Origin: Dongia rigui
Lineage (GTDB): Bacteria > Pseudomonadota > Alphaproteobacteria > Dongiales > Dongiaceae
Direction: 5' to 3'
Assembly (NCBI RefSeq): GCF_034044635.1
Contig: NZ_JAXCLX010000001.1
Coordinates: 620,001 to 684,000 of the forward strand
DNA length: 64,000 nucleotides
The number at the start of each line of letters is the position of its first letter. Position 1 is the first letter of the stretch. The position numbers and the translations under genes are program-made. Below are positions 1 through 64,000 of the stretch, piece after piece. The notes under the pieces were generated by a model. The model saw only the letters and a list, made by a program, of their open reading frames with translations. It was not told the DNA's origin and searched no databases.

Positions 1-704
1 ATACCGGCACCAGGATCGACACTAAAGTCGTCATTATCGCGGCTGGTTGCGGCGCTTTCGGCCCCAACCGCCCGCCGCTCGACCATCTTGCCGATTACGA
101 AGGCAAGAGCGTGTTCTACCTCGTGAAACGGCGCGAAGATTTCCGCGGCAAGCGCATCGTCATCGCCGGCGGCGGCGATTCGGCCCTCGACTGGACCATC
201 TCGCTCGCCGATATCGCCGAGAAGATCTATGTCATCCATCGCCGGCCGAAATTCCGCGGTGCACCAGAATCGGTCGCCCGCATGGAAGCGCTGGCCAAGA
301 CCGGCAAGGTCGAACTGGTCGTGCCCTATCAGTTGCACAGCCTGGAGGGCGCCGGCGGCCAGCTATCGGCCGTCAATGTCGCCACCATGGAGGGCGATGT
401 GCGCCGGCTCGACGCCGACACGCTCCTGCCCTTCTTCGGCCTGGCCATGAATCTGGGGCCGATCGCGACCTGGGGGCTCAACCTCGAGCGCAGCCATATC
501 ACCGTCAATCCGCAGAACTGCGCCACCAGCGCGCCGGGCATCTTCGCCATCGGCGATATCGCCACCTATCCGGGCAAGCTGAAGCTCATCCTGTGCGGCT
601 TCTCCGAAGCAGCCATGGCCGCCCATGCCGCGCACCCCCTCCTGCACCCCGGGGAAGCCCTGCATTTTGAATACTCGACGTCGAAGGGCGTGCCGGGAAG
701 TTAA
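1..704 (+). CDS. Ferredoxin--NADP reductase, TrxR-like type (5' truncated)
   Basis: The reading frame is open from position 3, so the N-terminal FAD-binding half lies outside the window; 233 residues are present. It would move electrons between NADPH and ferredoxin or flavodoxin in the cytoplasm. A second Rossmann motif (VIAGGGDSALDW) marks the NADPH domain, followed by HRR (2'-phosphate contact), the FAD-contacting GIFAIGD motif near the end, and a C-terminal FEYSTSKGVP tail. This tail and the absence of a CxxC redox pair in the visible part favour the YumC/type 2 ferredoxin-NADP reductase family over a true thioredoxin reductase. The downstream gene starts about 145 bp further on and seems independently transcribed. 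Confidence 0.85.
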   Translation, partial: TGTRIDTKVVIIAAGCGAFGPNRPPLDHLADYEGKSVFYLVKRREDFRGKRIVIAGGGDSALDWTISLADIAEKIYVIHRRPKFRGAPESVARMEALAKTGKVELVVPYQLHSLEGAGGQLSAVNVATMEGDVRRLDADTLLPFFGLAMNLGPIATWGLNLERSHITVNPQNCATSAPGIFAIGDIATYPGKLKLILCGFSEAAMAAHAAHPLLHPGEALHFEYSTSKGVPGS

Positions 705-848
705 GCAGCGCTAGGCGTGAATTCTTAAGAACTTGTGTGCAGTCAAAAATTTAGTTTGCCTTAACATTCTTTTGCCAAGGTGACTCATGCGGGCGCCGGC
801 AACTGCTGTAATGGCGCTCTAAGTCTTTGGCAATGCGGGTTTCCAATT

Positions 849-2141
849 TTGAGCACACTGGTTTCAGAGACAGTTGGGAGTCCACCAAAAGAGGATATCG
901 CCGCTTTCATCGATGAGAAAAACGATGGCAGCGCGGCGCGTGCCGATTCGTGGCAAATCCTGATCGTCGACGACGATCCCGATGTCCACGTCACGACCGA
1001 ATTCGCCCTGGGTAGCGAGATCATCCTCGACCGCCCCTTGAAATTCCTCCACGCCTATTCCGCCAACGAAGCGGAAGCCTTGCTGCGCAAGCTCAACAAT
1101 GTTGCCGTCATTCTGCTCGACGTCGTGATGGAAACCGATGACGCCGGTTTGCGCCTGGTCCATACCATCCGCGAGACGCTGGGCATGAGCACCCCACGCA
1201 TCATCCTGCGCACCGGCCAACCGGGTTATGCGCCCGAGCATGATGTCATTCGCGACTACGATATCGACGACTACCGGACCAAGGCCGAACTGTCGAAGGT
1301 CAGGTTGTTCACCTCCGTGGCGACAGCCCTGCGCGCCTTCGATCGGCTGCGCCAGTTGCTGGAGGCCAACCAGCGCCTGGAAAAGATGACCCGTGACCTG
1401 GAGATTCTCAACATCGACTATCTGGAACAGCGGGAAGCCGCCTTGAGCGCCGCCCAGGCCAAGTCGCGTTTCCTCGCCAATGTCAGTCACGAGTTGCGCA
1501 CGCCGCTCAACGCCATCGTCGGCTTCAGCGAACTGTCCTTGCGCGCCATCGACGATCAACGGCCGATTCCGCCGGCCTATCTGCAGGATATCCTTGAGGC
1601 CGGCCGCCGGCTGACGACGCTGGTCGACGACATTCTCGATTTCAGCCAGCTTGACGCCCGCAAGCGGCAATTGATGATCGAGCCGGTAAACATCCAGGAA
1701 CTGATGGATTATCAGCAGGAACTTTATGACGGTGAAGCACGTCGCTCCGGCCTGCAGCTGGTCGTGCAAGGCGGTTCCGTCGACCGGGTCTGCCATGTCG
1801 ATCGCAGCTCGCTCAGCAAGATCCTCAGTCATGTCATTTCGAACGGCCTGCGCTTTTCGCCGCGGGGCGCATCGGTCGAGCTCGAGTGGAGCTTCGATGA
1901 CGGATCGCTGCGCATCTCCGTCAGCGATCGCGGACCGGGCATTCCCAAATCGATAAAGGAAAACCTAGACGAGCCTTTCTCGATCGGCCAGGACGTTCTC
2001 ACCAAGGACGCCAGCGGCCTGGGTCTTGGCCTGACGCATTGCCGCTTGCTGATGACTCTGATGGGCGGCCGCATCTTTATCCAGGATCGCGAGGGGGGTG
2101 GCAGCTGCGTCACCTTGCTGTTGCCAGATCTCGCCAGCTAG
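849..2141 (+). CDS. Hybrid receiver-histidine kinase
   Basis: Soluble two-component protein of about 430 residues. An N-terminal receiver domain (acidic DDD pocket, phospho-acceptor Asp in [12 protein letters not shown] at codon 1119-1121, TGQPGYAPE, then TKAEL with the switch Lys) is followed by a coiled coil, a HisKA domain ([13 protein letters not shown], His codon 1488-1490) and a HATPase_c domain ([16 protein letters not shown]). The extended receiver motif resembles receivers that precede DUF3369 domains, but here a kinase follows. The start is uncertain: GTG 780 gives a Cys-rich, non-homologous-looking leader, so TTG 849 is preferred. No membrane segment is seen. It is followed after 8 bp by the multi-PAS kinase, and its receiver is a close relative of the stand-alone receiver at 5548, so the three genes probably form one phosphorelay operon. 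Confidence 0.85.
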
Positions 2142-2149
2142 GTGCGGCG

Positions 2150-5100
2150 GTGACGCCAGCGCCCACAGCCGCCACCCAGCGCGACACCGTAGCGCCGATC
2201 ACTGCGGCCTTCCTGGCCGAACTCGCCCGTTTGCCGGCGGTGCAGGAGGGCGATCTGGAGGCCGTTGCGGCCTTGGCCTGCAAGCGGGCGCTCGATCTGG
2301 TCGATGCTCGCTATCTCAGCGTCTGGATGCTCGATGCCGACCGCGCGCAAATTCGCAGCATCGTGCGCTACGACGCCGAAACCGGGCAGCGATCGCAGGA
2401 TCTGGCACTGCCTATCGGCAGCGTGGCTGCCGAGCTGGCGGCACTCCAGCAGACCACCCAGATCGTCAGCGACGATGCGCTGGCGGACCCGCGCTTCATC
2501 GGCGTTCACGACAGCTATTTGCGCGAAACCGGCGTCATCTCGCTGCTGGAACATGTCATTCGCGTCGGCGGCACCGATGTCGGCCTGCTCAGCTTTGAGC
2601 GCACGGCACAGACCACGCCGTGGCAACCCACCGACCTCGCCCTCGCCCGGGGCATCTGCAGCTACCTGGCTCTTGCCGCTGCCAACCGGCAACGCATCGA
2701 ATTGGAAAAGCAATCGGCGGGCAATGCCGCCCTTCAGGCAGCAATCCTGGAGAATGCGGCTTATGCCGTGATCGCCTCCGATATCAACGGCACCATCACC
2801 TTCTTCAATCGTGCCGCCGAACAGATGCTGGGCTATCGCTCGGAAGAAGTCGTCAACAAGACCACGCCCATTCTGTTCCACGACCCGGTCGAAGTGGAGC
2901 AGCGCGCGGCGCAGCTCTCCAGCGACCCCGCTATGCGCATCCAGCCAGGTTTCAGCGTCTTTACCGCCAAGACTTTGGCCGGCGAGAGAAACGAAGAGGA
3001 ATGGACCTATGTGCGCCGCGACGGCAGTCGCTTTACGGCGCTGCTGTCCATGACCGCCATTCGCGGGCCGGACGGTGCCATCAACGGCTTTCTCGGCATG
3101 GCATCCGACATCACCGAACGCAAGCTGGTCTCGTCCCGCCTGCAGCAATCCGAGGAGATGCTCTCTCGCGTGTTGCTGCAATCGCCCGATTCAATTCTGA
3201 TCACGGCCCTTGCCGATGGCCGCATTCTCGACGTCAACCCGGGCTTCGAACAGATTACCGGCTATAGCCGCCAGGAAGCCATCGGCCGGACGACGGTCGA
3301 TCTCAATATCTGGGTCGATCTTGATGAACGTGACGACATGCTGGGCCAAGTTCGCACCCAAGGTGAAGTACGTTCCATGCCGATCCGCATCTCGCGGCGT
3401 GGGCAAGAAGTTCGGTACTGCGTCCTCTGGGGTCGAACGTTCGAATACAATGGCGTCGCCGCGCTCCTGACGTCGGTTCATGACGTCACCAGCATCAAGG
3501 AAGCCGAGCAACGCGCCCGCACCGCCCAGAACATGCTGCAGGCGGTTCTCGACACCGTCCCGGCCCATGTTTTCTGGAAGGACCGGAACTCTGTCTATCT
3601 TGGCTGCAACCGACAATTCGCCGTCGACAACGGTTTCGCCTCCGCGGCCGAGGTGATCGGCACCACGGATTACAGCCAGTTGCGGCGATCATCGCCCGCG
3701 GCATTGGCCGAGATCGGCAAGGTCATCGAGGCGGATCGCCAGATCATCGCCGGCAAGCAAGCGACCACACCACGGACGGTGCCCTTCGTGATGCCGGACG
3801 ACTCGCTGCGCTGGATGAGCGTGGTCAAGCGCCCGCTCCTCGACGACAATGGCGATGTCATCGGCATTCTGGGCGTACAGCACGACATCACCGAGATGAT
3901 CGAGAACGAGCGGGTGGCAAAGAACGCGCAGCACATGTTGCAGCAGGTTCTCGACACCATTCCCTCCTATGTCTTCTGGAAGGATCGCCAGTCGCGATAT
4001 CTCGGTAGCAACCGGCTGTTTGCCCAGGACGCCGGATTTGCGGACCCATCCGGAATCGTCGGCAAATCGGATTCGGAACTGCCCTGGTCGGATCATGCCG
4101 ATCTGTTCGTCGAGGAAGATCGCGAAGTGCTGGCGGGGACTCCCTTGCTTGAAAGGGTCAAGAAGTTCCCCGACCCGCAAGGCAACCAGCGCTGGATCCG
4201 GACAGAGAAATTGCCGCTGCTCGACGCCGGTGGTGATTTGATCGGTGTCCTGGGCGTTCAGCACGACATCACCGAGCAGCTCCGGAGCGAGGAGCAATTG
4301 CGCGCCAGCGAGGAAAAGCTGCGCTCCCTCTTCGCCTTGAGCCCGCTCGGCATCAACCTTCAGGACATGAATGGCCGTTACATCGATGCCAACGATGCCT
4401 TCCTGCAGATCGTCGGCTACAGCCACGCCGAACTGCTGGGCATGACATGCTACGACCTCATGCCGCCGGCCTTTCTCGAAGACGAACCGGAACGGCTACG
4501 CCGGCTGCATGAAACCGGGCTGATACCGGCCTATGAGAAATCCTATTACCGAAAGGATGGCAGCGAAGTCTCGGTCTCCACCGCGACCGTGCTCGTGGCC
4601 GGCCCCGAGGGGCAGGATTTCAAATGGACCATCGTCGAAGATATTACCATCCGTCTTGAGGCCCGCGAAGCGCAACGCAAGCTCAATGACGAATTGGAAC
4701 GGCTGGTGGCGGAAAGGACGGCGGAACTGCAAGCCGCGATCGAAGGTCTCATGCGGGCCGAAAAACTGGCCTCGCTCGGCAGTCTGGTGGCCGGCGTCGC
4801 CCATGAAATCAGCACGCCGGTCGGCAATGCCAGCCTTGCCACGTCAACCCTGGTGGGTGCCATCAGCGATTTCGAGGCGGAACTGGCCGGCAAGCTGAGC
4901 AGAAACTCTCTCGACGGCTTCGTGCGGCAGGTCAAGCTCGGCGTCGACATCGCCAACCGCAACATCGAACGTGTCGCCGGCCTCATTCAGAGCTTCAAGC
5001 AGGTCGCCGTCGACCAGACCAGTTCGCAGCGGCGGCATTTCCAGATGACCGAGATTGTCGATGAAATCCTCACCACGATGCATCCCAGCCTGAAGCGCGC

Positions 5101-5551
5101 CGGGGTTGCCACGGAGGTATCGGTCGAGCCCGCCTTGATGCTGGATTCCTACCCAGGACCGCTGGGCCAGGTTCTGACCAACCTCATCAACAACGCCATT
5201 CTGCATGGCTTTCCCAAAGGCGATCCCAACGCGCTGCCGGCTGGGGCAAGACGCATCGGCATCAAGGCGCAGGCGGTGGATGCGCAGATGATCCGCCTGG
5301 AGGTGAGAGACAACGGCGTGGGTATTCCCGCTGCCGCCCTCGGCCGGATCTTCGACCCCTTCTATACCTCGAAGCTCGGACAGGGCGGCAGCGGCCTCGG
5401 GCTTCATATCGTCCACAACATCGTCACCGATGTGCTGGCGGGCAGCGTATCCGTCGAGAGCGATGTTGGGACCGGCACAGCCTTTGTCATCACCTTGCCG
5501 CAGACAACGCCGCAAGCCACCGCTGCCACGGATCAGGAAGACAAGGCATGA
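2150..5551 (+). CDS. GAF/multi-PAS sensor histidine kinase
   Basis: Large cytoplasmic kinase of 1133 residues from GTG 2150, chosen because it lies 8 bp after the upstream stop; an earlier frame-open start at 2039 would overlap that gene by about 100 bp. Domain order: GAF (about 20-190), five PAS domains (about 205-330, 330-450, 455-590, 590-725, 725-850), a coiled coil, HisKA ([12 protein letters not shown], phospho-acceptor His885) and HATPase_c ([34 protein letters not shown]). PAS3 and PAS4 are near duplicates (VFWKDR, YLGx[10 protein letters not shown] in both), pointing to tandem duplication. No transmembrane helix is evident, so it probably senses small molecules or redox state in the cytoplasm. 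The ligand cannot be told from sequence. Its stop overlaps the start of the downstream receiver gene (ATGA), indicating translational coupling. Confidence 0.9.
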
Positions 5552-6093
5552 CCATGCACCAAGCGGCCCCGCTTGCGGCCGAGGAGCCGGCGCGCTGGGT
5601 TCTGCTGCGCCCGACATCCCAGGCAGATGACGATTTGGTCGATTTCGCCGACGCCGACGATGCCGACATGCTGGCAATGCAGCCGTGGTCCATTCTCATC
5701 GTTGACGATGACAGCGAGGTGCACCGCGCTGTTGAACTGGCCCTGATGGGCGTTCGCGTGGCTGCGCGGCCCCTCAACCTCATGCACTGCCTGTCGGCGG
5801 CCGAGGCGCGCAAGCGCTTGGCCGAGCGACCAGGCGGTATCGATCTTGTCCTGCTGGACGTGGTCATGGAAACGGCCGATGCGGGCCTCGCCCTGCTCGA
5901 AGACATGCGCGCGGCACCTGCCACGCAATCCCTGCCAGTGCTGCTCCACACCGGCCAGCCAGGACAAGCGCCAGAACGCTTGATCCGCGCGCGTTATGAT
6001 ATCAGCGGATATCTGCCCAAGACGACGGTCACGCGCCAGGGGCTCATCAAGGCACTCGAAACGATCCTGGTAGACCGGCAGCCCATCGACTGA
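5548..6093 (+). CDS. Stand-alone response regulator receiver
   Basis: A 181-residue protein holding one receiver domain: DDD acidic pocket, phospho-acceptor Asp in [21 protein letters not shown] with the switch Thr, and the conserved Lys in LPKTTV. The unusually long shared motifs show that it is a paralogue of the receiver in the hybrid kinase at 849. No output domain follows, so it probably shuttles phosphate or acts by protein contact. About 45 residues precede the domain and match nothing I recognise. Its ATG overlaps the stop of the multi-PAS kinase by four bases, so that kinase is the likely partner. The gene converges on divL with the two stop codons adjacent. Confidence 0.88.
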
Positions 6094-8418
6094 CTAGGCG
6101 GTTGCGGGTGCCTGCAGCGGCAGGGCGCACACGATGCGCCGGCCTTGCGGCCCGGCTTCAGTCACCAAACGTCCGCCATGCATTTCAATGAGTGTGCGCG
6201 CCAGGGCCACGCCGAGACCGCGGGTCGAACTGCGCGCCTGGGAAGAATCGGAATCGGGGCCGACATCGACCCCGAAATCATCCTGTGCCCCTTGCACGGC
6301 GACGCTGATGTCAAGGCTCTCGCCCCGCCTCTCGGCTCTGACCATGACGGTGCGGCCGCCGGGTGCAGCACCAATGGCAGCGCTGAGCAGATTGCCCAAA
6401 GCCTGCTTCAACCGCTGCGGATCGGCGCTGATGATGCCGACATCGGCATCGACCTCGATCAGCAGTTCGATATTGCGGCTGCGCGCCCGTTGCTGGAAAA
6501 GGCGGGCGATCGATTCGGTCAACTGGCGGATATCCACCTTGGCCGGCTCCAGATGGATATAGCCGGCCTCGATCGCCGCCACGTCGATGACATCGCCGAT
6601 CATCAGGATGAGATTCTGCGCGGAATCCAGGATGGCCGATGAGTATTCCAGCTGCCGCTCGTTCATCTCGCCGAAATACTGGCGCGACAATAGTTCCGCA
6701 TAGCCGATGATCGCGTTGAGCGGCGTGCGGAATTCATAGGAGACATTGGCGATGAACTCGGACTTCAACCGATCAGCCGCCACCAGCGCCTCGTTGCGCT
6801 CGGTCAGCGCGCGCTCCATGTTGATGCTGTCGGTGACGTCCGTGTACTTAAACAGCCGGCCGCCATCGGCCAGCGGAATGGCGGCGATATCGATGATCTT
6901 GCCGTCGATGCGCTCCAGGCGCCAGTTCTTCACCTCGCGCTCGCCAATATTCGAGACGATGCGGCGGCGCAACTCGTCCCAGTTCGACCGGCTCTCAAAG
7001 AACGGCTTCACCGCCTCGACGATCTGGCGCACATGCGGTTCGCCCTCAACCTCCTTGTCGGTGAGATTCCAAAGGCGCACGAAGGCTGGATTGTAGAGTT
7101 TGAGGCGCGCATCGCCGCCAAACACGGCAATGCCTTCATAGAGGTGGTCGATGGTCTCCTTCTGCACCTCGATGAGCGTGTTGTAGTTCCGCTCCAGTGC
7201 CAGCTTGTCGGTCACGTCCTCGAAAGTCAGGATGACGCCGCCAAAGGGGTGCGGCGATGCCAACATGCGATAGGTGGCGCCCGACGGCACATGCATCAGG
7301 TCCTCGAACGGCGCGATCACCGACATCACCTGCCGGCTCCACTCCTGCTTGAAGGAGCGGAAATCGGCTTGCTCGGGGATCTGGCGCCGCTCGCGCAGCA
7401 TGTCCAGCACCTGGTCGACATTCGGTTCCATGCGCAGGAAGCCGGCATCGAGGTTGAACATCTCGCGGAAGGCGGTGTTGAAGAACTTCACGCGCTTGTC
7501 GGGGCCGAAGATGACGATGCCGGTGCCCAACGCCTGCAGCACGTCGTCATGCGCCGCAATATGGCGGGCGAGTTCGGCATGGCTTTCTTCGAGCTGCGTC
7601 TGGTCCAGCGCGAAGCCGATGACGGAACCATCCGGCAACGGCACTTCGGTGAGGTCATAGAGGCGACGCTGCCCCTTCACCACCAATTGCTGGCTTTCCG
7701 ATTGTGCCAACCCCACACGCTGCGCCCGCTTGGCCAGCGCTTTGGCTGCCGGATTGATCTCGCGCCCCTCGCTGATGATGCGCTCGACCGACAGGTCGTG
7801 AATATGCGCAAAGGCGGGGTTGCACCAGGCGATGGCCAATTCCGATCCGCGACGCCACACCGGGTATGGCAGTTGCTCAAGAAGTTGCGCCAGCGATGCC
7901 GCCGTCTTCAGCGCGTGCGCGGATGCCTGTTCCAGCGGATCGACCACATCGCTGATATCGCTGAGCCACAAATGGCAGGTCTCGCCGCTGCGAACACCGC
8001 TCCAGCGCAGCCGGATGCCGGGGGCTGGTGCCGGCATGAAGGAAAAGCTGCGGCCATCTCTTTCGAGCAGCATGATCGCGTTCAGCAATTCCGCCTGGTC
8101 GGTCGGCTTCAGCGCCGCGACCAGGTCGGCGCGGGTGCAATCACCCTCGGTCGGCAGCTTCAGCCACGCCCTTGCCTGCGGATCAACAGCGGCGCGCCCG
8201 CCTTTTGCCCAGGAAACATGCGCTACCGGCGCCGTTGCCCATTCGGCCTCAGCGGCGAGCAGCACGCGTTCGCGTTCGGCGACGGCATTCCGGGCCACCG
8301 ACAATTCGGCTTGCAGTGATTTCTTGTCCTGGGCGAGTCGCCAAGCGAAGCCGGTGGCTGCTGCCAAAGCGGCGCCCAACAATCCCACGCTCGTCCAGAG
8401 AAGCAGCGAGTCGCCCAT
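6094..8418 (-). CDS. divL: DivL-type PAS pseudokinase (Tyr in the H-box)
   Basis: A 774-residue membrane-anchored protein: one N-terminal transmembrane helix (about residues 5-27), several PAS modules (roughly 180-270, 295-400, 425-530) and a C-terminal DHp/ATPase module. The H-box reads NVSYEFRTPLNAI, with Tyr561 where the phospho-acceptor His should be, as in Caulobacter DivL (Tyr550). The ATPase domain is degraded: the N-box reads NLLSAAIGAA, and no DxGxG motif is visible, though RGLGVALA remains. Length, anchoring and Tyr identify a DivL orthologue, known in Caulobacter to bind DivK and control CckA and hence CtrA. Start is ATG 8418; an in-frame upstream start at 8502 would run through the ahcY terminator. 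It lies downstream of ahcY behind that terminator, so it probably has its own promoter. Confidence 0.9.
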   Translation of the reverse strand: MGDSLLLWTSVGLLGAALAAATGFAWRLAQDKKSLQAELSVARNAVAERERVLLAAEAEWATAPVAHVSWAKGGRAAVDPQARAWLKLPTEGDCTRADLVAALKPTDQAELLNAIMLLERDGRSFSFMPAPAPGIRLRWSGVRSGETCHLWLSDISDVVDPLEQASAHALKTAASLAQLLEQLPYPVWRRGSELAIAWCNPAFAHIHDLSVERIISEGREINPAAKALAKRAQRVGLAQSESQQLVVKGQRRLYDLTEVPLPDGSVIGFALDQTQLEESHAELARHIAAHDDVLQALGTGIVIFGPDKRVKFFNTAFREMFNLDAGFLRMEPNVDQVLDMLRERRQIPEQADFRSFKQEWSRQVMSVIAPFEDLMHVPSGATYRMLASPHPFGGVILTFEDVTDKLALERNYNTLIEVQKETIDHLYEGIAVFGGDARLKLYNPAFVRLWNLTDKEVEGEPHVRQIVEAVKPFFESRSNWDELRRRIVSNIGEREVKNWRLERIDGKIIDIAAIPLADGGRLFKYTDVTDSINMERALTERNEALVAADRLKSEFIANVSYEFRTPLNAIIGYAELLSRQYFGEMNERQLEYSSAILDSAQNLILMIGDVIDVAAIEAGYIHLEPAKVDIRQLTESIARLFQQRARSRNIELLIEVDADVGIISADPQRLKQALGNLLSAAIGAAPGGRTVMVRAERRGESLDISVAVQGAQDDFGVDVGPDSDSSQARSSTRGLGVALARTLIEMHGGRLVTEAGPQGRRIVCALPLQAPATA

Positions 8419-8463
8419 AGGCCAGCACTCTACGGGCGCCGGAATCGCGTGACAAGCTTGGTT

Positions 8464-8499
8464 GAAAAGAAAAGGGCGCCCGGCAATGGCCGGACGCCC
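8464..8499 (-). terminator. Rho-independent terminator after ahcY
   Basis: On the minus strand an 11-bp GC-rich stem (GGGCGTCCGGC pairing with GCCGGGCGCCC, one mismatch) with a four-base loop at 8474-8499 is followed by TTTTCTTTTC. It lies 27 bp after the ahcY stop and 45 bp before the divL start, which separates the two transcription units. Confidence 0.8.
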
Positions 8500-8526
8500 C
8501 AATCTTTCGTGCCGCTTATCGCAGCA

Positions 8527-9819
<1,293 letters not shown>

Positions 9820-9833
9820 AGCGGCGTCTCCAT

Positions 9834-9855
9834 CAGATAAAGATTTATTTATATG
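9834..9855 (-). promoter_or_regulatory. Imperfect palindrome upstream of ahcY (candidate SahR-like operator)
   Basis: A 22-bp imperfect palindrome with half-sites CAGATAAAGAT and TTATTTATATG (8 of 11 positions pair) starts 15 bp upstream of the ahcY ATG, in an AT-rich island of a GC-rich region. ATAAAG-type palindromes are what I recall for ArsR-family SahR regulators of ahcY and methionine genes. That identity is from memory and unverified. No such regulator is encoded in the window. Confidence 0.4.
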
Positions 9856-9949
9856 GCGCCGTATAGCAGGACCGAGGCGACCGGGCAAGCGCTGGTTTGC
9901 AACGCCACCAATTTCTGGTCAAACAATTGAACCATATGGGGAATAAGGC

Positions 9950-10606
9950 CTAATTTGAGTGCAATAATCCCATGATCTGGAACGAGAAGGGCGACCACAG
10001 CGCCATCCCCTGTCCACTCTGTTTCAGGGCGTCGGCCGTCCAGACATTGCAGGTGCGGAACAGCGAGTAGACACCCCGGGCGCTGTAAAACCCATCGTTC
10101 GGGCCGTAACCAGGCAGATCTTCGCGCTGCGGCGGTCCGCCCAGGGTGGCATCGACAAAGGCATAGAGGGCATCACGACCAGCCTCATCGCTGGCCACGC
10201 TGCGGCAGTTGTCCCGTCCTGATGGGTCGCCGGCATAGCTCACGTGAAGGACGGCACTGTCCTGCCAGAACAGCGCCCGTAAGACTGGGCCGGGGCGAAT
10301 GTCGGACCATTCCTTGGTCGCCGCATAGAAACTCTTGGCGCCCCAACCGAGAGCGACATGGCTGGCGCCAGTCACGTCTCCTGCGAAATCGGTGGGCGGA
10401 AAGAAATCGAACCAATCACGCCCCTGCCCCGCCGCAGGCAGAACGAGGTCCACATGGACACCATTATCGCAAGCGTAGAAGAGGTAACTTCTGGGCCCAG
10501 CCTGTCGAAGTTCAGCACCGGGAATTGTACCGAGAAGGATGGCCGACAGAAAATAGAACAGTCCCAGTCCCAGAAATGCCAGCAGAAGGCGCCGGGCGAG
10601 ACGCAT
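9950..10606 (-). CDS. DUF2459 membrane-anchored or exported protein
   Basis: A 218-residue protein with an N-terminal hydrophobic segment (about residues 8-28, signal peptide or anchor) and the DUF2459 motifs NGVHVDLVLP, GWGAKSFY, and a C-terminal RTCNVWTADALK with LWSPF. The family is often annotated as an uncharacterised protein near urease genes; the arrangement of His and Cys-Asn suggests a papain-like fold, but no activity is known to me. It starts 10 bp after the ptsI stop, so it is probably the last gene of the hprK-to-ptsI run. Nothing about its position explains its role. Confidence 0.8.
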   Translation of the reverse strand: MRLARRLLLAFLGLGLFYFLSAILLGTIPGAELRQAGPRSYLFYACDNGVHVDLVLPAAGQGRDWFDFFPPTDFAGDVTGASHVALGWGAKSFYAATKEWSDIRPGPVLRALFWQDSAVLHVSYAGDPSGRDNCRSVASDEAGRDALYAFVDATLGGPPQREDLPGYGPNDGFYSARGVYSLFRTCNVWTADALKQSGQGMALWSPFSFQIMGLLHSN

Positions 10607-10616
10607 CCGCTGCGCC

Positions 10617-12434
10617 CTAGACCGCCAATGCGTTGAAGTCGTCGAGCAGCATGGCGATACGGCCTGTATCCCACTGATCCATGATCAGCCTGGCGCAACG
10701 GGTCGCTGCGAGATAGTCGATGTTGCGGATGCGCTGCTTCACACGCGGCAGGTTGACCGGCGCCATGGAGAGATCCTGGATGCCGAGGCCCAGCAACAGC
10801 GGCACGAATTTGGGATCGCCGGCGATCTCGCCGCAGACACTGATGGGAATGCGCGCCCGCAAGGCCGCTTCGGTCGCGAACTGAATGAGACGCAGCACGG
10901 CCGGGTGCAGCGGATTGTAGAGATGCGCCACCTGCTCCTCGCCGCGATCGATGGCGAGTGTGTATTGCGTGAGGTCGTTGGAGCCCACAGCAAAGAAATC
11001 GGAGACCTGGGCCAGGGCATCGGCCGCAAGCGCCGCACCCGGCACCTCGATCATGACGCCCACGGGCGGCAGCGGGTCCGCCATCTTGATGCCGCGCCGC
11101 TTCAGGCGCTTGGCAACCTGCAAGACGATTTCGCGGACCTGTTTCACTTCGGACAGCGACGAGATCATGGGCAGCAGGATGCGCACGGGACCAAAGGCGC
11201 TGGTGCGCAGGATCGCGGCAATCTGCGCCTCAAGCAGAGGGCGTTCCTGCAGCCCCAAGCGGATGGCGCGCAGACCCAAGGCCGGATTGGCGGTGTCGCC
11301 CAGCCTGTCGCGCAAGGACGGCGCCAGCTTGTCGCCCCCCACATCGAGCGTGCGAATGGTGACGGGCCGGCCCTCCATGCCTTCGACGATGGCGCGGTAG
11401 GCTTCGACCTGCTCATCCTCGGAGGGGAGATCGACCCGGTTCATATAGAGGAATTCCGAGCGCAATAACCCCACGCCCTCGGCACCGGCCGCCAAGGCCA
11501 TGTCGAGTTCACGCGGCAATTCCAGATTGACCAGCATGCCGATGCGCTGGCCGTCACGTGTCACTGCCGGCAGCTTCTTGAGGCGCGAGAGAATCCGCTC
11601 GGTCTTTTCCAGTTCCAGCTGGCGGCGGTGGAATTCCTCGAGCCTGGCGGCGGTCGGGTTGATGAAGATGCGCCCGCCGGCACCGTCGACGATCACGGTG
11701 TCGCCGGTTCTCACGGCACTGGAAAGTCCGGCGAGGCCCAGCACCGCCGGCAGCGCCAACGACCGCGCCATGATGGCCGTGTGGCTCTCGGCGCCACCTA
11801 GCTCTGTGGCAAAGGCGTGAATGCGCTTGGGATCGAGCAGGGCCGTGTCGGCCGGCGTCAGTTCCTCGGCAATGACGATGGCGCCCTCGGGCAGGTGCTT
11901 GAAGGCCTCGAACGGCGTCTTGGTCAGATTGCGCAGCAACCGATCGCCGACCTCGCGCACATCCTTGGCGCGGGCAGAGAGATAGGGGTCATTGAGATGC
12001 TCGAAATCATGCGCGATCGCGTTGATCTCGGTCTGCACTGCCGCTTCGGCATTCTGCTGCTCGTCGGAGATGCGCTTTTCGACGCCGCGTACAATGCGCG
12101 AGCCCGACAGCATCTGCATATGCGCGTCGAGCAGGAACTCGAGTTCCTCCGCGGCGGCACCATGCAACTCGGCGCTCTTCTTCTTCAGTTTTCTGAGCTG
12201 GCGATCGGATTTCGCCAGCGCATCGCGAAAGCGTTCCAGCTCCGCGTCCACAGCCTCGGCAGAAATCTCATAATCCGGCACGTTGACGACGCCGATCTCG
12301 ACCACATGGGCTTCGCCGATGGCGATGCCCGCCGAGACGCCAAGTCCTTCAAGCAGGACCTCGTGGCCGGCCGCTGACTTGTCCCTGGCGGTCTTGGGCG
12401 AACGACGCGACGGGCGCGGCGTTTCACTCTTCAT
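10617..12434 (-). CDS. ptsI: PTS Enzyme I (phosphoenolpyruvate-protein phosphotransferase)
   Basis: A 605-residue Enzyme I that takes phosphate from PEP and passes it to HPr. The phosphorylated His218 sits in LGGAESHTAIMARSL; PEP-binding motifs GVGLLRSEFLYMNR and FFAVGSNDLTQY and the C-terminal SVCGEIAGDP are intact. There is no N-terminal GAF domain, so by architecture it is not the classical PtsP of the nitrogen PTS, although its neighbourhood is regulatory. ATG 12434 is chosen; it overlaps the ptsH stop by 11 bases and begins a basic, low-complexity leader of about 20 residues. No sugar-specific EIIBC gene is near, so the phosphate probably ends on EIIA(Man) for regulation. Confidence 0.94.
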   Translation of the reverse strand: MKSETPRPSRRSPKTARDKSAAGHEVLLEGLGVSAGIAIGEAHVVEIGVVNVPDYEISAEAVDAELERFRDALAKSDRQLRKLKKKSAELHGAAAEELEFLLDAHMQMLSGSRIVRGVEKRISDEQQNAEAAVQTEINAIAHDFEHLNDPYLSARAKDVREVGDRLLRNLTKTPFEAFKHLPEGAIVIAEELTPADTALLDPKRIHAFATELGGAESHTAIMARSLALPAVLGLAGLSSAVRTGDTVIVDGAGGRIFINPTAARLEEFHRRQLELEKTERILSRLKKLPAVTRDGQRIGMLVNLELPRELDMALAAGAEGVGLLRSEFLYMNRVDLPSEDEQVEAYRAIVEGMEGRPVTIRTLDVGGDKLAPSLRDRLGDTANPALGLRAIRLGLQERPLLEAQIAAILRTSAFGPVRILLPMISSLSEVKQVREIVLQVAKRLKRRGIKMADPLPPVGVMIEVPGAALAADALAQVSDFFAVGSNDLTQYTLAIDRGEEQVAHLYNPLHPAVLRLIQFATEAALRARIPISVCGEIAGDPKFVPLLLGLGIQDLSMAPVNLPRVKQRIRNIDYLAATRCARLIMDQWDTGRIAMLLDDFNALAV

Positions 12435-12699
12435 CGAACTTGCGCTTGATGAGGTCGACCAGAGCGTCGACCGCGGCGCGCGCATCGGAACCCTGGGCGC
12501 GGATCTCCAGCTCGGTGCCGATGCTGGCGGCCAGCATCATCAGGCCCATGATGGAACCGCCGCTGACATCCATCTCGCCCTTGGCGACACGAATATCGGC
12601 GGTGAAGCTGCCGGCCGTCTTCACGAACTTGGCGGCAGCGCGGGCATGGAGGCCCTTCTGGTTGGAGATCTGGGCGCGGGCGGTGATCATATCGGTCAT
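12424..12699 (-). CDS. ptsH: Phosphocarrier protein HPr
   Basis: A 91-residue HPr. The catalytic His18 is in KGLHARAAAKFV, and the regulatory Ser49 lies in GGSIMGLMML, the site HprK phosphorylates in other bacteria. An alternative ATG at codon 4 would give the more usual HPr length. It sits between the EIIA(Man) gene (13 bp upstream) and ptsI, whose start overlaps its 3' end. Having both phosphorylation sites beside an hprK gene supports use as a sensor of energy state rather than only a sugar-transport relay. Confidence 0.95.
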   Translation of the reverse strand: MTDMITARAQISNQKGLHARAAAKFVKTAGSFTADIRVAKGEMDVSGGSIMGLMMLAASIGTELEIRAQGSDARAAVDALVDLIKRKFDEE

Positions 12700-12712
12700 C
12701 GACGCCCCTCCC

Positions 12713-13135
12713 TCAGCATTCGCTGGCTTTAAGAAGCTGCGAAGCCACGTTGATATATTTGCGTCCCGCTTCCTGCGCCGCCGTCACGGCCCCCGTCAGC
12801 GGCAAGGTGCCCCGCACGCTGGCGAGCTTGATCAGCATCGGCAGGTTGACACCGGCCACAACCTCGACATTGGCCTTGTCGAGCGTCGAGATGGCGAGGT
12901 TCGACGGCGTGCCGCCGAACATGTCGGTCAGCAGGACGACGCCCTTTCCCTGGTCACATTGCGCGACGGCCTCGAGGATCTCGCGCCGGCGCAATTCCAT
13001 GTCGTCTTCGGGGCCGATGCAGATGGCGACTGCCGCCTGCTGTTTGCCCACCACATGCTCGAGGGCAGCGAGAAATTCGGCGGCAAGATTGCCATGCGTC
13101 ACGAGGACGATGCCGATTAACTGAGTCTGAACCAC
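12713..13135 (-). CDS. ptsM: PTS EIIA component, mannose family (regulatory)
   Basis: A protein of about 140 residues of the EIIA(Man) fold. The phosphorylated His is His14 in IVLVTHG, and the LLTDMFGGTPSNLA segment is typical. Alphaproteobacteria usually have this lone EIIA next to HPr, Enzyme I and HprK without a mannose permease, and it is thought to act by protein contact. The start is a GTG at 13135 or 13141, both just after a G-run that can serve as ribosome-binding site; a longer open frame to 13201 would overlap rapZ and is not supported. Confidence 0.9.
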   Translation of the reverse strand: MVQTQLIGIVLVTHGNLAAEFLAALEHVVGKQQAAVAICIGPEDDMELRRREILEAVAQCDQGKGVVLLTDMFGGTPSNLAISTLDKANVEVVAGVNLPMLIKLASVRGTLPLTGAVTAAQEAGRKYINVASQLLKASEC

Positions 13136-13178
13136 ACACACCCCCAAATCAGATGACCTCGCTTGCGGCGCATGCCCC

Positions 13179-14105
13179 TCACTTGGCGGAGCGCCCCACA
13201 TCGCGATGCCTGAGCGTGACCGACCGGCCCCGCTCCCTCAACCATTGCGCCAACCTGCCCGCCACGAAGACGGAGCGATGCCGGCCGCCGGTGCAGCCGA
13301 TGGCGATGGTCAGATAGCTCTTTCCTTCGCCCTCATACCCCGGCAAGAGCGGCCACAATAAGGAAGTCAGGGCCGCAAAGAAACCGGGGAAAGCTGGATC
13401 TGCCGCAATGGCCTGCCCAACCGCCGCATCCTCTCCCGACAATGGCCTAAGCGACTGATTATAATACGGATTTTCCAAGAACCGAACGTCAAAGACCAAA
13501 TCGGCCTCGCGCGGCAGGCCGTGCTTATAAGAGAATGACAGGACGGTAAGTGCCAGATCGGACTGTGCCGGCAGGCCGAAATGCCCGACAAGCATGGTCT
13601 TCAAATCGCCGATCGCGGTATCGCTGGTATCGAGAACAACATCCGCTTCGCCGCGGACCGGCCGCATCAATTGCCGCTCGCGCAGGATGCCATCGCCGAC
13701 CGGCCGATCCTGCGCCAACGGATGGCGGCGACGCGTTTCGGTGTAACGCCGCTGCAGGACATCGTCGTCGCAATCGAGGAACACAAGACTCACGCGAAAG
13801 CGCTTGTCGGCCTTGAGCTGTGCCACCAGGGCAATGAAGCGGTCGCTGGAAAAACCGCTGGTGCGGGAGTCGAAGCCGAGCGCCACCGGCTTGTCCATCG
13901 CCGGCAGATTTGCCTGGCCAAGACCCGTTACCAGATGCGGCAGCAGATCGAGCGGCATGTTGTCGACCGCTTCATAGCCGATATCCTCAAGGCATTTGAG
14001 CGCGGTCGAACGGCCGGCACCGGCAAGCCCCGTCACAAGGACGATGTGCCGAGGTTCGGCGTCGCCCGCTGGCGTCACGATATCGGCTGTCCCTGGTTGC
14101 GGCAT
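13179..14105 (-). CDS. rapZ: RapZ/YvcJ-family nucleotide-binding adapter
   Basis: A 308-residue P-loop protein. Walker A is GLAGAGRS (residues 26-33), with the family motifs GYEAVDNMPLDLLPHL, FLDCDDDVLQRRYTETRRRHPL, FSYKHGLPREADLVFDVRFL and the C-terminal IAIGCTGGRHRSV. RapZ in enterobacteria guides RNase E to the GlmZ small RNA; in alphaproteobacteria the target is unknown. ATG 14105 has a GAGAG ribosome-binding site; a GTG at 14126 overlapping the hprK stop is the alternative start. It lies between hprK and the EIIA gene. Confidence 0.93.
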   Translation of the reverse strand: MPQPGTADIVTPAGDAEPRHIVLVTGLAGAGRSTALKCLEDIGYEAVDNMPLDLLPHLVTGLGQANLPAMDKPVALGFDSRTSGFSSDRFIALVAQLKADKRFRVSLVFLDCDDDVLQRRYTETRRRHPLAQDRPVGDGILRERQLMRPVRGEADVVLDTSDTAIGDLKTMLVGHFGLPAQSDLALTVLSFSYKHGLPREADLVFDVRFLENPYYNQSLRPLSGEDAAVGQAIAADPAFPGFFAALTSLLWPLLPGYEGEGKSYLTIAIGCTGGRHRSVFVAGRLAQWLRERGRSVTLRHRDVGRSAK

Positions 14106-14122
14106 GAACGTCTCTCTAACAC

Positions 14123-14590
14123 TCACTCACGTCCCAGAATATGGCTAGGGCCGCTGCGCACCGCAAGCCGCAGCTTAGCGGTTGCCGAGACGGCAAAGGG
14201 GTCTAGCTTCAGCAAAGGCGCATTGATGCCCAGATATTCAGCCGTTTCAGCCGCGGGCATGCGTTCGATGTCGCTGGCGCCGGCCATGTCGATCACCCAG
14301 GCGAGTGGCACAAATCGATCGACATGCGGAACAGCGACGAGACCCACGCCGCGCGCCTCGATGACACCCCTGAGTTCGGCAGGCATCGCTGTGGGAGCAC
14401 CGATCAGCAGGCGGTCACCCTCTCGGCGCAGTTCGACCTGCTCGTCGCTGATGAGCCTCGCACCTTCGTCGATGAGGCGCAGCGCCAGATCCGAGCGACC
14501 GCTGCCGGAAGGTCCGCGGAGCAAGACGGCCTGGCTGTCGATTTCCACCGCCACCCCGTCGATGCGCTGGGATGCAGGCGTCACCACCAT
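14123..14590 (-). CDS. hprK: HPr kinase/phosphorylase, short alphaproteobacterial form
   Basis: A 155-residue protein equal to the C-terminal catalytic domain of HprK, the usual form in alphaproteobacteria, which lack the N-terminal half found in Firmicutes. It would phosphorylate and dephosphorylate the regulatory Ser of HPr. The P-loop reads GPSGSGRSD (residues 26-34) with Arg (codon CGC) at the place normally held by Lys. Downstream DEGARLISDEQVEL and RGVIEARGVG match the family, including the capsule region before the HprK signature. It starts 1 bp after the chvG stop and its own stop overlaps a possible rapZ start, so it is translated as part of one operon. Confidence 0.9.
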   Translation of the reverse strand: MVVTPASQRIDGVAVEIDSQAVLLRGPSGSGRSDLALRLIDEGARLISDEQVELRREGDRLLIGAPTAMPAELRGVIEARGVGLVAVPHVDRFVPLAWVIDMAGASDIERMPAAETAEYLGINAPLLKLDPFAVSATAKLRLAVRSGPSHILGRE

Positions 14591-14591
14591 C

Positions 14592-16430
14592 TCAGGCCAC
14601 CGGCAGAGTCACGGTGAAGCGAGCGCCGATGATGCGGCCGCCGGAGTCTTTCAGGTTGTCGGCCACCAGGGATCCGCCATAGGCCTCGACAATCTGCTTC
14701 GAGATCGAAAGACCGAGGCCGGAATGGGTCCCGAATTTCTCGCCTTTCGGCCGTTCGGAATAGAAGCGTTCGAAAATCGCCGCCAGTTTGTCCGGCGGGA
14801 TGCCGGGGCCTTCGTCATCGACCGTGAGGACGACCTGCCGCCCGACGCGACGCGCGCCCAGCAGGATGGTGCCACTGGGTGGGCTAAAGGAAATGGCATT
14901 GGCGACCAGATTGCGCACCACCTGGCCAAGGCGCCCTTCCGTGCCCAGCACGGAGAGGTCGTCGTTCTCAGGCAACTGCGTGCGAATGACGGCTGCCTGC
15001 TCCCGGCCGGTCGCGGCATGGATATCGGCGACGGCCAGCACCAGTTCCCGCAGCTTGACCGGCGCCGCCTCGACACGCGACATCTCGGCATCGATGCGCG
15101 ATGCGTCGGAAATGTCGCTGATCAGGCGATCGAGCCGCTGCACGTCATCAAGGATGATGCTCATCAGCTTTTTCTGCTGCTGCGGATCCTCGACGCGCGC
15201 CACGGTTTCGACGGCACTCCGGAGCGAGGTCAGCGGATTCTTGATTTCATGCGCCACGTCGGCAGCAAATCCCTCGATCGCATCCATGCGCCGCCAGACC
15301 GCTTCGGTCATGTCGCGCAGCGCACCGGACAGATCGCCGATCTCGTCGCTGCGTGCCGATAGATCCGGAATCGTCTTCTGCCGTCCCTTGTCACGCCGGA
15401 CGCGATCGGCGGCATCCGCCAGGCGATGGATCGGCAACGCAATGGTGCTGGCGAGATAGAGCGAGAGCAGCACGGTGACGCCGAGGGCGATACCGGAAAC
15501 ACCCAGAATGGTCAGGCGCGTATCGCGCAAGGTTGCCTCGATGTCGTCGCCGGGCTTCGTCAGCAGCAGGGCCCCCAGCACCTGCCGATAGCGCTGCACC
15601 GGCACGGCGGCAGAGAGGATCATTTTGCCTTTGCCGGCATCGCGCACGAAGGTTGCGGCTTCACCATTGAGGGCCTTCACCACCTCATCGTAATCGGTGG
15701 CATTCTGGACGGCGGCTTCCTGATAGGGCTTCAGAATGCGGCCGCTGGGCAAGCGGTCGAAGACCCAGTCATAGGCGCCGGCGACCCATTTCCAGGCCAG
15801 ACTCTCATTGGGATCGAGCGGCGGCAGCGGCGTGATCGTAACGATGCCGCCAGGGCCGGAGAGCAGGAATGAATCCGCGATCAAGATTCCGTCCGGCGTA
15901 AAAAGGCGTGCCCGCGTCTTCGACACGTCCACCAGCCGCCGGATGGTCTGGCGCGATGTTTCCGGCACCAGCTTTTCATCGCCCAAGGGACTGGTGGCGA
16001 CACCGCTCGCCGCCAACGCGCCGGAGAAAAGCGACCCTTCGGTTTTGAGCAGTTCCAATTCGGATTGCAGCAGGCTGTCGCGATAGGTCGGCAGATAGAG
16101 CAGACCCAGGACCGGCACCAGCAGCGCCATGATGTTGAGGACCAGGATACGGCGGGTCAGCGGGGACTGCCACAGCGACCGGCGCGATGCCGGCAGGCGC
16201 TTCGACGTCATCTTCCCGCGCGTCTCGGGCGGCGGCGGCATCTCCGGCGCGACTTGCGGGCGTGCTTTGCGCAGTTGAGGCTCGTGACGTGCCGGTTCTT
16301 GTACGGGCACCGCTGCCCGGCGTGCCCAGAATCGCTTCTTGCCGGCGCTGTCTTGCGCCGCTGCGGCTTTCGATGACGACAGCGGCAAGCGCCAACGCTC
16401 GAGATCGTCGCCCCGCGTCGCCTCGCTCAT
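14592..16430 (-). CDS. chvG: ChvG-type sensor histidine kinase
   Basis: A 612-residue inner-membrane kinase. A basic, Pro/Ala-rich cytoplasmic leader of about 100 residues precedes TM1 (ILVLNIMALLVPVLGLLYLP), a periplasmic sensor region of about 200 residues, TM2 (about residues 310-330), a HAMP linker, HisKA (FAADVAHEIKNPLTSLRS) and HATPase_c (DDEGPGIP, SGLGLSI). ChvG/ExoS/BvrS kinases respond to acid and envelope stress and in rhizobia are held off by ExoR; no exoR is present here. It follows chvI by 24 bp and precedes hprK, the classical alphaproteobacterial order. Confidence 0.94.
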   Translation of the reverse strand: MSEATRGDDLERWRLPLSSSKAAAAQDSAGKKRFWARRAAVPVQEPARHEPQLRKARPQVAPEMPPPPETRGKMTSKRLPASRRSLWQSPLTRRILVLNIMALLVPVLGLLYLPTYRDSLLQSELELLKTEGSLFSGALAASGVATSPLGDEKLVPETSRQTIRRLVDVSKTRARLFTPDGILIADSFLLSGPGGIVTITPLPPLDPNESLAWKWVAGAYDWVFDRLPSGRILKPYQEAAVQNATDYDEVVKALNGEAATFVRDAGKGKMILSAAVPVQRYRQVLGALLLTKPGDDIEATLRDTRLTILGVSGIALGVTVLLSLYLASTIALPIHRLADAADRVRRDKGRQKTIPDLSARSDEIGDLSGALRDMTEAVWRRMDAIEGFAADVAHEIKNPLTSLRSAVETVARVEDPQQQKKLMSIILDDVQRLDRLISDISDASRIDAEMSRVEAAPVKLRELVLAVADIHAATGREQAAVIRTQLPENDDLSVLGTEGRLGQVVRNLVANAISFSPPSGTILLGARRVGRQVVLTVDDEGPGIPPDKLAAIFERFYSERPKGEKFGTHSGLGLSISKQIVEAYGGSLVADNLKDSGGRIIGARFTVTLPVA

Positions 16431-16454
16431 CTCATGCGCCGATCACGCAGCATG

Positions 16455-17150
16455 TCAGCTTTCTTTGTAGCGATAGCCGACGCCATAGAGGGTCTCGATA
16501 TGATTGAACTCGCCGATCACAGCCTTGAACTTCTTGCGCAGCCGCTTGATGTGGCTGTCGATGGTACGATCGTCGACATAGATGTTCTCGCCATAAGCGG
16601 AATCCATCAGCTGGTCGCGGCTCTTCACATGCCCGGGACGCTGCGCCAACGCCTTCAGCAGCAGGAACTCGGTGACGGTGAGCTCGATCGGCCGGCCGTC
16701 CCAGGTGCACAGATGCCGCGTCGGATCCATCATCAATGGCCCGCGCATCATCGCTGCCTCAGCCGTCTGCCCGGTCGCATTGCGGCTTTCCTCGCGGCGC
16801 AGGATGGACCGTATGCGCTCGATGAGCAGGCGTTGCGAGAACGGCTTCTTGATGTAATCGTCGGCACCCATGCGCAGACCCATCAACTCGTCCACCTCGT
16901 CGTCCTTGGAGGTGAGGAAGATGACCGGCAGTGAGGAGGTCTTGCGCAGCTTTTCCAGAAGTTCCATGCCGTCCATGCGTGGCATCTTGATATCGAGCAC
17001 GGCAAGGTCGACCGGCTGCTGGGTCAGGCCACGCAAGGCCTCGGCCCCATCGCTATAGGTGCGCACGGCAAAGCCCTCGGCCTCCAGCGTGATCGTAACT
17101 GAGGTCAGGATGTTGCGGTCGTCATCAACCAGCGCAATGGTTTGCGGCAC
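16455..17150 (-). CDS. chvI: ChvI-type OmpR-family response regulator
   Basis: A 231-residue regulator with an N-terminal receiver (VDDD, phospho-acceptor Asp53 in [11 protein letters not shown], Lys in YIKKPF) and a C-terminal winged-helix DNA-binding domain ([34 protein letters not shown]). It is the partner of ChvG encoded 24 bp downstream. It heads the run chvI-chvG-hprK-rapZ-EIIA-ptsH-ptsI; the 180 bp to the divergent gene at 17331 must hold its promoter, but I see no clear binding site there. Confidence 0.95.
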
Positions 17151-17330
17151 GGGATTCCCTCCTTGGCGGGCGAAGAAGTATAGAAGTCAGCGGACCTTGC
17201 CAAGATTGCCGCCAATCATGACAGAAATGGGGCGCAATCGGCACATTTGCTAGGCCAAGTGATTGCGCATACTGGATTCTGCGCCCAATCTTCCGCCCGT
17301 TCCAACAATTTGCCAAACGAGTCGTGATCC

Positions 17331-17786
17331 ATGAACGAAGATATTGATCCAAAAGGGGAAATTAAACGGCTCATGCAGCTCCCCAAGGCCTCATTCGGGA
17401 CACTGGCGCGGCGGGACGATACCACCTACCCGTCCGTGAGCCTCACCGTTCCGGCCCTGGATGGCGCCGGCATGCCGTTGCTGCTGCTCTCCGACCTCTC
17501 CGATCATGTGCGCAATCTCGGCAACAGCTCGAAGGCGTCGCTGCTGTTTGATGGAACTGGCGGCATCGATGAGCCGCTGACCGGCCCGCGGGTAACATTG
17601 CTGGGCGAGGTCACCGAGACGCGTGACCCGGCACATCGCGCTGCCTATCTCGCCGCACGCCCGGAGGCCGCCTTCTACGCCGACTTTAAGGACTTCCGCT
17701 TCTATCGCTTCACGGTCAACGAGGCGCTGCTGGTGGCTGGCTTTGGCCGCATACACCGTTTCATGGCCAACGAGTTGTTCAGCTAG
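17331..17786 (+). CDS. HugZ-like pyridoxamine 5'-phosphate oxidase-fold protein
   Basis: A 151-residue flavin-reductase-like split-barrel protein. The motif FGTLARRDDTTYPSVSL near residue 25, LSDLSDHVRNL, and a C-terminal FRFYRFTVNEALLVAGFGRIHR match the N-terminal half of HugZ-type proteins, which bind FMN or haem. It lacks the C-terminal DUF2470 domain usual in haem-degrading HugZ, so haem degradation should not be assumed. It is transcribed divergently from chvI and its last eight bases overlap the convergent small gene at 17779. Confidence 0.82.
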   Translation: MNEDIDPKGEIKRLMQLPKASFGTLARRDDTTYPSVSLTVPALDGAGMPLLLLSDLSDHVRNLGNSSKASLLFDGTGGIDEPLTGPRVTLLGEVTETRDPAHRAAYLAARPEAAFYADFKDFRFYRFTVNEALLVAGFGRIHRFMANELFS

Positions 17787-18057
17787 CGAAGATTCCCAGT
17801 ACCAAGAGACCGATGGCCGCCAGGCCAACGATCGGCACGATCAATGAAAGCGGTGTTAGGAGAATAGCGAGGGGGACATAAACCCATGCTGGCCATCCGC
17901 GCCGCTCCATTCCCCCGCTATAGAAATTGAATACTCCGCCGAGAATTTCGAACAACGCGTCAAATAGCGCTTCCACCATCAGCCTTACCGTCCAACTAAC
18001 AACCTTGCCGATGCCCCTGAGAATGGGGTCGATCAAGTCACCCGCTGAATCGATCAT
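17779..18057 (-). CDS. Small two-helix membrane protein, unknown
   Basis: A 92-residue hypothetical protein with two hydrophobic stretches: an amphipathic one at about 15-45 and a strong transmembrane segment at about 57-90 (VYVPLAILLTPLSLIVPIVGLAAIGLLVLGIFAS). No family is recognised. It overlaps the end of the convergent gene at 17331 by eight bases and lies upstream of a bidirectional terminator-like hairpin. Lower GC and many Ile/Phe codons fit a real membrane protein, but expression is unproven. Confidence 0.55.
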   Translation of the reverse strand: MIDSAGDLIDPILRGIGKVVSWTVRLMVEALFDALFEILGGVFNFYSGGMERRGWPAWVYVPLAILLTPLSLIVPIVGLAAIGLLVLGIFAS

Positions 18058-18109
18058 TACGCGTATTTGGCCCGCCGCCTTTCTCTTTCAAGGGGCGCAA
18101 AACGAAAAA

Positions 18110-18135
18110 CCCCGCCGCCCTGTCGGGCCGCGGGG
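18110..18135 (-). terminator. Hairpin terminator after the corrinoid protein gene
   Basis: An 11-bp GC stem with one mismatch (CCCCGCCGCCC against GGGCCGCGGGG) and loop TGTC is flanked by A-run and T-run on both sides (GAAAAA to the left, TTTTC to the right). It can act in both directions; it lies 30 bp after the stop of the corrinoid gene on the minus strand. Confidence 0.8.
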
Positions 18136-18165
18136 TTTTCTTACTCCAGCGCTGTCGCGCCGGGA

Positions 18166-18870
18166 TTACTTCTTGGCGAGAGCCGAACCCTGGCGCTTGG
18201 CCATGAAGGCCTTGGCGGTTTCGACGGCCACCGCGGCGTCGCGGCAATAAGCGTCAGCCCCGACGGAATTGGCGAAGGCTTCGTTGAGCGGCGCGCCGCC
18301 GACGAGGACGACATAGTCGTTGCGGATGCCCTTTTCGATCATCGCATCGACGACGACCTTCATGTAAGGCATCGTCGTGGTCAGCAGGGCCGACATGCCG
18401 AGAATGTCCGGCTGGTGCTCTTCGATGGCTTCGAGATACTTCTCGACCGGGTTGTTGATGCCAAGGTCGATCACTTCGAAGCCGGCGCCTTCCATCATCA
18501 TCGAGACGAGGTTCTTGCCGATGTCGTGGATGTCGCCCTTCACGGTGCCGATCACCATCTTGCCGACCTTCGGCGCGCCGGTTTCGGCGAGCAGCGGACG
18601 CAGGATGTGCATGCCGGCCTTCATGGCGTTGGCGGCGAGCAGCACTTCGGGGACGAACAGGATGCCGTCGCGGAAGTCGACACCGACGATGCGCATGCCT
18701 TCGACCAGCGCCTTGGTCAGGATGTCGTAGGGCGTCCAGCCGCGCTTCAGGAAGATGTTGACGGCCGCTTCGATCTCTTCCTTGAGACCGTCATAGAGGT
18801 CGTCATGTACCTGCTGGACAAGCTCGTCGTCGTTCAGCGTGTTAAGGTCAAGATCGCCGTCATTGGCCAT
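18166..18870 (-). CDS. Corrinoid (B12-binding) protein of methyltransferase systems
   Basis: A 234-residue protein with an N-terminal helical B12-binding cap (about 15-100) and a C-terminal cobalamin-binding Rossmann domain holding the base-off His in GDIHDIGKNLV, then SALLTTTM and VLVGGAP. This is the MtbC/MtgC type that carries the methyl group between a substrate methyltransferase (often an MttB-family trimethylamine or glycine-betaine enzyme) and a folate or thiol acceptor. No partner methyltransferase lies in the window, so its substrate cannot be named. It ends at a strong hairpin terminator and has no operon partner on either side. Confidence 0.92.
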   Translation of the reverse strand: MANDGDLDLNTLNDDELVQQVHDDLYDGLKEEIEAAVNIFLKRGWTPYDILTKALVEGMRIVGVDFRDGILFVPEVLLAANAMKAGMHILRPLLAETGAPKVGKMVIGTVKGDIHDIGKNLVSMMMEGAGFEVIDLGINNPVEKYLEAIEEHQPDILGMSALLTTTMPYMKVVVDAMIEKGIRNDYVVLVGGAPLNEAFANSVGADAYCRDAAVAVETAKAFMAKRQGSALAKK

Positions 18871-19184
18871 AGTCGCACCTTCGCCTTGGCATGTTGTTCA
18901 ATGAGGATGGCGGCGATCATCCGCTGCGCATCCTAATCTCTCGTTAAGAACCGGCGACAAACTGCCCGCTCATTCGAAATTTCGCAACAGGCGTAACGGC
19001 TTTCAGGGCTTGCAGGCCGTGCCGCCGCGACACCCAGTATCCGCTCAGCGACAGGGTTTTCGCGCTAACGCGCCATTCCCCTGCGACCGATGGCCTGCAC
19101 TCATCCATGCAGAAGAAGAATTCATGTCACCGGGATACCGGCCAGGGAAACGCCCACCAGGGGTGTTGCGAGTCGCGCGCTCAA
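18871..19184. other. Divergent intergenic region, corrinoid gene / hutH
   Basis: About 350 bp separate the divergent starts of the corrinoid gene and hutH. An open frame running in from 19107 ahead of hutH has no family similarity and lies upstream of a good ribosome-binding site, so it is treated as non-coding. Apart from the palindrome at 19185 I see no RNA gene, riboswitch (no B12 box is evident) or repeat here. Confidence 0.5.
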
Positions 19185-19198
19185 CTTGTATATACAAG
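19185..19198 (+). promoter_or_regulatory. HutC-type operator upstream of hutH
   Basis: CTTGTATATACAAG is a perfect 14-bp palindrome of the kind bound by the GntR-family repressor HutC (half-site CTTGT, spaced ATAT). It ends 22 bp before the hutH ATG. A further half-site-like CTTAGACAAG follows at 19199-19208. The repressor gene itself is not in this window. Confidence 0.75.
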
Positions 19199-19220
19199 CT
19201 TAGACAAGCAGGAGATTGCC

Positions 19221-20747
19221 ATGACCGAGACCTTCACCCTTACCCCCGGCGCCTTGACGCTTCCCCTGCTGCGCCGGGTCTGGCGTGGCGGGGCGGGATT
19301 GGCGATCGATCCGGCGGCCTTTGCCGGCATCGACGCCTCGGCAGCCACGGTGCAGGCGATCCTCGACCAGCACAAGACGGCCTATGGCATCAATACCGGC
19401 TTCGGCAGCCTCGCCCATACGCGCATTCCCGATGACCAGGTGACCGAACTGCAGCGCCGCTTGGTGCTCTCACATGCGGCCGGCACCGGCGCGCCCTTCA
19501 GCGATGAGATCGTCCGGCTCATCATGATCCTCAAGATCAACGGCCTGGCGCGTGGCTTCTCCGGCATCCGTCGCGAGGTCATTGACGCCTTGGTGAAGTT
19601 GCTCAACGCCGAGGTCTATCCGCTCATTCCCTCCAAGGGTTCGGTGGGTGCCTCCGGCGATCTGGCGCCCCTTGCACACCTCTCGCAGGCATTGCTGGGC
19701 GTTGGCGCCGTGCGCCACCGCGGCGAGGTGATCGGGGCGGTCGAAGGTCTGCAGCGCGCCGGCCTCAAGCCGCTGACGCTTGCGGCAAAGGAAGGCCTGG
19801 CCCTTCTCAACGGCACGCAGGTTTCCACGGCCTTGGCAGCTGCCGGCCTCTTTGCCGCTGAGGACGTGTTCCTGGCAGCAATCGGTGTCGGCGCCATGAC
19901 GACCGACGCGACATTGGGCAGCGACACGCCCTTCGACCCGCGCATCCACGCCGTGCGTGGGCAGATCGGCCAGATCGAGGTTGCCGAGGCGTTGAAGAAC
20001 CTCATGGCCGGCAGCCCGTTGCGCGCCAGCCATGTCAATTGCGACCGCGTGCAGGATCCCTATTCGCTGCGCTGCCAGCCCCAGGTGATGGGTGCCGTGC
20101 TCGACATGCTGCGCCATGCCGCGTCGATCGTCGGTCGCGAGGTCAATGCCGTCAGCGACAATCCGCTGGTCTTCGCAAAGGAAGGTGACGTGCTCTCCGG
20201 CGGCAATTTCCATGCCGAACCGGTCGCCATGGCAGCCGATTGCATCGCCATCGCGGTCGCTGAGATCGGCGCCATTTCCGAGCGTCGTGTGGCGATGCTG
20301 ACCGACGCACGTTTCAGCAATCTGCCGGCCTTCCTCGTGCCGGAACCCGGCCTCAATTCCGGCTTCATGATCGCCCATGTGACGGCAGCGGCGCTGGCCT
20401 CGGAAAACAAGTGCCTGGCACATCCGGCGAGCGTGGATTCGCTCCCCACCTCGGCCAATCAGGAAGATCACGTCTCGATGGCAACCCATGGCGCGCGGCG
20501 CCTCATCGACATGACCGACAACACGGCCGGCATCGTCGCCATCGAATTGCTCTGTGCCGCGCAGGGAATCGATTTGCGCCGGCCGGTCGAGACCAGCCAG
20601 CCTTTGCGGCGTGTCATGGAAAGCTTGCGCGCCAAGGTGGCCTTCTGGGACCATGACCGCGAAATGGCACCCGACATCGCCGCCGCCAAGGATGTCGTGA
20701 ACTCGCCGGTCTTTGCCGAGATCACACCGCTCCGCGCGGTGCAATAA
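19221..20747 (+). CDS. hutH: Histidine ammonia-lyase
   Basis: A 508-residue lyase that deaminates histidine to urocanate, the first step of histidine catabolism. The triad Ala144-Ser145-Gly146 in [15 protein letters not shown] forms the MIO cofactor; the [20 protein letters not shown] and [18 protein letters not shown] motifs are intact. ATG 19221 has an AGGAG ribosome-binding site at 19209-19213. It stands alone: hutU, hutI, hutG and hutC are not within the window, so the rest of the pathway must be elsewhere. A HutC-like operator between promoter region and start codon suggests induction by urocanate. Confidence 0.97.
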
Positions 20748-20752
20748 GACCG

Positions 20753-21250
20753 CTATCGCGTCGGCTTCACCGGCAGCACCTGATCCATCTCCGTCAAGGA
20801 CAGGGTCAGGTGTTCGTAGGAGATGGCCTGGTCGACCCGCACCCCATCGCTGGAGAGCGGAAAGACGCCAACGCGATAGGGAATCTCGGCGTCGGCCGTG
20901 CGGAACCGGCAGGTCCCGGCGATGGGCTGCTTCTCGCGCACGATCTCGGCATAGATGGCCATCCAATCGGTGTCGCTTTCCGACTCAAACTGCAATTCGT
21001 CGAGATAGCGGCCGGTGTAGTCGAAGCCGGCGCTGAGCGCACAGGCGGTGCCGACGATACTGTATTTGACGCGCAACGGATCATGCTCGATCCGCGCCAT
21101 GATGATCTGCGACAGTAAATCCTTGATCTCGGATGGATCGATATCGGCCCGTGCCGGCATCAGCCGTCCACGGCATTTCTCGCGCCAATAGGTATCAAGC
21201 CGCAGGAGGGGTGCCGAATTGAGGTCCGCAATCTGGGTGGCCCGAATCAT
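20753..21250 (-). CDS. PAS_5-family protein
   Basis: A 165-residue protein consisting of one PAS-like domain of the PAS_5 (DUF1488-independent, alphaproteobacterial) type: YWREKCRGRLMPARADIDPSEI near the start, YSIVGTACALSAGFDYTGR in the core and a C-terminal IPYRVGVFPL. These lone PAS proteins have no known partner. It resembles the gene at 36178 in the same features. AGGAG precedes ATG 21250. It converges on hutH with five bases between the stops. Confidence 0.78.
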   Translation of the reverse strand: MIRATQIADLNSAPLLRLDTYWREKCRGRLMPARADIDPSEIKDLLSQIIMARIEHDPLRVKYSIVGTACALSAGFDYTGRYLDELQFESESDTDWMAIYAEIVREKQPIAGTCRFRTADAEIPYRVGVFPLSSDGVRVDQAISYEHLTLSLTEMDQVLPVKPTR

Positions 21251-21358
21251 CCGCTCCTGCCGCCTTCAACGCCATCCGCCCGCCACCCGGGGAACCACTA
21301 TCCCTGACCGCGCATATCGGCGCAATGGCGTTCCCGCCCTGGTCATGATGGACATCCT

Positions 21359-21967
21359 TCAGGCGGCGTCTTTGCTCAGATGATGCTGCAGCAGGATCAG
21401 CCGGTCATTGCCCCAGAAGACCTCGCCGTCGACGACGAAGGTCGGCACCCCAAAGGCGCCGGCATCGACCGCGGCCGAGATGGTGCGCTGATGCAGCGCC
21501 ACCGTCTCCTTGTCATCGATGAGCGCGACGAGGCGTTTGCCATCGAGCCCCGCCTCATCGGCAAGGCGCGCCAGTTCATGATCGCTCAGCACCTGTGCGC
21601 CACCGCCGAAGGCCGCATCGAACAACCGCCGCGAATAGGCTGCGACATCACCGACGCGCGCCGCTGCCACGGCCGCCATGTTGACGCGGCGCCAATCGAT
21701 CGCCTTCCAGGCCGGCTCACGATAGGGAATCCCGTAAAAGGCCGCCCAGCGACCGGCATCTTCCGAGCGGTATTCCGGCAGATACTGGACCGAGACGGCG
21801 TCTTGCTTGAAAGGTGTCAGGCCCCGTGCACGCATCAGGTCTTCAGAGAGCAGCGGCCGCCAGCGAATGGCAATATGGCCGATCCCCTCAAGACGCGCCA
21901 CCTGGCTCTGCGCCAGGTAACAATAGCGGCTGCCGATCGCATAATAGAAATCGACGATACGCGCCAT
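21359..21967 (-). CDS. DsbA-fold 2-hydroxychromene-2-carboxylate isomerase family protein
   Basis: A 202-residue GST-kappa/HCCA isomerase-like protein: FYYAIGSRYCYLA at the start in the place of the active-site helix, WRPLLSED, and the family C-terminus GVPTFVVDGEVFWGNDRL. HCCA isomerases act in naphthalene breakdown using glutathione, but most genomic members have unknown substrates. It has a GGAGG ribosome-binding site. The neighbouring FAH-family gene, on the same strand 88 bp upstream, makes a role in aromatic-type ring-cleavage pathways conceivable, though no ring-opening dioxygenase is present. Confidence 0.85.
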   Translation of the reverse strand: MARIVDFYYAIGSRYCYLAQSQVARLEGIGHIAIRWRPLLSEDLMRARGLTPFKQDAVSVQYLPEYRSEDAGRWAAFYGIPYREPAWKAIDWRRVNMAAVAAARVGDVAAYSRRLFDAAFGGGAQVLSDHELARLADEAGLDGKRLVALIDDKETVALHQRTISAAVDAGAFGVPTFVVDGEVFWGNDRLILLQHHLSKDAA

Positions 21968-22055
21968 GAGCGGTCGAGCCTCCCGGATTTGAGGACAGAC
22001 AACACCCTGATCTTTGGCTGCCGCGACAGGAACGTCAAGAAGCTGCGCTACGCCC

Positions 22056-22838
22056 CTAGGTCAGGTTGACGGAAACCCGCCCGAGGCCTGGGAATTCCGC
22101 GACAATCGCATCGCCCGCGGCGATCGTCAGCGGCGTGATGCAGGTGCCGGTGGTGATGACGTCGCCGGCCTTGAGCGCGGGCCCACGCTTGGCGCGCTCA
22201 TTGGCAAGCCAGGTCAACGCGACGCTCGGATCGCCCAGCGCGTTGGCGCCCGTCCCTTCCGCCGCGACCACACCGTTCTTGAAGACGCGCACCGGCTGGC
22301 TGGGCAGATCGCGCGTTGCCCAATCGGTGACCTTCGGCCCCAGCACGAACCAGGCGGCAAAGGCATCGTCGGCCGCGATCTGCGCCGGGCCGATCGTGTC
22401 GAAGGGTTCGAACCGCGCATCCGGAATCTCGATCGCCAGATAGAGATCGGCAACCGCCGCCCGTACTTCATCGACATCATAAGTGGCCGCACGCTGGGGC
22501 AGATCATCTCGCATGCGAAAGGCGAACTCGGCCTCGACCACCAGCATCTGCAAAGGCGCTGCCGGCAGGCTGGCACCGTCCGGCAATACAAAATCCTTGA
22601 ACAATCGCCCGGCCAGGGGCTCGGTGACGCCGATATGCTTCTGCCCGGCGGCACTGGTGGCCGCAATCTTCCAGCCGAACATCGCTTGACCGGCGAGCCC
22701 CACCATCGCCGCCTGCACGGCATAGCCCTCGTCGAGCGTGGCCGGCTTGCACTCGGCCGGCAAGGCCGACAAACGCGCCTGCGCCAGGCGTTTGCGCCAC
22801 AGAATGTCTGCTGCCTTGTCGATCGATGCCTGTTTCAT
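22056..22838 (-). CDS. 2-keto-4-pentenoate hydratase / FAH-family protein
   Basis: A 260-residue member of the fumarylacetoacetate hydrolase superfamily of the MhpD type: GWKIAATSAAGQKHIGV, the metal-binding VVEAEFAFRMRDDL (Glu-x-Glu pair), AIEIPDARFE and the terminal GDVITTGTCITPL. Such enzymes hydrate 2-hydroxypenta-2,4-dienoate or decarboxylate related diacids after meta cleavage of aromatics. Start ATG 22838 is taken; an open frame extends 17 codons upstream. The divergent methyltransferase gene starts 80 bp away. Exact substrate unresolved. Confidence 0.88.
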   Translation of the reverse strand: MKQASIDKAADILWRKRLAQARLSALPAECKPATLDEGYAVQAAMVGLAGQAMFGWKIAATSAAGQKHIGVTEPLAGRLFKDFVLPDGASLPAAPLQMLVVEAEFAFRMRDDLPQRAATYDVDEVRAAVADLYLAIEIPDARFEPFDTIGPAQIAADDAFAAWFVLGPKVTDWATRDLPSQPVRVFKNGVVAAEGTGANALGDPSVALTWLANERAKRGPALKAGDVITTGTCITPLTIAAGDAIVAEFPGLGRVSVNLT

Positions 22839-22918
22839 GCTCTTCGGCCCCACTTCACCCCGATGCGAACAAGTATATGCTAGTTTCACATGCCCTCAAT
22901 GGACAGCAGGTGATTGCC

Positions 22919-23731
22919 ATGCTGGGAACGGACAAGCTGTTTGCCGGTTCGGTGCCGGAAAATTACGACCGCTATATGGTGCCGTTGATCTTCCAGCCAT
23001 TCGCGGCAGATCTTGCAGAGCGGGCGGCGGCGTTGTCGCCAAAGGCCGTTCTCGAAACCGCCGTGGGCACCGGTGTCGTGACCCGCGCATTGGCGCCAAA
23101 ACTGTCGCCGGATGCGACTTATGTCGCCACCGACCTTAACCCGCCGATGCTGGACTACGCTGCCTCGCAACAGCCGCCCGGCAGCCACATCACATGGCAG
23201 CAGGCGAATGCGCTGGAACTTCCGTTTGCGGACGCAACTTTTGACCTCGTCTGCTGCCAGTTCGGCGCAATGTTCTTCCCCGATCGCGTGGCCGCCTATC
23301 GCGAAGCCAGGCGCGTGTTGAAACCGGGCGGGCATTTCCTGTTCAACGTCTGGGACCGCATCGAGGAAAACATCTTTGCCAATGACGTGACGAAGGCACT
23401 GGCCGAGATGTTTCCGAACGATCCGCCACGTTTCCTGGCGCGCACGCCGCATGGCTATCACGACACATTGCTCATTCGCCGTGAACTGGAAGCAGCCGGC
23501 TTCTCTCGCGTGACGATCGAGACGAGAGCCGAGCAAAGCCGCGCCCCCTCCGCCCGCCTTGCAGCCCTTGCCTATTGCCACGGAACGCCGCTGCGCAACG
23601 AGATCGAAGCCAGAGACGCAGGCAAACTGGAAGCCGCCACCGACCACGCGGCATCTGCGCTTGCCGCGAAGCACGGCAACGGGGTGGTGGTCGCCAAGAT
23701 CCAGGCCCATGTCATCGTGGCCACGGCCTAA
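22919..23731 (+). CDS. Class I SAM-dependent methyltransferase
   Basis: A 270-residue methyltransferase with Rossmann motif I VLETAVGTGVVTRAL, motif II ATDLNPPMLD, motif III DATFDLVCCQFGAMFFPD and LKPGGHFLFNVWD. It resembles UbiE/COQ5-like small-molecule methyltransferases; the substrate is unknown. ATG 22919 follows AGCAGG at a good distance; another in-frame ATG is at 22877. It is transcribed away from the FAH-family gene and ends 50 bp before a convergent small gene. Confidence 0.88.
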   Translation: MLGTDKLFAGSVPENYDRYMVPLIFQPFAADLAERAAALSPKAVLETAVGTGVVTRALAPKLSPDATYVATDLNPPMLDYAASQQPPGSHITWQQANALELPFADATFDLVCCQFGAMFFPDRVAAYREARRVLKPGGHFLFNVWDRIEENIFANDVTKALAEMFPNDPPRFLARTPHGYHDTLLIRRELEAAGFSRVTIETRAEQSRAPSARLAALAYCHGTPLRNEIEARDAGKLEAATDHAASALAAKHGNGVVVAKIQAHVIVATA

Positions 23732-23781
23732 CCGTTGGACTGTCTCGCTCGAGGAATTGCGCCCCCAATCTTGGGGTGCAC

Positions 23782-24024
23782 TCAAGGGCAAATTATCTTC
23801 ACCGGCGTTCCGTCCTTGAGCCTGTAGATCTCGCGGCAATCGGCTGATGTATCGCTGGGGCGCACGCCGTAATCGACAGTATCCAGCAGTTCGCCAAAGG
23901 ACGTCCAACCACTTTCATCCCAGTCCATGTTCGACCAAGACAAGCCTTTCCCAAAAGTCTCGCGGGCACCAATCGCTGCACCAATCAAACACAAGACAAT
24001 TATCACCTTGCCGCCAGTACGCAT
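23782..24024 (-). CDS. Small exported or anchored protein (candidate immunity protein)
   Basis: An 80-residue protein from ATG 24024 with an N-terminal hydrophobic segment (KVIIVLCLIGAAIGA, residues 6-20) that could be a signal peptide or anchor. The rest is acidic and Trp-rich (SWSNMDWDESGW) and ends with a Cys63/Cys79 pair that may form a disulfide. No family is recognised. It begins 10 bp after the stop of the 423-residue gene on the same strand, so the two are almost surely co-transcribed. Large toxin-like gene followed by small exported protein is the usual effector-immunity order; that role is inference only. Confidence 0.6.
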   Translation of the reverse strand: MRTGGKVIIVLCLIGAAIGARETFGKGLSWSNMDWDESGWTSFGELLDTVDYGVRPSDTSADCREIYRLKDGTPVKIICP

Positions 24025-24034
24025 CGGTCCACCG

Positions 24035-25306
24035 TCAATTATCGCCCAGCACCGACCATGGAGCGCTGGAAAATGGGGGCGCTGCTTGATCCGGATCTGC
24101 TTTGTACAAGGTATAGACGTTGCCATCGACTATCTTATTGTACACTAAGGCGTCTCGCAGGTCTTTCGGCGTCAGCGCCAGGCCCAGTGGGAAGCCGAGT
24201 TCTTCCAGACCGCTTTCGATGGGATCGGCACAGTTGGAAATTGCCCAGTTGTAGTTGTGCGCATCGCCGTATGACGCGATGTGATTCTTGAGGGCGGCCT
24301 TCTGATGTTTGTCGAGTTTCAGTGCGAAACCGGTGGCATCACGAAAGTTGTTTCGCTTCATATAATCGCCAAACCGCTCGGCAAACATGCCTTCCGGCCC
24401 CCATGAATATACGACACCGTCGACATTCATAGCCACATGACCAAAAGACGACTCGGCCCAGCCGGCCGGCTCAAAGAACAACACTTCAACTTTATCGATC
24501 TTCTCTGATTGAAGACGTTTCTTCTTCTCTTGATCACGTCGCGTACGCGCGTCGGAATGATTTCGCGCTACCGCCTCGTCGATGTCCAAGTCGTTGTCGT
24601 TGGCGGCCATGGCCGAGGCGTCGCCTTGCGCCTGGGCTTTTTCCGTTGCGAGTTTGCGGCGCAGGGCTTGCACTTCCGGGCTTTCCTTCGTGCCCTCGTT
24701 GGCGGCGTAGAAATAGCCGTCGTCATAGCCGCGATAGATGCCGGGGATGCCAAGTGGGATTTCGCTGCCATCGGGTGCGCGCGTTGCCTGTTGTAATTTG
24801 AGTTGAGTCTCCATCGGCAGCGGGTCGCCGTTATGCGCCAAGGCAGGATCAACACCAACGCGGGCGTAATGGAGGTTGAGCGCGTGGAAGTCGGGCCGGT
24901 TCTCAGCCGTGTCATGCGGGCGGCCAGCCGGGTGGGTGAGCGGTACCCTGGCGATGTCGACCAATTGCTCGACCGGTTTGGCGTCGGCGCCTAGATAGAC
25001 GTCGATGGCGTCCTGCCCTTGCGCTTGGTTGGCGGCAACCTGTGGCGTGGTCCTGTAGAGCCGTCCACCAACGGCGAAATGCCGGTCGTCCTTCTGCCCC
25101 GTTTTCTGAAAGGCCTGCTGCGTCGCCCAGTCGGCCGGCTGGGCCGCGGTCCAACGGATGGGATCGATGCCCTGAGCATGGAGATCGGTGGCAAGATTTA
25201 GTTTTTCAGCGTAATCCGGCGAGCTTTTCGGACTCTTAAGTGGTTGTAATTCTTCGGTCTTTTTCGCAATAAATGAGCGAATAACCCTGGGAATCGGTCG
25301 CGGCAT
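24035..25306 (-). CDS. Unknown protein with possible permuted papain-like (His/Cys) C-terminal domain
   Basis: A 423-residue protein without signal peptide or transmembrane helix. ATG 25306 follows GGGAG. Residues 1-210 are Pro/Gln-rich and match no family I know (GGRLYRTTPQ, IYRGYDDGYFY); 210-272 are charged and helical (RRDQEKKKRLQSEK). The C-terminal part, 272-400, has a conserved-looking order FGHVAMNVDGVVYSW (His290) and NWAISNCADPIESGL (Cys359), as in permuted papain-like hydrolases such as DUF4105, YiiX or LRAT folds. That arrangement fits an amidase, protease or acylhydrolase effector, perhaps a type VI or contact-dependent toxin. No secretion gene is near. Lower GC than its neighbours suggests transfer. 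It starts divergently from imuA across the LexA box. Confidence 0.65.
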   Translation of the reverse strand: MPRPIPRVIRSFIAKKTEELQPLKSPKSSPDYAEKLNLATDLHAQGIDPIRWTAAQPADWATQQAFQKTGQKDDRHFAVGGRLYRTTPQVAANQAQGQDAIDVYLGADAKPVEQLVDIARVPLTHPAGRPHDTAENRPDFHALNLHYARVGVDPALAHNGDPLPMETQLKLQQATRAPDGSEIPLGIPGIYRGYDDGYFYAANEGTKESPEVQALRRKLATEKAQAQGDASAMAANDNDLDIDEAVARNHSDARTRRDQEKKKRLQSEKIDKVEVLFFEPAGWAESSFGHVAMNVDGVVYSWGPEGMFAERFGDYMKRNNFRDATGFALKLDKHQKAALKNHIASYGDAHNYNWAISNCADPIESGLEELGFPLGLALTPKDLRDALVYNKIVDGNVYTLYKADPDQAAPPFSSAPWSVLGDN

Positions 25307-25335
25307 GCGGATATCTCCCACAGGTTGTTTAACGT

Positions 25336-25365
25336 AAATTACATCACGCAAAACACCCCGGTCAA
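25336..25365 (-). promoter_or_regulatory. Candidate promoter of the 423-residue gene
   Basis: On the minus strand TTGACC (25365-25360) and TAATTT (25341-25336) are separated by 18 bp, about 30 bp ahead of the ATG at 25306. The LexA box ends 8 bp upstream of the -35 hexamer. Confidence 0.45.
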
Positions 25366-25372
25366 CCAAAAT

Positions 25373-25387
25373 GTTCGTTTTATGTTC
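25373..25387 (+). promoter_or_regulatory. LexA box (GTTC-N7-GTTC) of the imuA-imuB-dnaE2 operon
   Basis: GTTCGTTTTATGTTC exactly matches the alphaproteobacterial LexA site GTTC-N7-GTTC. It lies 41 bp upstream of the imuA ATG, and also within the only promoter region available to the divergent gene at 24035-25306. A weaker reverse-oriented site (GAAC-N7-GAAT, 25414-25428) and an inverted repeat TTGAC-N5-GTCAA (25395-25409) follow towards imuA. Confidence 0.88.
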
Positions 25388-25428
25388 TCATTCCTTGACT
25401 CTCCGTCAAGAGAGAACAAAAACAGAAT

Positions 25429-26301
25429 ATGATCCGGAAGCAAGCCATTGTCCCCGCCGCCCATCCCCCTTCGAGCGAGCCGCCGCCGGGGCTCATTGCC
25501 TTGCGTCGGCAGATCGCCTTGCTGGAGAAATTGCCCCAGGCCGGGCTTGAGGGCGGAGCCGCAAAATCCCTCACCTGGGGCCTTGCCGCGATCGACCAGC
25601 ACCTGCCCGGCCGCGGGCTGATATTGGGCGCGCTGCATGAATTCGCGGGCGAGGGGCAGGATCTCGAGGAAGGGACCTTGCCCGCCGCCGCCATCGCCCG
25701 CCTCATCGGCCGACTGCATGCACGAGGCAGTATCGGCAGCGTGTTGTGGATCAGCCGGCAGCGCGATCTCTACGCCCGCGCCTTGCCGTATCAAGGGCTC
25801 GATCCAGACCGACTGCTGCATCTTGAAATCCGGCGCAATGGCGATGCGCTGTGGGCGATCGAGGAGGCCTTGCGCTGCGCCAGCCTCAGCGCCGTGGTGG
25901 GCGAGGTTGCGGCCCTCGATCTGACGCAGAGCCGGCGGCTGCAATTGGCGGCGGAAAAAAGCGGCGTGCCGGCTTTGCTCATCCGCCGCTCGGCCCGCGC
26001 GCAAGATCTCAAATCTCTCAGCCGGCAGCCGATCGCCGCCGTGACGCGCTGGCGCATCGCGCCTGCTGCATCCTTCGGCACGCCGGCAGCACCGCATCCA
26101 ATTCTGCCGGGCGCCCCGCGCTGGCATCTCGATTTGTGGCGCTGCCGCGGCGGCAGGCCCGCCAATTGGCTCATTGAGGAGCATGACGATGGATGGCGAG
26201 AAGCGACGTTTCCTCAGCCTGTTCCTGCCCCGCTGGGCGAGCGATTGCTGGCACCGCCGGCAGCGGCGGATGACATCGGGCACAAGCGCGCCGCAGGCTA
26301 A
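25429..26301 (+). CDS. imuA: ImuA, RecA-like SOS mutagenesis protein
   Basis: A 290-residue ImuA (SulA/RecA-related) protein of the damage-inducible mutasome with ImuB and DnaE2. Features are LAAIDQHLPGRGLILGALHEFAG, RLIGRLHARGSIGSVLWIS (RecA-like core strand) and the C-terminal WHLDLWRCRGGRPANWLIEE typical of the family. It is the first gene after the LexA box. Its 3' end overlaps imuB by 113 bases in another frame; the overlap contains a 15-bp tandem repeat at about 26297-26326, inside which the imuA stop codon lies. No strong ribosome-binding site precedes ATG 25429 (AAGAGAG is 15 bases away). Confidence 0.92.
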   Translation: MIRKQAIVPAAHPPSSEPPPGLIALRRQIALLEKLPQAGLEGGAAKSLTWGLAAIDQHLPGRGLILGALHEFAGEGQDLEEGTLPAAAIARLIGRLHARGSIGSVLWISRQRDLYARALPYQGLDPDRLLHLEIRRNGDALWAIEEALRCASLSAVVGEVAALDLTQSRRLQLAAEKSGVPALLIRRSARAQDLKSLSRQPIAAVTRWRIAPAASFGTPAAPHPILPGAPRWHLDLWRCRGGRPANWLIEEHDDGWREATFPQPVPAPLGERLLAPPAAADDIGHKRAAG

Positions 26302-27769
26302 GGCCCAGCCGGCTAAGGACCAGCCGGCACCGCTGCTGCTGGTGCGCAGCAGCGGCAATATGCGTGTGGTGCACGGGGCAGATGATATTGCCCTGGCACG
26401 CGGCCTCTATCCGGGCCAGCGCCTGGCCGATGCCCTGGCCTGCGTCCCAGAAGCACGGGTGGAGGATGCCGACCCCACCGGCGATCTCGCCAGGCTGCAT
26501 GCGCTGGCGCAATGGGCGACGCGCTTCTCGCCCCATGCCACGCCGGATGCGCCCGATGGCCTGATGATCGACATCACCGGCTGCGCGCATCTCTGGAAAG
26601 GCGAGGAGCAGCTGATGGCCGATGCGCTGACGCGCTTGTCCCGCCAGGGTTTCACCGTCCGCGCCGCCATCGCCGGCACGATCGGCGCTGCCTGGGCCAG
26701 TGCCCGTTTCGGCGGTGAGCGCGCTATCATCCCGCCTGGCAGCATCTCGACCGCCTTGCACGCCTTGCCCATCCGCGCGTTGCGCCTCGACGATGCAACG
26801 GCGATCAGCCTCGATCGCCTCGGCTTGCGGCGGATCGGCGATCTTTATCCTTTGCACCGTGCCGACGTGACCAAGCGTTTCGGCGCCACCTTGCTGGCAA
26901 GGCTCGATCAGGCATTGGGCTATGCCGCCGAGACGCTCTCGCCGCTTGCGCCCTTGCCGGACCACCGTGTCAGCCTGGTCTTTGCCGAACCGATCTCGGC
27001 CCCGGAATCCATCGCCCGCGCGTCGGAATTGCTGATGACGCGCCTGCTGCGCGAATTGGAAACGCAGGAGCTCGGCATTCGACGCTTAGGCCTCATCGCC
27101 CATCGCCTCGATGATGAAGCCCCCGGCCTTATCATCGGCACGGCGCGGCCCAGTCGGGACGCCAAGCATCTCCTGAAGCTGCTCGCCGAGAAGATCGAAA
27201 CCCTCGACCCCGGCCCCGGCATCGAACGCATGAGCCTCAGCGCCTTGGTGGCCGAGAAGATGACCGGCGTGCAGGCGGATTTCGAGCGCCGCCACCCCGG
27301 TATTGCCGAGGCCGATCTCGCCCCGCTCGTCGACCGGCTGACCAATCGCCTGGGAGCCGGCAGCGTCACCATCCCGCGCGCGGTGGCGAGCCATGTGCCC
27401 GAACGCGCCGTGGTTTTCACACCGCCCATGCAAAAGAAAGCACCCGGCAGCGATTGGTCGGTCGACCTGCCGCCGCGCCCCATCCGTTTGCTTTCGCGGC
27501 CGGAGCCGATCGAAGCCACGGCACCCATACCGGACGATCCGCCGCTCTCCTTCCGCTGGCGCCACATGCATCACCGCGTCGCCAAGGCCGAGGGGCCGGA
27601 ACGCATCCGCCCCGAATGGTGGCAGGCCATGGATGACGGCAAGGAGACGCGCGACTATTACCGTGTCGAGATCGAAGACGGCCGCCGCTTCTGGCTCTTC
27701 CGCAGCGGTCTTTATGCGCAGGATACGGCGCACCCGCCGCGCTGGTTCCTGCACGGAATCTTCGCCTGA
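26189..27769 (+). CDS. imuB: ImuB, Y-family polymerase-like mutasome hub
   Basis: A 526-residue ImuB: start RRFLSLFLPRWASD, a Y-family palm/finger region (DGLMIDITGCAHLWKGEEQL, VRAAIAGTIGAAWASARFG), helix-hairpin-helix (LDRLGLRRIGDLYPL), little-finger region and a C-terminal tail. ImuB proteins lack catalytic acidic residues but bind the beta clamp, DnaE2 and ImuA. ATG 26189 is chosen because GAGGAG lies eight bases upstream; ATG 26183 is too close to it. The stop overlaps the dnaE2 ATG (TGATG), implying coupled translation. Both in-frame copies of a short tandem repeat encode AKAQP/AKDQP near residues 37-47. Confidence 0.93.
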   Translation: MDGEKRRFLSLFLPRWASDCWHRRQRRMTSGTSAPQAKAQPAKDQPAPLLLVRSSGNMRVVHGADDIALARGLYPGQRLADALACVPEARVEDADPTGDLARLHALAQWATRFSPHATPDAPDGLMIDITGCAHLWKGEEQLMADALTRLSRQGFTVRAAIAGTIGAAWASARFGGERAIIPPGSISTALHALPIRALRLDDATAISLDRLGLRRIGDLYPLHRADVTKRFGATLLARLDQALGYAAETLSPLAPLPDHRVSLVFAEPISAPESIARASELLMTRLLRELETQELGIRRLGLIAHRLDDEAPGLIIGTARPSRDAKHLLKLLAEKIETLDPGPGIERMSLSALVAEKMTGVQADFERRHPGIAEADLAPLVDRLTNRLGAGSVTIPRAVASHVPERAVVFTPPMQKKAPGSDWSVDLPPRPIRLLSRPEPIEATAPIPDDPPLSFRWRHMHHRVAKAEGPERIRPEWWQAMDDGKETRDYYRVEIEDGRRFWLFRSGLYAQDTAHPPRWFLHGIFA

Positions 27770-30700
27770 TGCGCCGCAAGTCGCCATCCGAAAAGATCAT
27801 CGACCTACCGGTGGTGCCGCGCCCACCGCGCCAGGATGATCGGCTGGACGAGGCTTATGTCGAGCTTTCCACCATGACCAATTACAGCTTCCTGGAAGCG
27901 GCATCCCACGCCGATGACCTGGCCTTCACCGCGGCAGCCCTCGGCATGACGCATCTGGGCATTGCCGACCGCAATTCCCTGGCCGGCATCGTACGCGCCC
28001 ATGTCGGCTGCCAGAAGGCCGGCATCCGCCTGGTGGTCGGTTGCCGCCTCAGCTTCCGCGACGCCCCCGACATTCTCGCCTACCCCGTCGACCGCCTGGC
28101 CTATGGGCGCCTGTGCGAGCTTCTCACCCTCGGCCGCCGCCGCGCCAAGAAAGGCGAATGCCATCTCGATTACGCCGATTTCGCCGCGGTGAAGGAAGGG
28201 TTCCTCGCCATCGTCGTGCCGGTTCAGACCCCTCACCCCAACCCCTCTCCCCAGAGGGGCGAGGGGCTTAACACGCATACGATGGCGGCTCCCTCGCCCC
28301 GCGACAGCGGGGAGAGGGCTGGGGTGAGGGGTGGAAATAACGCGCCCGGCCTCAAAGCTTTCCTCCACCTCTTCCACACCCATTTCGGCCGCGACGGCTA
28401 CCTCGCCCTCACGCATTATTATCGCGGCGACGACGCCAGGCGACTGCGGGACTTACAAGCACTTTCCGACGAGACGGGACTTCGCACCATTGCCATCAAT
28501 GAAGTGCGGCATCACCACCCGGATCACAAGATGCTGTTCGACGTGCTGACCTGCGTGCGCCATCACTGCACCATCGACAATGCCGGATTCCTGCTGGAGA
28601 AGAATGCCGAGCGGCATCTGAAACACGGCGCCGAAATGCGGCGCCTCTTTCGCGGCCTGGAGGACGCCGTCGCCCGCACAACAGAGATCGCCCAGCGCTG
28701 CACCTTCTCGCTCAACGAACTCAAATACGAATATCCGGACGAGGTCGTGACGCCGGAGAAGACGCCGCTGGAAAGCCTGCGCGAATTCGTCTGGAAAGGC
28801 GCCAAATGGCGTTACCCGGAAGGTCTCCCGAAAGGTCTTGCCGGCAAGATCGAGCACGAGCTCGACCTCATCGCGCGCTTCGATTACGCGCGCTATTTCC
28901 TGACCGTTCACGACATCGTCCGCTTCGCACGCAAGGAAGGCATCCTGCATCAGGGGCGCGGGTCGGCGGCGAATTCCGTGGTCTGTTTCTGCCTCGGCAT
29001 CACATCCATCGACCCGACCAAGGTCGATCTCCTCTTCGAGCGCTTCATCAGTGCTGCCCGCAAGGAACCACCCGATATCGATGTCGATTTCGAACATGAA
29101 CGGCGTGAAGAGGTCATCCAGCACATCTACAAGAAATATGGCCGCGACCGGGCAGGCCTTGCCGCCACCATCATCTGCTATCGCTCGCGTGCCGCCTTGC
29201 GCGATGTGGGGCGTGCCTTGGGCCTTTCCGACGATGTCATCAACCGCATGTCGAAGATCGTCTGGGGCTGGTCGGACAAGGCCTTGACCGAAGACCAGAT
29301 CCGCCAGGCAGGGCTCGACCCCACCGACCGGCGCCTGGGGCTGACGGTGATGCTGGCCGGCAAGCTCATCGGCACGCCGCGGCATCTCTCGCAGCATGTC
29401 GGTGGCTTCGTCATTTCCAAGGGGCCGCTCTCGCGCCTCGTCCCCATCGAGAATGCGGCGATGGAAAACCGCACCGTCATCCAATGGGACAAGGACGATC
29501 TCGACGCCGTGGGCCTCCTGAAGGTCGATATTCTGGCGCTCGGCATGCTGAGTTGCATCCGCCGCGCCTTCGACTTCATCCACCGGATCTATGGCAAGCG
29601 CTATAATCTCGCCACGATCCCGCAGGATGATCCGATGACCTACGAGATGCTGTGCCGGGCGGATTCGGTCGGCGTCTTCCAGGTCGAAAGCCGTGCGCAG
29701 ATGAGCATGCTGCCGCGCCTCAAGCCCCGCACCTTCTACGACCTCGTCATCGAAGTGGCGATCGTGCGGCCGGGGCCGATCCAGGGCGACATGGTGCATC
29801 CCTATCTCAGGCGCCGCAACGGTGAGGAGAAATCCGACCCGCCGAAGGAGGAACTCCGCGCCATCCTCAAGAAGACGGAAGGCGTGCCCCTGTTTCAGGA
29901 ACAGGTGATGAGGATGGCGATGGTCGCCGCCGATTTCACCGCCGACGAGGCCGACGAATTGCGCCGTGCCATGGCGACCTTCAAGAAGGTCGGCACGATC
30001 CGGAACTATCACGACAAATTCGTCGGCGGCATGTTGAAGAACGGCTACCAAGCCGATTTCGCCGAAAAATGCTTCAAGCAGATCGAGGGCTTTGCCAATT
30101 ACGGCTTCCCTGAGAGCCATGCCGCGAGCTTTGCCCTGCTGGTCTATGTTTCGGCCTGGCTCAAATGCCATTACCCCGCGGTCTTTGCGGCAGCCCTCCT
30201 CAACAGCCAGCCGATGGGCTTCTACGCACCCGCACAGATCGTGCGCGATGCGCGTGACCATGGCGTGCGCGTGACGGGTGCCGATGTCAATTTGAGCGGA
30301 TGGGATTGCGATCTTGAAGGTGGCGGACGGCCGACGGACTTTGCCAAAAACTTCGAAGATAATCGCCGTCGCGCCGCCCATGGCCCGATCCTGCGCTTAG
30401 GGCTGCGCCAAGCCGACGGCTTGAAGGTCGATGAGATGAAGCGCCTCGTCGCCTTGCGCGATGGCGGCTATCAGAGCATCGACGATCTGTGGCGCCGATC
30501 CGGCCTCAGCCCCAAATCCCTCGCCCGTCTTGCCGAGGCAGACGCCTTCCGTTCGATGGGCCTCGACCGGCGCCAGGCGCTTTGGGCCGTGAAGTCCTTG
30601 GGCGAAGAACCGTTGCCGCTCTTTGCCGATGTCGAAGCCTCGCCGATGCAGCGGGCCGATCTGCCGGAGATGCCTTTGTCGCAGCAGGTGGTCGAGGATT

Positions 30701-31209
30701 ACCAGACGCTGCGCCTCTCCCTGAAGCGCCACCCCCTCACCTTCCTGCGCGAGACGCTGGCGCGACGCGGCATCATCCTCAACCGGAAACTCAGTCACCT
30801 CAAAAACGGCGACCGGGTCTTTGTCGGCGGCCTCGTCCTGGTGCGCCAGCGCCCGGGAACCGCCAGCGGCGTCATCTTCGTGACGCTTGAGGATGAAACC
30901 GGCATCGCCAATCTGGTGGTCTGGCCCAAGGTCTTTGCCAGCCACCGCGCCATCGTCATGGGGGCCAAGCTGATGGCCTGCCAGGGGCGTGTGCAGATCG
31001 AAGGCAAACCGCCGCATCAGGTCGTCCATGTCGTTGCCGAAAAGCTCGTCGATATGAGCGACCTGCTGATCACGTTGCACGAGGACCGAAGTCGCTTCCT
31101 CGACCCACCCGTGGCCCGCGCCGATGAAGTCGCCCATGGCGGCGGCGGCCCCGATCCGCGAGAAAGACGGAGACCCGCTCTCCTTACCCGCAGCAGGGAC
31201 TTTCATTGA
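27769..31209 (+). CDS. dnaE2: Error-prone DNA polymerase DnaE2 with an in-frame repeat insertion
   Basis: A 1146-residue C-family polymerase for damage-induced translesion synthesis. It has the PHP domain (YVELSTMTNYSFLEAASH), palm (catalytic acids in PDIDVDFEHERR; HQGRGSAANSVVCF), fingers, the tandem helix-hairpin-helix region, an OB fold (GLVLVRQRPGTASGVIFVTLEDETG) and the family C-terminus SRDFH. Residues 154-188 (TPHPNPSPQRGEG to AGVRG) are a translated intergenic palindromic repeat inserted in a variable PHP loop without breaking the frame. Third gene of the SOS operon; its stop is 82 bp from msrA. Confidence 0.96.
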   Translation: MRRKSPSEKIIDLPVVPRPPRQDDRLDEAYVELSTMTNYSFLEAASHADDLAFTAAALGMTHLGIADRNSLAGIVRAHVGCQKAGIRLVVGCRLSFRDAPDILAYPVDRLAYGRLCELLTLGRRRAKKGECHLDYADFAAVKEGFLAIVVPVQTPHPNPSPQRGEGLNTHTMAAPSPRDSGERAGVRGGNNAPGLKAFLHLFHTHFGRDGYLALTHYYRGDDARRLRDLQALSDETGLRTIAINEVRHHHPDHKMLFDVLTCVRHHCTIDNAGFLLEKNAERHLKHGAEMRRLFRGLEDAVARTTEIAQRCTFSLNELKYEYPDEVVTPEKTPLESLREFVWKGAKWRYPEGLPKGLAGKIEHELDLIARFDYARYFLTVHDIVRFARKEGILHQGRGSAANSVVCFCLGITSIDPTKVDLLFERFISAARKEPPDIDVDFEHERREEVIQHIYKKYGRDRAGLAATIICYRSRAALRDVGRALGLSDDVINRMSKIVWGWSDKALTEDQIRQAGLDPTDRRLGLTVMLAGKLIGTPRHLSQHVGGFVISKGPLSRLVPIENAAMENRTVIQWDKDDLDAVGLLKVDILALGMLSCIRRAFDFIHRIYGKRYNLATIPQDDPMTYEMLCRADSVGVFQVESRAQMSMLPRLKPRTFYDLVIEVAIVRPGPIQGDMVHPYLRRRNGEEKSDPPKEELRAILKKTEGVPLFQEQVMRMAMVAADFTADEADELRRAMATFKKVGTIRNYHDKFVGGMLKNGYQADFAEKCFKQIEGFANYGFPESHAASFALLVYVSAWLKCHYPAVFAAALLNSQPMGFYAPAQIVRDARDHGVRVTGADVNLSGWDCDLEGGGRPTDFAKNFEDNRRRAAHGPILRLGLRQADGLKVDEMKRLVALRDGGYQSIDDLWRRSGLSPKSLARLAEADAFRSMGLDRRQALWAVKSLGEEPLPLFADVEASPMQRADLPEMPLSQQVVEDYQTLRLSLKRHPLTFLRETLARRGIILNRKLSHLKNGDRVFVGGLVLVRQRPGTASGVIFVTLEDETGIANLVVWPKVFASHRAIVMGAKLMACQGRVQIEGKPPHQVVHVVAEKLVDMSDLLITLHEDRSRFLDPPVARADEVAHGGGGPDPRERRRPALLTRSRDFH
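28228..28332 (+). repeat. 105-bp palindromic repeat (MITE-like) inside dnaE2
   Basis: Terminal inverted repeats of 24-25 bp begin ACCCCTCACCCCA and end TGGGGTGAGGGGT, with one mismatch and one indel; each arm also holds a smaller GC hairpin (CCCCAGAGGGG-type and GCCCCGCGACAGCGGGG-type). The length is exactly 35 codons, so dnaE2 stays open. The sequence type is a common intergenic repeat of GC-rich proteobacteria. No second full copy occurs in this window. Confidence 0.88.
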
Positions 31210-31291
31210 GCGCATAACATACCAGGTAACACCCTTGGCAGCCGATCCGTAAAAGCCCATATAGGACCCACGCCAGAAACGGAGACCGCTG

Positions 31292-31951
31292 ATGTTCTCT
31301 TTTGCCCGCAAGCCCTTGGCCCTGCCCGATGCCGACACCGCCTTGCCCGGCCGCGCCGAGGCGATGCCGCTTCATGCGCCCCATGTCATCACCGGCAAGA
31401 AGCTGACCGGCCCCTATCCGGAAGGCCTTGCCGTCGCCGATTTCGGCCTGGGCTGTTTCTGGGGTGCCGAGCGAAAGTTCTGGCAACTGCCCGGCGTCTA
31501 TGTGACGGCCGTGGGCTATCAGGGCGGCTTCACGCCCAATGCCACCTATGAGGAAACCTGCAGTGGCCTTACCGGCCATACCGAGGCCGTGCGCGTGGTC
31601 TATGACCCCGCGAAGATCAGCTATGCGCAACTTCTGAAGACGTTCTGGGAAAGCCATAACCCGACGCAAGGCATGCGCCAGGGGAACGATGTCGGCACGC
31701 AATACCGTTCGGCCATCTACACCCATTCAACGGCGCAGCAGGACGAAGCCATCGCCAGCCGCGACGCCTATCAGGCCGCCCTGCTGAAGGCCGGCGCCCG
31801 TGATCCCATCACCACCGAGATCGCGGCGGCCCCGCCCTTCTATTTTGCCGAAGACTACCACCAGCAATACCTTGCCAAGAATCCCGGCGGCTATTGCGGC
31901 CTTGGCGGCACGGGCGTCGTCTGCCCGATCGGCACGGGTGTCGACGCCTGA
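31292..31951 (+). CDS. msrA: Peptide-methionine (S)-S-oxide reductase
   Basis: A 219-residue MsrA that repairs oxidised methionine using thioredoxin. Catalytic Cys55 is in GLGCFWGAE, with the substrate motif [26 protein letters not shown] and [11 protein letters not shown]; resolving Cys residues are in [14 protein letters not shown]. An N-terminal extension of about 45 residues ([18 protein letters not shown]) is typical of the long MsrA class. GGAG precedes the ATG by seven bases. No msrB is adjacent. The gene ends at the palindromic repeat that separates it from otsA. Confidence 0.95.
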
Positions 31952-31983
31952 TCTTCTCGGGCATCACCCGCGGCCTTCTAAAT

Positions 31984-32061
31984 CGTCATCCCCGGGCTTG
32001 ACCCGGGGATCCAGTCTGTCGATCCCAACGCTGGATGCCCGGATCAAGTCTGGGCATGACG
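31984..32061. repeat. Paired palindromic REP-like element between msrA and otsA
   Basis: Two 31-bp arms (31984-32014 and 32031-32061) are inverted copies matching at about 25 positions: left CGTCAT...ATCCAG, right CTGGAT...ATGACG, around a 16-bp centre. Each arm contains its own dyad (CCCCGGG against CCCGGGG). This is the widespread alphaproteobacterial CGTCATSCCCGG-type element and, lying between convergent stops, probably also ends transcription. Confidence 0.85.
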
Positions 32062-32075
32062 GCCTGATACTCGGC

Positions 32076-33440
32076 TCACGCCGCCAGTGCCGCGAGGAAA
32101 TTGCGGCAATAGCTTTCCGCCGTGATGGTGAAGACGCGTGCGCGCAACCGGTCCATACGGTCGCGCCGCTCCTCTAGCGGCATGGTCAGTGCCTGGTGCA
32201 TGGCATCGGTGATCTCGCCCGGATCGTAAGGGTTCACGATCAGCGCTTCACTGAGATCCTCCGCAGCACCAGCAAAACGTGAAAGGATCAGCACGCCGGG
32301 GTCATTCAGATCCTGTGCCGCGATGAATTCCTTGGCGACCAGATTCATGCCGTCCCGCAAGGGTGTGACCAACGCCACCTTGGCCGCGCGGTAGAATCCC
32401 GCCAATGTGGCCCGGCTCATCGGCCGCGTCATATAGCGCAGCGGCACCCAGTCGAATTCGGCATAGCGACCGTTGATATTCCCGGCCTTGCGGTCAAGCT
32501 CGCGCCGCAGGGCCTGGTATTCCGACACATCCTCGCGGCTCTTTGCCGCCACCTGCAGATAGCTGACCTTCTGCCGGTGCTCGGGGTGATCGTGCAGCAG
32601 CTTGCCAAATGCCGCGAACCGATTGGGCAATCCCTTCGAGTAATCGAGCCGGTCGACCCCGATGACCAGATCCCGTCCCACGAGACTGGAGAGCAGGCGC
32701 TTCGTCTCGGTCGAGCGTTCGGCCTTTGTCGCCATCGCCGCGAAACCCCGCGCATCGATACCGATCGGATTGGCAATGGCGCGGCTGGTGCCGTCCGCTG
32801 TCACGAAGGCACCGTCGGCACCCGGTTCCGTGCCCAGCACCTGCTTCACCGCATCGAGGAAATCGCGCCGATGCTCCTCGGTCTGCAAGCCCACCACGTC
32901 ATAAGCCAGAAAAGCGCGCAGCAGCTTTTCCCCTTGCGGCAGGGCGCTGAAGAGCGAGGCCGGCACGAACGGGATATGCAGGAAGAAACCTAAGCGATTG
33001 CGGACACCCAGGCGCCGCAACTCAGCACCCAGCGGAATGAGGTGATAGTCATGGATCCAGACGATGTCGTCGGGCTCCAGTTCCAAGGCAAGTGCCGCGG
33101 CGAAGGTCCGGTTGACGGAAAAATAGCCGTCGAGATCCTCGCGCTTGAAATCGATCAACCCGAGGCGGAAATGCAGCAGCGGCCACAGCGTCGAATTGGC
33201 ATAGCCGACATAAAAGCGATCATAATCCTCCTGGTTGAGGTCGATCGTCGCATAGGTGATCTTGTCGGCCTCGATCTTGCGCACCGGATTGCGGGCACTG
33301 GCCGAGATTTGCCCGCTCCAGCCGAACCACAAACCGCCATCCTTCAAGGCATCGGCAATACCCACGGCAAGGCCGCCGGCGCGGGCGCCCCGTTCCGTCG
33401 GCACCGGTACACGGTTGGAAACGATTACGACGCGCGCCAT
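32076..33440 (-). CDS. otsA: Trehalose-6-phosphate synthase
   Basis: A 454-residue GT20 glycosyltransferase joining UDP-glucose and glucose-6-phosphate. Seen are the N-terminal [65 protein letters not shown] (with the Arg and Lys for phosphate), and [15 protein letters not shown] near the end. Start ATG 33440 begins the conserved [11 protein letters not shown] and overlaps the upstream GH15 gene by 16 bases. Last gene of the minus-strand otsB-GH15-otsA operon for the compatible solute trehalose. Confidence 0.96.
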
Positions 33441-35218
33441 AGGCCCTCCTCCCAGGAACGGCTGAGGCGCATCGCGGAGAGGATCATGCCGACCATGGAG
33501 AAGGTCTGCGGGAAGTTTCCCCACAACACGCCGTTGCTGCCGTCGAGATCTTCCGACAACAAGCCAAGATGATTGCGGTGCGACAGGATGCGATCGAACA
33601 TCGCCTTGGCCTGCTCGCGCCGCCCGGTCGCCACAAGCGCGTCGATGAACCACCAGCTGCACACCAGAAACGCCGTCTCCGGTTTCCCGAAATCATCGGG
33701 CTCGTTGTAGCGCAGCAGAAAGCCTTCGTGCATCAGGCGCTCCTCCACGACCTGCATGGTGCGCAGGAAGCGCGGATCGTCATATCGAAGCAGCCCGATC
33801 TCCGGCAAAGTGAGGACCGCCGCATCACAGATGTCACTGTCAAAGGCGCCGGCAAGCCATCCGTCGGTGGCTGCCGTTGCCCGCATCAGGATCGTCTCCT
33901 TGAGATCCGCGGCAAGGTGCAGCCAGCGATCGCGATCCTCCATCTCGCCCACCCGGCCGGCGATCAGCCCCAGCCGATGCAGCGCGGCCCAGCACATGGC
34001 AGCCGAATGTGTGTGAATGCCAGTGCGTTCGCGATACTCCCAAAGGCCCGCATCCGGCGCCAGGGCGGAAGCCGCGGCCAGATCGCCGATCGGCCGCAAC
34101 TGCCGATAGAGGTCGAGATCGCCGATATTGGGCAGGCGCTCGTCATAGAACATCTGCGCGGCGGTGAGAATGATCGAGCCATAACCGTCATGCTGGCGCT
34201 GGATGACGGCGGCATTCCCGACACGCACCGGCCCCATGCCACGATAGCCGGCCAGTGCCGGCGCCACATGTTCCGAGACATCCTTGCCCGGCACGATCGG
34301 ATAGAGCGGCACTTCCGGTGAAATGCCGGCACTCAGCACAGCGTTGAGGATGAAGCGAACATGTATCTCCATGGTCCGCGTCGCACCCAGTCGGTTGAGC
34401 GCCGTCACGGTGAAATAGGAATCCCGCAGCCAGCAATAGCGATAATCCCAGTTGCGCCCGGAATGCGCCGCTTCCGGGACCGAGGTCGTCAGCGCCGCAA
34501 CGATGGCGCCGGTGTCCTCGAAGGTACACAGCTTCAAGGTGATGGCAGCCCGGATCACCGCCTCCTGATAGTCGAACGGCACGGCCAGGTCGCGCACCCA
34601 GTCGCGCCAATAGGTCGTCGTCTGATCCAGAAAATCGCTGACCAGCGCCTGCGGCGCCTCCGGGATCGTCTCGTCGCTGCCGATGATGAGATTGATCGGC
34701 CGGTCGAGCAGGAATTCCACTTCATTGGCCAGATAGCTCACCGGCATGTCGGTGGTGACGCGTAGCGCGTTGTCACCGGCAACGAAGCGCACATGGTTGC
34801 TGCCGATCAGCGCTTTCGGCGTGGTGGCTCCATAATCGAAGGTTGGCCGTACTCTCAGCTTTATTCGACAGCGCCCGGTCAGCGGCTCAATGCGCCGCAC
34901 CAGCATCGGTGGGCAAAAAATGCGGCCAAAGCGCACGAAGCGTGGCGCAAAATCGATGACTCGTACCGACCCGCCATGACTGTCGGTGAAGCGCGTCTCC
35001 AGGATCGCCGTGTTGCGCTGATAGACCTGCGCGGATGCGACACCGTCGACGACGACGATGTCGGCAAAGCCGGCCACCGGCGCCTCGCCATTCACCAACG
35101 CATTGAACAGCGGATCGCCGTCGAAACGCGGGTAGCAGAACCACTGATGCCGACCCGCGCGGTCAACGAGGCTCGCCACCGTGCCATTGCCGATGACACC
35201 AAGATCGAGATGCGGCAT
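33425..35218 (-). CDS. Glycoside hydrolase family 15 protein (glucoamylase/trehalase-like)
   Basis: A 597-residue GH15 enzyme: N-terminal beta-sandwich (DLGVIGNGTVASLVDRAGRH), linker, then the (alpha/alpha)6 barrel with RNWDYRYCWLRDSYFTVTAL and the second catalytic region GLLSEDLDGSNGVLWGNFPQTF. No signal peptide, so it is cytoplasmic. Family members hydrolyse alpha-glucosides; in the operon with otsA and otsB a trehalase activity balancing synthesis is plausible, but glucoamylase-like action on other glucans cannot be excluded. The otsB stop directly abuts its ATG. Confidence 0.92.
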   Translation of the reverse strand: MPHLDLGVIGNGTVASLVDRAGRHQWFCYPRFDGDPLFNALVNGEAPVAGFADIVVVDGVASAQVYQRNTAILETRFTDSHGGSVRVIDFAPRFVRFGRIFCPPMLVRRIEPLTGRCRIKLRVRPTFDYGATTPKALIGSNHVRFVAGDNALRVTTDMPVSYLANEVEFLLDRPINLIIGSDETIPEAPQALVSDFLDQTTTYWRDWVRDLAVPFDYQEAVIRAAITLKLCTFEDTGAIVAALTTSVPEAAHSGRNWDYRYCWLRDSYFTVTALNRLGATRTMEIHVRFILNAVLSAGISPEVPLYPIVPGKDVSEHVAPALAGYRGMGPVRVGNAAVIQRQHDGYGSIILTAAQMFYDERLPNIGDLDLYRQLRPIGDLAAASALAPDAGLWEYRERTGIHTHSAAMCWAALHRLGLIAGRVGEMEDRDRWLHLAADLKETILMRATAATDGWLAGAFDSDICDAAVLTLPEIGLLRYDDPRFLRTMQVVEERLMHEGFLLRYNEPDDFGKPETAFLVCSWWFIDALVATGRREQAKAMFDRILSHRNHLGLLSEDLDGSNGVLWGNFPQTFSMVGMILSAMRLSRSWEEGLWRAS

Positions 35219-35992
35219 TCAGGACCTCGCCGTCTGTTGGGCAAGAGGCGCGTCGATGGCAGCGAGATCCGAAAGCCAGGCGCGCACCCGCGCCGGTTCA
35301 CCGGCAAAGGCATCCGCCACACGCAGGCCGATGCCGCCCATCTGCTCAGCTGCTGCGATCGCGTCTTCATCGGTAACGTCGTCACCAATGAACAGCGGCA
35401 AGCGCCCGCGAAACGTCTGGTTGTCCATCAAGCGCCGCAAGGCAGCACCCTTGTTGATCGACCGGTGGCGCAACTCGCGTGCCATCAAGGCCGGCAGAAT
35501 GTCAAAATGAGGATCGCTCTCGACGAATTGTTCCAGCAAGGCCGTCACCGGCACGCTGAAAGCGGGATTGGCACGGTAATGCAAGGCAAGGCCATGCGAC
35601 TTCTCCTCCACCAGCACACCCGGCCAGGCTTCCGCCGCGCGGTGGATCATCTGCCGCCAATGGCTCGGCACCATGGTGCTTGCATCCGCTTCGAGGACGT
35701 CACCTTGTGGCAGCCGCAGCACGGCACCGTGTTCGCCGGCGGCGCTGATCAGCAGCGGATGCAGCAGGCGATCGATCGTGCGCAGCGACCGGCCGGAAAG
35801 AATCGCCAAGGCACCCCCCAGCTGGTTGCGCAAGGTGGCCAGTACCTCGACCAGATGCTTTGGAACCAGAACCGATTCCGGTGATGCGGCGATATCGAGC
35901 AGCGTTCCGTCGAGATCAAGAAACAGCGCCCAGGCGCCTTTTTCCAGTATGTCGGGGCGCGGTGGCGCTATGTGGCTTCTCTGCAACATCAT
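35219..35992 (-). CDS. otsB: Trehalose-6-phosphate phosphatase
   Basis: A 257-residue HAD phosphatase producing free trehalose. The nucleophile Asp26 is in FLDLDGTLLD, motif II ILSGRS and motif III/IV in NKGAALRRLM and FIGDDVTDEDAI are intact. Two adjacent ATG codons (35992, 35989) are equivalent starts. First gene of the otsB-GH15-otsA operon. The 185 bp upstream to the divergent gene at 36178 contain no recognisable site. Confidence 0.95.
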   Translation of the reverse strand: MMLQRSHIAPPRPDILEKGAWALFLDLDGTLLDIAASPESVLVPKHLVEVLATLRNQLGGALAILSGRSLRTIDRLLHPLLISAAGEHGAVLRLPQGDVLEADASTMVPSHWRQMIHRAAEAWPGVLVEEKSHGLALHYRANPAFSVPVTALLEQFVESDPHFDILPALMARELRHRSINKGAALRRLMDNQTFRGRLPLFIGDDVTDEDAIAAAEQMGGIGLRVADAFAGEPARVRAWLSDLAAIDAPLAQQTARS

Positions 35993-36177
35993 TGATGATC
36001 TCTGCCCATGGTGGGGGCCATGGATTCCTGCCTCTTGGTCGTTAGGGATGATTTCTCCGTTTCATCAACGCCGTGGGCATGGGATGGTTCCGCGCCTGCG
36101 AAGAGGTGCTTGGGTTTGCCACCTCATTGCGCTAGTGTTGCCAAGAACGCGTTCAGCATCCCAACCCAGACGGATTG

Positions 36178-36681
36178 ATGTCCAGATCGCCGCGTGTTGA
36201 CGGCCAAGTCGTTGCCCGAGAAGCTGCTCCTGCGCAGGTCGTGCCGGCGCATTCCTATCACAATGACATTCTCGCCTTTCATGCCTTCTGGCAGAGAAAA
36301 TGCCGCGGCCGCGTCATGCCGGCACGACAGGATTTTGATCCGGGCGAGATGGTCACCTTCCTGCCCGGCATCGTACTCATCGATGTCGTCGCCGATGCCC
36401 GCCGCTTCGTTTACCGGTTGCTCGGCACCCGCGAGGTGGCGATGCGCAATGCCGATCCGACCGGCAAGGGCGTTGCCGAAGGCTTTTACGCCGCCTCTGC
36501 CGAAGCGGCCCTGGCGTCTTACGAAGACGTCCTGACGCGCCGCGCCCCGCGCTTCGAGCAGCGTCGATTCCTCACCCCGGACAATCGCATCGGCCACGAG
36601 CAGACGGTGATCCTGCCGCTATCCGACGATGGCCAGACGATCAACAAGATCATCGCCTACACCCATCATCACCTGATCTAG
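36178..36681 (+). CDS. PAS_5-family protein
   Basis: A 167-residue lone PAS-like protein related to the gene at 20753: FWQRKCRGRVMPARQDFDPGEMVTFLPG, VYRLLGTREVAMRNADPTGKG and a C-terminal TVILPLSDDGQTINKIIAYTHH. ATG 36178 is preferred over an adjacent TTG. No partner gene is linked. The stop codon shares the sequence CTAG with the stop of the convergent gloB. Confidence 0.78.
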   Translation: MSRSPRVDGQVVAREAAPAQVVPAHSYHNDILAFHAFWQRKCRGRVMPARQDFDPGEMVTFLPGIVLIDVVADARRFVYRLLGTREVAMRNADPTGKGVAEGFYAASAEAALASYEDVLTRRAPRFEQRRFLTPDNRIGHEQTVILPLSDDGQTINKIIAYTHHHLI

Positions 36682-37466
36682 AAGTGGTCCTTCGCGGCGC
36701 GGATTGCGCCCAGCACGTCGGCATCGGCACTGCCCTGCCCACCGAAGCGGCGCTGCAAATCAGGCTGGTCGGCGCGCAGGAACGGGTTGCAGGCCTTCTC
36801 GACACCCAGCGTCGAGGGAATGGTGAAACGGCCGGCCGCACGGTCGCTGGCAACCTTCTCCGCCTGCGCTCTCAAGGCAGCGTTCTCCGGCTCCGCCGCC
36901 AGGGCAAAGCGCGCGTTGGACTGCGTGTATTCATGGGCGCAATAGACCCGCGTCTCGTCCGGTAAGGCGCGCAGCTTCAGCAGGGACGACCACATCTGCG
37001 CCGGGGTACCTTCAAAGAGGCGGCCGCAGCCCAGCGAGAACAGCGTGTCGCCGCAAAACAGCGCATGATCGGCAGCAAACCAATAGGCGATGTGACCCCG
37101 CGTGTGACCCGGGACGAAGAACACGCGCGCATGTCGGCCACCGAAATCGACACCGCTGGCCTCATCGACCGCCACATCGATGCCGGGAATGCGGTCGCGG
37201 TCATAAGCGGGGCCGATCACCTTGCAGCCGGTCTTGGCCTTGAGGTCCAGATTGCCGCCGACATGGTCGCCATGGTGATGCGTGTTGAGAATATGGCTGA
37301 GCTGCCAGCCACGCGCCGCGCAGGCCGCCAAGGTTGGTGCCGCCTCGGCCGGATCCACCACGGCCGTCTCGCCACTGGCCGGATCATGGATCAGAAAGCC
37401 GTAATTGTCGGACAGCATCGGAAAAACGACGATATCCAGCGCCGCTGCGGTGGCATCCTGTGGCAT
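36678..37466 (-). CDS. gloB: Hydroxyacylglutathione hydrolase (glyoxalase II)
   Basis: A 262-residue metallo-beta-lactamase-fold enzyme that hydrolyses S-lactoylglutathione in methylglyoxal detoxification. Metal ligands are in NTHHHGDHVGG (residues 61-71), PGHTRGHIAYWF and the FCGDTLFSLGCGR motif; the C-terminal glutathione-binding domain with YCAHEYTQSN is present. ATG 37466 has GGAG eight bases upstream; a TTG at 37493 is the only earlier start. It diverges from the methyltransferase gene, an arrangement common in alphaproteobacteria. Confidence 0.94.
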   Translation of the reverse strand: MPQDATAAALDIVVFPMLSDNYGFLIHDPASGETAVVDPAEAAPTLAACAARGWQLSHILNTHHHGDHVGGNLDLKAKTGCKVIGPAYDRDRIPGIDVAVDEASGVDFGGRHARVFFVPGHTRGHIAYWFAADHALFCGDTLFSLGCGRLFEGTPAQMWSSLLKLRALPDETRVYCAHEYTQSNARFALAAEPENAALRAQAEKVASDRAAGRFTIPSTLGVEKACNPFLRADQPDLQRRFGGQGSADADVLGAIRAAKDHF

Positions 37467-37567
37467 GGCGGGCTCCAAATCGAACTGGCTCAATCACTTA
37501 CTTTGAGGCTGACGATAACAGCGGATATGCCATAATCAAGGCATCGTTCAGCAAAGATGGGCAGCCC

Positions 37568-38323
37568 TTGTTTCAAGACGTCGTCGATGTCCGCGATTTC
37601 TACCAGACGCCCCTCGGCAGAGTGACGCGTCAACTTTTGCGCACGCGCATTCGTGACATGTGGCCGGATGTGCGCGGCCAATCCGTACTCGGCCTGGGCT
37701 TCGCCACCCCCTTCCTGCAGGCCTTTCGCGGCGAGGCGGAACGGGTGCTCGCCATCATGCCGGCAGGCCAGGGCGTCGTGCATTGGCCCCATGATGAACC
37801 GAACCTCACCGCTCTGGCCGATGAGACGGAATTGCCGCTGCAGGATTATTCGGTCGACCGCATCCTGATGGTCCACGGCCTCGAAGGTTCCGACCATCCC
37901 GGCGACATGCTGCGCGAGGCCTGGCGCGTGCTGGCCGGCGGCGGTCGCCTGTTGCTGGTGGTCCCCAACCGGCGCAGCTTCTGGGCGCAGAGCGAACGCA
38001 CGCCCTTCGGCTTCGGCCAGCCCTATTCGTCGGGACAGCTTTCGCGCTTGCTGCGCAACCATTCCTTCACGCCACTGCGCACCGAACGCAGCTTGTGCTT
38101 TCTGCCCTTCCGCGCCCGGTCCTGGCTGCGCATGGCGCCTGGCTGGGACGCTTTCGCCCGCCACGCCATGCCGGGCCTTGCCGGGGCCATCCTGATCGAG
38201 GCGACCAAACAGGTCTATGGCGCCATCCCGGTCAAACGCGCGCGCCGTGCCTTGCCCGCGATGGTGCGGGTACCGGCTGCCGCCGCGACGCGCGGCCTCA
38301 GCCGCGAAAAGCTGTCGGAATGA
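37568..38323 (+). CDS. Methyltransferase-domain protein linked to gloB
   Basis: A 251-residue SAM-methyltransferase-like protein. The family start DVVDVRDFYQTPLGRVTRQLL implies the TTG codon at 37568; no ATG or GTG fits, although the frame is open further upstream over gloB. The Rossmann motif is VLGLGFATPFLQAF, followed by LPLQDYSVDRILMVHGLEGSD and LAGGGRLLLVVPNR. The glycine-rich motif is poorer than in typical enzymes. It is found next to gloB in many alphaproteobacteria but has no established substrate. Confidence 0.82.
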   Translation: MFQDVVDVRDFYQTPLGRVTRQLLRTRIRDMWPDVRGQSVLGLGFATPFLQAFRGEAERVLAIMPAGQGVVHWPHDEPNLTALADETELPLQDYSVDRILMVHGLEGSDHPGDMLREAWRVLAGGGRLLLVVPNRRSFWAQSERTPFGFGQPYSSGQLSRLLRNHSFTPLRTERSLCFLPFRARSWLRMAPGWDAFARHAMPGLAGAILIEATKQVYGAIPVKRARRALPAMVRVPAAAATRGLSREKLSE

Positions 38324-39610
38324 TCAGGCCGCGATAACCGCCATCCGCTTCAATCGTGCCCGTTCGGCAAAGACGGCGGCGACGCCGATGACGCAGGTGA
38401 AGGCGACGTAATGCGCCGGCGCCAGCGGGTCGGCTTGCGTCAGCAGCGAGACAAGCAGCGGCGTCACGCCGCCGAAGACCGCATAGGCGACATTGTAGGA
38501 GAATGAAATGCCGGTGAAGCGCACGGCGGCCGGAAAGGCCCGCACCATGACCACCGGCACCGTGGCAATGGTGCCGACGCAAAAGCCCGTGACGGCATAG
38601 AGCGGCAGCAACAGCACGGCCGATTGTGCGACCCCCAGATAGAGCGCATAGCCGCTGCCCGCCAGACCGATGGCACCGACCAGCATGACGCGCGGCGGTC
38701 CGAAGCGGTCACACGCCATGCCAACCAACACACAGGAGATGCTCAGCGCCAGGGTCGCCACCGCATTCGCCGGCAGTGTATCGGCGGGCGTGAGGCCGTG
38801 AAGTTTCTGCAGCAAGGTCGGCGTCATCAGGATGAAGACGACGATACCGGCGGTGAGCGTCCAGGTGGCCAGCGCCGAGATGATCACGGCTGGCGTATGG
38901 TCGCGCAGCACCGCCTTCACCGGCAGGATCTCGCTCAGCGCCTTCTTGGCGCGGATTTCCTGGAAGACCGGCGTCTCGTCCAGATAGCGGCGCAAATAGA
39001 CAGCGACCAGGCCGAAGATGCCACCGGCAATGAAGGGGAAACGCCAGGCATAGGCGCTGATCTCTTCGGGCAGATAGAAGCGGTTGACGCCGGTCGCCAC
39101 CACGGATCCCAGCAGGATGCCGGCGGTAAGGCCGCAGGTGAGGAGGCCGCAGGCAATACCGATGCGATTGGCCGGCACATGCTCGGCGACAAACACCCAG
39201 GCGCCCGGTACCTCGCCGCCGATCGCCGCCCCCTGCAACACGCGCATCACCAGCAACAGCAAGGGGGCTGCGTACCCGATCTGCATGTAAACCGGCAGCA
39301 GGCCGACGAGCAGCGTCGGCACGGCCATCAGGAAGACGCTTAACGCAAACATGCGCTTGCGCCCAAAGAGGTCGCCGAAATGCGCCATGACGATGCCGCC
39401 CAAGGGCCTGGCAAGATAACCGGCGGCGAAGATGCCGAAGGATTGCAGCTGGCGCAGCCAGTCCGGCATGTCTGGCGGGAAGAACAATTGCCCGATCACC
39501 GCCGTGAAGAAGACGAAGATGATGAAGTCGTAGAATTCCAGCGCACCGCCCAGGGCAGCAAGGCTCAACGTCTTCACATCCTGGCGGGTCAGCTTGCGGG
39601 CGGCACTCAT
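38324..39610 (-). CDS. MHS-family MFS transporter (ProP/KgtP-like)
   Basis: A 428-residue permease with about 12 transmembrane helices. The signature motifs of the metabolite:H+ symporter family are visible: GGALEFYDFIIF in helix 1, GYLARPLGGIVMAHFGDLFGRKRMF between helices 2 and 3, and LQGAAIGGEVPGAWVFVAEH in helix 4. Family members carry betaine, proline, citrate, ketoglutarate or shikimate; the substrate is not evident. It converges on the methyltransferase gene (stops adjacent, TGATCA) and the LysR gene lies 107 bp upstream on the same strand. Confidence 0.9.
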   Translation of the reverse strand: MSAARKLTRQDVKTLSLAALGGALEFYDFIIFVFFTAVIGQLFFPPDMPDWLRQLQSFGIFAAGYLARPLGGIVMAHFGDLFGRKRMFALSVFLMAVPTLLVGLLPVYMQIGYAAPLLLLVMRVLQGAAIGGEVPGAWVFVAEHVPANRIGIACGLLTCGLTAGILLGSVVATGVNRFYLPEEISAYAWRFPFIAGGIFGLVAVYLRRYLDETPVFQEIRAKKALSEILPVKAVLRDHTPAVIISALATWTLTAGIVVFILMTPTLLQKLHGLTPADTLPANAVATLALSISCVLVGMACDRFGPPRVMLVGAIGLAGSGYALYLGVAQSAVLLLPLYAVTGFCVGTIATVPVVMVRAFPAAVRFTGISFSYNVAYAVFGGVTPLLVSLLTQADPLAPAHYVAFTCVIGVAAVFAERARLKRMAVIAA

Positions 39611-39717
39611 GGCAATATCGTCTGGCTCACATCATGAAAAATGTGCCGGCACTATAATTGCCACTGCAGCAATCGGAGCTTTGCATTTCCTGCAACCTGC
39701 CGTGACCAAGCTGCAGC

Positions 39718-40617
39718 TTAGTTGCGCTCTTTTGTCGCGTGTCCGATCGAGACCAGGCTGCTCTCCAGCGTTTCCATCAAGGCTTCGCGCAAGCGCTGTG
39801 TCGCCGCCGACGGCGTTTCCTCGCCGACATGGAGATAGAGGTCGATGGGCGGCGCCATGGGCGGCAACCCGCTGGTCTCATCGAGCATCTTGAGCCGTGA
39901 TGGAATGCCCTCCGCCGTGCGCGGTGTGACACCAAGCCCGGCTTCGACCGCTGCATAAAGCCCCGCCAGGCTGGGGCTGTTGAAGGCAATGCGCCACGGC
40001 ATGCCCGCGGCATCCAGCGCCTCGATCGCGCGCGTGCGGAAGGTGCAGGGTTGCTTGAACGCCAGCAGCGGCACCGGCTCGCCCGCCCGCAATTCGAAAT
40101 CGGCGGCACCAACCCAGCGCAGCGGCACCTCGCCGATCTTGCTGCGGCGCGGGCTCGGATAATTGCCCCAGCACAAGGCGAGGTCGAGTTCTCCCTTCTC
40201 CACCGCTTCCGCCAAATGCACGCCGCGCTCGACCCGCACATCGACCTTGATCTGCGGATGCGCGCGGGCAAAGCGGCCCAGCAATCGGGGCAGCCAGCTT
40301 TCGGCGAAGTCCTGGACCAGGCCCAAGCGCACCCAGCCTTCGACCGCGACGCCACGCGTGGCGGCAATCGCCTCGTCGTTCAGTTCCAGGAGGCGCCGCG
40401 CATAGGAAAGCAGGATTTCGCCCGGTGCGGTCAAAGCGAGGCCCCGCCCTTCCTTGCGCAGCAGGCTCTCCCCGACCTGCTCCTCCAGTTTCTTCAGCTG
40501 CAGGCTGATCGCCGATTGCGACCGGCCGAGGCGCTCGGCGGCCTTGGCAAAGCTCCCCAAATCGGTGCCCGTCACGAACGAGCGCAACACATCCATGTCG
40601 AGATTGGTCAGTTGCAT
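39718..40617 (-). CDS. LysR-family transcriptional regulator
   Basis: A 299-residue LysR regulator: N-terminal winged helix-turn-helix (SFAKAAERLGRSQSAISLQLKKLEEQVG), linker helix and a periplasmic-binding-like effector domain (VRLGLVQDFAESWLPRLLGRF, FNSPSLAGLYAAVEAGLGVTPR). It probably controls the MHS transporter downstream or the divergent small membrane protein. Its target and ligand are not inferable. Confidence 0.9.
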   Translation of the reverse strand: MQLTNLDMDVLRSFVTGTDLGSFAKAAERLGRSQSAISLQLKKLEEQVGESLLRKEGRGLALTAPGEILLSYARRLLELNDEAIAATRGVAVEGWVRLGLVQDFAESWLPRLLGRFARAHPQIKVDVRVERGVHLAEAVEKGELDLALCWGNYPSPRRSKIGEVPLRWVGAADFELRAGEPVPLLAFKQPCTFRTRAIEALDAAGMPWRIAFNSPSLAGLYAAVEAGLGVTPRTAEGIPSRLKMLDETSGLPPMAPPIDLYLHVGEETPSAATQRLREALMETLESSLVSIGHATKERN

Positions 40618-40726
40618 CGTTCAGTTTTCCGAAAGCGTTACTTTTGAACTACCCATTTTTCAAAACGATCCTCGGCGACTACATCCAAATCGTCAACCCG
40701 AAACCGCCCCGAGGAGGGCTTTGAAC

Positions 40727-40921
40727 ATGTCCGATTTCGTTCTGAAGGAGATTTCGCCGCGCCAGCACACGGTCGGCCTCGGCGCCGTCCTGGTCGCGCT
40801 GTTGATCGTCGCCGCCTTGGTCGTGACCGCCATCAAGATCAGCAGCAACGCCCAGGCCGCCGGCCTGCCGCCGTTGATCGACTTCGACAATCCGGCCAGT
40901 CTCTCCGCCTTTACCGCCTGA
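40727..40921 (+). CDS. Small single-span membrane protein
   Basis: A 64-residue protein from ATG 40727, preceded by a strong GAGGAGGG ribosome-binding site. It has a cytoplasmic leader (MSDFVLKEISPRQHTVG), one transmembrane helix (about residues 18-40, AVLVALLIVAALVVTAIKI) and a short tail. No family is recognised. It is divergent from the LysR gene, and its end overlaps the convergent lipid kinase gene by 11 bases. The ribosome-binding site and hydrophobic pattern support translation. Confidence 0.65.
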   Translation: MSDFVLKEISPRQHTVGLGAVLVALLIVAALVVTAIKISSNAQAAGLPPLIDFDNPASLSAFTA

Positions 40922-41825
40922 TCGGCATGACCAATTGCACCGGCACCGGGGCGACGGTGATTCGGGCCGGGAGATGGCCCAGGATATCGCCGTCACCCTG
41001 GACCGGATCGCCCTCGGGGCCGGTGATGGTCACCTCGCGCCCTTCCAAGATGCTGTAACCGAAGGCTTTCGGCAGCCGCCCGAGCCCCAGGGCCAAGGCA
41101 TAGCGCAGCATGTGAAAGACGCCTTTTCGCTCGAACAGGCAGATCTGGAAGCTGGGATCGGCGAGCCGCGCTTTCGGTGCCACGACATGGCGGCCGCCGT
41201 AAAAGCGCCCCTTGGCGACGATGATCGAAGCCGCCTCGATCGGGGGCTGATTGTCGATGCTGACCCGATATATCGGAAAACCGAAACGAAACAATTGCTT
41301 GAAAGCACCCCAGACATAGGCGCCCTTGCCGATCCGGCGTTTCAGCGCAACATCGAGATCGGCTACCACATGCGCATCCACCCCCACCCCGGCCATCAGG
41401 GTGAAGGCCCGGCCATTGGTGCGCCCTATATAGATGGCCTGCGATTGGCGGGCATCGATCGCCGCGGCAATCGCCTCCGGATTGACGGCAAGGCCGATTT
41501 CGGCCGCCAGCACATTGGCTGTGCCCATCGGGATGATGGCGACCGGCAATCCGGCTGCGGCCGTGCTGAGGCCGTTGATCGCCTCGCCGATCGTGCCGTC
41601 GCCGCCGGCCACGGCCAGTAAATCGGGGCGCGATTCCTTTGGCAGATCAGCAATTTCCCGGGCCATACGCTCGGCATCGCCACGGGCACCGGTCGGCCGC
41701 AGGTCGATCGCCCAGCCGCGCGCAGTCAAACGGTCGCAGACGTCTTCCAGCGTCAGACGCCGCCGACGCCCGGCGATAGGATTGAAGATGATGGCGATGC
41801 GTGGTGTCACGAGGGCGTCGGGCAT
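40911..41825 (-). CDS. YegS/DagK-type lipid kinase
   Basis: A 304-residue diacylglycerol/sphingosine kinase catalytic-domain protein: IIFNPIAGRRRR at the start, the nucleotide-binding VAGGDGTIGEAINGL (GGDGT at 74-78), IPMGTANVLAAEIGL, and a C-terminal beta-sandwich with QGDGDILGHLP. Substrate could be diacylglycerol, phosphatidylglycerol or another lipid. It is divergent from rpmH across about 270 bp. Confidence 0.9.
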   Translation of the reverse strand: MPDALVTPRIAIIFNPIAGRRRRLTLEDVCDRLTARGWAIDLRPTGARGDAERMAREIADLPKESRPDLLAVAGGDGTIGEAINGLSTAAAGLPVAIIPMGTANVLAAEIGLAVNPEAIAAAIDARQSQAIYIGRTNGRAFTLMAGVGVDAHVVADLDVALKRRIGKGAYVWGAFKQLFRFGFPIYRVSIDNQPPIEAASIIVAKGRFYGGRHVVAPKARLADPSFQICLFERKGVFHMLRYALALGLGRLPKAFGYSILEGREVTITGPEGDPVQGDGDILGHLPARITVAPVPVQLVMPIRR

Positions 41826-42096
41826 GATTTTGGGTGGGCCGGACCCTAGAACAATCGCCGGTTCCTTGCATGCCCCTAATTAATCGAGCCAGTCGATCAT
41901 TCATCTCTACAATGACGCCCCGCTCGATTAAAAAATCCCTCGCAAACAGCGTTTTCAGCGGTATACGGCAGCGGAACAATACCCTATAAGCAGCCCCTTG
42001 CGGCCGCCCCAAGCGGCCCATCCGATTGACTCTGGCCGGGGCTTTCTTTATATAGCCGCGCCAAACCGCAACTGATTGAATTCTTGGAGATTTACC

Positions 42097-42231
42097 GTGA
42101 AACGTACTTATCAGCCGAGCAAGCTGGTCCGTAAGCGCCGCCATGGCTTCCGTTCGCGCATGGCGACTGTCGGTGGCCAGAAGGTCGTCTCGGCGCGTCG
42201 GGCCAAGGGCCGCAAGCGTCTCAGCGCCTAA
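42097..42231 (+). CDS. rpmH: Ribosomal protein L34
   Basis: A 44-residue, very basic protein starting with GTG ([20 protein letters not shown] and ending GRKRLSA), the complete L34 sequence pattern. GGAG lies about eight bases before the start. It is too short for usual length cut-offs but unmistakable. First gene of the conserved rpmH-rnpA-yidD-yidC-engB-argB string; an AT-rich segment at about 41930-42000 (AATACCCTATAAG) may hold its promoter. Confidence 0.97.
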
Positions 42232-42283
42232 CCGGCGCTGGACACTTGTTCCCAGCCGCTCGTCAAAGCTCACGCCTCGTACG

Positions 42284-42649
42284 ATGACCCGCATCGGCCG
42301 CCTGAAACGGCGTGCCGAATTCTTGGCCGCCGCCGCTGCAAACCGCAAATGGGTGGCGCCAGGCCTGGTCCTGCAGGCGCGTAAAGTCGATTCCGACCCC
42401 ACCAGCGCCGACATACGGCTTGGCTTCACCGCCAGCCGCAAGGTCGGCAATGCCGTTTTGCGCAACCGCGCGCGGCGGCGTCTCAAGGCTGCCGCGGCCG
42501 AGGTGCTGCGCGATGCAGCCATCGCCGCCAAGGGCACCGACTTGGTACTGATCGCACGCCCCGCCACGGTCGCACGTGACTATCGGGCGCTCCTCGAGGA
42601 TTTCCGCCGCGGCCTCAAAAAGCTGGGTGTAACCGGGGCGGCGTCGTGA
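42284..42649 (+). CDS. rnpA: Ribonuclease P protein component
   Basis: A 121-residue basic protein: the RNA-binding RNR motif is [26 protein letters not shown], preceded by [11 protein letters not shown] and followed by [11 protein letters not shown]. It assists the RNase P RNA in tRNA 5' maturation. ATG 42284 is used; the frame is open back into rpmH, but that part has no family similarity. Its TGA overlaps the start of yidD. Confidence 0.94.
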
Positions 42650-42930
42650 GCATGTTCTCGCTCCAAAAACTGACGCGGAAACTCGGCATCCTGCCGATCC
42701 GCTTCTATCAACTGACGCTTTCAAGCTTCTTCGGCTTTCACTGCCGCTACCAGCCGACCTGCTCGGCCTACGGCATCGAAGCCATCGAGCGGCACGGCCT
42801 CATTAAAGGCCTCGCCCTCACCTTCCGGCGCCTGATGCGCTGCCACCCCTGGGGCGGCAGCGGCTACGACCCGGTACCGCACGAACACGACCATGGCTGC
42901 AGCCATCCGGCTGCCAGCACACACCACTAA
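42646..42930 (+). CDS. yidD: Membrane protein insertion efficiency factor YidD
   Basis: A 94-residue protein with the YidD signature [36 protein letters not shown] and [15 protein letters not shown]. The GTG at 42646 overlaps the rnpA stop (GTGA); ATG 42652 is an alternative. A His-rich tail (HEHDHGCSH) follows the core. It supports YidC-dependent insertion at the inner membrane. Confidence 0.94.
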
Positions 42931-42956
42931 ACTCATACCGGGATTCGATCGCCGCC

Positions 42957-44807
42957 ATGACGCCGCAGACCGATAAGAAGAACATGATCGTCGCCATCGC
43001 CCTCTCGGCAGCGATCATCTTCGGCTGGCAGTTCTTCTACGAAATGCCCCGCCAGGAAAAACTGCGCGCCGCGCATGAAGCCCAGCTGGCCGAGCAGGCA
43101 GCAACCCAGGCCGCCAACCCGGCCGTGACGGGTAGCACGAACAGCACGGCGACAACCGGTGCTGCGGCCCCCGCTGCGGCGACGCCCGGCAATATCGGCA
43201 CCGCCCAGCAATTGCCGCGCGACGAAGCCCTGGCCCAAAGCCAGCGCATCGCCATCGACGCGCCCAAGCTGAAGGGCTCGGTGGCCCTCAAGGGCGGCCG
43301 CATCGACGATCTGGTGCTGAAGAACTATCGCGAGACGGTGGCACCGGACAGCCCGAACGTGGTGCTGCTCACCCCCTCCAATTCGCTGCACGGCTACATT
43401 GCCGAGACCGGCTGGTGGGCCGCCGCCGGCACCGCTGTCCCGAATGCCGCGACCCTGTGGACGGCAGCTGGCAGCCAGTTGACGCCGCAATCGCCGCTGA
43501 CCCTCACCTGGGACAATGGCGCCGGCCTCGTCTTCACGCGCAAGATCTCGATCGACAACGATTACATGTTCAAGGTCGAGGATTCGGTCGCCAACAACAG
43601 CGGCGCCTCGGTTTCGCTGTCGCCCTATTCGCGCGTCGCGCGTTTCGGCCTGCCGCCCTCGCCCAGCCAGACCTACGTGCTGCATGAAGGCCCCATGGGT
43701 GTGTTCGACGGCACGCTGAATGAAGAGAAGTACCATTCGGTCAAGAGCCACTACGAAGATGCCGAAGCCAATGCGCCGAAGTCGATGGACTTCACCAGCA
43801 CCGGCGGCTGGGTCGGCATTTCCGACAAGTATTGGCTGGTGGCGCAGGTGGCTCCGGCCGACGCCAAGCTGACGGCGCATTACCTCTACGATCCGAAATT
43901 CGATTCCTACCAGGCCGATTACGTCGCCGATGCGCGTGACGTCGCGGCCGGCGCTTCCGCCACCTTCACCCACCAGGTTTTTGCCGGCGCCAAGGAAGTG
44001 AAGGTGCTGGAGAACTATCGCGACAACCTCAACATCCCGATGTTCGAGCGCGCGGTCGATTTCGGCTGGTTCTTCTTCCTGACCAAGCCGCTCCATGCCT
44101 TCCTCGATTGGATCGTGCGCTATATCGGCAACATGGGCATCGCCATCCTGGTCCTCACCGTCTGCGTCAAGGCGGTCATGTTCCCGCTCGCCAACAAGTC
44201 TTACGCCTCCATGAACAAGATGAAGGCCCTGCAGCCGCAGATGGCCGCCTTGAAGGAGCAGTACGGCGAGGACAAGGGCCGCTTCCAGCAGGAGATGATG
44301 GCCCTCTACAAGAAGGAGAAGGTCAATCCGGCTGCCGGCTGCCTGCCGATCGTCGTGCAGATCCCGGTCTTCTACGCGCTCTATAAGGTGCTCTACGTCA
44401 CCATCGACATGCGCCAGGCGCCGTTCTTCGGCTGGATCCACGATCTTTCCATGCCGGACCCGACCTCGGTCCTAAATCTCTTCGGCCTCATCCCGTGGGA
44501 TCCGCATCTCTACATGACGATGCCGATCGTGGGTGCCATCATCCATCTGCTGTCCATCGGCGTCTGGCCGCTGATCATGGGCTTCACCATGTGGGCCCAG
44601 ATGCGCCTCAACCCGACGCCGCCGGATCCCGTGCAGGCCAAGATGTTCGCCGTGATGCCGTTCGTCTTCACCTTCATGCTGGGCTCGATGCCGGCGGGTC
44701 TCGTCATCTACTGGGCGTGGAACAACACCCTTTCCATCGCGCAGCAGAAATACATCATGTACCGGCACGGCACGAAGCCGGCGCCCAAGCAGCCCAAGAA
44801 AGCCTGA
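42957..44807 (+). CDS. yidC: Membrane protein insertase YidC
   Basis: A 616-residue insertase of the Oxa1 family. It has TM1 (MIVAIALSAAIIFGWQFFY), an Ala/Thr-rich linker, a periplasmic beta-super-sandwich domain (about 90-350) and the conserved five-helix core with KPLHAFLDWIVRYIGNMGIAIL, the cytoplasmic hairpin (MKALQPQMAALKEQYGEDKGRFQQEMMALYKKEKVNP) and GCLPIVVQIPVFYALYKVL. It follows yidD by 26 bp. Confidence 0.97.
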   Translation: MTPQTDKKNMIVAIALSAAIIFGWQFFYEMPRQEKLRAAHEAQLAEQAATQAANPAVTGSTNSTATTGAAAPAAATPGNIGTAQQLPRDEALAQSQRIAIDAPKLKGSVALKGGRIDDLVLKNYRETVAPDSPNVVLLTPSNSLHGYIAETGWWAAAGTAVPNAATLWTAAGSQLTPQSPLTLTWDNGAGLVFTRKISIDNDYMFKVEDSVANNSGASVSLSPYSRVARFGLPPSPSQTYVLHEGPMGVFDGTLNEEKYHSVKSHYEDAEANAPKSMDFTSTGGWVGISDKYWLVAQVAPADAKLTAHYLYDPKFDSYQADYVADARDVAAGASATFTHQVFAGAKEVKVLENYRDNLNIPMFERAVDFGWFFFLTKPLHAFLDWIVRYIGNMGIAILVLTVCVKAVMFPLANKSYASMNKMKALQPQMAALKEQYGEDKGRFQQEMMALYKKEKVNPAAGCLPIVVQIPVFYALYKVLYVTIDMRQAPFFGWIHDLSMPDPTSVLNLFGLIPWDPHLYMTMPIVGAIIHLLSIGVWPLIMGFTMWAQMRLNPTPPDPVQAKMFAVMPFVFTFMLGSMPAGLVIYWAWNNTLSIAQQKYIMYRHGTKPAPKQPKKA

Positions 44808-44814
44808 CGACACC

Positions 44815-45456
44815 GTGAGCGGAGAACGCAAGGCAGGAGAACGGACCCCGGGCGACGCGCTGTTCCAGCGCGAGTGCCAGTTCGTGGCCGGCGCCATGAA
44901 GCTGGAACAGCTGCCGCCCATGGGGCCGATCGAGATTGCCTTTGCCGGCCGCTCGAATGTCGGTAAGTCGAGCTTGGTCAACGCGCTCACGGGCCGCAAG
45001 ACGCTGGCCCGCGTCTCGCAGAATCCGGGGCGTACCCAGCAGCTCAACTTCTTCGATCTCCATGGCACGTTGGTGCTGGTCGACATGCCGGGCCACGGCT
45101 ACGCCAAGGTCGGCAAATCCAAGGTCGCCGAATGGTCGCAGCTGATCGAAGGCTATGTCCGCGGCCGCGCCAATCTCAGGCGCGTCATGCTCCTGATCGA
45201 CAGCCGCCACGGCTATAAGGACAGCGACATCCATCTGATGGACCTCCTCGACCGCTTCGCGCTGTCTTATCAAGTCGTGATGACCAAGGCCGACACGGTG
45301 AAGCCCAAGGAACTCGAGGCCAACCGGCAGAAGTTCCTGGACCAGATCAAGCGCCGCCCCGCGGCCCACCCGGAAATTCTCGTCACCAGCGCCGAGGCAG
45401 GTGTCGGCCTGACCGAGGTCCGCGACACCCTGGCGACGCTGGCCGCGCAGGGGTAG
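44815..45456 (+). CDS. engB: Ribosome biogenesis GTPase EngB
   Basis: A 213-residue YihA/YsxC GTPase: G1 FAGRSNVGKSSLVNAL, G2 NPGRTQQLNFF, G3 DMPGHGYA, G4 TKAD and a G5-like TSAEAG. It is required for large-subunit assembly in other bacteria. The GTG at 44815 lies seven bases after the yidC stop. Its usual neighbour argB is separated here by a lipoprotein gene and a palindrome. Confidence 0.95.
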   Translation: MSGERKAGERTPGDALFQRECQFVAGAMKLEQLPPMGPIEIAFAGRSNVGKSSLVNALTGRKTLARVSQNPGRTQQLNFFDLHGTLVLVDMPGHGYAKVGKSKVAEWSQLIEGYVRGRANLRRVMLLIDSRHGYKDSDIHLMDLLDRFALSYQVVMTKADTVKPKELEANRQKFLDQIKRRPAAHPEILVTSAEAGVGLTEVRDTLATLAAQG

Positions 45457-45475
45457 ACCACACCATTTGCCGTCA

Positions 45476-45495
45476 TGGTCCGCGCAGGCGGACCA
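45476..45495. repeat. Single REP-like palindrome after engB
   Basis: An 8-bp perfect stem (TGGTCCGC and GCGGACCA) with loop GCAG sits in a CGTCAT...CCCACG frame, matching one arm of the 31984-32061 element family. It follows the engB stop by 19 bp and may end the yidC-engB transcript, though there is no U-run. Confidence 0.65.
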
Positions 45496-45603
45496 CCCAC
45501 GAATTTCCTGTCAGCCGCACGACCACTTCGGTCCCTGCCAACACGCGCGCGAATCAGCTAGTAAAGAGGTCGTTGTCTCATACGTCCTATTGCCAGGTGA
45601 TTC

Positions 45604-46125
45604 TTGTCCAAGTGTGTCGCAATACTTCTTTTGGTCATTTCGTTGACCGGCTGCGTCAGCAAGTACCGGCTCGACAGCTACGAAGCCCCAGTAAGCCGCC
45701 TCGGCAAGCAATCGACATTCTACGTGGCCCTGCCGGCCGACGGTCAGTATAGCGGGACGACCTACCCGCAATCCGGCGCTGCGACCGCGCAGGTCATCTC
45801 GTCGACGCTACAGGTCCATGTCGACAAGGTCGTGATCGGAACGACGCCGGCGGAAGATCTGACCGCTGCCTTGAAGCAGGCACAGCAGCGCGGCCTCTCG
45901 CATGTCTTCCTCGCCACGATCCTCAACTGGGAGGAACGGGCGACCGAATGGTCGGGCATACCGGACAAGATCACGTTGAAAATGGCTGTTTACGACGCCC
46001 AGACCGGGAAGGTGGTATCATCGACCGTCAGCAGCGCCAGCAGCAAATGGGGTACCTTCGGCGGTGACCACCCGCAGGATCTGCTGCCGGAACCGATCAA
46101 GCGATTCGTCGACCCGCTATTCTAG
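45604..46125 (+). CDS. DUF4823-like lipoprotein
   Basis: A 173-residue protein from TTG 45604 with AGGTGA six bases upstream. The N-terminus CVAILLLVISLTGC is a lipoprotein signal peptide with lipobox LTGC and the lipidated Cys at 17. The mature part (FYVALPADGQYSGTTY, SHVFLATILNWEERATEWSG, KITLKMAVYDAQTGKV) resembles DUF4823, a family of unknown function. No ATG or GTG start fits. It interrupts the usual engB-argB order. Confidence 0.75.
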   Translation: MSKCVAILLLVISLTGCVSKYRLDSYEAPVSRLGKQSTFYVALPADGQYSGTTYPQSGAATAQVISSTLQVHVDKVVIGTTPAEDLTAALKQAQQRGLSHVFLATILNWEERATEWSGIPDKITLKMAVYDAQTGKVVSSTVSSASSKWGTFGGDHPQDLLPEPIKRFVDPLF

Positions 46126-46294
46126 GCTTGGTTTTGGAGCCATGGCCCAGCTGCCCTGACGGATTGGATACAATGGGCCCGCTCGCCAGCCTCCCTGAAT
46201 TCCCTCTTGATTTTGCAGCCCCCCGACCGCACTTTGCGCGCCGGTAGACGTTGAATTTCAGCTTCCCTCCACCCTCTGCAGCGATGGGCGCACG

Positions 46295-47176
46295 ATGAGC
46301 ATTACCGACACCAAATACTGGTTGAAGACGGCGCGGACCCTGACCGACGCCCTGCCCTATATGCAGAAATATGCCGGCAAGCGCTTTGTCATTAAGTATG
46401 GCGGCCATGCCATGGTGGACAAGGAACTCTCCGACATCTTCGCCCGCGACATCGCCTTGCTGCGCCAGGTCGGCATCCTCCCCGTGGTCGTCCATGGCGG
46501 CGGCCCGCAGATCGGCGAGATGCTGAAGCGCCTCAACATCCAGTCCCGCTTCATTGACGGCCTGCGCGTCACCGACGCCGCGGCCATGGAAGTGGTCGAG
46601 ATGGTGCTCTCCGGTTCGATCAACAAGTCGATCGTGGCGGCGATCAATGCGGCCGGCGGCAAGGCCGTTGGCATTTCCGGCAAGGACGACAATCTGCTCC
46701 ATGCCAAGAAGACGGAAATGACCAAGGATGGCGAGCGGGTCGATCTCGGCCTGGTCGGTGAGCCGGACAAGGTCAATCCCAGCATCATCCGTTCGCTGGA
46801 ACAGGCGGGCGTCATTCCCGTCATCGCGCCGGTCGGTTTCGGGCCGGACGGCCAGACCTACAACATCAATGCCGATACCGCCGCCGGCGCCATCGCCGCC
46901 GCCATCGGCGCCTCGCGCCTCCTCATGCTGACCGACGTGCCGGGCGTGCTCGATAAATCGGGCCAGCTGGTGCAGCAGCTGACCGCCGGCGAAGTGCGCG
47001 CACTTGCCGCCGACGGCACCATTTCGGGCGGCATGATCCCGAAGCTCGAAACCTGCCTCACCGCGGTCGAGAGCGGCGTCGAAGCCGCCGTCATCCTCGA
47101 TGGGCGCGTGCCGCATTCGATGCTGCTGGAAATCTTCACGCCCCAAGGCATCGGCACGCTGGTAACGCGCGGCTAG
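46295..47176 (+). CDS. argB: Acetylglutamate kinase
   Basis: A 293-residue amino acid kinase that phosphorylates N-acetylglutamate in arginine biosynthesis. Motifs: [52 protein letters not shown] and [10 protein letters not shown], with [10 protein letters not shown] near the end. The N-terminal extension [18 protein letters not shown] is typical of arginine-inhibited NAGK. Its stop shares CTAG with the convergent binding-protein gene. Confidence 0.96.
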
Positions 47177-47955
47177 TGGAAGTCCTTCGTATCGAGGCCG
47201 TACTTGGCCAGGATCTTCCGGTAGGTGCCATCACTGCGCAATGATTTGACCGCGCGGTCGAATACCGGCAGCAACGGCTGGTAGGGCGATGTGTCGGCGA
47301 TGCACAGATAATAGTGCAGATCGCCGACGGCGACCGGCAACGTGGTCAGGTTCTGCGCGAATTCCGGCAAGTGCAGGAAATAGTTTCGGGAGGCCATGGT
47401 AATGACCGACAGGTCGCCGCGCCCCCGGGCGAGACCGCGCAGGGACGAATCGAAATCCGACGCATAGAAGACGTCGAAGCCGGCCAGATATTGCTTGGCC
47501 CAGCCATTGCCCCGATAGCTTATCACCTTATAGGACTTCAGGGCCTCGAGGCTGCGCGCGGCTTCGAAGATCGGCCGACGCGGATCGTCCTTGCGGATGA
47601 TCGACTGCAGCGGCACGTGGAGAGCGGGAACGCTCCCGCAGGCCGTGAAATCAAGACGCGCCTTTGTCGCCACGCTCACGAACCCGTCGGCTTCACCATG
47701 CATCACCATCTGCTGCGCGCGCGCCCACGGAAAGGTCAGCGTCTCGACCGGCTTGCCAAGGCGCTTGCCGATTGCCTCGCGCACAAGATCTACGAAGAGG
47801 CCGCTCGGCCGGCCATCTTCTTCAAACGACAGCGGTGCCAGATTATCGGCAAAGACGATCCGAAGCGGCGGGTCGGCCTCGGCTGCCGGCGCGGCCGCTA
47901 GCGCCAGGCACGCCGCCAACAGCATCGAGCCAAATCGCCATCGCAAAACAATCAT
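47173..47955 (-). CDS. Periplasmic amino-acid-type binding protein (SBP family 3)
   Basis: A 260-residue exported protein with a signal peptide ([16 protein letters not shown], cleavage after about residue 27) and the SBP_bac_3 fold: [51 protein letters not shown] and the C-terminal [14 protein letters not shown]. No permease or ATPase is adjacent, so it may be an orphan binding or signalling protein. Ligand unknown. Confidence 0.87.
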
Positions 47956-48087
47956 TGCTGCCCTGCACGCACATGTTGCATCCGGTCAGGGTCGCATGAA
48001 AAAAGTTGAGAATTCGCCAATAACGGCCAGCCGGCCCTTTGCGATGCAGCGCTCAACCTGCATATTGTAGGAAGACATCTTTATCGG

Positions 48088-49947
48088 ATGGCTGAAGCAG
48101 GGATTTCAGTCCTTGCTGGCAGGAATGGAAGGCCGCACAGCTTGACGCTCATCAATCAGCTCATCTTTCTCGGCGCCCTGCTGGCCATGATCAGCATCCT
48201 GCTCGGCCAGATCTCCTCGCGCCTCGGCGCCCCTTTGCTGCTGGTCTTCCTGGTACTCGGCATGCTGGCGGGCGAGGAAGGACTGCTCGGCATCCAGTTC
48301 GAAAGCTACGAGACCACCTTTGCCGTGGGCTCCATCGCGCTCGCCATCATCCTGTTCGAGGGTGGGCTGCGCACGCCGCGCGACGTCGTGCGGCTGGTGT
48401 TCTGGCCATCATTGACACTGGCCACCGTTGGCGTCCTGCTGACGGCGCTGTGCATGGCCGGCATGGCCGTGCTGGTGATGGGCATGCGGCCGCTGGAAGG
48501 CATCCTCATGGGCGCCATCCTCGCTTCCACCGACGCCGCGGCCGTCTTCATGCTGCTGCACGGGCAGGGTGTGGCGGTCAATGCCCGCGTCGGCGGCACG
48601 CTGGAACTGGAATCCGGCATGAACGATCCGATGGCCGTGTTCCTCACCTTGATGGCCGTCCATGTCCTCCAGGCGGGTACGGCGGTTTCCGGCTGGTATG
48701 TGCTCGGCAGCTTCGGGCTCGAACTGGTGGGCGGCGGCCTCATCGGTGCCGTCGGCGGCTTCGGCCTTAGATGGCTGCTGCAGCGCCTCACCCTTTCGGC
48801 GGGCCTCTATCCGGTGCTGGTGACCGCCGGCGCCTTGCTCATTTTCGGCGGCACCAATGCGGTGCATGCCAGCGGCTTCCTCGCCGTCTATGTGGCGGGG
48901 GTGATGCTGGCTCAGACGCCCTACCGGGCACAGCAAGTGATCACACGCTTCCTCGACGGCCTCGCCTGGCTGGCGCAGATTGCGATGTTCCTGATGCTGG
49001 GCCTGCTGGTGACGCCATCGGCTCTGCTGGCCGACCTCGCCGCGGCGCTGGTGCTTGCCGTCGGGTTGATCCTCATTGCCAGGCCCGGGGCGGTGCTCCT
49101 GTGCCTGCTGCCCTTTCGCTTCACCTGGCACGAGCGCGGCTTCGTCGCCTGGGTGGGCCTGCGCGGCGCGGTGCCGATCTTCCTTGCCTCGATCCCGATC
49201 CTCGCACAGGTCCCCCATGCCCAGGTCTATTTCAATGTCGCCTTCGTGGCGGTGCTGACCTCCCTCATGGTGCAGGGCTGGACGGTGGGACGCGCGGCGC
49301 GCTTCCTCGGTCTTGAAGTGCCCCATGCCGCACCGCATGGTCAGGACCTCGACATCAGCCTCGGCCATGGCGCCAGCCGGGAACTCGCCGGTTATCGCGT
49401 GCAGGAAGGTGCGCGCATCCTCAATTACGATTACGGCGAAATGGACCTGCCGCCGCAGGCCGAAATCATCAGCGTGATCCGCAATTCAGCCCCCATCACG
49501 CTCTTTCGCGAAACGCGGCCGCTGCCCGACGATTACGTCATCGCCATCGCGCCGCCGGCCGAGATCGCCAGCCTCCATCCCTATTTCGCCTATCACGAAG
49601 CGGACGAGCCGGCGGCACCCGCGGGCTTTGGCGAATTCGTCTTCGGCGCCGAGACGCCGGCCAGTGACCTTGCCCTCATCTACGGCCTGCCCATCGGCAC
49701 GGTGGCGAAGGAACTCACCCTTGGCGGCTTCCTCCATGATCGCCTCGGCGACCATGTCGTGGCCGGCGACCGCCTGAAGCTTGGCGAGATCGAACTGGTG
49801 GTGCGCGAGGCGCGGGACGGCCGCATCCTGCGCGTGGGCCTCGAACTTGAGGACACGCAGGCCCATCTCCCGGTCACGCGTACCTTGCGCAAGCTCAAGC
49901 ACCCGATGAAGACCTGGCGCGCCTTTCGCCGCCTGACGGGCATCTAG
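48088..49947 (+). CDS. CPA1-type potassium/proton antiporter (NhaP2/CvrA-like)
   Basis: A 619-residue transporter with about 12-13 membrane helices (to about residue 400), including the ion-binding region GAILASTDAAAVFMLL and LELESGMNDPMAVFLT, then a cytoplasmic TrkA_C domain (ISVIRNSAPITLFRETRPLPDDYVIAIAPPAEI) and a CorC/HlyC-like transporter-associated domain (GLPIGTVAKELTLGGFLHDRLGDHVVAGDRLKLGEIELVVRE). This matches potassium/proton antiporters for K+ export and pH control. The first about 20 residues are poorly conserved, so a later start is possible. Confidence 0.93.
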   Translation: MAEAGISVLAGRNGRPHSLTLINQLIFLGALLAMISILLGQISSRLGAPLLLVFLVLGMLAGEEGLLGIQFESYETTFAVGSIALAIILFEGGLRTPRDVVRLVFWPSLTLATVGVLLTALCMAGMAVLVMGMRPLEGILMGAILASTDAAAVFMLLHGQGVAVNARVGGTLELESGMNDPMAVFLTLMAVHVLQAGTAVSGWYVLGSFGLELVGGGLIGAVGGFGLRWLLQRLTLSAGLYPVLVTAGALLIFGGTNAVHASGFLAVYVAGVMLAQTPYRAQQVITRFLDGLAWLAQIAMFLMLGLLVTPSALLADLAAALVLAVGLILIARPGAVLLCLLPFRFTWHERGFVAWVGLRGAVPIFLASIPILAQVPHAQVYFNVAFVAVLTSLMVQGWTVGRAARFLGLEVPHAAPHGQDLDISLGHGASRELAGYRVQEGARILNYDYGEMDLPPQAEIISVIRNSAPITLFRETRPLPDDYVIAIAPPAEIASLHPYFAYHEADEPAAPAGFGEFVFGAETPASDLALIYGLPIGTVAKELTLGGFLHDRLGDHVVAGDRLKLGEIELVVREARDGRILRVGLELEDTQAHLPVTRTLRKLKHPMKTWRAFRRLTGI

Positions 49948-49989
49948 GGGCAACCGTCGCACCGCCGCCTTGCCGCGCCGGGCGGCTGG

Positions 49990-50892
49990 CTAGCTTTGGG
50001 GTGCGATGCCCTCGGCCCGCACCTGTTCCAGCAGCCAATCCCGGAAGGCGCGGATCTTGCGTTGGTTGCGCCGCTCCTGCGGATAGACCAGCCAGTAATC
50101 GACCGGCTCGCGCGCGACGACGGGCAGCACCTGCACCAGCCGCCCGGCGGCAATCTCGCCACGGAAGAAGGCTGGTGTCAGCAGGGCGACACCCTGCCCC
50201 GCCATCGCCGCGTTGCCGAGGATCTGTTGCGTCGGCGCCATGATGTTGGGGCCGCTGCTGGGTTGAGGATCAGGGATGCCCGCCGTCCTGAACCACAGCC
50301 GCCAGGCATTGTCGGTCCAATCGAGCAGCGGCAAGCGCAGCAGATCGGCCGGGTCGCTGATGGGACCGACGCGCGCCAGAAATTCCGGGCTGGCGAAGAC
50401 CGTCAGTTCCAGCGGCAGCAGGCGGTGCGTGGCAAGGCCCGGCCAGTCGCCGCGGCCGCTGCGGATGCCAAGGTCAAACTCCTCGCGCGCGAAATCCACC
50501 CAGCGCGTCGACATGTCGAGGCGCACGGCGATGTCGGGATGCGCCATCTGGAACGTGCCCAGGCGCGGCACCAGCCAATTGGAGCAGAACGTGCTGACGG
50601 CCGTCAGCGACAGCACATTCTCGTCACTGCTCTTCAGCGCATCGAAGGCGAGCGTCAGGCGCTGGAAGGCTTCAGCGACGGCCGGCGCCAGGCGCTTGCC
50701 GGCTTCGGACAGCACCACCTTGCGCGCCTGGCGCAGGAACAGCGGCGCCCCCACCCGATCCTCCAGCTGCTTCACCTGATAGGAGATCGCGGCCTGGGTG
50801 AGGCCGAGTTCCGCCCCCGCCTGGGTGAAGCTGCCAAGGCGGGCAGCAGCCTCAAAGGCGCGGATAGCCGTCAGGGGAGGCAGCTTGGACAT
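49990..50892 (-). CDS. GcvA-type LysR regulator
   Basis: A 300-residue LysR-family regulator of the GcvA subgroup: KLPPLTAIRAFEAAARLGSFTQAGAELGLTQAAISYQVKQLE at the start (DNA-binding), then LSLTAVSTFCSNWLVPRLGTFQ and DMSTRWVDFAREEFDLGIRSGRGDWPG. The divergent DUF1127 gene is the closest possible target; two direct repeats lie in between. Ligand and regulon unknown. Confidence 0.9.
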   Translation of the reverse strand: MSKLPPLTAIRAFEAAARLGSFTQAGAELGLTQAAISYQVKQLEDRVGAPLFLRQARKVVLSEAGKRLAPAVAEAFQRLTLAFDALKSSDENVLSLTAVSTFCSNWLVPRLGTFQMAHPDIAVRLDMSTRWVDFAREEFDLGIRSGRGDWPGLATHRLLPLELTVFASPEFLARVGPISDPADLLRLPLLDWTDNAWRLWFRTAGIPDPQPSSGPNIMAPTQQILGNAAMAGQGVALLTPAFFRGEIAAGRLVQVLPVVAREPVDYWLVYPQERRNQRKIRAFRDWLLEQVRAEGIAPQS

Positions 50893-50922
50893 GCCTTATC
50901 CATAAAATAGCCTTATGCATTA
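50893..50922. promoter_or_regulatory. Direct repeats next to the GcvA-type regulator start
   Basis: Two copies of GCCTTATSCATWA (50893-50905 and 50910-50922) are spaced by 17 bp immediately upstream of the LysR ATG. The position and spacing suit a self-regulatory or divergent operator. No matching known motif is recalled. Confidence 0.4.
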
Positions 50923-51012
50923 CCCGAGAGGATTAGTTGGTTTTCGCAAGATGTCCAGGCCAAATTATCGGCATGCGAGGTAAATGACCTTGTCCAATTG
51001 ATGGAGATGGCG

Positions 51013-51204
51013 ATGTTTGCGTTGGCCAGAAAGCCCTGGAATACTTCTCTCTGGAGCCGCTTTGCGCGCGTTTTGCGGCGGGCGCACGATACCCAGGCGG
51101 TGGATATCGACCGCCTGTCGGCGCATATGCTGCGCGATGTGGGTGTGCCCCCGCAGGACGCCCGCGACCTGCTGGCGGCCGAACGGTTCCGCTTTCTGAG
51201 CTAG
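51013..51204 (+). CDS. DUF1127 (YjiS-like) small protein
   Basis: A short basic protein (63 residues from ATG 51013) whose C-terminal half DIDRLSAHMLRDVGVPPQDARDLLAAERFRFL is the DUF1127 motif. GGAG six bases upstream selects ATG 51013 over 51001 or 51007. DUF1127 proteins include RNA-binding regulators such as CcaF1 in Rhodobacter; function here is unknown. The stop codon overlaps the convergent peptidase stop in a CTAG. Confidence 0.8.
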   Translation: MFALARKPWNTSLWSRFARVLRRAHDTQAVDIDRLSAHMLRDVGVPPQDARDLLAAERFRFLS

Positions 51205-52232
51205 AACCTGTCGAGGGGCAGCGCCGGCACGCTCACCACCCGTTGCCGTGCCACGTCGAAGCCGGTCATGGTCGTGGCCATGAAAAGCGAATTGAGGATC
51301 GCCTCCTCGGTTGCCTCGATGGCGGCTTCGAAGAGTGGCGAGACCTTGTCGTTCGGCAATTCGCTGATGCTGACAAGGCCGCGCCGCCGCTCCGGCGAAC
51401 GCCGCACCTCAGGCGCGGTCGAGAAAGCCAGCGCGTAGTCGCCGGACCCGTTGCTGAGCGCGGCGCCGGTCCGCGCCAGACCGCCAAAGCAGCGTTCCGC
51501 CAGCCGCCGCAGGTTGCGATCGGAAAGCGGCGCGTTCGTTGCCAGCACAATCATGATCGAACCATCGGGCTCCGCTGCCTCGCCCCGCCATGTGCGGCCG
51601 TCGATACGCAAGGTGCCGCCGTAATTCGACTGCACCAAGACGCCAAGGCAATAGTCGCCAACGACACGAGACGACGTGCCGATGCCCCCCTTATAGCCGA
51701 AGGCGACCGTTCCGGTGCCGGCGCCGACACAGCCTTCCGCCACCGGCCCGGCCGCAGCGGCCTCGATCGCCGCGATCACCTGCTCGCTCGTGGGCAGGCC
51801 GGCGCGAATGTCGTTGATCCGGCCGTCATTGGTCTCGCCGACCACGGCATTCACCGACGTGACACGTTCATTGCCCGGCAAGGCCAGCGTCCAGCGATTG
51901 ACACCCTCGACAGCGCGGCCGACACCCAGCGTGTTGGTAAGGATGATCGGCGTTTCGATCTCGCCCAGTTCCATCACCTGCGTCGCACCGGCCAGCTTGC
52001 CATAGCCGTTCATGACGGCAAGGCCCGCCGGCACCTTGTCTTGATAGAGATTGCCGCCATGGGGCCGGATGGCCGTCGCACCCGTGCGCGTACGTTCCCC
52101 GTCGATGAGCGTCACATGGCCGACAAGAACGCCCGGCACATCGGTGATGGCGTTGAACGGCCCGGTCGGCGCTTGTCCGGGGGCGATGCCAAGGTCGCGG
52201 GCACGGCGGCGAGAGGGAGATGTGTCAGTCAT
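51201..52232 (-). CDS. P1/DmpA-family self-processing aminopeptidase (S58)
   Basis: A 343-residue Ntn-hydrolase-like peptidase. Family motifs: FNAITDVPGVLVGH, YGKLAGATQV, the catalytic-pocket region KGGIGTSSRVVGDYCLGVLVQSNYGG, and DGSIMIVLATNAPL, in which Gly224-Ser225 would be the autoproteolytic site making Ser225 the N-terminal nucleophile. Members cleave D-amino acid or beta-peptide N-termini. It sits 76 bp downstream of an NCS1 permease gene on the same strand, separated by a stem-loop. Substrate unknown. Confidence 0.9.
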   Translation of the reverse strand: MTDTSPSRRRARDLGIAPGQAPTGPFNAITDVPGVLVGHVTLIDGERTRTGATAIRPHGGNLYQDKVPAGLAVMNGYGKLAGATQVMELGEIETPIILTNTLGVGRAVEGVNRWTLALPGNERVTSVNAVVGETNDGRINDIRAGLPTSEQVIAAIEAAAAGPVAEGCVGAGTGTVAFGYKGGIGTSSRVVGDYCLGVLVQSNYGGTLRIDGRTWRGEAAEPDGSIMIVLATNAPLSDRNLRRLAERCFGGLARTGAALSNGSGDYALAFSTAPEVRRSPERRRGLVSISELPNDKVSPLFEAAIEATEEAILNSLFMATTMTGFDVARQRVVSVPALPLDRF

Positions 52233-52261
52233 GCGGGCAGCATCCTAATCGCCGCACCGGT

Positions 52262-52306
52262 GATGGCAAGTGGACAGGAGCGGATCAGCGCTCCTGCCCT
52301 GCCATC
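52262..52306 (-). other. Two-tier stem-loop between permease and peptidase genes
   Basis: An outer stem (GATGGCA with TGCCATC) encloses an inner 8-bp stem (CAGGAGCG with CGCTCCTG, loop GATCAG). It lies between the permease stop and the peptidase start on the minus strand. There is no U-run, so it is more likely an mRNA-processing or attenuation structure than a classical terminator. Confidence 0.6.
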
Positions 52307-52308
52307 GT

Positions 52309-53718
52309 TCAATAGCCGCCCTTGCCGGCCGGCTGCACCACAACCCGTGTCACGATGATGTGGATGAGGCCGGAGACAAACAGCGTCGGCAACGTCGCTG
52401 TCGTATAGTCATAGGGCGCATGGCTCACATAGGTGAGCGGGTTAAGGAGATAGAGATAGGTTCCGCACCCACCCGCCATCGCCAACAGGGCCGCCGGGTT
52501 GAACCCGCTCCAGAAGCGATAGGATGTACCAGGCCCGCCGACAAACATGGCCCGGATATCGATGCGGCGATGGCGGAGGAAGAAATAATCCGCGATTTGG
52601 ATGCCGCAGAGCGGTGCGAAAGCCATGCCGATAAAGGCCAGGAATGACCCGAAATTGGCAAAGAACAGTTCCGGGATGAAAAGCCCCACCAGCACAACCG
52701 GCGCGATGGTGATCAGCAGCAGCTTGGGCCAGGACACCCGGTCGAGGCCCGGAAAATGCCGCAGCCCGATGGCCGAGGCATAGACACCCGCCACCGCTGT
52801 GCCGAGATTGGCGGCGGCAACGAAAAGCAGCGCGATGATGCCATAGACCGGGCCACCGATCGTGCGCATCCATTCCGCCGGGTCGGAGACCTGGAGCACC
52901 AGGATGCCGGCGATGCCGATCAGTGACAGGATCGGCACGGGCGCACCCATACCGATCATCACCGGTACGGCCGCCGTCCGTCCCTTCGGTGCCATGCGCA
53001 CCATGGCCCCGATATAGGGCCACCACGAGAGCAGCGAGACGATGCCGATCTCCACACCGGTCGTATAGTTCCACAGCGCGTCGGGGGCGGCATAGGCTGG
53101 CTTGGCGGCTTCGATATCGTCCCAGCGTTGTGTGACCAGGATATAGAGCATCCAGAAGCCGACGAAGACATGGGCGACCAGGATCTTGGCGATGCGGTCG
53201 AGACCGCCCGACCCTTTCAGCAGGAACAGGAAGACCAGCGCACAGGCGAGGAAGATCGTCCCCGGCACCAGCCAGACCGTGTCGGCATCGGGAATGACGC
53301 CCAGCGCGATCAACAGCTGCGTCGTCGATTTGGCAAAGAAGATCAGCAGCAGGGAATTCCACCCCACAATGGATATCTGCTGGAGTGCCGCCGGTATGAT
53401 CCAGCCGGCCGAGCCGAATTGCGGCTTACAGGAGGCGATGGAATCGACCCCGAAGCGGATGCAGATCGGCACGGCTGCCAGCGCCACGATCAGCATGCCG
53501 ATCATCGAGCCGGCGAAGAGGGCCGCGAAGCCCTGACCGAAGCCCAGGTAATAGCCGGTATATTCGCCGATGATGTAGCACCACGTTGCGGCCGCCGCGG
53601 TCGCCAGCGAAATGCCCAGCTGCCACGGGCCCCAATTGCGCTCGTGCTTCAAGAGCGGCCAGGCGCTCTTGTCGGCCTCGATCTCGATCGTGTTGTGGGG
53701 GAGCGACGTGTCGGTCAT
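52309..53718 (-). CDS. NCS1-family nucleobase/allantoin-type permease
   Basis: A 469-residue transporter with about 12 helices of the NCS1 (purine-cytosine permease) family: WPLLKHERNWGPWQLGISLATAAAATWCYIIG at the start, GVDSIASCKPQFGSAGWIIPAALQQISIVGWNS in helices 3-4, and GIQIADYFFLRHRRIDIRAMF near the C-terminus. Family members carry cytosine, allantoin, hydantoin or thiamin-like substrates. Start ATG 53718 overlaps the stop of the small upstream gene (ATGA). Confidence 0.9.
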   Translation of the reverse strand: MTDTSLPHNTIEIEADKSAWPLLKHERNWGPWQLGISLATAAAATWCYIIGEYTGYYLGFGQGFAALFAGSMIGMLIVALAAVPICIRFGVDSIASCKPQFGSAGWIIPAALQQISIVGWNSLLLIFFAKSTTQLLIALGVIPDADTVWLVPGTIFLACALVFLFLLKGSGGLDRIAKILVAHVFVGFWMLYILVTQRWDDIEAAKPAYAAPDALWNYTTGVEIGIVSLLSWWPYIGAMVRMAPKGRTAAVPVMIGMGAPVPILSLIGIAGILVLQVSDPAEWMRTIGGPVYGIIALLFVAAANLGTAVAGVYASAIGLRHFPGLDRVSWPKLLLITIAPVVLVGLFIPELFFANFGSFLAFIGMAFAPLCGIQIADYFFLRHRRIDIRAMFVGGPGTSYRFWSGFNPAALLAMAGGCGTYLYLLNPLTYVSHAPYDYTTATLPTLFVSGLIHIIVTRVVVQPAGKGGY

Positions 53719-53876
53719 GCTACCCACCCCCAGATCAAGGCGATGACGGGCAGCACGATGCCCAGGATGGCCAACCACAGCCAGCTCGTGGCGTCGAAAT
53801 CCTCGCCCTGGCCCTCGGCAGTTTCGAGCGCACGGATGCGCCGCTCCAATTCAGCCGGAATCTCAGCTTGTGCCAT
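53715..53876 (-). CDS. Small membrane protein coupled to the NCS1 permease
   Basis: A 53-residue protein from ATG 53876: a charged helix (AEIPAELERRIRALE) followed by one transmembrane segment (TSWLWLAILGIVLPVIALIWGW). Its stop overlaps the permease start codon by four bases, so the two are translationally coupled and probably form one complex. No family is known to me. The 90 bp upstream to the dehydrogenase stop contain only a weak GC hairpin. Confidence 0.7.
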   Translation of the reverse strand: MAQAEIPAELERRIRALETAEGQGEDFDATSWLWLAILGIVLPVIALIWGWVA

Positions 53877-53966
53877 GAAACCCCTCCCCGTTGTCGCGCG
53901 CCGGTCCCTTCTCAAGACCTGGTTGACCGGACAGCGGCGCGCGGTCGCCGCCCGGCGCGTCGGCTG

Positions 53967-55475
53967 TCAGGGGCGCTTGAACGCCTCCTCCTTCGCATAG
54001 GGGAACCACCAGAAATCCTGGTTGCTCGCCTGCGGATCGATCATGACGAATTTCGTGTTCTGGAACTGGTTGAGGCCTTCCGGCCCCAGCTGCCGGCCCG
54101 TGCCTGACAATTTGCGCCCGCCGAACGGCAGCGCGTCATTGTCGAGCAGCGGCGCATTGATCCACAGAATGCCGGATTCGATCTCGCTCACCGCGCGGAA
54201 GGCTTCATCCATGTTGAGCGTATAGAGGTTGGCGCCCAGGCCATAGCGTGACCGGTTGGCAAGCGTCAGCGCCTCATCGAAGCTTTTGACGCGGCAGATC
54301 GGCGCCACCGGCCCGAACGGCTCTTCGTTGAGAATCTCCATCTCCGGCGTCACGTCGGTCAGCACGGTCGGCTCGACGAACCAGCCGCGATTGAGCCCGG
54401 CGGGCCGGCCGCCGCCGGCCATCACCTTGGCACCCTGCTGGCGCGCATTGGCCATCAACCCCTCGAAGCGCTCGCGCTGGCGGCGTGTCGCCAGCGGTCC
54501 CATATCGACCTGGTCGAGGCCGTTGCCGATGCGCAGCTTCTTCGCCTCCGCCGCCAGCCTTTCGACGAAGGCATCGTGAATCTCGTCATGCACATAAAAG
54601 CGCTCGGCCGAGGTGCAGACCTGGCCGCAATTGAGATAGGCGGCAAAGGCCGCACCGCGCGCCGCCATCTCCAGCGGCGCCGAGGGCATGATGATCATCG
54701 GGTCGTTGCCGGACGCTTCGATGAGGCATGGCTTGAAACTGTCGGCACAGGTACGCGCCACATGTTGGCCGACGGCAACCGACCCGGTATAGGCCACGGC
54801 GTGCGTGCCGCCGCTGGCGATAAGCCGCTGCCCGACACGCGGACCGCCGGTCACCACCTGCATCAATCCCGGCGGCAGGGTGCGGAACAGTTCCATGAAC
54901 TTCAGCGTCGTCAGGCTGGTCTGCTCATGTGGCTTGACGATGACGGCATTGCCTGCCGCCAGAGCCGCCGCCGCTTCCCAACACAACAACACCAGCGGAT
55001 AGTTGAAGGGCAGGATGATGACCACCGTGCCCAGCGGCTCCTTGACCGCGAAATGGAACTGCCCCGGCACGGTCGTGCCGGCGACGCGACCAGTCTCGTG
55101 CCGCGCCAGTTCGGCGTAATAGTCGATGGCCGTGGCGCACCACGACACCTCATCGACGGCTTCCTTGAACGGCTTGCCTTCCTCCCGCGTCAACGCCTCG
55201 GCATAAAGCGCCTTGTCGCGGCGGATCGTGGCGGCGATGTCATGCAGCGTCACGGCACGGGCCCGCGAATCCTGTCGCCACCAGGTCTTGCGCGCCTTGT
55301 TGGCAAGGTCGATCGCCTGGTCGACTTCGGCATCGGTCGCATCGGCGATGCGCCCCAGCACCTCCTCGGTCGCCGGATCGACGACGTCGAATTGCGTCGT
55401 GGCGCTGCTCGCGATCCAATCGCCGTCCACGTAGAGCTTGCCGGATAGGCGTGCAAAATCATCGAGCGACGTCAT
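53967..55475 (-). CDS. NAD(P)-dependent aldehyde dehydrogenase
   Basis: A 502-residue aldehyde dehydrogenase. Catalytic Cys287 is in LNCGQVCTSAER and the general base Glu253 in CLIEASGNDP (canonical ELGG here reads EASG); the cofactor loop AYTGSVAVG and EEPFGPVAPI are intact. It oxidises an unknown aldehyde to an acid. It heads the minus-strand run dehydrogenase-small protein-NCS1 permease-peptidase, which looks like a catabolic unit for a nitrogenous compound (inference), and is divergent from the XRE-cupin regulator. Confidence 0.93.
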   Translation of the reverse strand: MTSLDDFARLSGKLYVDGDWIASSATTQFDVVDPATEEVLGRIADATDAEVDQAIDLANKARKTWWRQDSRARAVTLHDIAATIRRDKALYAEALTREEGKPFKEAVDEVSWCATAIDYYAELARHETGRVAGTTVPGQFHFAVKEPLGTVVIILPFNYPLVLLCWEAAAALAAGNAVIVKPHEQTSLTTLKFMELFRTLPPGLMQVVTGGPRVGQRLIASGGTHAVAYTGSVAVGQHVARTCADSFKPCLIEASGNDPMIIMPSAPLEMAARGAAFAAYLNCGQVCTSAERFYVHDEIHDAFVERLAAEAKKLRIGNGLDQVDMGPLATRRQRERFEGLMANARQQGAKVMAGGGRPAGLNRGWFVEPTVLTDVTPEMEILNEEPFGPVAPICRVKSFDEALTLANRSRYGLGANLYTLNMDEAFRAVSEIESGILWINAPLLDNDALPFGGRKLSGTGRQLGPEGLNQFQNTKFVMIDPQASNQDFWWFPYAKEEAFKRP

Positions 55476-55529
55476 GCTTCTCCCCTTGCCTCTGCCCGTC
55501 TTGCGTCGCTTTTTGCCGATCGCAAGCGT

Positions 55530-55568
55530 GTTTAATTTTTTTTGAACTATGACATGATAAATTCATCA
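55530..55568. promoter_or_regulatory. Two palindromes between aldehyde dehydrogenase and XRE-cupin genes
   Basis: GTTTAA-N6-TTGAAC (55530-55547) and TGATAAATTCATCA (55555-55568) are near-perfect palindromes in a strongly AT-rich divergent promoter region. Flanking copies of CGCAAGCG occur at 55521-55528 and 55569-55576. They are good candidates for binding by the adjacent XRE-cupin regulator. Confidence 0.5.
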
Positions 55569-55652
55569 CGCAAGCGGATTCCGGAATCTTAAGGTTTCGC
55601 CTCATCGGTCGGCATGCTAGTTAGCCAGCCGGAACTGATTGGAGATTCTGTC

Positions 55653-56285
55653 TTGGCAAAAAAGAGTGCCGGCACGAAGCCAGCGGCGAAACCGGCGCGT
55701 AAATTGCTGCGTGCGTCGAAATCGGAACGTCAGGCATCGGCGCTGGCGGTGGGGGCCCGGCTGAGGTCGGTCCGCGAATTGACCGGTATGTCGCAGCGCG
55801 AGCTGGCCAAGCGCGCCGGCGTCACCAACGCCACCATTTCCCTCATCGAACAGGAAAGCCACGCCCCGTCACTGGCCTCGTTGCATCGCATCCTCAACGC
55901 CATTCCGATTTCGATGGCGGATTTCTTCGCCCTGCCGACGACGCAGGAGAACGTCCTCTTCTACGACAAGGACGACCTTGCCTCGGTCACGCGGGGTGCG
56001 GCACAGCTCAGCGTGCTCGGCAGTGAACGGCGGGACAAGAAGCTGCAATTGTTCTTCGAACGCTATGCCCCTGGCGCCAGCACCGGCGACGAGCTCATCA
56101 CACATGAAGGCGAGACAGCGGCCGTCATCGTCCAGGGCACGGTCGAACTGGAAGTCGACGGCAGGACCCGGCGCATCGAGGCCGGGGGCGGTTTCCAGCT
56201 GCTCGGCAAGCATCCCTATCGGCTGAGCAATGTCGGTCGCACCACGGCCATCGTGGTCTGCGCCTGCACACCCGCTTTGATTTGA
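55653..56285 (+). CDS. XRE-cupin transcriptional regulator (PuuR-like)
   Basis: A regulator of 210 residues from TTG 55653, which has GGAG eight bases upstream; an ATG at 55614 lacks one. After a Lys/Ala-rich leader it has an XRE helix-turn-helix (MSQRELAKRAGVTNATISLIEQESHAPSLASLHRIL) and a C-terminal cupin (HEGETAAVIVQGTVELEVDGRTRRIEAGGGFQLLGKHPYRLSN). Such proteins repress catabolic genes and bind a small ligand in the cupin. The divergent aldehyde dehydrogenase run is the natural target. It converges with the ABC permease gene. Confidence 0.9.
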   Translation: MAKKSAGTKPAAKPARKLLRASKSERQASALAVGARLRSVRELTGMSQRELAKRAGVTNATISLIEQESHAPSLASLHRILNAIPISMADFFALPTTQENVLFYDKDDLASVTRGAAQLSVLGSERRDKKLQLFFERYAPGASTGDELITHEGETAAVIVQGTVELEVDGRTRRIEAGGGFQLLGKHPYRLSNVGRTTAIVVCACTPALI

Positions 56286-56286
56286 C

Positions 56287-57021
56287 CTAGCGCAGCGCCA
56301 GATCCGCATCCCCGTCGATATGCGGTGCCTTGTCGAGATGGCGGTACCAGCGCGCCTCGATCCTCCTGAAGCCCCACAGCATCAGATAGGTGAGGATCAG
56401 GTAGAAGACGGCGATGGTGATGAAAAGCTCGTAGGTAGCGAAGGTGCGGGCGATCACGGTGCGCGCGATGCCGGTGAGATCCAGGACCGTCACCAGGCTG
56501 GCCAGCGACGTCGTCTGCAGCACGAAGATCACTTCATTGGTATAGGCCGGCAACATGGTGCGAAAGGCGACCGGCAGGATGATGCGGCGCATGCGCATGA
56601 AGCCGGACATGCCGACGGCCTTCGCTGCCTCGACATCATGGGACGGCACGTTGCGAATAGCCCCGGCCACGATCTCGATCGTATAGGCCGCGGTATTGAG
56701 CGTGAAGGCCAGCACGCAGCACCAATAGCCTTCGCGCAAGAACGGCCACAGGGCGGAGCTGCGGATCAGTTTGAATTCCGCCAGGCCGTAATAGATCAGG
56801 AAAAGCTGGATGAGCGTCGGCGTGCCGCGGAAGAAATAGGTGTAGCACCAGATCGCCCGCGATGCCCATAGGAGGCGCGACGCGCGCAATACCCCAAGCG
56901 GCAGGGCGAGGATGATCCCGCCCAGGACACTGAGCGCGGTCAATTGAATGGTGATGACGGTTCCCTGCAGCAGGTCGGGCAGGCTTTCCCAGATGATGCC
57001 AAAATCGAATCCGTTCTCCAT
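56287..57021 (-). CDS. Polar amino acid ABC transporter permease (HisM-like)
   Basis: A 244-residue permease with five helices and the EAA-type motif DVEAAKAVGMSGFMRMRRIILPVAFRTMLPAYTNEVI. FRGTPTLIQLFLIYYG is typical of the His/Glu/Asp/Arg family. ATG 57021 is taken, eight bases after the upstream permease stop. With the gene at 57030 it would form the membrane channel of one transporter. Confidence 0.93.
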   Translation of the reverse strand: MENGFDFGIIWESLPDLLQGTVITIQLTALSVLGGIILALPLGVLRASRLLWASRAIWCYTYFFRGTPTLIQLFLIYYGLAEFKLIRSSALWPFLREGYWCCVLAFTLNTAAYTIEIVAGAIRNVPSHDVEAAKAVGMSGFMRMRRIILPVAFRTMLPAYTNEVIFVLQTTSLASLVTVLDLTGIARTVIARTFATYELFITIAVFYLILTYLMLWGFRRIEARWYRHLDKAPHIDGDADLALR

Positions 57022-57029
57022 GGCTTGCC

Positions 57030-57737
57030 TCAGGCCATCGCCTTGACGCCGCGCGCCGCCCGCCGGACGAGCCACACACGGCCGAGATCCGAGACAGCGG
57101 TCATGAGGAGATAAAGGAGAGCCGCCGCAAAGAAGGTCGTGAACGGCTTATGCGTCGGCGGCATGATGAGCGAGGCCTGGCGCGCCAGATCCGTGAGGCC
57201 GATGACCGATGTGATCGAGGTGTCCTTGAGAAGGCTCAGCCACAGATTGGCCAGGCCCGGCAGCGCAAAGCGCCAGGCTTGCGGCAGGCGAATTCGTATG
57301 AACACGCGGCTCCTGCTCATGCCGAAGGCGAGCCCGGCCTCGATCTGCCCGTTGGGCACCGCGAGGAACGCGCCGCGGAAAATCTCGGTCGCATAGGCAC
57401 CATAGACGAAGCCCAGCACCAGCGTGCCCGCCGCGAAGGCATTGATGTCGACCCGCGCCTCATTGCCGGACCAGGCCAGCAATTCCTGCAGCAAGGTGGT
57501 GCCGCCGTAATAGATCAGCAGCATCAACACCAATTGCGGAATGCCGCGAATGATGACGGTATAAGCCGCCGCCGGCCGGTTGAGCCAGCGCCGGGGTGAG
57601 AGCTTGGCGAGCGCTCCCAGAATCCCCAAAGCCAGGGCCACCATCATCGCGGCGAACCCGACGGCCACGGTCATCCACGCCCCGATCAGCAGGAGGTGGC
57701 CATATCCCTCTAGGTCGAGAAAAGCCGGCAGCGTCAT
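57030..57737 (-). CDS. Polar amino acid ABC transporter permease (HisQ-like)
   Basis: A 235-residue permease with the signature IRGIPQLVLMLLIYYGG, GAYATEIFRGAFLAVPNGQIEAGLAFGMSRSRVFIRIRLPQAWRFALPGLANLW (EAA loop). ATG 57737 follows AGGG. It is the partner of the HisM-like gene downstream and lies 87 bp after the binding-protein stop. Confidence 0.93.
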   Translation of the reverse strand: MTLPAFLDLEGYGHLLLIGAWMTVAVGFAAMMVALALGILGALAKLSPRRWLNRPAAAYTVIIRGIPQLVLMLLIYYGGTTLLQELLAWSGNEARVDINAFAAGTLVLGFVYGAYATEIFRGAFLAVPNGQIEAGLAFGMSRSRVFIRIRLPQAWRFALPGLANLWLSLLKDTSITSVIGLTDLARQASLIMPPTHKPFTTFFAAALLYLLMTAVSDLGRVWLVRRAARGVKAMA

Positions 57738-57824
57738 CGCATCCCTGGCATCACGGGCAAAAGGAACGGTGCCGCCCACCGGCCCCGTCCTTCGGGTCCG
57801 GCGCGCGACACCGTCAAGCTAGGC

Positions 57825-58619
57825 CTATTCGCCGTAGATATCGAAGCTGAAATACTTGTCGTTGATGGCTTTATAGGATCCGTCCTCGCGCATGGCGAGG
57901 ATCGCCTTGTTGATGGCGTCTTTCAATGGCTCGTTGCCCTTGCGCAGGGCAATGCCTTCGCCCTTCGACCCCATGGCGGCCTCGGTATAGATGTTGCCGA
58001 CGCGTTCGTATTGATTGGCGCCCTCGCCCTTCATGATGCCATCGGAGAGCAGGACATAGTCGTCGAAGCGGGCATCGAGCCGGCCGTTCTGGATGTCGAG
58101 GTCGGCACTCTGCGAGCTGTCATAGACGACGATTTCGGCCTTGGGCCATTTCTCGCGCGCCCAGCTTTCATAGGCGGTTGCCCGCTGCACACCGATCTTC
58201 AAGCCGGCCAAGCTCTCGCCGTCCGGATAACCGTCGGCACCTACCTTCGCACCGGCCGATTTCAGCGCCACGAGGGCGGTGGGCGCCTGGTAATAGGGAA
58301 TGGTGAAATCGATCTTCTCTTCCCGCTCGGGCAGGATGCCCATGGAGGAGATGATGACGTCATATTTCTTGGCCAGCAGCCCGGGGATCATGCCGTCCCA
58401 ATCCTGCTTCACATACTCGCACTCGGCCTCGATCTTCTTGCAGATCTCATGCGCGACATCGACATCGAAGCCCTGCAGGTTGCCATCCGGCCCGACTTCG
58501 TTATAGGGCGGGAAGGCGCCCTCGACCGCGACAATGAGCTTCAGCTTGTCGGCAAGAGCCGGAGAAGCAGCCAATGCCACCAGCACGGCCGCCAGGATGA
58601 ACGATCTTGATCGCGCCAC
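57825..58619 (-). CDS. Polar amino acid ABC transporter substrate-binding protein
   Basis: A 264-residue SBP family 3 protein. From GTG 58619 (GGAGGG upstream) it has a signal peptide (FILAAVLVALAASPALA) and the mature domain KLIVAVEGAFPPYNEVGPDGNLQGFDVDVAHEICKKI, DWDGMIPGLLAKKYDVIISSM and DGSYKAINDKYF. It resembles ArgT/HisJ/AotJ basic amino acid binding proteins. It is the first gene of the transporter run, which lacks an ATPase gene. Confidence 0.93.
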   Translation of the reverse strand: MARSRSFILAAVLVALAASPALADKLKLIVAVEGAFPPYNEVGPDGNLQGFDVDVAHEICKKIEAECEYVKQDWDGMIPGLLAKKYDVIISSMGILPEREEKIDFTIPYYQAPTALVALKSAGAKVGADGYPDGESLAGLKIGVQRATAYESWAREKWPKAEIVVYDSSQSADLDIQNGRLDARFDDYVLLSDGIMKGEGANQYERVGNIYTEAAMGSKGEGIALRKGNEPLKDAINKAILAMREDGSYKAINDKYFSFDIYGE

Positions 58620-58654
58620 AGCACCCTCCCTCACATCGGTTGACTATCTTAGCC

Positions 58655-58686
58655 ATTAGTAACTGATAATTTAGTAAGACTGTCAA
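58655..58686 (-). promoter_or_regulatory. Promoter region of the ABC transporter with direct repeats
   Basis: TTGACA (58686-58681, minus strand) is a consensus -35 ahead of the binding-protein gene. Between it and the start lie two TTAGTAA repeats (58656-58662 and 58671-58677) with a 15-bp period, a possible regulator site overlapping the promoter. Confidence 0.5.
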
Positions 58687-58762
58687 CGCGGATCTGGTGA
58701 CAATTTCAAGAAGGCTGATATGCCTTCCCTGTTGCGCATTATTGCCATCCGCATATATTCTA

Positions 58763-58782
58763 TATTAAACGTTCATTTATTA
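58763..58782 (+). promoter_or_regulatory. BetI-like operator candidate upstream of the TetR gene
   Basis: TATTAAACGTTCATTTATTA centres on AACGTT with partial dyad symmetry, close to the ATTGAACGTTCAAT-type site I recall for BetI (not verified). It is 49 bp upstream of the TetR start and could mediate autoregulation. Confidence 0.4.
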
Positions 58783-58830
58783 GATTGATCAAGATCGCGG
58801 CCACCTGTTGGGCGCTTGGAACGGAAGAGC

Positions 58831-59523
58831 ATGGCACGTCCGACAGGACAAACTGGCAGGAAGCGCAACACGGCTGGCAAAGCGCAGCGCGCCGCGGCCA
58901 AGACCCGCACCCGCAAGAACCCGCTCGACCGCCGGCACGATCTGGTCGAGGCGACGATCGATGTGTTGGCCGCGCGCGGCTATGGCGGCATGACCCTGGC
59001 CGAGGTCGCCAAGGCAGCCAATGTCTCAACCGCCCTCATCATCGTCCACTTCCGCAGCAAGGAGAGGCTGCTCAACGAAGTGCTGAAGGCGATGGGCCAC
59101 GAGTATTTCGGCGCCCTGCATGCGAGCCAGGTGGGCGTGGGGGAACGGCCGGCCGATCTGCTGTGGAGCCTGGTGCGCGCCGAATTCTCTGAGAGCTTCT
59201 TTACGCCGCGCTATCTCGCCGCCTGGAAGACCTTCTGGGCGGAGACCAACGGCCGCAAGGCCTATGTCGATCTCTTCGGCGCGCAGACCAAGCATTTCCT
59301 CGACCTCACCATCGAGCTGTGCCGACGCATCATTGCCGAAGGCGACTATGACGATCATGATCCTTACGAGATCGCGCGCCTGATCGACACCTCGCTGGGC
59401 GGGCTGTGGCTCGATTTGACGGGGACGGCGACACCCGTCAGCATTGACGAGGCGCGGCGCATCGCGGCCAGCCAGCTCGCTTTATTCTTCCCGCGCCATT
59501 TCAGCCGCAGCGGGCCGCGCTGA
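58831..59523 (+). CDS. TetR-family regulator, BetI-like
   Basis: A 230-residue repressor. After a basic leader of about 30 residues it has the TetR helix-turn-helix (GGMTLAEVAKAANVSTALIIVHFRSKERLL) and a BetI-type C-terminal domain (YLAAWKTFWAE, LIDTSLGGLWLDL). ATG 58831 follows GGAAG. No bet genes are adjacent; the divergent ABC transporter and the downstream EEP gene, whose ATG overlaps its stop, are candidate targets. Confidence 0.88.
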   Translation: MARPTGQTGRKRNTAGKAQRAAAKTRTRKNPLDRRHDLVEATIDVLAARGYGGMTLAEVAKAANVSTALIIVHFRSKERLLNEVLKAMGHEYFGALHASQVGVGERPADLLWSLVRAEFSESFFTPRYLAAWKTFWAETNGRKAYVDLFGAQTKHFLDLTIELCRRIIAEGDYDDHDPYEIARLIDTSLGGLWLDLTGTATPVSIDEARRIAASQLALFFPRHFSRSGPR

Positions 59524-60431
59524 TGCGCATCGTCAGCTTCAACATGCAGTATTCACTGGGAGCCGACGGCCGCTACGACCTCGCCCGCTCGCTGCGGGCC
59601 GTGGCCGATGCCGACATCATCTGCCTGCAGGAAGTGGACCGGCATTGGCGCCGATCCGGCATGGCCGATCAGCCGGCCTTGATCGGCGCAGCGCTCCCCG
59701 ATCGCTACTGGGTCTATGGCTGCCAGTTCGACACCGATGCCAGTACCGCCAACGGCCAGGGCCAGGTCATCAACCGGCGCCGCCAGATCGGCCAGATGAC
59801 CGTGAGCCGCTGGCCCATCGTCGCCAGCCGCACGCACATCTTCCCCAAGCTCGATTCCGGCGACCGGCTCAACCATGTGACGGGCGCCTTGGAGACCGTC
59901 ATCGCCACGCCGCGCGGCCCGTTGCGCATCTTCAACATCCATCTCAGCGACGTGGCCGCGGTGGAACGCATGCTGCAGATCGGCCATCTCATGACCCTCC
60001 TGCGCAACACGCCGGATGAAGGGCCGATCCGCAATGGCACCGAAGGCGATGGCGAGCATTGGGAAAGTGCCGCACCGCCCCCGCCCATGCCGCATCTGGC
60101 GCTGCTGCTCGGCGACTTCAACGCCGAACCCACCAGTTCGGAATACGTCCAACTCCTGCGCGGCACACAGGTGCCGGGTTCCCTCACGAACTTGCAACGC
60201 CCCTGCCATCACGGCTTCGTCGATGCCTGGGTGGCCAGCGGCAATGATCCATTAAAGGGCATCACCTATCGCATGAACCCAGACCAGGGGGCCTATTGGG
60301 ACCAGCGGCTGGATTATTGCTTCCTGCCCGAACCCATGGCCGGATGTCTCAGGAACGCCTGGATCGATGCCGAGACCGACGCTTCGGATCACCAGCCGGT
60401 GTGGATCGAACTCAGCGGCCTCCCAAGCTGA
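59523..60431 (+). CDS. Endonuclease/exonuclease/phosphatase family protein
   Basis: A 302-residue EEP-fold enzyme: MRIVSFNMQYSLG (Asn), CLQEVDRHWRR (catalytic Glu), LLGDFNAEPTSSEY (Asp-x-Asn) and the terminal ASDHQPVWIEL (Asp-His). These are the metal-dependent phosphodiesterase residues of the family, which includes nucleases, sphingomyelinases and inositol phosphatases. No signal peptide is seen. It overlaps the TetR stop codon (TGATG) and is thus likely co-expressed with it. Substrate unknown. Confidence 0.88.
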   Translation: MRIVSFNMQYSLGADGRYDLARSLRAVADADIICLQEVDRHWRRSGMADQPALIGAALPDRYWVYGCQFDTDASTANGQGQVINRRRQIGQMTVSRWPIVASRTHIFPKLDSGDRLNHVTGALETVIATPRGPLRIFNIHLSDVAAVERMLQIGHLMTLLRNTPDEGPIRNGTEGDGEHWESAAPPPPMPHLALLLGDFNAEPTSSEYVQLLRGTQVPGSLTNLQRPCHHGFVDAWVASGNDPLKGITYRMNPDQGAYWDQRLDYCFLPEPMAGCLRNAWIDAETDASDHQPVWIELSGLPS

Positions 60432-60544
60432 ACACTGCACGACCGTAAAGTAAGCACGGCGGGTTGCGGACAATTGACAAGGGGCCGGCCAGCGCGGCAG
60501 CCTGCGCGCCCTTATCAATTCATGCCCTGGGAAAGCCACCACCG

Positions 60545-61717
60545 ATGGATGCCGAGTTCCACCGCACCAAGCGCCTGCCGCCTTACGTGTTCGCCGAGGT
60601 GAACAAGTTGAAGGCCGCCTTGCGGGCCGCCGGTCGCGACATCATCGATTTCGGCATGGGCAATCCCGACCAGCCGCCGCCCCGCCATGTCAGCGACAAG
60701 CTCGCCGAGACGCTCTCCGATCCGCGCGCGCATCGCTATTCCAATTCCCGCGGCATCCCCGGCCTGCGCAAGGCTCTCGCCGCCTATTACGCCCGCCGCT
60801 TCAATGTCGAGATCGACCCGGAGCGCGAGGCGATCGTGACCCTGGGTTCGAAGGAAGGCCTTGCCAATCTCGCCCAGGCCATCACCAGCCCTGGCGACGT
60901 GATCCTGGCGCCCAATCCCTCTTATCCCATCCACGCCTTCGGCTTCATCATCGCCGGGGCCGCGATCCGCTCGATCCCCTTCCATCCCGGTCCCGATTTC
61001 CTGGTAGCGATGGACCGCGCCGTGCGGCATTCGGTGCCGAAGCCGCTCGCCGTCATCGTCAACTTCCCCAGCAACCCGACGGCCGAGGTGGCCGATCTCG
61101 ACTTCTACCGCGAGGTTGTCGCCTTCTGCCGCAAACACGAGATCTTCATCATCTCCGACATCGCCTATGCCGAGGTCTATTTCGGCGACACGCCGCCGCC
61201 CTCGATTCTCGAGGTGCCGGGGGCCAAGGACGTGGCGGTCGAATTCAGCTCGCTCTCCAAGACCTATTCGATGCCGGGCTGGCGCATCGGCTTTTGCGCC
61301 GGCAACCAGCGCCTCATCGGCGCGCTGACGCGCGTCAAATCCTATCTCGATTACGGTGCCTTCACGCCGATCCAGGTGGCCGCCACCGCCGCACTCAACG
61401 GCCCGCAGGATTGCATCGACGAGATGCGCGCGCGCTATAAGAGTCGCCGCGACGTGCTGATCGAGGGCTTGAACGCCGCCGGCTGGCCGGTCCCGGCCCC
61501 GCCCGCCTCGATGTTCGCCTGGGCGCCGATCCCGGAACGCTACCGTGATCTGGGCTCGCTGGAATTCTCCAAGCTGCTCATCGAAAAGGCCGGCGTCGCC
61601 GTCGCCCCCGGCATCGGCTTTGGCGAATATGGCGACGACCATGTGCGCCTCGCCCTCGTCGAGAACGAGCACCGCACACGGCAGGCCATCCGCGCCATCA
61701 AAGCCGCGCTGAAATAG
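60545..61717 (+). CDS. PLP-dependent aminotransferase (AlaC-like)
   Basis: A 390-residue class I/II aminotransferase. The PLP Lys is in EFSSLSKTYSMPGWRIGF; NFPSNPTAEVADLDF and the Asp-x-Ala-Tyr segment SDIAYAEVYF bind the cofactor, and the start RLPPYVFAEVNKLKAALRAAGRDIIDFGMGNPD is typical of the AlaC/YfdZ alanine transaminase group. ATG 60545 is used; the frame is open upstream to 60464. It is convergent with the GST gene after three bases. Confidence 0.92.
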   Translation: MDAEFHRTKRLPPYVFAEVNKLKAALRAAGRDIIDFGMGNPDQPPPRHVSDKLAETLSDPRAHRYSNSRGIPGLRKALAAYYARRFNVEIDPEREAIVTLGSKEGLANLAQAITSPGDVILAPNPSYPIHAFGFIIAGAAIRSIPFHPGPDFLVAMDRAVRHSVPKPLAVIVNFPSNPTAEVADLDFYREVVAFCRKHEIFIISDIAYAEVYFGDTPPPSILEVPGAKDVAVEFSSLSKTYSMPGWRIGFCAGNQRLIGALTRVKSYLDYGAFTPIQVAATAALNGPQDCIDEMRARYKSRRDVLIEGLNAAGWPVPAPPASMFAWAPIPERYRDLGSLEFSKLLIEKAGVAVAPGIGFGEYGDDHVRLALVENEHRTRQAIRAIKAALK

Positions 61718-61720
61718 GAT

Positions 61721-62428
61721 TTACGCGGGACGCGCGGGGATGTTGAGCCCGCGCTGAACGGCCGGTCGCGCCAGGCATTTCTCGAGCCAGGCCGGCACGT
61801 GCTTCAGCTTGCCATATTCAACCAGATCGCCGGCGCCATAGAAGCCGACCAGATTGCGGACCCAGCCCAGATGGGCAATGTCGGCGATGGTATAGTCGGC
61901 GCCCATCATCCAGGGCCGGTCCTTGAGCCGGTCTTCGAGCACGCCGAGCAATCGCTTCGATTCCGCGACATAGCGTTCGAGCGGCCGCTTGTCCTCGAAA
62001 TCCTTGCCGGCAAATTTATGGAAGAACCCGACCTGGCCGAACATCGGCCCCACCGATGCCATCTGGAAATAGACCCATTGGATGGTGGCCATGCGCTCAA
62101 TCGGATCGGCCGAGAGGAGCTTGCCGGTCTTTTCCGCCAGGTATTGCAGGATGGCACCGGATTCGAAGAGTCCCAGCGGCCGGCCACCCGGCCCGTTGGG
62201 ATCGATGATCGCGGGGATCTTGCCGTTGGGATTGAGCGACAGAAATTCCGGCAGCCAGCTCTCATTCTTGGTGATGTCGACCAGATGCGGCTCATAGGGC
62301 AGGCCGATCTCCTCCAGCGTGATGGAGACTTTGACGCCATTGGGTGTCGGCAGCGAATAAAGCTGCAGCCGGTCCGGATGCTGGGCGGGCCAGCGCCGGG
62401 TGATGGGAAATTGTGAGAGGTCGGTCAT
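61721..62428 (-). CDS. Glutathione S-transferase, YfcG/GstB-like
   Basis: A 235-residue GST: the N-terminal thioredoxin fold (LYSLPTPNGVKVSITLEEIGLPYEPHLVDI, NPNGKIPAIIDPNG, FESGAILQYLAEK) and the C-terminal helical domain (YTIADIAHLGWVRNL). The TPNG motif in place of Ser/Cys is characteristic of the YfcG disulfide-reductase group. ATG 62428 begins the conserved part; an open frame extends far upstream without family similarity. Confidence 0.92.
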   Translation of the reverse strand: MTDLSQFPITRRWPAQHPDRLQLYSLPTPNGVKVSITLEEIGLPYEPHLVDITKNESWLPEFLSLNPNGKIPAIIDPNGPGGRPLGLFESGAILQYLAEKTGKLLSADPIERMATIQWVYFQMASVGPMFGQVGFFHKFAGKDFEDKRPLERYVAESKRLLGVLEDRLKDRPWMMGADYTIADIAHLGWVRNLVGFYGAGDLVEYGKLKHVPAWLEKCLARPAVQRGLNIPARPA

Positions 62429-62624
62429 AAAACTAAGACTCCATCCGGCATTGCGTTGCTTGGATGCCGCCATATCACCCGGCACCAGGCAAGCCACAAG
62501 ATTGCAGAGCCTCCATGCATCCGTGCCCATATGATGACACACAGGCTGCAAGGCCAATCTGGTGCGGATGCCGATCCGCCTGCTATAACGGGCGGATCGA
62601 TCATCGCCAGCGGCCGCATTGCAC

Positions 62625-62996
62625 ATGACACGAGCCATCTGGGCGGCCCTCGGCCTTCTTTCCACCGGCGCCGGCATCGCCGGCATTGTTCTGCCGCTGC
62701 TGCCGACCACACCCTTCATCCTGCTGGCGGCCTTCTGTTTCGCGCGCTCCTCGCCGCGGCTGGAAGCCTGGATTCTCACCCATCGCACCTTCGGACCGAT
62801 GATCGAGAACTGGCGGCGCCATGGCAGCGTCGATCGCCGCGCCAAGCGCATGGCGCTGGTCCTGATGGGCATCGCTTTCCTGTTCAGCCTTGCCTTGGCG
62901 CTGCCGCTCTGGCTGCTGGCGACTCAAGGGGCGGTTCTGATCGCCGTTGCGGCCTTCCTGCTCACGCGCCCGGACGGCCCGCCACCGGCACCCTGA
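62625..62996 (+). CDS. DUF454 (YbaN-like) membrane protein
   Basis: A 123-residue inner-membrane protein with the DUF454 signature: LPLLPTTPFILLAAFCFARSSPRLEAWILTHRTFGPMIENWRRHGSV, flanked by an N-terminal helix and two C-terminal helices. Function unknown. ATG 62625 is used rather than the TTG at 62619. The divergent GST gene starts 196 bp away; TATAAC at about 62583 may be its -10 element. Confidence 0.9.
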   Translation: MTRAIWAALGLLSTGAGIAGIVLPLLPTTPFILLAAFCFARSSPRLEAWILTHRTFGPMIENWRRHGSVDRRAKRMALVLMGIAFLFSLALALPLWLLATQGAVLIAVAAFLLTRPDGPPPAP

Positions 62997-63002
62997 GGCC
63001 GG

Positions 63003-63794
63003 TCAGATCTTCGGATACTGGCCGAAGAAGATCTTCAAGCGCTGCCAGCGCCGCTTCAGCGCGTGTTCCTTGTCGACGTAATAGGTCAACATGATCGAGC
63101 GGCGCTCGCCATCGGCATCCGTGGTCTTTGGCGCCGAATGCCAGCTTTCCTTCTTGCGCACGGCAAAGGCATAGCCGCTGGCCGGCAGGAACTGCATCGC
63201 GGTCGGGCGGTCGCTGCCATCCTGTGCCCGCGTGCTGTGAAAGACGGTGCCGAGATGCGATTGCGAATTGTCGCTGGGGATATAGAACTGGACCGTGATC
63301 GCCTTGCTGAGCGCATCGGAATGGATGCGGATGTGATAACCGGGGAGGTCTCGCACCAGGATCGGAATGGGATAAAGCGGAACATCCTCGGCCCGCATCT
63401 GGAACCGATCCTCAAGGGCGGCGCGGAACTTGCGCTTGAAGGCCAGCTCCAATTCCTTCGACATCAGCGCGGCGGATATCTTGGCCCAGATCAGCCGCTG
63501 TGCGCGCGGCAGGCGCCACAACAATTCAGGGTAAAGGTACATCCGCATCCGCGTGCTGCTGCCATCGGCGGTCATGGCGTCGCGGTGGAACAGCGGGTGA
63601 TACTGCCCGGGCGCTGGCAGATTGGCCAGCAGGTCGCGGTAGAAATCGGCGGGGAAAATGTGATCGAGCCGGATATGGTCGAAGGGCTCCTCGCGCAAGG
63701 GTGCTGCGTCGATGACGGCTGGCAGATTCCAATCCGCCCCCGTCCCCGCCACGGCCGGGGCCGCCATCACGCTGTCAATCATCTGCTGCGCCAT
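63003..63794 (-). CDS. 2-oxoglutarate/Fe(II) dioxygenase-like protein
   Basis: A 263-residue jelly-roll oxygenase. The metal-binding His-x-Asp is in YHIRIHSDALSK, the distal His in RKKESWHSA and the 2-oxoglutarate Arg in ERRSIMLTYY, in the expected order. No signal peptide. Substrate not inferable; similar genes are often next to glycan or sulfotransferase genes, but none is visible. It converges with the DUF454 gene. Confidence 0.82.
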   Translation of the reverse strand: MAQQMIDSVMAAPAVAGTGADWNLPAVIDAAPLREEPFDHIRLDHIFPADFYRDLLANLPAPGQYHPLFHRDAMTADGSSTRMRMYLYPELLWRLPRAQRLIWAKISAALMSKELELAFKRKFRAALEDRFQMRAEDVPLYPIPILVRDLPGYHIRIHSDALSKAITVQFYIPSDNSQSHLGTVFHSTRAQDGSDRPTAMQFLPASGYAFAVRKKESWHSAPKTTDADGERRSIMLTYYVDKEHALKRRWQRLKIFFGQYPKI

Positions 63795-63937
63795 TGATCT
63801 GTCCGCTCAGGCTCTTTTTTGATGGACCACAGCCTAGTCAAAACGGCCCAGCCGGGCAATTGCCAAGTCCCATGGCTGCTGGCCGGGCGCCCGGCATCCC
63901 CCTGGCGAAGGTGCTCAGCCGGGCGCGGCACCCGTAT

Positions 63938-64000
63938 CTATGGCGCCGGCGCGCTTGCTGGCGGCGCCACCATTTCCTTGAAGACCCAGGACGGCAAATC
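63938..64000 (-). CDS. 3' end of a gene cut by the window edge
   Basis: On the minus strand a frame open from 64000 ends at TAG 63938-63940, giving 20 residues (DLPSWVFKEMV and a Pro/Ala-rich tail). The tail looks like a protein C-terminus but is too short to name. It is upstream of the dioxygenase gene on the same strand with about 140 bp between. Confidence 0.35.
   Translation of the reverse strand, partial: DLPSWVFKEMVAPPASAPAP

What the first reader, a model, noticed from the sequence alone, without database searches (positions are those of the whole stretch)
24035..25306. Unrecognised 423-residue gene with a His/Cys hydrolase-like C-terminus beside a small exported protein
The protein has no signal peptide, a non-homologous-looking N-terminal half, a charged linker and a C-terminal block with His290 in FGHVAMNVDG and Cys359 in NWAISNCADPIESG, the order seen in permuted papain-like folds. 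An 80-residue protein with a signal or anchor segment and two Cys follows after 10 bp. Large-effector-then-small-exported-partner is typical of toxin-immunity pairs, and base composition is poorer in GC than the surroundings. This could be a new effector family.
Basis: partly seen in the sequence, partly recalled or inferred. Interest (0 to 1): 0.65.

Follow-up and report, generated by a model that had tools for sequence, protein, structure and literature searches.

The report
Dongia toxin–immunity pair with swapped tip
A soil/water bacterium (genus Dongia) carries a modular weapon gene whose last third looks like a lipid-cutting enzyme also found at the tips of known bacterial toxins, with a small membrane protein beside it that very likely protects the owner; how the weapon leaves the cell is unknown.

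Summary
On the minus strand, 25306→24035, lies a 423-aa gene, and 10 bp on an 80-aa gene (24024→23782) with an N-terminal membrane segment. It is a polymorphic effector–immunity pair. (1) The C-terminal domain (res 268–423; His290, Cys359) is the C-terminal tip of RHS proteins in Pseudomonas, Azoarcus, a Thiotrichaceae MAG and two other genomes; GH and NC are kept in 8 of 8 homologues. (2) Homologues of the 80-aa gene directly follow the closest homologues, and within seven Dongia genomes occur only in the three that hold the toxin domain. (3) The N-terminal module sits at two fixed loci in Dongia with exchanged C-termini, one SLT-like. (4) The AF2 model matches permuted NlpC/P60 folds (YiiX Z 10.9; T6SS effector TseH Z 9.2). 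A Dongia homologue exceeds the Pfam cut-off for Lnb_N (ex-DUF4105), sister of the phospholipase effector Tox-Act1. Best reading: an antibacterial Cys–His acyl hydrolase acting on membrane lipids from the periplasm; a peptidoglycan target is the main rival. Delivery is open: no TssC in seven Dongia genomes, no VirB4 or contractile sheath in this one. Toxicity, immunity and substrate are inferred, not shown.

The parts
24035..25306 (-). Effector gene, 423 aa: N-terminal Dongia module + linker + C-terminal toxin domain
   Evidence: ORF; homologues of the N-terminal module at the same locus in G001, G003, G004, G006, none with this C-terminus where it could be read
24557..25306 (-). N-terminal module (res 1-250), found only in Dongia, shared by effectors with different C-termini; no signal peptide
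   Evidence: Alignment A7 of 8 proteins; 4 of 289 alphaproteobacterial genomes, all Dongia; no plasmid match
24635..24889 (-). Second repeat-like unit of the N-terminal module (about res 140-224: YAxxGVDPxxAHxGDPL...YRGxDDGxFYxAN), also present in the otherwise different N-terminus of the Dongia homologues L012/L013
   Evidence: hhalign E 1.7e-7 against the L012/L013 N-terminus
24506..24556 (-). Charged linker (about res 251-267)
   Evidence: Sequence
24038..24505 (-). C-terminal toxin domain (res 268-423), permuted NlpC/P60 papain-like fold, Lnb_N-related
   Evidence: Homologues at RHS tips; AF2 pLDDT 76.6, pTM 0.77; VIA-align Z 10.9 YiiX, 9.2 TseH; Pfam Lnb_N for homologue L014 31.3 bits, cut-off 22.2
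24437..24439 (-). His290 codon (GHVA motif), predicted catalytic base
   Evidence: Invariant in 8/8 homologues; start of strand E23-28 in the model
24230..24232 (-). Cys359 codon (NC motif), predicted nucleophile just before helix 94-102 of the domain
   Evidence: Invariant in 8/8 homologues; aligns with the NC of Lnb_N in hhalign
23782..24024 (-). Predicted immunity gene, 80 aa, N-terminal membrane anchor, predicted periplasmic C-terminal part with Cys63/Cys79
   Evidence: Homologues directly after the toxin domain in L012/L014, L013/L015 and the P. amygdali plasmids; 3/3 toxin-bearing and 0/4 other Dongia genomes
23890..23925 (-). EF-hand-like loop in the immunity protein (res 34-45, DWDESGWTSFGE)
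   Evidence: Alignment A5: DWNGDGDTSLDE and DWNEDGQTTLGE in Dongia homologues, degenerate DWYQRGNTSIMD in P. amygdali; calcium binding not tested

Best explanation
The two genes are a polymorphic antibacterial effector and its immunity protein. The effector has a Dongia-specific N-terminal trafficking/loading module and an exchangeable C-terminal toxin tip. The tip is a permuted NlpC/P60 cysteine hydrolase with the dyad Cys359-His290. Delivered into the periplasm of a competing Gram-negative cell, it would attack acyl linkages of membrane lipids (phospholipase, possibly acyltransferase), as Tox-Act1 does, and make the membrane leak. The 80-residue protein is anchored in the inner membrane of the producer with its C-terminal part in the periplasm, where it would bind and block the tip. 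Shown here: domain swapping, homology to RHS tips, motif conservation, predicted fold, linkage of the small gene. Inferred: toxicity, periplasmic action, lipid substrate, protection. Unknown: the secretion route.
For: RHS-tip homologues: Thiotrichaceae MAG L016, P. amygdali plasmids and Azoarcus, G579 and G644. Same N-module with exchanged C-termini at two fixed loci, one with an SLT-like C-terminus followed by a five-segment membrane protein. tblastn of the 80-aa protein over 72,556 plasmids hits only the same four P. amygdali records, directly behind the RHS gene, with overlapping ORFs. The gene after each of the eight toxin homologues starts with a membrane or lipobox-like segment, which points to an envelope target. 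Fold: YiiX Z 10.9, TseH Z 9.2. Lnb_N: 31.3 bits for L014; hhalign E 3.3e-6 (prob. 88) against Lnb_N with NC aligned on NC. PMC12994826: Tox-Act1 (sister of DUF4105/Lnb) cleaves PG and PE, needs its catalytic residues, is toxic only in the periplasm, and its immunity protein has two TM helices; TseH also showed phospholipase activity at pH 8.9.
Against: No secretion apparatus is identified: no TssC in 7 Dongia genomes, and no VirB4 or contractile sheath in this genome. The window's own domain scores below the Lnb_N cut-off (12.7 against 22.2 bits). No significant profile match to E. coli YiiX by sequence. No substrate, toxicity or binding data. The Foldseek E-values themselves were weak (best 0.05).
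Confidence: 0.68

Rival explanations
1. Same effector-immunity pair, but the tip cuts peptidoglycan (amidase or endopeptidase), like canonical NlpC/P60 enzymes and Tae effectors.
For: NlpC/P60-type fold; the paralogous Dongia effector with the same N-module has an SLT-like, hence probably peptidoglycan-directed, C-terminus; exported or anchored immunity fits either periplasmic target; VIA-align lists Tae4 weakly (Z 2.4).
Against: The order is permuted (His before Cys), the best folds are YiiX, YiiX-like and TseH, and the closest Pfam family is Lnb_N. Permuted members act on lipids or acyl groups in the literature (PMC12994826). Tae4 is far below the top matches.
Confidence: 0.2
2. A decaying remnant: tip and immunity acquired by recombination, but the effector is no longer delivered.
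For: No known delivery machine found; the copy in G004 at this locus has in-frame stops (L005), the other-type homologues L012/L013 have frameshifts in their N-terminal part, and L003 looks truncated.
Against: The window gene is intact over 423 codons with the catalytic motif and an intact immunity gene; several Dongia genomes keep long open effectors at these loci.
Confidence: 0.12
3. A cytosolic or eukaryote-directed effector (RID- or DeSI/PPPDE-like acyl transfer or isopeptidase), not an interbacterial toxin.
For: MARTX RID (Z 7.0) and PPPDE1/DeSI (Z 5.3) share the fold.
Against: A co-inherited small membrane protein is typical of antibacterial toxins, and the RHS-borne homologues also carry envelope-type partners.
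Confidence: 0.05
4. A housekeeping Lnb-like lipoprotein N-acyltransferase rather than a toxin.
For: Lnb_N similarity.
Against: No signal peptide or membrane part; the domain is mobile between unrelated N-termini and RHS proteins; present in 3 of 7 Dongia; this genome has a separate clear Lnb_N protein (L040, 133 bits).
Confidence: 0.03

Closest known systems
RHS polymorphic toxin tips (P. amygdali pv. aesculi plasmid pPae1804P; Azoarcus sp. KH32C pAZKH)
   Same: Homologous C-terminal domain (33% and 28% id), immunity-type gene directly downstream; in P. amygdali the immunity gene is homologous too
   Different: In Dongia the tip is on a short, RHS-free protein with its own N-terminal module
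Tox-Act1/Imm-Act1 (Salmonella T6SS effector, PMC12994826)
   Same: Permuted NlpC/P60 with His then Cys, related to DUF4105/Lnb_N, periplasmic action, membrane immunity protein
   Different: Not compared by sequence here; the immunity proteins differ (two TM helices there, one TM plus EF-hand-like loop here); no T6SS in Dongia
TseH (T6SS effector, PDB 6v98; Pfam DUF6695 per PMC12994826)
   Same: Fold match Z 9.2, 131 residues, rmsd 3.7; effector with immunity
   Different: 12% identity; no Pfam match to its family; different context
Lnb_N / DUF4105 (PF13387)
   Same: Dongia homologue L014 above the Pfam cut-off; profile match over the Cys half
   Different: Lnb proteins are envelope acyltransferases; here the domain is a mobile tip without a signal peptide
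YiiX / YaeF-like hydrolases
   Same: Best fold match Z 10.9
   Different: No sequence-profile match

Membership tests
Polymorphic toxin system | C-terminal toxin domain exchanged behind a conserved N-terminal module | tested here: met
   Eight N-module proteins at two loci with different C-termini; the same tip behind RHS repeats and another N-terminus
Polymorphic toxin system | Linked immunity gene directly downstream | tested here: met
   (linkage; protection itself not tested)
Polymorphic toxin system | Known trafficking domain or secretion system | tested here: inconclusive
   No TssC in 7 Dongia genomes; no VirB4 or sheath in this genome; T1SS, T2SS, T5SS, Tad and Dot/Icm not tested
Permuted NlpC/P60 (YaeF/LRAT/TseH/Tox-Act1/Lnb) | Papain-like fold with His before Cys | tested here: met
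   AF2 model, VIA-align Z 10.9/10.2/9.2; His290 before Cys359, both invariant in 8/8
Permuted NlpC/P60 (YaeF/LRAT/TseH/Tox-Act1/Lnb) | Cys and His in contact in the structure | not testable with these tools
   Model coordinates not exposed; secondary structure places His on a strand and Cys at a helix start, as expected
Lnb_N (PF13387) | Score above the gathering cut-off | tested here: inconclusive
   L014 31.3 bits (above 22.2), L015 20.0, window domain 12.7; hhalign E 3.3e-6
Tox-Act1 | Clade membership by sequence | not tested
   Sequence of a pathogen effector was not fetched; literature only (PMC12994826)
Tox-Act1 | Phospholipase activity on PG/PE | not testable with these tools
   Needs an assay
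T6SS effector | T6SS core genes in the genome | tested here: not met
   PF05943 (TssC/VipB) absent in G000 and in all 7 Dongia genomes
EF-hand protein (immunity) | Canonical 12-residue loop ligands | tested here: inconclusive
   Loop-like DWDESGWTSFGE; degenerate in P. amygdali; AF2 model low confidence (pLDDT 56)

The most novel reading that the evidence does not exclude
The Dongia N-terminal repeat module is a tag for a not yet described delivery route: a genus-level set of polymorphic effectors, at two fixed loci per genome with swapped tips, in cells without T6SS.
Probability: 0.35. Interest if true: 0.72.

Novelty: new variant of a known kind. Interest (0 to 1): 0.5.

Why it matters
It extends lipid-directed permuted NlpC/P60 toxins, a class whose first direct characterisation is claimed in 2026 (PMC12994826), to a lineage without T6SS, and links them to RHS tips and to a new single-span, EF-hand-like immunity family. 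The Dongia N-terminal module gives a handle for finding how such toxins leave cells that lack the usual injection machines.

Tried and rejected
Single-sequence searches in Pfam, NCBIfam, PHROGs, PADLOC and PDB sequence gave nothing convincing for the pair. A profile search of PDB sequences gave only chance matches. No relative in the phage records or in viral contigs. hhalign against single E. coli YiiX gave no match, although the fold matches. Weak N-terminal hits L007 and L008 (E about 2e-4 and 6e-4) lie in frames opposite a longer, evidently real gene and were judged chance. The AF2 model of the immunity protein was too poor to search (pLDDT 56). Foldseek alone was weak; the VIA-align second look gave the clear ranking. 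Relatives of the immunity protein in six genomes beside a murA-like gene were judged distant and possibly only EF-hand/TM convergence.

Full report
OBSERVATION. The gene is real but lies on the minus strand: ATG at 25306, stop at 24035, 423 aa; the + strand of that stretch is not open. The 80-aa ORF runs 24024->23782, 10 bp after it. GC is 57.0% for the pair against 63.1% for the window, and the deficit sits in the C-terminal domain (53.2%) and the small gene (53.5%), less in the N-terminal module (60.9%). That pattern is what one expects if tip and immunity gene were acquired together. No database family matched either protein alone convincingly.

HOST AND LOCUS. The genome has 4.66 Mb in 10 contigs. 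The contig of a same-genus homologue (L013, G004:C64, 17,924 bases) has the same length as, and carries the same gene as, a record titled Dongia mobilis (L015), so the genus is taken to be Dongia (Rhodospirillales). The gene lies between a methyltransferase-like gene and what reads as imuA-imuB-dnaE2 (names from sequence knowledge). In G001, G003, G004 and G006 the N-terminal module also sits beside the imuA-like gene, with another C-terminus where it could be read (L003-L006). A second fixed place, beside a pyridoxal-kinase-like gene, carries the module in G000 (L002), G001 (L011), G003 (L009) and G004 (L010). In this genome that second copy has an SLT-like C-terminus (PF01464 17.1 bits, below the cut-off of 21.3), followed by a protein with five hydrophobic segments.

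N-TERMINAL MODULE. Eight copies align over about 250 residues (A7). In 289 alphaproteobacterial genomes it occurs only in Dongia, and not in 72,556 plasmids. Its second half is a unit that recurs in the otherwise different N-terminus of the two Dongia homologues L012/L013 (hhalign E 1.7e-7). The window protein has no signal peptide or membrane segment.

C-TERMINAL DOMAIN. Besides two Dongia homologues (42% and 38% id), it is the C-terminal tip of RHS proteins in a Thiotrichaceae MAG (L016; Pfam RHS_repeat), in P. amygdali plasmids and Azoarcus (annotated 'RHS repeat-associated core'), and, read by eye as RHS-like, in G579 and G644. All eight keep GH and NC. The AF2 model (4 sequences, pLDDT 76.6, pTM 0.77) aligns with YiiX (Z 10.9, 124 residues, 2.9 A), a B. 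cereus YiiX-like peptidase (Z 10.2), the T6SS effector TseH (Z 9.2, 131 residues, 3.7 A), MARTX RID (Z 7.0) and PPPDE1 (Z 5.3). The top three stand above the tool's stated background of 7-8; the rest do not. Plain Foldseek was weak (best E 0.05). By sequence, homologue L014 exceeds the Lnb_N (PF13387, ex-DUF4105) cut-off (31.3 against 22.2 bits), while the window domain itself does not (12.7). A profile comparison with six Lnb_N domains gives E 3.3e-6 (probability 88) with NC on NC.

IMMUNITY GENE. The 80-aa protein is related to the genes directly behind the toxin in L012/L014 (110 aa), L013/L015 (99 aa) and the P. amygdali RHS gene (90 aa). Two searches were independent of the toxin. In plasmids it hits only the same four P. 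amygdali records (one plasmid type, so one event). In the seven Dongia genomes it occurs in the three with the toxin domain and in none of the four without (chance 1 in 35 for a random assignment). In a wider sample of 398 genomes the immunity model also finds relatives without a toxin next to them. More distant RHS tips have other partners (L016, L020, L023, L024), all beginning with a membrane or lipobox-like segment. The common feature is therefore an envelope location, not one immunity family.

MECHANISM. Steps shown: module swapping, shared tip with RHS toxins, conserved Cys and His, predicted fold, linkage. Steps inferred: the tip is toxic in the periplasm and attacks lipids. According to PMC12994826, permuted NlpC/P60 proteins act on acyl groups, and the tested toxin of this kind, Tox-Act1, is a phospholipase on PG and PE, depends on its catalytic residues, is toxic only in the periplasm and is neutralised by a membrane protein; Tox-Act1 is the sister clade of DUF4105/Lnb, and TseH also showed phospholipase activity. 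Peptidoglycan cleavage remains the main rival, because the sister Dongia effector seems to be peptidoglycan-directed.

DELIVERY. No TssC in this genome or in the six other Dongia genomes; no VirB4-type ATPase and no contractile sheath in this genome. T1SS, T2SS, T5SS, Tad and Dot/Icm were not tested. This is the open and most interesting point.

VERDICT. It is a new variant of a known kind: a polymorphic effector with a known class of tip, a genus-specific N-terminal module, and an apparently undescribed immunity family.

Noticed in passing
L012 about 740-1100 and L013 about 765-930: Both other-type Dongia homologues have a frameshift in the N-terminal part, at different places; real decay or assembly error not resolved.
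   Followed up: partly
L030-L035 (e.g. L030:1399-1791): Small membrane proteins with a canonical EF-hand-like loop (DWNGDGTVSRDE), weakly similar to the immunity protein, sit next to a murA-like gene in six genomes of one family.
   Followed up: partly
L002:847-2139 (-) and L002:353-904 (-): Second Dongia effector of this genome with an SLT-like C-terminus and a five-segment membrane protein behind it: probably a second effector-immunity pair.
   Followed up: partly
L004:1480-3309, L006:1498-3693: Longer members of the N-module family carry a hydrophobic Ala/Gly-rich middle stretch (KD 1.7-2.0), perhaps a translocation segment for cytosol-acting tips.
   Followed up: no
L024, reverse strand, about 1869-2354: Partner of the G644 RHS tip reads as an ankyrin-repeat lipoprotein-like protein, a different immunity type for the same toxin fold.
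   Followed up: no
L040 (G000:C3:240470-240895): Genuine Lnb_N (DUF4105) domain protein in the same alphaproteobacterial genome (133 bits), rare in the class sample (4 of 115 genomes).
   Followed up: no
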